Origin: a bacterium
Lineage (GTDB): Bacteria > Cyanobacteriota > Vampirovibrionia > Gastranaerophilales > UBA9971
Assembly: GCA_037147175.1 (NCBI GenBank)
Contig: JBAWVS010000054.1
Coordinates: forward strand, 1-17,799
Length of the DNA stretch: 17,799 nt
Direction: 5' to 3'
Shown here one piece after another: positions 1 to 17,799 of this stretch (position 1 is its first letter; the number at the start of each line of letters is the position of its first letter). The position numbers were made by a program, and so were the translations under genes. Below the pieces are notes generated by a model that saw only the letters and a program-made list of their open reading frames with translations, was not told the DNA's origin and did no database searches.

Positions 1-171
1 GACGTGAAAAAAGAAAATTTGTTCTAAACTTTTAACTTAACTGAACACTAGCTTTAAGTTGAAAAATATACAGACACAACAATGTTTCATAATAAATAGA
101 AACCTGAAAAATTATTAATAATTATTTAAATCAATAGAATTTACACTAAATTATATATAAAGGATAAAAAA
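1..171. other. Upstream non-coding leader of the first operon
   Basis: This AT-rich stretch precedes the first gene and holds no open frame I can support. A 7-bp inverted repeat (AACTTAA at 34-40, TTAAGTT at 54-60) could form a weak hairpin. TTGAAA at 59-64 resembles a -35 box, but no well-spaced -10 follows: CATAAT at 88-93 would need a 23-nt spacer. A promoter for the downstream gene probably lies here, but I cannot place it. The ribosome binding site AAAGGA (159-164) sits 7 nt before the ATG at 172. Confidence 0.4.
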
Positions 172-3100
172 ATGAAAAAAGAGTCGAAGATACTTGCCGT
201 GTTTGAAAATAAAGAATTTTTAAAATTATGGATAGGACAAATATTTTCTTATCTCGGGGATGCGATAGTTCAAATTGCCCTTATGGCTTGGGTAATAAGC
301 CTCGGCGGTCATTCCGGTTCGGAGATGTCGAAGATATTATTCTTTTTCGTCCTGCCTTCTCTTTTGTTAAGCCCGCTGGCAGGTGCGTTATCCGATAGAT
401 TTTCCAGAAAAACTTTAATGGTCTTGAGCAATTTGTTCAGAGCCGTTCTTGTATTTATAATTCCTATTTTGCTTTTCAGGAAATCTTCAACTCATTTGCA
501 TACTATGGTTTATGCTTTTTCTTTTTTAATCGGATCAGGCTCAGCTTTCTTTTTTCCTGCAAAACAAAGTGCTCTACCGAATTTAGTAAAGTCTGAACAT
601 TTACAATTTGCTAATGCTCTTAATGCAGGAACTTCAACAATCGCAATACTCTTAGGTGCAGTTATAACAGGATTGTACATTTCAAAATTCGGCTTAGCCA
701 ATAGTTTATGGGTAAACGGATTCGTTTATTTGGCTTCAGCTATTATAATTTCACTAATTTCATTTAATAACTCCTACGTTGCTTCAAAAGTAGCGACCAA
801 AACAGATATTTCCGCAGGAATAAAATTCGTCTTTAATTACCTGAAAACACATAAAAACACCCGAAGATTAATTGTTTTATCAATTCTGCTGACTCTTGTT
901 ACGGCTTCGTTTTTTAACACATTAACCTCTGTTTCTACAGACTATTACCATATTGGCATCGCTGGTTTAAGCAAATTAAAAGCTATGCTTGGTGTTGGCA
1001 TGATTTTAGGAACTTTTGTAGTAGCTTATGCGGGAAAATATGCAAGAACTTCGACGATTTTGGCTTGTTCTTTTATTGCGGTATTTTTGACAACAGCAAC
1101 CGCTCAAATGGTTACTACATATAATTTAGCGTGGATATGGCTTGTATTAATCGGCATAGCAAACGCTTCTATGGTAATAACAATTGATACAATTTTACAA
1201 AAAGCAACTCCAGACAGAATCAGAGGCAAGATTTTCGGAGTGAAGTCAACGCTGACAAGTCTTGCCTTTTTGGCAACAACTTGGGGCGTGTCCGAGCTTG
1301 TATTAACGACTTCACCCTTTAAAATTTTCAAGTTTGTTTCATTATTAAGCTTGTTGGTTGCCCTAGCAGTCGTGCTTTTGGACAATAAATTCCGCCATTT
1401 TACAGTAAGAAGCCTAGTCGGTGTTGTATTCAGAACTTTATTCCCCGTCAAAATCGAAGGCAGAGAATATCTTGTCAAAAACGGCAAAATGATTCTCGCA
1501 GGAAATCATACAGGTTGGGTCGACACTTTGATACTTCAAACAGCCTGCAAAAGACCTGTATGGTACATTACGGGACCTGTAGCTTTCCAATTGCCGGTTG
1601 TTAAACACATTATTAAATATTTCAACGTCATCCCGATTGTTCCGAGAAAAGGAAGAGAAGGGCTCGATGCGGCGATAAACAAAATAGAAAAGGGCGAAGT
1701 TGTCTGTATTTTCCCGGAAGGCAGACTTACAGAAGACGGAAACCTGATGAAATTCAACAAAGGCGTTGCTTATATGCACAAAAACAGCAAAGCGCCTGTA
1801 GTTCCGTTTGTAATTCAAGGCGGATTTGAAGCTTGGGCTTATAACAAGCCGATTCCGACTTTCAGAAAAATCATCATTCAGTTCGGGCAACCTTTAAACA
1901 TGCCGGAATCAGAGGATAAAGACATAGTGAACGAGCTTAAAAACAGAGTGCAATTCATCAAGGACTCTCTTGAAAGACGCGAAAAGCCTTTAGCTAAAAA
2001 TTATTATGAAAACGTGCTTGACTTAATGCAGTTAAAATCGGATATAAATGGCTCTGTTAAAGCACTTTCCCTTAAAGACAAAGGCAAATGGACAGAACTC
2101 AGCTACATAGAACTTTCCCGACAGGCGAAAAACTTCGGTAATTTCTTGATTTCCGGCGGAATCGAAAGAGGCGACAGAATCGCAATACTTTCCGAGTCCC
2201 GTCCTGAATGGGGAATTGCACTTTTTGCTTCTTTCCAGACAGGTGCGATAACCGTACCTCTTGATGTAAAACTTACGATACCCGAATTGACCTCGATATT
2301 GTCGGATTGTCAGCCGAAAATTCTTTGTGTTTCCGCTCATTATCTGGAAACCGCAAAAGAAATAATGTCTTTAATTCACTCTATTGAGCAAATTTACATT
2401 ATTGATGACGTAAAAGATCAGGGATATCAGACTGTTTATGAAGTTAAAGGTCCCGAAGGAGACATGGGCAAAGAAAGAACTCTTGATGAAACAGCTTTAA
2501 TTGTCTATACATCAGGAACAACAGGGAACCCGAAAGGCGTAATGATAACTTTCGGGAATATAATTTCTCAGTTAAAAGACTTTGAGGCTTTATTTAAAAT
2601 TGATTCCAGCGATTCATTAATCTCTATTTTGCCGTTGAATCACCTTTTAGAGCTTAATGTCGGATTTATGGGAATGCTTCACATGGGGGCAATGGTTTCA
2701 TATTCGACAAGTCTTAATCCGAAAGAAATTAGTAAAATAATGAAGGAAAGACAGGCAACCTATATGATAGTGGTTCCGTTGTTTGTCAAAATGCTTAAGA
2801 ACAGCGTGGAAAAAGAAATAAGAAAATCAAGCAAACAGGCACAGTCTACATTTAATTTTATGTACAATGTGGCTAAATATTTACCAATCCGTATAAGAAG
2901 ACTTATATTTAAACAAATTATAGACAGCTTTGGCGGAAAAATGAAAGGTTTTGTATCAGGTGGCGCTCCTCTTGATGCTGACGTTGCCGAATTCTTTGAA
3001 AGAATAGGTATGCCGATTTATCAAGGATATGGATTAACTGAAACAAGCCCAACTATTACGACAAATACCCCAAAATATAACCGCATAGGTTCAGTAGGAA

Positions 3101-3669
3101 AACCGCTCCCATCAGTTATGGTAAAAATTTCCGCAGAAGGAGAAATCCTCTCAAAAGGCGGTAACTTAATGAAAGGCTATTATAATAAGCCTGAAATGAC
3201 CGCAGAAGTCATTGACGAAGAAGGCTGGTTCCATACTGGAGATATAGGCGAGTTCGACAAAGACGGATACCTCTACATCACAGGCAGAATAAAGAATATG
3301 ATAGTTCTCGGCGGAGGAAAGAAAATCTTCCCTGAAGAAGTCGAGGCTGTCCTAGAAAAAAGCCCGATGGTAAAAGAGCTTTGTGTGATGAGCGTGAAAA
3401 TCCAAGGCGGTTCAAAAGAAGGTACAGAAGAAGTCTGCTCTGTAATTATCCCCTCGGACGAGCTTGCTAAAAAATACAAAGACGACCGTGCAGGACTGGA
3501 AAAAGAAATCACCGCCGAAGTAAATCAACTTGCAAAAGCCGGTTTAGCTTTTTACAAATGTCCGACAGTTGTTGCAGTTTCTCTGGATGAGCTCCCCAAA
3601 ACTGCCACCCGTAAAATTAAACGTAAAGACGTTCAGTCATGGTATTATGAGCGGTATGCAAAAAGATAA
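172..3669 (+). CDS. LplT-PlsC-Aas fusion: lysophospholipid flippase / acyltransferase / acyl-ACP synthetase
   Basis: This three-domain protein of 1165 residues should import lysophospholipids across the inner membrane and re-acylate them there. Residues about 1-405 form a 12-helix MFS transporter like LplT. Residues about 420-610 are a PlsC/LPLAT acyltransferase with the catalytic HX4D motif (NHTGWVD, H446 and D451) and FPEGR at 514-518. Residues about 620-1165 are an adenylating acyl-ACP synthetase with the P-loop YTSGTTGNPKG (779-789), GYGLTE (952-957), HTGD (1021-1024), GRIKN (1038-1042) and a C-terminal lysine (K1148 in TRKIKR). In E. coli the same functions are split between LplT and the bifunctional Aas. 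All motifs are intact, so the fusion looks functional. The start is supported by AAAGGA at 159-164. Two genes follow closely and may be co-transcribed. Family assignment is firm; the exact lysolipid and acyl donor are inferred. Confidence 0.93.
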   Translation: MKKESKILAVFENKEFLKLWIGQIFSYLGDAIVQIALMAWVISLGGHSGSEMSKILFFFVLPSLLLSPLAGALSDRFSRKTLMVLSNLFRAVLVFIIPILLFRKSSTHLHTMVYAFSFLIGSGSAFFFPAKQSALPNLVKSEHLQFANALNAGTSTIAILLGAVITGLYISKFGLANSLWVNGFVYLASAIIISLISFNNSYVASKVATKTDISAGIKFVFNYLKTHKNTRRLIVLSILLTLVTASFFNTLTSVSTDYYHIGIAGLSKLKAMLGVGMILGTFVVAYAGKYARTSTILACSFIAVFLTTATAQMVTTYNLAWIWLVLIGIANASMVITIDTILQKATPDRIRGKIFGVKSTLTSLAFLATTWGVSELVLTTSPFKIFKFVSLLSLLVALAVVLLDNKFRHFTVRSLVGVVFRTLFPVKIEGREYLVKNGKMILAGNHTGWVDTLILQTACKRPVWYITGPVAFQLPVVKHIIKYFNVIPIVPRKGREGLDAAINKIEKGEVVCIFPEGRLTEDGNLMKFNKGVAYMHKNSKAPVVPFVIQGGFEAWAYNKPIPTFRKIIIQFGQPLNMPESEDKDIVNELKNRVQFIKDSLERREKPLAKNYYENVLDLMQLKSDINGSVKALSLKDKGKWTELSYIELSRQAKNFGNFLISGGIERGDRIAILSESRPEWGIALFASFQTGAITVPLDVKLTIPELTSILSDCQPKILCVSAHYLETAKEIMSLIHSIEQIYIIDDVKDQGYQTVYEVKGPEGDMGKERTLDETALIVYTSGTTGNPKGVMITFGNIISQLKDFEALFKIDSSDSLISILPLNHLLELNVGFMGMLHMGAMVSYSTSLNPKEISKIMKERQATYMIVVPLFVKMLKNSVEKEIRKSSKQAQSTFNFMYNVAKYLPIRIRRLIFKQIIDSFGGKMKGFVSGGAPLDADVAEFFERIGMPIYQGYGLTETSPTITTNTPKYNRIGSVGKPLPSVMVKISAEGEILSKGGNLMKGYYNKPEMTAEVIDEEGWFHTGDIGEFDKDGYLYITGRIKNMIVLGGGKKIFPEEVEAVLEKSPMVKELCVMSVKIQGGSKEGTEEVCSVIIPSDELAKKYKDDRAGLEKEITAEVNQLAKAGLAFYKCPTVVAVSLDELPKTATRKIKRKDVQSWYYERYAKR

Positions 3670-3692
3670 GATGAATAAATGAGGTAATCATC

Positions 3693-4742
3693 ATGGATTT
3701 AAATAAACCGGATTTTCAAAAGGCACAAGAAGAAGGCATAATTTCAACTGAGCAAGTTGATCAGCTTTTAGCCTTTTTTAGTTCGCAAAATATAGAGACC
3801 GAAACTAAAGCAAAATTCAATATAACTAATTTTTTATATTATTTTGGTGCTGTCTTAATAATTTTATCAATGGGTTGGTTTATGGGAAATGTTTGGGGTT
3901 CTTACGGAGAAAACGGCTTATTTGTTATTTGTTTGGTTTATATGGCATTTTTTACATTAATAGGTAATTACCTTTGGGGCAGAGGATTAAAAACGCCGGG
4001 AGGTCTTTTATACGTTGCATCAGTTTCTGCTGTGCCGATAATAACCTATCTTTTTGAAAAAATTACCGGAATTTGGCCGATAAACGACCCGGGAAATTAT
4101 TCCGGATTTCACATTTGGATTCGCGGCAGTTGGGTTTTAATGGAAATTATGACAATTGTAGTCGGCTTAATATATTTAAAATACAGAAAAATCCCGTTTT
4201 TAACAGCTCCGATTGCTTTTTCATTATGGTACTTATCTATGGATATAGTTCCTTTATTATTCGGTAAAACAGCAGAGCCGACGTGGGACGAGAGAAAAAT
4301 TGTCAGCTTGATTTTCGGACTCTTAATGATTGCCGTTGCCTTTATTTACGACAAAAAAACTAAAGGGGATTTTTCTTTTTGGTTATATTTATTTGGTTCT
4401 TTTGCTTTCTGGTTCGGTTTGAATTTTGTTATTTGGGGACACGGAGAATTTAGTTATTTCATATATGCATTAATAAACCTATCGATGATGTTTATCAGTA
4501 TATTATTACAACGAAAAATATTTATGGTATTCGGATCATTAGGAATATTAGGATATCTGGGGCATTTATCATATGACCTCTTTAAAAACTCAGCTGTATT
4601 TCCGTTAGCACTGATTGCAACAGGGCTTATAATAATATTTCTTGGAGTGACTTATCAAAAAAATCAGGAAAAACTTGAAAATTATATTGAAAGTTTAATC
4701 CCTGAAAATTTCAAAAAATATCTTCCGAAATATAGGATATAA
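3693..4742 (+). CDS. Multi-pass membrane protein, DUF2157-like
   Basis: This 349-residue protein has a soluble N-terminus of about 43 residues followed by roughly ten hydrophobic helices (about 44-69, 74-94, 103-124, 144-162, 167-190, 201-220, 227-249, 255-272, 276-297 and 302-323). The N-terminal segment, with the phrase AQEEGIISTEQVDQLLAFF, resembles the short helical domain that opens DUF2157 membrane proteins. No catalytic motif is visible and the function is unknown. GAGG at 3681-3684 precedes the ATG by 8 nt. The gene starts 23 bp after the phospholipid-recycling fusion and ends 2 bp before the hydrolase, so the three are probably one operon. A role at the inner membrane is all that can be inferred. 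Confidence 0.7.
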   Translation: MDLNKPDFQKAQEEGIISTEQVDQLLAFFSSQNIETETKAKFNITNFLYYFGAVLIILSMGWFMGNVWGSYGENGLFVICLVYMAFFTLIGNYLWGRGLKTPGGLLYVASVSAVPIITYLFEKITGIWPINDPGNYSGFHIWIRGSWVLMEIMTIVVGLIYLKYRKIPFLTAPIAFSLWYLSMDIVPLLFGKTAEPTWDERKIVSLIFGLLMIAVAFIYDKKTKGDFSFWLYLFGSFAFWFGLNFVIWGHGEFSYFIYALINLSMMFISILLQRKIFMVFGSLGILGYLGHLSYDLFKNSAVFPLALIATGLIIIFLGVTYQKNQEKLENYIESLIPENFKKYLPKYRI

Positions 4743-4744
4743 AT

Positions 4745-5572
4745 ATGATTAAAAAAATAACTTACGGTATTGCAAAACGATTTGTTCTTTATACAGGCAT
4801 TTTTTATTTAGTTTTGCCTTTTATATTGCCATCATTAATCTATGCACCAATTAAAGAACAGACAAAAGCTGCTTTAAAAGTTCAAGATATTTACTTGAAA
4901 ACTTCTGATAACGTGAAAATAAATGTATGGTATGTAAAAGCCAAAAACAACAAGCCTACAATATTGTTTTGCCACGGTAACGGTGGTAATATCTCCTATT
5001 ACGAAGAGATTATAAATATCTTTTCCGACAAAGGCTATGGGATTTTACTTTTAGATTATCGCGGGTACGGAAAAAGTGAAGGCACACCGTCTGAAACAGG
5101 TTTATACAATGATATCGATGCCGCATTGAAATTTTTAAATGAAAAAGAAAAACTTTCAAATAACCGAATTGTTCTTTGGGGTTTATCTCTTGGAGGTGCA
5201 GTTGTTTCGGAAGTTGCGTCAAAAGAAAATTTCAAAGCTGTGATGTTACAAAGCACTTTCACGAATGTTAAAGAAGAAGGTATTTATATGTACGGCAGAC
5301 TTGCCAAAGATAAGTTTAGTAAAACCCTTATAAAAGCTTTCTTTGACAATCTGATTTATCTGCAAAAATATGATACTGAGTCAAAAATTGCCAAGATTTC
5401 TTCTCCGCTTTTGATAGCACATGATATTCCTGATGAAGTTATTCCGGTAAAAATGTCTTATGAATTAGCAAAATTAAACCCTAAAGCAAAGCTGTTTATC
5501 TCTAAAACGGGTTCACATAACGACGGTACATGGTTTTATGAAGAAGCCTTGAAATTTCTTGAAGATAAATAA
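4745..5572 (+). CDS. Membrane-anchored alpha/beta hydrolase (ABHD13/BEM46-like serine hydrolase)
   Basis: This 275-residue serine hydrolase has one N-terminal hydrophobic segment (about residues 12-34), probably a signal anchor that holds the catalytic domain at the membrane. The oxyanion-hole motif FCHGNGGN includes H77-G78. The nucleophile elbow GLSLG (146-150) carries S148, the acid is probably D230 in HDIPDEVIP, and the catalytic histidine is H258 in TGSHND. The triad is complete and in the expected order. Family members are esterases or lipases with varied substrates; the link to phospholipid recycling is inferred only from position in the same putative operon. AGGA at 4734-4737 lies 7 nt before the ATG, and the preceding gene ends 2 bp upstream. 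It is not OleB, whose nucleophile is aspartate. Confidence 0.88.
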   Translation: MIKKITYGIAKRFVLYTGIFYLVLPFILPSLIYAPIKEQTKAALKVQDIYLKTSDNVKINVWYVKAKNNKPTILFCHGNGGNISYYEEIINIFSDKGYGILLLDYRGYGKSEGTPSETGLYNDIDAALKFLNEKEKLSNNRIVLWGLSLGGAVVSEVASKENFKAVMLQSTFTNVKEEGIYMYGRLAKDKFSKTLIKAFFDNLIYLQKYDTESKIAKISSPLLIAHDIPDEVIPVKMSYELAKLNPKAKLFISKTGSHNDGTWFYEEALKFLEDK

Positions 5573-5591
5573 ATTCATCACTTGATAAGTT

Positions 5592-5642
5592 AATAGTTGA
5601 ATGGTAAAGTAATTATATAAAATACTTCACCATTCAACTATT
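5592..5642 (+). terminator. 20-bp hairpin after the first operon, probable terminator
   Basis: The left arm AATAGTTGAATGGTAAAGTA (5592-5611) pairs with 5623-5642 with one A-C mismatch at position 5606, leaving an 11-nt AT-only loop (5612-5622). The right arm runs straight into TTTTATT. The stem is GC-poor but long, and it lies 19 bp after the hydrolase stop codon, as a Rho-independent terminator would. It also sits immediately before the ribosome binding site of the next small frame, so it might instead act on that leader, or be a copy of a palindromic repeat. Confidence 0.6.
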
Positions 5643-5659
5643 TTATTAAGGAGTTAATT

Positions 5660-5749
5660 ATGTTTAACAACTTCAAAAAGAATTTGATTGAATGTTTTTC
5701 CAGGCTTATCGAAAATTCTGCTTATTTAGACTGGATTAAAGCTGTATAG
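5660..5749 (+). CDS. Putative 29-residue microprotein of unknown function
   Basis: A short frame of 29 codons begins MFNNFKKNLIECF, ends YLDWIKAV and stops with TAG. The main support is the ribosome binding site AAGGAG at 5648-5653, 6 nt before the ATG, which is as good as any in the window. The peptide is lysine-rich at the start and otherwise mixes charged and hydrophobic residues, so it could form one amphipathic helix; it has no clear membrane segment. It lies between a terminator-like hairpin and a small membrane protein gene starting 33 bp later, and may be co-expressed with the latter. I do not recognise it. The alternative is a chance frame downstream of a fortuitous purine tract. Confidence 0.45.
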   Translation: MFNNFKKNLIECFSRLIENSAYLDWIKAV

Positions 5750-5782
5750 AATTAATTGATTAAGTGAATAGGAGATAAAACA

Positions 5783-6100
5783 ATGTCAGCACAAGTTTAC
5801 AAAAATGATTTATTTTCTCTCAACGCAAAAATATGTGGCGCAAGCCTGATTATATCCGCTCTTCCTTTGTTTTTGGTTTGCCCGTTAGTTGCAGCTTTTT
5901 CTAATATTTCTTTTTTGAATTATCTTCTTATGTTAATTCCTTTAACCATATACACTTTAATATTGAGCCGTTTTATTAAATCCGGTTACATCTCTATTAA
6001 AGAAAATTATGCTTTATTCGGATTTAACTTTTTAGCCTCGATAATTCTTTTAGCAGTTGGTTCAACTGTAATTTTGAAAATTTCATCTTTGAGCATTTAG
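5783..6100 (+). CDS. Small membrane protein, three predicted helices, unknown
   Basis: This 105-residue protein is largely hydrophobic, with likely membrane helices at about residues 17-40, 44-63 and 79-102, and short basic or polar loops such as RFIKSGY and KENY. It has no cleavable signal peptide, no cysteine pair and no recognisable motif. AGGAGA at 5770-5775 lies 7 nt before the ATG, which supports translation. It starts 33 bp after the 29-codon frame and ends 62 bp before the radical SAM gene, so it could be read with either neighbour. I do not recognise the family. Confidence 0.65.
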   Translation: MSAQVYKNDLFSLNAKICGASLIISALPLFLVCPLVAAFSNISFLNYLLMLIPLTIYTLILSRFIKSGYISIKENYALFGFNFLASIILLAVGSTVILKISSLSI

Positions 6101-6162
6101 TAATTTAAGGCAATTTTGTTTGAGATATTATATTTAGCAGATAAGAAGGCGGGTACTATTAT

Positions 6163-7452
6163 ATGAAAATCACTTTTATAAGTTTTTCTGTTTTGGAGAA
6201 GGGTTACGCCAGTGCACTCAAAACACTAGTTTTCCCTATTATCAGTGCACTAACTCCAAAAGACGTAAAAATAAATTTTATTGATGAGCGCGTAGAAGAT
6301 TTGCCCAAAACAATTGATTCCGACATTATAGTGATGACGGTTGGAACAATGACTTCAAGAAAAGCTCGTGCTTTTGCTTTAAAGCATAAAGATAAAATAA
6401 TCGCCGTTGGCGGACCTCATCCCACGTCTTTGCCGGAGGAATGCCTGGAATATGCAGACACGATTTTTATTGGTGACGCCGAAGGTACATGGCCGCAGTT
6501 CATTGAAGATGCTAAAAACGGCAATATTAAACGAATATATAAATCATCTCATGAAGTTTTGCCAATAAAGCCTGATTTGAATTTTGAATATTTTAAGGGC
6601 AAGAAATACAGTTTTGTTGGCATTGCCCAGTTTGCCAGAGGGTGCAAATATAATTGTGAATTTTGTTTTGTGAAAGTTTTGTATCCCGGAAAAGTCAAAA
6701 CAAAGAATATAGATGACTTTGTGGAAGAAGTCAAGGCTATGCCTGAAAAAATTATATTTTTGATTGACGATAATTTATTTACTGATGAGGAAACGACATT
6801 ACTTTTGCTTGAAAAAATAAAGCCGCTTAAAAAAATGTGGCACTGCCAAGTAAGTATTGACGTTGCTCAAAATGACAAAATATTAAAAGCCATGAAGGAT
6901 GCTGGCTTTGCTATGATTATGATGGGTTTTGAAGCAACGGATATGGATACACTAAAACAAATGAATAAAGGGGCAAATTTAAAGCTCAAAAGTTATGATG
7001 AAGCCATAAAAAATGTTTATAAGCACGGCCTTATGATAACGGCAGGATTTGTCATTGGTTATGACAACGACACCCCTCAAACAATTCGCAATACTTTTGA
7101 TTTTGCCATGAAACACCACTTTACTAAAGCCTTTTTTACAATGCTTCAACCTATGCCGGGCACAAAATTATACGACAGACTTTTAGAAGAAGGTAGGGTA
7201 ACGCCCAAGTGGTGGCTGGACAATAGCTATCAATACGGCGAATGTGCTTTTGACCCGAAAAATATGACAAGAGAAGAACTATCTGTAATATTTGGCAAAC
7301 AGCTAAAAGAGTATTATACGTTTTCCAATATATGGAAAAGGTTTTTAAAAAATTCTCAATATTTACCGTTCACACGCTCAATACTGTTTTTGGGCGAAGC
7401 TTTGCTTTATAAGAAACATGCCAATTTAAACATAAAACTTGATTTAGAATAA
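6163..7452 (+). CDS. Cobalamin-binding-domain radical SAM protein
   Basis: This 429-residue protein has the two-domain layout of class B (B12-dependent) radical SAM enzymes. Residues about 1-150 look like a Rossmann-type cobalamin-binding domain, with GGPHPTSLPEECLEYADTIF and a GDAEGTWPQFIEDA segment typical of the group; the histidine-ligand DxHxxG motif is absent, as in many members. The radical SAM core starts at residue 157 with C161-x3-C165-x2-C168 (GCKYNCEFC), which binds the 4Fe-4S cluster. FLIDDNLF follows downstream, and GFVIGYDNDT and QPMPGTKLYDRL match conserved core strands. Relatives methylate or rearrange unactivated carbons in lipids, hopanoids, tetrapyrroles and natural products. 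AGAAGG lies 13 nt upstream of the ATG, slightly far. The six-gene biosynthetic operon begins 43 bp downstream, so a tailoring role there is plausible but inferred. Confidence 0.88.
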   Translation: MKITFISFSVLEKGYASALKTLVFPIISALTPKDVKINFIDERVEDLPKTIDSDIIVMTVGTMTSRKARAFALKHKDKIIAVGGPHPTSLPEECLEYADTIFIGDAEGTWPQFIEDAKNGNIKRIYKSSHEVLPIKPDLNFEYFKGKKYSFVGIAQFARGCKYNCEFCFVKVLYPGKVKTKNIDDFVEEVKAMPEKIIFLIDDNLFTDEETTLLLLEKIKPLKKMWHCQVSIDVAQNDKILKAMKDAGFAMIMMGFEATDMDTLKQMNKGANLKLKSYDEAIKNVYKHGLMITAGFVIGYDNDTPQTIRNTFDFAMKHHFTKAFFTMLQPMPGTKLYDRLLEEGRVTPKWWLDNSYQYGECAFDPKNMTREELSVIFGKQLKEYYTFSNIWKRFLKNSQYLPFTRSILFLGEALLYKKHANLNIKLDLE

Positions 7453-7495
7453 CACTGAAGAAATGATTAAAGCTATTAAAAGATAAGAGGTAAAT

Positions 7496-8494
7496 ATGCA
7501 GTCACGAAGTGTAAAAATCTTAAGCATAGGTAAGTACTTGCCGAAAAGAAAAATTTATGCGGAGGACCTTGATAAAAAACTAAATCTTCCTGAGGGTTGG
7601 ACTGCTGAAAAAGCAGGAGTTTTAGTACGTCATTATGTTGAAAATGAAACCTCTTCAAAAATGGGTGCTTTAGCGGCAAAAGAAGCTCTCGATTCTGCCG
7701 GATTAACTTTGGAGGATATTGATTGTATTGTTTGTGCAAGCGGTACCGGCGAGCAGGAAATTCCCTGCACTGCCTCGTTGATACAAAAAGAATTAGGCGG
7801 AGAATACTCGGGCATTCCGAGTTTTGATATCAATTCTACTTGTTTGAGCTTTGTTACGGGAATGGATTTGCTGTCTTATCTTATTGACGCGGGAAGATAC
7901 AACAGAGTTCTTGTCGTTTCTTCTGAAATAACTTCTGTAGGCTTGAATTGGGATGATAAAGAAAGCTGTACCCTTTTTGGAGACGGAGCTGCAGCTGTTA
8001 TAATCGAAAAAACTCCTGAAAACGAAACCTCTAAAATATTTTGTTCTGACATGAAAACTTACAGCAAAGGCGCTCATTACTCTGAAATTAAAGGAGGAGG
8101 AACGAAGCTTCATTCTCGAGAATATTCTGAAAATAATAAAAACGATTTTCTTTTCTATATGGACGGAAAAAAACTTTACAAAATGTCTGCACAAATCTTA
8201 CCGGCTTTTATTGAAAATATGCTTAAAAATGTGAATTTGTCGCTTTCTGATATGGAACTTGTTATTCCTCATCAGGCAAGTTTTATGGCAATGAAATTAA
8301 CTCAAAAAAATCTTAATATACCGGAAGGCAAATTTCTCTACACAATCGGACATCACGGCAATACAGTCGCCGCATCAATACCAATGGCACTTTATGATGC
8401 TATTGAATCAGGAAGAATAAAACGAGGCGACAAGATAATGTTTCTGGGAACTTCTGCAGGTATGTCAGTAGGAGCAATGGCTTTTGAATACTAA
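7496..8494 (+). CDS. KAS III-type beta-ketoacyl synthase (FabH/OleA-like)
   Basis: This 332-residue thiolase-fold enzyme should carry out a decarboxylative or head-to-head Claisen condensation of acyl thioesters. The Cys-His-Asn triad is complete: C116 in NSTCLSF, H259 in IPHQA and N289 in GHHGNT. The C-terminal phrase MFLGTSAGMSVGAMAFEY is typical of KAS III relatives. Length fits FabH and OleA. No other fatty acid synthesis gene lies nearby and no acyl carrier protein is encoded, so a specialised synthase is more likely than housekeeping FabH. AAGAGGT at 7485-7491 precedes the ATG by 4 nt. The 3' end overlaps the ATP-grasp gene by 11 nt, and with five following overlapping genes it forms a tight operon. 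Substrate chain length and whether the donor is CoA- or ACP-bound are unknown. Confidence 0.9.
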   Translation: MQSRSVKILSIGKYLPKRKIYAEDLDKKLNLPEGWTAEKAGVLVRHYVENETSSKMGALAAKEALDSAGLTLEDIDCIVCASGTGEQEIPCTASLIQKELGGEYSGIPSFDINSTCLSFVTGMDLLSYLIDAGRYNRVLVVSSEITSVGLNWDDKESCTLFGDGAAAVIIEKTPENETSKIFCSDMKTYSKGAHYSEIKGGGTKLHSREYSENNKNDFLFYMDGKKLYKMSAQILPAFIENMLKNVNLSLSDMELVIPHQASFMAMKLTQKNLNIPEGKFLYTIGHHGNTVAASIPMALYDAIESGRIKRGDKIMFLGTSAGMSVGAMAFEY

Positions 8495-9647
8495 AAAAAA
8501 TATATTGCTCACCGGCGGCAGAGCTCCCGTTACCCTGCATTTAGCAAGGCTTTTTGCAAAAGCAGGGCATACGGTATTTGTTGCAGAAAGTATAAAATAT
8601 CATATTTGCCTTTATTCAAATACTGTTAAGAAAAATTTTATGGTTCCGAGCCCGAGATTCAATAAATACGACTATATTCGAGCATTAATAGATATAATTC
8701 AAAGAGAAAAAATCGATTTATTAATTCCGACTTGTGAAGAAGTTTTTTATATTTCTGAAAAAATTGACGAGTTATCCGACTATTGCAAAGTATTTACTGA
8801 CAAGTCCGACAAGCTGAAAAATTTGCATAACAAACATCAATTTATCACTGGCATTGAAAATTGTAAAATCAAAGCCCCTGAAACTCGGCTTATAAATTCA
8901 CAAGAAGAACTAAACAGGCAATTAACGTTTACAAAATTCCAAAAGGCAGTTATAAAACCTGTTTACTCAAGATTTTCCTCAAAAATTAAAATAATTTTCG
9001 AATCTGACGAAAAGATTCCAAATATTGATATTTCGGAAAAAAATCCTTGGATACTTCAGGAATTTACAGAAGGTTCTCAGTTCTGTACTTACAGTATTGT
9101 TCAAAACGGAAACATAACTGCACATACTGCTTATCCCACAACATTTACCGCAGGAATCGGCTCAAGCATTGCATTTGAGAATATAGAATGCCCCGAAGTC
9201 TTTAATTGGATTTCGGTGTATGCAAAAAAGCTTAATTACACGGGGCAAATTGCTTTTGATTTTATTGAAACACCTGATAAAGAAGTTTATGTGATTGAAT
9301 GTAACCCCAGAGCAACAAGCGGAATTCATTTGTTTGACGAAACAAATTTAACCCGAGCCTTTCTTGAAAATTCGGAAAAAATAATTACTCCCGACAAATC
9401 TGCGAAAGCTGTGATTTTTCTTGCTATGCTGACTTATGGCTTGTGTTCGGTTAATTCTTTCAGTAAATTGCTGAGTTGGATTAAGACTTTTTTCTCTTCA
9501 AAAGATATTGTTTTTAAGATGTCAGATCCTCTGCCTTTTGTTCATCAATTCTTCATTTTAGCCGGTTTAGGATTTTTTGCATTAAAAAATAAAATCAAAA
9601 TCACAGAAGTTTCGACAATGGATATTGAATGGAACGGTGAATCATGA
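8484..9647 (+). CDS. ATP-grasp carboxylate-amine/thiol ligase-like protein
   Basis: This 387-residue protein belongs to the ATP-grasp superfamily, which activates a carboxylate as acyl phosphate and joins it to an amine, thiol or similar nucleophile. The N-terminus (NILLTGGRAPVTLHLARLF) is a pre-ATP-grasp Rossmann-like segment. KPVYSRFSSK (158-167) is the ATP-binding lysine loop, WILQEFTEG the hinge region, GQIAFDF a core strand, and ECNPRATSGIH (E272, N274, R276) the Mg-ATP site. A hydrophobic C-terminal part (about 310-365) may touch the membrane. The start is TTG, inside the end of the ketosynthase gene, giving an 11-nt overlap; AGGAG at 8470-8474 is 9 nt upstream and supports it. Its stop overlaps the next start as ATGA. 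The residues or fatty acids it joins are unknown. Confidence 0.85.
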   Translation: MNTKKNILLTGGRAPVTLHLARLFAKAGHTVFVAESIKYHICLYSNTVKKNFMVPSPRFNKYDYIRALIDIIQREKIDLLIPTCEEVFYISEKIDELSDYCKVFTDKSDKLKNLHNKHQFITGIENCKIKAPETRLINSQEELNRQLTFTKFQKAVIKPVYSRFSSKIKIIFESDEKIPNIDISEKNPWILQEFTEGSQFCTYSIVQNGNITAHTAYPTTFTAGIGSSIAFENIECPEVFNWISVYAKKLNYTGQIAFDFIETPDKEVYVIECNPRATSGIHLFDETNLTRAFLENSEKIITPDKSAKAVIFLAMLTYGLCSVNSFSKLLSWIKTFFSSKDIVFKMSDPLPFVHQFFILAGLGFFALKNKIKITEVSTMDIEWNGES

Positions 9648-10639
9648 AAATTCTTGTAACAGGCGCAACCGGATTTCTCGGGAAAAGACTGGCTTTAAGA
9701 TTGTCACAACTTGGTTATGAAGTTACGGCAACAGGCAGAAACACTCTTGTCGGAGCTGATTTGGAAAAACAAGGAATTTGTTTTATAAAGTCTGCTTTGC
9801 AGGATACGGATAAAATTATCAATGTTTGTAAAAATCAAGATTATGTATTTCATTGCGGGGCGTTGTCATCCCCGTGGGGGAAATATAAGGATTTTTACAA
9901 TACAAACGTCCTCGGAACAAAGAATATTATTCAGGGGTGCAAAGAAAACAGCGTAAAAAGACTTATTCATGTTTCGACTCCGAGCATTTATTTTGATTTT
10001 AAAGATAAACTGAATATTTCGGAAAAAGACCCGTTGCCCGATAAATCGGTGAATGCTTATGCAAAAACAAAATTGCTGGCGGAGCAGGAAATTGATAAAG
10101 CTCATCAAGAAGGATTACCGGTAATTAGCATACGCCCCAGAGCAATATTCGGTCCCGGCGATACAAGTATTCTACCGAGATTAATTAAAGCAAATAATAA
10201 AAATTTCATTCCTGTTATAGGTGATAAAAAAGTTTTGGTTGATATAACTTATGTTGAAAACGTAGTGGATGCGCTACTTCTTTGCAAAGATTCTCCCGAC
10301 TTTACTCTTGGAAAAAAATATAACATTACAGACGGTGAGCCGGTTTTGCTTTATGATTTTTTAGAACTGGTTATTACCGAATTGGGATACGAGTTTAAGC
10401 CGAAGTATTTTTCTTATAATAACGCATACAGAATAGCAGCTTTTTCGGAATTCGTTTCGAAAACTTTTTTGTTCGGGAAAGAACCCGTATTGACTCGCTA
10501 TACAGTCGGAGTTTTAGGTACAAGTCAAACACTTGATATTTCAGCGGCAAAACAAGAGCTGGGTTATAATCCTAAATTCAGTACAACAGAGGGAATAAAA
10601 GAACTTATTAAAGAGCGGAGAATTAATAATGCCGGTTAA
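9644..10639 (+). CDS. NAD(P)-dependent epimerase/3-beta-HSD-family reductase, OleD-like
   Basis: This 331-residue extended short-chain dehydrogenase has the Rossmann motif TGATGFLG (G7, G10, G13) and the catalytic pair Y139-x3-K143 in NAYAKTK, with S111 or S114 in HVSTPS as the likely partner. SSPWGKYKDFYNTNVLGT and RPRAIFGPGDTSILPRL are phrases shared with the 3-beta-hydroxysteroid dehydrogenase branch that includes OleD, the NADPH reductase of 2-alkyl-3-ketoacids. Reduction of the beta-keto product of the upstream ketosynthase is therefore a sensible guess, but sugar epimerase-like activities also occur in the family. It overlaps the ATP-grasp gene by 4 nt (ATGA) and the metallo-hydrolase gene by 11 nt, indicating translational coupling. 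Confidence 0.87.
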   Translation: MKILVTGATGFLGKRLALRLSQLGYEVTATGRNTLVGADLEKQGICFIKSALQDTDKIINVCKNQDYVFHCGALSSPWGKYKDFYNTNVLGTKNIIQGCKENSVKRLIHVSTPSIYFDFKDKLNISEKDPLPDKSVNAYAKTKLLAEQEIDKAHQEGLPVISIRPRAIFGPGDTSILPRLIKANNKNFIPVIGDKKVLVDITYVENVVDALLLCKDSPDFTLGKKYNITDGEPVLLYDFLELVITELGYEFKPKYFSYNNAYRIAAFSEFVSKTFLFGKEPVLTRYTVGVLGTSQTLDISAAKQELGYNPKFSTTEGIKELIKERRINNAG

Positions 10640-11480
10640 AGTAAATTTTTTCAGCGCAGGATATTGTACTCATCCTGAAAAAATAGTCATAAAAGGCGGA
10701 AGTTCAAAACCGGTCAAATTTTATGCGACTTTTGTATTAATCGAGCATCCTGAAAAAGGTTTAATACTTTTTGATACGGGATATTCTGAGCGTTTTTATA
10801 CAGAAACAAAAAATTTCCCGTTTAATATTTATGCAAAAATAACGCCTGTTTATTTTAAAGAAGAAAACAGCGCCGTTTTTCAATTAAAACAATTAGGCAT
10901 CAATCCTAACGATATTAAACTTATAATCTTATCTCACTTTCACGCAGATCATATCGGCGGAGTTAAAGATTTCCCCAATGCCGAATTTCTTTGCTTTAAA
11001 TCCGCTTACGAAGAAATAAAAGGCAAAAAAACTTTGGCAGCTATGAAAAAAGGTTTTTTGCCGGGCTTACTTCCCGGTGATTTCGAATCAAGGCTGAAAT
11101 TTGCGGATTCGTTAAACAAAATAAATATTTCTGAAGAGTATTCGCCTTTTGAAACAGGATTTGATGTTTTTGGTGACAGAAGTCTTATTGCAGTTGATGT
11201 TTCAGGACATTCAGAAGGTCAATTGGGTTTATTTATAAGTACAGGTGAGAATACTTATTTTTTAGTCGCTGATGCCTGCTGGTTAAGCAAATCATATAAG
11301 GAATTTATTTTGCCTCACCCTATTGCCGATATTGCGTTTTCCTGCAAAAAAGAGTATTTAAACACGTTAAAAAAATTACACGAACTTTCTAAAAAAAGAC
11401 CCGATATTAATATTATGCCTTCGCATTGTCCTGAATTTTTGAAAAAAATAATTGATAAAAGAGGTATAGATGCTGAATAA
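10629..11480 (+). CDS. Metallo-beta-lactamase-fold hydrolase, lactonase-like
   Basis: This 283-residue MBL-fold enzyme carries the full dinuclear metal set: H103-x-H105-x-D107-H108 in SHFHADHIGG, H194 in SGHSEGQ, D215 in LVADAC and H266 in MPSHCPEF. The layout matches the AHL-lactonase-like subgroup, whose members open lactone rings or hydrolyse thioesters and esters. There is no signal peptide, so it should be cytoplasmic. GGAG at 10617-10620 precedes the ATG by 8 nt. It overlaps its neighbours by 11 nt on both sides, which places it firmly inside the operon. An attractive idea is hydrolysis of an acyl thioester or lactone intermediate made by the neighbouring enzymes; this is inferred from context only. 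Confidence 0.9.
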   Translation: MPVKVNFFSAGYCTHPEKIVIKGGSSKPVKFYATFVLIEHPEKGLILFDTGYSERFYTETKNFPFNIYAKITPVYFKEENSAVFQLKQLGINPNDIKLIILSHFHADHIGGVKDFPNAEFLCFKSAYEEIKGKKTLAAMKKGFLPGLLPGDFESRLKFADSLNKINISEEYSPFETGFDVFGDRSLIAVDVSGHSEGQLGLFISTGENTYFLVADACWLSKSYKEFILPHPIADIAFSCKKEYLNTLKKLHELSKKRPDINIMPSHCPEFLKKIIDKRGIDAE

Positions 11481-12804
11481 AATAAAAATTTTATACTATT
11501 ATTTCCGAACAAAATACGGTTTTAGGTGCAAAAACAGTGAAGAACTTTTACACAGGCAAAATAAAGAAGTACTAAACTTCTTAAAAAAAATATTGCCCAA
11601 ATCTCCATTTTATACTGAATATTTTAAAAACTTTTCGGTTACAGATTGGCAAAATTTTCCCATAATAGATAAGTCTCTTATGATGGAAAATTTTGATAAC
11701 TTAAATACAGCCGGTATTAAAAAATCAGAAGCTTTTGAGACAGCTTATAATGCGGAAAAATTGCGTGATTTTTCTCCTACAATTAATAATATTACCGTAG
11801 GGCTGTCCTCAGGCACATCGGGAAACAGAGGAATATTTCTTCTCAGCGACGAAGAGCGTTTTAAATGGGCGGGAACAATTCTGGCAAAAGTTCTCCCCGG
11901 CTCAATTTTTTCCAAACATAAAATTGCATTTTTCTTGCGTGCAAACAGTAATGTTTATACGACCGTAAACAGCAATAACATAAATTTTGAGTTTTTCGAC
12001 TTATTAAATCCCCCGGAAGAGCACATAAAAAGACTTAATGAATTTAAGCCGTCGGTTTTGGTTGCGCCAGCCTCTATGCTTAGGCTTTTAGCTCAAGCAA
12101 AAGAAAATAATAATTTAAATATAACCCCCGAAAAAGTTATTTCAGTTGCGGAAGTTCTGGATTCACTCGACGAAACTTATATCTCCAAACAATTTAATCA
12201 AAAAATTCATCAAATTTATCAATGCACGGAAGGTTTTTTAGCCTCCACATGCCGGCATGGGACTTTGCATATTAATGAAGATATGGTTGTTATTCAAAAA
12301 GAATATCTTGATAAAGATTTAGGAAAATTTATTCCGATAATAACAGATTTTTCGAGAACCACTCAGCCGATAATAAGGTACAGACTTAATGATATTTTGA
12401 CAGAAAAAAAAGAACCCTGTCCTTGCGGATCCGTTTTTACTGCCATTGAAAAGATAGAAGGCAGATGTGACGATATTTTTTACTTACCGGCTATCGATGG
12501 AGATAAATTCATTCCTGTTTTTCCGGATTTTATATGCAGGGCAGTTATTTATTCTTCGCCGGAGATTGAAGAATATATGGCTATTCAAAATAATTTTGAT
12601 TTAATAGAAATATTTTTAAAATCATCCTCCGAAAATAAAAATAATTTAAATACTCTAATACAAAACTCAATGAAAGAACTTTTTGAAAAATCGAATTGCA
12701 AAGCCCCTGAAATCAGAATTAATTACAATTATGACAAACTTGAAAAACCCTGTGATAAAAAGCTTAAACGTGTTAAGAGAGTTTTTAATATTGAAGAGGT
12801 ATGA
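11470..12804 (+). CDS. PaaK / coenzyme F390 synthetase-like adenylate-forming enzyme
   Basis: This 444-residue protein resembles the phenylacetate-CoA ligase/F390 synthetase branch of adenylate-forming enzymes, which activate a carboxylate as acyl-AMP. The P-loop SSGTSGNRG lies at 113-121, YQCTEGF is the aromatic/acid motif, and RYRLND (303-308) is the R-Y-x-x-x-D adenylation motif. CPCGS (C317, C319), followed by IEKIEGRCDD, is the cysteine pair and hinge segment characteristic of this branch. The length of about 440 matches PaaK and is shorter than typical acyl-CoA synthetases. AGAGG at 11460-11464 lies 5 nt before the ATG. The gene overlaps the MBL gene by 11 nt and the next by 4 nt. The acid activated, and whether the acceptor is CoA, a carrier protein or an amine, cannot be read from the sequence. 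Confidence 0.85.
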   Translation: MLNKIKILYYYFRTKYGFRCKNSEELLHRQNKEVLNFLKKILPKSPFYTEYFKNFSVTDWQNFPIIDKSLMMENFDNLNTAGIKKSEAFETAYNAEKLRDFSPTINNITVGLSSGTSGNRGIFLLSDEERFKWAGTILAKVLPGSIFSKHKIAFFLRANSNVYTTVNSNNINFEFFDLLNPPEEHIKRLNEFKPSVLVAPASMLRLLAQAKENNNLNITPEKVISVAEVLDSLDETYISKQFNQKIHQIYQCTEGFLASTCRHGTLHINEDMVVIQKEYLDKDLGKFIPIITDFSRTTQPIIRYRLNDILTEKKEPCPCGSVFTAIEKIEGRCDDIFYLPAIDGDKFIPVFPDFICRAVIYSSPEIEEYMAIQNNFDLIEIFLKSSSENKNNLNTLIQNSMKELFEKSNCKAPEIRINYNYDKLEKPCDKKLKRVKRVFNIEEV

Positions 12805-13955
12805 TGCAAGACAGTTTTAACATAAAGCTTTATGATTCTTCTGATACAGACTTTTTAGATTGGACTGATTCAGAAGACGACCAATATGCAAAGAACTTCT
12901 TACTTCCAATGATAAAGAACGGTACTTCTGATTACATAAATAATGTTAAAACCCTTTTGATGATCTTAAAAATTGATGACTTAATTCTTCCGATAACCAT
13001 TAATGATGCTGAATACGAAAACTCTTATGTATGTTCTCCTTATACCCATTATATTTCTTATGCCGTTGAAGAATTGAAAACTATAAAAAACCCTTTTATT
13101 GAATTAATATTGGCTTATCTTATCAGGTTATTAGGTATAGTATTTAAATTCGGCAAAATAAATAAAACTGTACATATAAATAATTGGCTTTTGTCGACCA
13201 ATTTATACCCGACAATCTCGCATAAGCAAATAGAAAAAATAACCGAATTTTTAATTCAAAGATTTCCCGAACATTCTTTAATATTCAGGTCTGTAAACAA
13301 CTATACAGATAAAGAATTTTTAAATAAATTTCAGGAAAATAATTATCAGCTTATTCCGAGCAGACAAATATATTTTTTAAACAAAGACTTGATAAAAGGA
13401 AAAGCTAAATGGCTGATAAAAAAAGATTTTAAGCTTCAGGAAAAAAGCGGCTATGAATTATTAGAAAACAAAGACTTTTCTCCCGGGGATATTCCGAGGA
13501 TTAAAGAGCTTTATGATAACTTATATTTATCTAAATATTCTTATTTAAATCCACAGTTCAATGAAAACTTTATAGATTTAGCCTTAAAAAATAAAATTTT
13601 GAATATAAGAGCCTTCCAGAAAGCCGGGAAAATTGACGCCGTTTTAGGATATTTTTTCCGAAACGGAATTATGACAACTCCTTTGTTCGGGTATGACACA
13701 AGTTTGCCCATAGAAACCGGTTTGTACAGAATGCTTTCCGCTCAATTGATAAAAGAATCCGAAAAATCGAAATTGATTTTAAATCAAAGTTCCGGAGCCG
13801 CATCATTTAAACGGTGTCGTGCATCAGAAGCACAAATTGAATATAGTGCTGTTTATTGCCGACATTTAACTTTATATCGAAGAATTATCTGGAGCATTCT
13901 TGAATTTACTCTTAATAAAATTGGCTTAAACTTACTAAAGAAATACAAATTATAA
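12801..13955 (+). CDS. GNAT/FemAB-like acyltransferase candidate
   Basis: This 384-residue protein has no textbook motif that I can point to with certainty. The C-terminal half (about 220-365) reads like a GNAT or FemAB/BioF2-type acyltransferase fold: IRAFQKAGKIDAVLGYFF is a central strand with loop, and GAASFKRCRASEAQIEYSAVY followed by CRHL resembles the conserved end of such domains. The N-terminal half may be a second, divergent copy of the fold, as in FemAB proteins. A transfer of an acyl or aminoacyl group in the final step of the operon is a fair hypothesis. The start at 12801 overlaps the ligase stop as ATGA; the ATG at 12804 has better spacing from GAGG (12796-12799). It is the last gene of the operon, and no clear terminator follows. 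Confidence 0.55.
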   Translation: MMQDSFNIKLYDSSDTDFLDWTDSEDDQYAKNFLLPMIKNGTSDYINNVKTLLMILKIDDLILPITINDAEYENSYVCSPYTHYISYAVEELKTIKNPFIELILAYLIRLLGIVFKFGKINKTVHINNWLLSTNLYPTISHKQIEKITEFLIQRFPEHSLIFRSVNNYTDKEFLNKFQENNYQLIPSRQIYFLNKDLIKGKAKWLIKKDFKLQEKSGYELLENKDFSPGDIPRIKELYDNLYLSKYSYLNPQFNENFIDLALKNKILNIRAFQKAGKIDAVLGYFFRNGIMTTPLFGYDTSLPIETGLYRMLSAQLIKESEKSKLILNQSSGAASFKRCRASEAQIEYSAVYCRHLTLYRRIIWSILEFTLNKIGLNLLKKYKL

Positions 13956-14284
13956 TTCTCTTATAATATACATAAAATTAGATTATTTTTCGTATTTAAA
14001 GCTGTTTTTCACCAAAAAATTCCCTGTTCTTCAAAAATAATTGCCTGTAAGTTTTTTAGGGAATTTAGGGTTAAAAGTCGCACTGCATCGGCATAAAAAA
14101 TTAAAATAATGATAAAATTTTTAATAATTCCCTGTAAAGTCCCTGTTATTTTTAACTAAAAAAGAGAATAATGCTGTTAAGACTGCAATATCCATTTTTA
14201 TTGTTTTATTTTTAATAAAAATTTTAGCTGATAAGTTGACAATAGCTCATGGTTGTTTAAAAATAAATCTAAATATATGTGTTT

Positions 14285-14290
14285 TATAAT
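14285..14290 (+). promoter_or_regulatory. Candidate -10 box for rpsL-rpsG
   Basis: A perfect TATAAT lies 38 nt upstream of the rpsL start codon, giving a short leader. No good -35 element sits 16-18 nt upstream. A consensus TTGACA occurs at 14236-14241 but is 43 nt away from this box; its own -10 position would read AAAAAT. The assignment is based on the -10 match and location only. Confidence 0.45.
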
Positions 14291-14316
14291 AGAAAATAAA
14301 CAGATAAAATAATTCC

Positions 14317-14323
14317 AAGGAGG
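14317..14323 (+). promoter_or_regulatory. Strong ribosome binding site deciding the GTG start of rpsL
   Basis: AAGGAGG lies 5 nt before the GTG at 14329. This is the closest match to the anti-Shine-Dalgarno sequence in the window and settles GTG as the start, with the protein then beginning MPTINQL as S12 proteins do. Confidence 0.85.
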
Positions 14324-14328
14324 AATAA

Positions 14329-14709
14329 GTGCCTACAATTAATCAATTAGTTCGCAAAGAACGCGCAAAACAAATCGACAAAACAAAATCACCTGCATTA
14401 GCTAGCTGCCCTCAGAGAAGAGGAGTTTGTACAAGGGTTTACACAACCACCCCTAAAAAACCAAACTCAGCTCTCAGAAAAGTAGCAAGAATAAGATTAA
14501 CAAACGGATTTGAAGTAACTTCATATATTCCGGGAGTTGGTCATAATTTACAGGAACACTCAGTAGTTCTTATACGTGGCGGAAGAATCAAAGATTTACC
14601 GGGTGTAAGATATCATACTATCCGTGGAACACTTGATGCTGCCGGTGTTAAAAACAGAATGCAAGGTAGAAGCAAGTACGGTGCAAAAAAAGCAAAAGCA
14701 AAAAAATAG
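14329..14709 (+). CDS. rpsL: 30S ribosomal protein S12
   Basis: Ribosomal protein uS12 (126 residues) sits at the decoding centre of the small subunit. The conserved core [19 protein letters not shown] is present, with K43 in PKKPNS and K88 in [11 protein letters not shown]. Both positions carry lysine, the usual streptomycin-sensitive state, and D89 is the residue that RimO modifies in other bacteria. The protein begins at a GTG codon with a near-consensus ribosome binding site. It is the first gene of a short str operon, with rpsG 41 bp downstream. Sequence style, as I remember it, is close to cyanobacterial S12. Confidence 0.98.
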
Positions 14710-14750
14710 GATAGAAAAGTTAATTAAGTAAAATGAGGTTAATAAATTAA

Positions 14751-15221
14751 ATGTCACGTAGAAATAAACCACAAAAAAGAGTACCTTTACCAGATCCTAT
14801 TTTTAACAGTGAAGATGTGGCAAGGTTCATAAACAGATTAATGAGAAGAGGCAAAAAAAGCATTGCCGAAAGAATTTTTTATAATTCTCTTGATATTGTT
14901 AAAGAAAAAATAAAAGAAGAACCAATCGAAGTTTTCCAAAAAGCTTTAAAAAACGTAACACCGTTAATTGAAGTTAAAGCAAGAAGAATCGGTGGTTCAA
15001 CTTATCAGGTTCCTCTTGAAGTTCGTCCTGACAGAGGATTAGCTCTTGGATCAACCTGGTTAATCGATACAGCTAAAGCAAAAACCGGCAAATCAATGGA
15101 AGAAAAACTTGCACAAGAAATTATTTCAGCTTTTAACGGCGAAGGTGCTGCTGTTAAAAAACGTGAAGATACACATAAAATGGCAGAAGCCAACAAAGCT
15201 TTCGCTCATTACAGATACTAA
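14751..15221 (+). CDS. rpsG: 30S ribosomal protein S7
   Basis: Ribosomal protein uS7 (156 residues) nucleates assembly of the 30S head by binding the 3' major domain of 16S rRNA. The opening MSRRNKPQKR, the central KARRIGGSTYQVPLEVRP and the C-terminal KMAEANKAFAHYRY are conserved signatures, and the length is standard. GAGG (14735-14738) lies 12 nt before the ATG, slightly long spacing. The gene follows rpsL by 41 bp and precedes fusA by 215 bp, the usual str order. In E. coli S7 represses its own operon through the rpsL-rpsG spacer; I see no equivalent structure in the shorter spacer here. Confidence 0.98.
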   Translation: MSRRNKPQKRVPLPDPIFNSEDVARFINRLMRRGKKSIAERIFYNSLDIVKEKIKEEPIEVFQKALKNVTPLIEVKARRIGGSTYQVPLEVRPDRGLALGSTWLIDTAKAKTGKSMEEKLAQEIISAFNGEGAAVKKREDTHKMAEANKAFAHYRY

Positions 15222-15251
15222 GATGCATTTTTTCCAAGACTATCGGTTCTT

Positions 15252-15278
15252 TGCAAAAAGTCCCTTAGTCTTTTTGCA
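15252..15278 (+). terminator. Weak hairpin after rpsG, possible partial terminator
   Basis: TGCAAAAAG (15252-15260) pairs with CTTTTTGCA (15270-15278) around a 9-nt loop, and TTTATTATT follows. The 9-bp stem is AT-rich with only three G-C pairs, so it is more likely a partial terminator or attenuator between rpsG and fusA than a full stop. Confidence 0.4.
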
Positions 15279-15304
15279 TTTATTATTAAATTATAGCTAT
15301 TTAG

Positions 15305-15310
15305 TATAAT
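15305..15310 (+). promoter_or_regulatory. Candidate -10 box for a separate fusA promoter
   Basis: A perfect TATAAT lies in the unusually long rpsG-fusA spacer, about 127 nt before the fusA ATG. No convincing -35 box is present at the right distance. Together with the preceding hairpin it suggests that fusA can be transcribed on its own, which is inference. Confidence 0.3.
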
Positions 15311-15436
15311 GATAAACGCATAGAAACAAATTAAATTTAATCAAGCCTAAAATATAGGCAATAATATATTAGAAGGAAAAATTAAATTTAATTGATAAAT
15401 ATAATGAGTTAAAAAAAATAAAGAGGATAATTGATC

Positions 15437-17515
15437 ATGAGCAGGAATATACCCCTGAATAAGTTTAGAAATATTGGTATCGCAGCGCATATCGATGCAG
15501 GTAAAACAACAACAACAGAAAGAATTCTTTTTTATACAGGAAGCAGCCATAAAATCGGTGAAGTGCATGACGGTACTTCTGTAACTGACTTTATGGATCA
15601 GGAAAGAGAACGTGGAATTACCATTCAATCAGCTGCAGTAACAAGCTTCTGGAAAAACCATCAGGTTAACATAATTGATACCCCCGGACACGTAGATTTT
15701 ACTGTTGAGGTAGAACGTTCATTACGTGTACTTGACGGCATGGTTGCTGTTTTTTGTGCGGTAGGCGGTGTTCAATCACAGTCAGAAACCGTATGGAGAC
15801 AGGCAAACAGATATCAGGTTCCAAGACTTATATTTGTCAACAAAATGGACAGAACAGGCGCAAATTTCTACAGAGTAGTTGACCAAATCCGTGACAGGCT
15901 TCAGGGTAATGCTGTTCCTATCCAAATTCCTATAGGAAGTGAAACTGATTTGACCGGTATTGTTGATTTAGTTGAAGAAAAAGCTTATATCTACAAAGAC
16001 GATCTTGGAAAAGAAGTTGATATAACTGAAATACCTGAAGATTTAAAAGAACTTACATCAAAATATAGAGAACAGCTTATTGAAGCAGTTTCAGAACATG
16101 ATGACGAATTAATGATGAAATTTCTCGAAGGAGAATCACCTTCTACAGAAGAAATTAAATCAGCCCTCAGAAAAGCAACAATCGCAAACAAAATTTTACC
16201 TGTAACCTGCGGTTCAGCGTTCAAAAATAAAGGCGTTCAGTTGTTGCTTGATGCAGTAATTGATTATATGCCATCACCTGTTGATATTCCACCTATTAAA
16301 GGGCTGAATCTTGACGGAACAGAAGCTTTAAGACCAAGTAACGATGAAGCACCATTTTCAGCGTTGGCTTTTAAAATTATAACTGACCCTTATGTAGGAA
16401 GATTAACATTTATAAGAGTATATAGCGGAGTTCTAAAAGCAGGAAGCTATGTAATGAACACCACTACAGGGAAAAAAGAACGTATAAGCCGTTTATTACA
16501 AATGCAAGCTGATACAAGAAATGATATTGACGAAGTAAGAGCAGGTGATTTGGCTGCTGCTGTAGGTCTTAAATCTACAACAACAGGTGATACACTTTGT
16601 GATGAAACAAACCCTGTTATTTTAGAATCAATGGAATTCCCTGAACCTGTAATTTCTATCGCTATCGAACCTAAAACAAAGGTTGATCAAGATAAATTAT
16701 CAATGGCTCTTAACAAACTTGCTGAAGAAGATCCGACTTTTAAAGTTAGGATTGATGCTGAAACAGGTCAGACAATTATTGCCGGAATGGGCGAATTGCA
16801 CCTTGAAATCATTATTGACAGACTTTTAAGAGAGTTTAAAGTTGGCGCTAACGTCGGTAAACCTCAGGTTGCGTACAGAGAAACAATCACCAAAACTGTT
16901 GAAGTTGAAGGTAAATTTATCCGTCAATCAGGCGGTCGTGGTCAATATGGACACGTTTGGATTAAACTTGAGCCACAAGAACAAGGCAAAGGCTTTACAT
17001 TCGAAAATAAAACCGTAGGTGGTTCAGTTCCTAAAGAATATGTAGGTGCTGTTCAAAAAGGTATCGAAGAAAGTATGACTGGCGGTGTAATTGCAGGATA
17101 CGAAGTAATCGACTTTAAAGCGTCCCTCTTTGACGGAAGCTATCACGAAGTTGACTCCTCCGAGATGGCATTTAAAGCAGCTGGAAGTATAGCTTTTAAA
17201 GAAGGTGTTAGAAAAGCAGGCGGTGTTTTGCTTGAGCCTATAATGAAAGTAGAAATCGAAGTTCCTGAAGATTTTCTTGGTGATGTAATCGGTGATCTCT
17301 CTTCCAGAAGAGGACGCATCGAAGGTATGGAAGCTATCGAAGGAACAGGCATCCAAAAAGTAAACGCAGCAGTGCCTCTTTCTGAGATGTTCGGTTATGC
17401 GACTGATATCAGAAGCAAAACACAGGGACGTGGAACTTTCACAATGGAATTTTCCAAATATGAACAAGTTCCAAACAACATTGCTGAAGAAATCATTGGC
17501 AAAGCAGCTGTATAA
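15437..17515 (+). CDS. fusA: Elongation factor G
   Basis: EF-G is the GTPase that drives ribosomal translocation and, with RRF, ribosome recycling. With the start at ATG 15437 it has 692 residues, the usual length. G1 is AHIDAGKTT (17-25), G3 is DTPGH (81-85), G4 is NKMD (135-138), and CGSAF follows as G5. Domain IV carries [13 protein letters not shown], and the C-terminal domain the segment [11 protein letters not shown]. The frame is open back to a TTG at 15431, but AGAGGA (15422-15427) is 9 nt from the ATG and only 3 nt from the TTG, and [15 protein letters not shown] matches other EF-G starts. The phrase [14 protein letters not shown] reads as cyanobacterial in type. A strong terminator follows; no tuf gene is seen after it. 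Confidence 0.98.
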
Positions 17516-17538
17516 ATATAAATTAATTAATAAAATTC

Positions 17539-17574
17539 AAAAGACCTCGAGATTAAGCGATTTCGAGGTCTTTT
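17539..17574 (+). terminator. Rho-independent terminator after fusA
   Basis: AAAAGACCTCGA (17539-17550) and TCGAGGTCTTTT (17563-17574) form a perfect 12-bp stem, extended inward by a G-U and two A-T pairs, with a T-run at the 3' side. The A-run on the 5' side would let it work in both directions. It lies 24 bp after the fusA stop and closes the str operon. Confidence 0.9.
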
Positions 17575-17694
17575 GTTAAGTTTTGTAAATTTAGCTCTCT
17601 AAAATTATCATGTTTTATATTTAGAAGTTTTATATAAATAGTTAAAAAAATATTTATAAAGTACAAAATAAGGTAAAAAAATAGGAGAACAAAC

Positions 17695-17751
17695 ATGCAA
17701 GTAGGAAGCAATTTAGGATTTTCAGGTAATTACAAATTTGTAACTTTATAA
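17695..17751 (+). CDS. Putative 18-residue leader-like or microprotein frame
   Basis: A tiny frame encodes MQVGSNLGFSGNYKFVTL and stops with TAA. AGGAGA at 17683-17688 is 6 nt before the ATG, a good ribosome binding site in otherwise non-coding DNA. In the same frame, ten further sense codons follow the TAA (17752-17781, reading YAVEIGQKKI) before a second TAA at 17782. It may be a genuine microprotein, a leader peptide for a gene beyond the window edge, or the start of a longer gene broken by a nonsense change. The window ends too soon to decide, and I recognise no family. Confidence 0.35.
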   Translation: MQVGSNLGFSGNYKFVTL

Positions 17752-17799
17752 TATGCCGTAGAAATCGGACAGAAAAAAATATAAGTTATCATCCTTTCA

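Follow-up and report, generated by a model that had tools for sequence, protein, structure and literature searches.

A six-gene operon as a candidate pathway to an unusual hydroxylated lipid

Six overlapping genes, here designated K, G, R, B, A and N, may together direct the synthesis of an unusual lipid that is hydroxylated and possibly carries two chains, a reading to which we assign a probability of roughly 0.47. What is said below about each reaction, the succession of steps, the substrates and the end product is inferred. The parts belong to known enzyme families; as far as we found, the set as a whole is undescribed and its product has not been named. No description of the gene set, of the enzyme combination or of the corresponding E. 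coli locus was found in the open-access literature. The preliminary description of this DNA had proposed an undescribed acyl-derived pathway. This proposal is supported both by the open-access literature, in which we found no named product for the gene order, and by the lipid-type neighbours of the cassette in related bacteria, which include a fatty-acyl-AMP ligase (FAAL) with an acyl carrier protein, a GT21 glycosyltransferase, a hydroxylase, a desaturase and an MMPL transporter.

Operon layout, distribution and inheritance

The window, that is, the whole stretch of 17,799 nucleotides that was analysed, belongs to one of the 109 contigs of a 2.66-Mb host genome. Six intact open reading frames were located on the plus strand at 7496-13955 (Table 1), exactly where they had been placed before, and all five junctions overlap, by 11, 4, 11, 11 and 4 bases for K/G, G/R, R/B, B/A and A/N, respectively. 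A second, separate ketosynthase III is encoded elsewhere in the host genome. Candidatus Melainabacteria bacterium GWA2_34_9, which is close to the host, carries A (89%) and N (94% identity) on one contig. A radical SAM gene upstream was considered as a pathway member and rejected, as it adjoins no other cassette examined. Some distance downstream of the six genes lies an rpsL-rpsG-fusA operon.

Table 1 Genes of the six-gene operon, with positions in the window
Gene	Assignment	Position	Strand	Remarks
K	Ketosynthase III of the PRK07204 family, CorB/MxnB kin	7496..8494	+	332 aa
G	ATP-grasp ligase of the PRK06849 family, accessory (head-group module)	8484..9647	+	387 aa, TTG start
R	SDR reductase, loosely OleD-like	9644..10639	+	331 aa
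B	Metallo-beta-lactamase-fold hydrolase, presumed thioesterase or lactonase	10629..11480	+	283 aa
A	PaaK-like adenylate-forming enzyme, family TIGR02304	11470..12804	+	444 aa
N	GNAT/FemAB-like transferase, accessory (head-group module)	12801..13955	+	384 aa

When genomes were scanned with A, the gene set also turned up in Thermoflavimicrobium, Paenibacillus and Ruminococcus. The cut-off of TIGR02304, the family of A, was exceeded in 10 of 292 host-phylum genomes; the counts were 66 of 398 among the sampled Bacilli and 6 of 296 among Bacteroidota. The K-G-R-B-A-N order was found again in Bacillota and Cyanobacteriota. Most Bacilli among the fetched loci showed K-G-R-B-A or K-G-R-B-A-N, gapless and on a single strand, and an R-B-A-K order occurred in other lineages. 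K, R, B and A were all present in 57 fetched loci, and the same four genes were carried by 672 of the 5,426 complete E. coli genomes (about one-eighth), including ATCC 25922, a reference strain used in laboratories. In E. coli they are flanked by narI and tyrT/purU, and genes for PAP2, a fatty-acid hydroxylase and a desaturase then follow. Copies were also found on plasmids: one of Paenibacillus urinalis holds all six genes in unchanged order, and further examples came from Pontibacillus, Ketogulonicigenium and Paraburkholderia. Two megaplasmids of Pseudomonas, pMPPla107 and pBASL58, also have the genes, but spread over about 20 kb amid unrelated genes. G is more promiscuous, occurring in 43 of 292 host-phylum genomes, mostly without A. 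Two observations count against the cassette reading: some genomes have A without a neighbouring K (Saprospiraceae locus L020 and cyanobacteria), and many cyanobacteria have G without the cassette. The earlier view of the six genes is corrected in one respect: the conserved core comprises K, R, B and A, and G and N form a module that can be detached. Although this core and A are so widely distributed, also on plasmids, the proteins carry generic names only.

Such a distribution bears on the reading that the operon serves ordinary cellular lipid or cofactor metabolism and only resembles a secondary pathway. The downstream ribosomal operon and the membership of K and A in widespread superfamilies would agree with this, whereas the patchy occurrence of A in the three groups above and of the core in E. 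coli, the plasmid copies and the second ketosynthase III of the host make it very improbable.

The cassette travels as a unit, and the linkage exceeds mere proximity. Across the 57 loci, protein distances were correlated for every pair of core genes (Mantel r 0.84-0.91), and in 28 six-gene loci K was correlated with each of the other five genes (r 0.86-0.91); in both comparisons, none of 999 shuffles reached values as high. Within the host phylum (292 genomes), each of the 10 genomes bearing A was also one of the 17 that have K (hypergeometric P 2e-14). Both genes are present even in several cyanobacteria where they are located on separate contigs or more than 1 Mb (1.3 Mb) apart. Since the set recurs across phyla, mostly in the same order, and the gene distances covary, its assembly is not attributable to chance. 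The possibility that the homologues are scattered in relatives and never travel together, which had been named as grounds for abandoning the pathway, was checked, and the genes were found to travel together across several phyla.

Core enzymes of the cassette

K scored 494 bits against the ketosynthase III model NF005541/PRK07204 (curated cut-off 402), and PRK07204 is also the best NCBIfam model for CorB itself. The solved structures nearest to K were CorB (8e-76) and MxnB (7e-75), well ahead of every FabH. Phylogenetic trees separated CorB, MxnB and the cassette ketosynthases from FabH with support of 94/91 and 88/87, the branching within that side not being settled, and placed LstA (lipstatin-type) ketosynthases far outside the cassette K group. 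The triad C116/H259/N289 was invariant in 59 of 59 relatives, and Ser262 of K stands where FabH has Asn, as in CorB and MxnB. Phe87 restricts FabH to short primers; in its column, all 59 K proteins have Ile or Leu and CorB and MxnB have Val. The catalytic glutamate of OleA (E117) and PpyS (E105) is absent from K in all 59 relatives, the corresponding position 89 being Ile or Leu throughout and Val in CorB and MxnB. Kresovic et al. reported Val at the glutamate site of both MxnB and CorB and placed the two enzymes inside the FabH clade, with V94 aligned with PpyS E105 (PMC4578411). Because of its kinship with CorB and MxnB, K would most likely fuse two acyl chains as these enzymes do. The Cys-His-Asn triad would suit ordinary malonyl extension too, and two-chain joining is therefore something that we infer rather than read from the active site. 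CorB and MxnB work on polyketide chains in PKS pathways, which counts against the chain-joining reading.

The best models for R were those of OleD, but its score of 229.5 bits is far below the curated cut-off of 580, and the E. coli SDR YbjS sits among the R proteins in an SDR tree without resolved branching. The OleD label is therefore kept at superfamily level. The SDR catalytic residues S111 and Y139xxxK143 are intact and kept in relatives; reduction of a 2-alkyl-3-oxo acid by R is a guess.

B matched PF00753 (metallo-beta-lactamase fold) and was nearest to AttM-type or acyl-homoserine lactonases, although the 96 bits obtained with the AttM model are below the equivalog cut-off of 390. Its dinuclear metal site is complete, with an HxHxDH motif (H103, H105, D107, H108), H194, D215 and H266, all kept in relatives. 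This similarity, together with the kinship of K to CorB and MxnB, would fit a route to an alpha-pyrone or other lactone, in which K would join a beta-keto chain to another chain, the product would cyclise as in myxopyronin, and B would be the lactonase for its degradation or editing. However, the reductase and the ligase would then be superfluous, and near the operon the window showed neither a PKS nor anything else that could supply a beta-keto chain, so that we consider such a route quite improbable.

A scored 556 bits against the TIGR02304 model ('F390 synthetase-related'), above the curated cut-off of 251.9, and its closest solved relative was a PaaK ligase (4r1l). The adenylation motifs, namely the P-loop at 113-118, E254, D308, R332 and the C-terminal K431, were kept in 70 relatives. 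No match to PF00501 (AMP-binding) was returned at a reporting limit of E 10; an assignment of A as an OleC-type ligase was rejected on this ground and because its best families were TIGR02304 and PaaK-like. A 705-aa A protein at locus L048 was considered as a fusion and rejected, its open frame being merely extended upstream.

These features weigh on an Ole- or lipstatin-like route, in which K would fuse two chains, R would yield a 2-alkyl-3-hydroxy acid, A would close a beta-lactone as OleC does, and B would open or edit it. The gene logic of KAS, SDR and adenylating enzyme is the same, OleD provides the best models for R, and lipstatin-type clusters share these kinds of enzyme, with amino-acid loading in addition. 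Nevertheless, A is PaaK-like rather than of the OleC/AMP-binding kind, the OleA glutamate is missing from every K, LstA-type ketosynthases are distant, and the cassette has no OleB-type hydrolase, all of which render this route unlikely.

Accessory genes, neighbours and the proposed pathway

G scored 453 bits against the ATP-grasp model NF005315/PRK06849 (curated cut-off 406). K158 of the ATP-grasp and the metal ligands E272xN274 (Glu-x-Asn) are intact and kept in relatives. The active-site residues of the first five families, previously described as intact, were thereby confirmed and are conserved beyond this genome. Of the family labels given at the time, KAS III, ATP-grasp, MBL and PaaK/F390-like stand, and OleD-like is retained for R at superfamily level, its score being below the cut-off. 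The predicted structure of G (pLDDT 70.7) showed a PurD/PylC/PurK architecture (Z ~23), compatible with carboxylate-amine ligation. In VIA-align, the Z values for purine-ligase, PylC and biotin-carboxylase folds were similar, and the fold of G therefore does not tell its substrate. N itself had no family match in profile searches, and a profile search against the PDB returned nothing useful. The GNAT family Acetyltransf_6 was matched by 14 of 24 N relatives (best 1.6e-7), and Foldseek with a low-confidence model of N (pLDDT 49.8) gave FemX as a weak best match. Fold claims for N from this predicted structure were dropped, as the model is too poor, and the label GNAT/FemAB-like remains at superfamily level.

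The genes beside the cassette in other genomes provided clues to the product. A FAAL and a small acyl carrier protein precede K in two host-phylum genomes, L048 and L120, and at L048 an MMPL transporter (best model MmpL3, below cut-off) stands alongside. The lack of a carrier protein and an exporter, noted earlier, is thus true of this operon, but both are present in some relatives. Genes of GT21, the ceramide-glucosyltransferase family, adjoin K or the core in genomes of cyanobacteria, Bacilli and Fusobacterium; UGT-like glycosyltransferases accompany the R-B-A-K group; and the hydroxylase-desaturase-PAP2 tail of the E. coli core was found again in Burkholderia stagnalis. Among 73 K loci, 49 had G, 12 had a glycosyltransferase and none had both (Fisher P 1.5e-7, a value that ignores kinship). 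The lipid-type neighbours and this mutual exclusion lead us to read K-R-B-A as the maker of a lipid backbone to which alternative head-group modules are joined.

In the proposed pathway, K would first take up on C116 an acyl group carried as acyl-ACP or acyl-CoA and would then link it through a carbon-carbon bond to another acyl thioester, most probably fusing two chains. R would convert the beta-keto group into a beta-hydroxy group, and B would cleave the thioester (or a lactone) to release a free hydroxy acid. A would then re-activate the carboxylate with ATP as an acyl-AMP and hand it to a nucleophile. In the six-gene form, G would attach an amino compound through an amide bond, and transfer of an acyl or aminoacyl group by N would lead to a head group of amino-acid type; glycosyltransferases may take this role instead in related cassettes.

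A single-chain route would use the same enzymes differently. K would add a malonyl unit like FabH, R and B would produce a free 3-hydroxy fatty acid, and A would activate it for coupling to an amino acid by G and N. The product would be an N-acyl amino acid or a short lipopeptide that might serve as a signal or an antibiotic. The full FabH triad of K is consistent with such a route, as are the PylC/PurD architecture of G, typical of carboxylate-amine ligases, and the FemAB/GNAT-like appearance of N. We nevertheless regard it as doubtful, given that K is closer to CorB and MxnB than to FabH, that dedicated genes for plain 3-hydroxy acids would repeat fatty acid synthesis, and that the variants with GT21 or UGT, hydroxylase and desaturase suggest a bulkier, membrane-type lipid.

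For the hydroxylated-lipid reading, a more specific form can be put forward tentatively: the cassettes would represent a widespread and mobile class of lipid pathway in which K fuses two fatty-acyl chains, the resulting mycolate-like 2-alkyl-3-hydroxy acid is freed and then reactivated by a PaaK-type enzyme, and the heads are interchangeable, being of amino-acid type (ATP-grasp plus GNAT) where all six genes occur and sugars (GT21/UGT) in other cassettes. If two-chain joining holds, the cassette would make two-tailed hydroxy lipids with exchangeable heads by a compact route that needs no PKS, and such a lipid pathway would be present in many Bacilli and in one-eighth of the sequenced E. coli. 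Its product should be discoverable by standard lipidomics.

Comparison with known systems

CorB and MxnB of corallopyronin and myxopyronin biosynthesis share with K the Cys-His-Asn triad, a TCLSF/SCLSF active-site motif and an HQxS motif (PMC4578411), and in all of them a hydrophobic residue replaces the OleA/PpyS glutamate. They differ in setting: CorB and MxnB work as individual enzymes for type I PKS lines, whereas the operon of K stands alone and contains R, B and A but no PKS. The OleABCD/NltABCD systems for long-chain olefins and beta-lactones resemble the cassette in combining a ketosynthase, an SDR reductase and an adenylating enzyme that act on fatty acyl groups. However, B is a metallo-hydrolase in place of the alpha/beta hydrolase OleB, and A belongs to PaaK/TIGR02304 in place of OleC. 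Membership in these systems was rejected, as K has no glutamate, R scores under the cut-off and A is not OleC.

Lipstatin-type clusters (lstABCDEF, found at loci L106 and L108) follow a similar plan, in which KAS, ligase and a 3beta-HSD-like SDR make a two-chain lipid and an amino acid is attached afterwards. They attach the amino acid by an NRPS and a formyltransferase, in contrast to the ATP-grasp and GNAT proteins of the cassette. No NRPS or formyltransferase was found in the window or its flanks, and a lipstatin-type identity was rejected on this ground and on the distance of LstA from K. The mycolic acid pathway (FadD32-Pks13-CmrA-MmpL3) finds a parallel in the FAAL, acyl carrier protein and MMPL exporter that accompany the cassette at L048, and its logic of chain joining followed by reduction to a 2-alkyl-3-hydroxy acid would be the same. 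This is a functional analogy, with no homology of the core enzymes claimed, and the cassette has neither Pks13 nor a mycolyltransferase. As a defining feature of the Ole and of the lipstatin systems is lacking and the mycolate pathway offers an analogy only, the cassette is filed as a putative variant of acyl-chain-joining lipid biosynthesis.

Genes flanking the six-gene cassette

On its 5' side, the ketosynthase III gene (K) is separated by 43 bases from the end of a B12-binding radical SAM gene, with which it is possibly co-transcribed; this neighbour was absent next to all other cassettes compared. The gene for an Aas-like (acyl-ACP synthetase-like) fused protein was found a few genes 5' of the cassette. 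Within L047, a relative from the same order as the host, an 86-aa Aas-like piece directly follows the GNAT/FemAB-like transferase gene of the six-gene cassette and is apparently a decayed gene. Downstream in the window, a 370-base AT-rich gap lies between the cassette and rpsL-rpsG-fusA.

Coordinates of cassette-associated features and comparison loci
Feature	Locus	Positions	Strand
Large fused MFS/acyltransferase/AMP-ligase protein, Aas-like acyl-ACP synthetase	window	172-3669	
B12-binding radical SAM protein, HpnJ/BchE-like	window	6163-7452	same as K
STxDIEWNGE motif	window	9615-9644	
rpsL, rpsG, fusA (str operon)	window	14329-17515	
Piece similar to C-terminus of window's Aas-like ligase	L047	11411-11671	-
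PRK06849 ATP-grasp without cassette, cyanobacterium	L116	6859-11964	
TIGR02304 gene locus, Euryarchaeota MAG	L021	5794-11284	
K-R-B-A-PAP2-hydroxylase-desaturase, E. coli ATCC 25922	L031	8001-14882	

Cassette members in other settings

The C-terminal STxDIEWNGE motif of the ATP-grasp ligase (G) is near-invariant across phyla and distant in sequence from the ATP site. The cassette-free cyanobacterial ATP-grasp gene adjoins one for a 1137-aa protein weakly resembling acyl ligases, and G seems to have a different role in many cyanobacteria. In two Saprospiraceae loci (L020 and L102), the TIGR02304 adenylating-enzyme gene adjoins an alpha/beta hydrolase, with none of K, the SDR reductase (R) and the metallo-beta-lactamase-fold hydrolase (B) nearby. 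At the Euryarchaeota locus, a possible archaeal counterpart of the cassette, the TIGR02304 gene is accompanied by highly divergent ketosynthase and SDR genes, a gene for a glycosyltransferase, and two for unknown proteins.

Dispersed and extended versions

On the Pseudomonas megaplasmids pMPPla107 (L026) and pBASL58 (L110), the cassette genes are spread over ~20 kb with unrelated genes interspersed; fragmentation of this kind is unusual for an operon that is tight elsewhere. The seven-gene version of E. coli ATCC 25922, which bears no functional name, is located between narI and tyrT; among complete genomes of this species, 12% carry the K-R-B-A core (A, adenylating enzyme).
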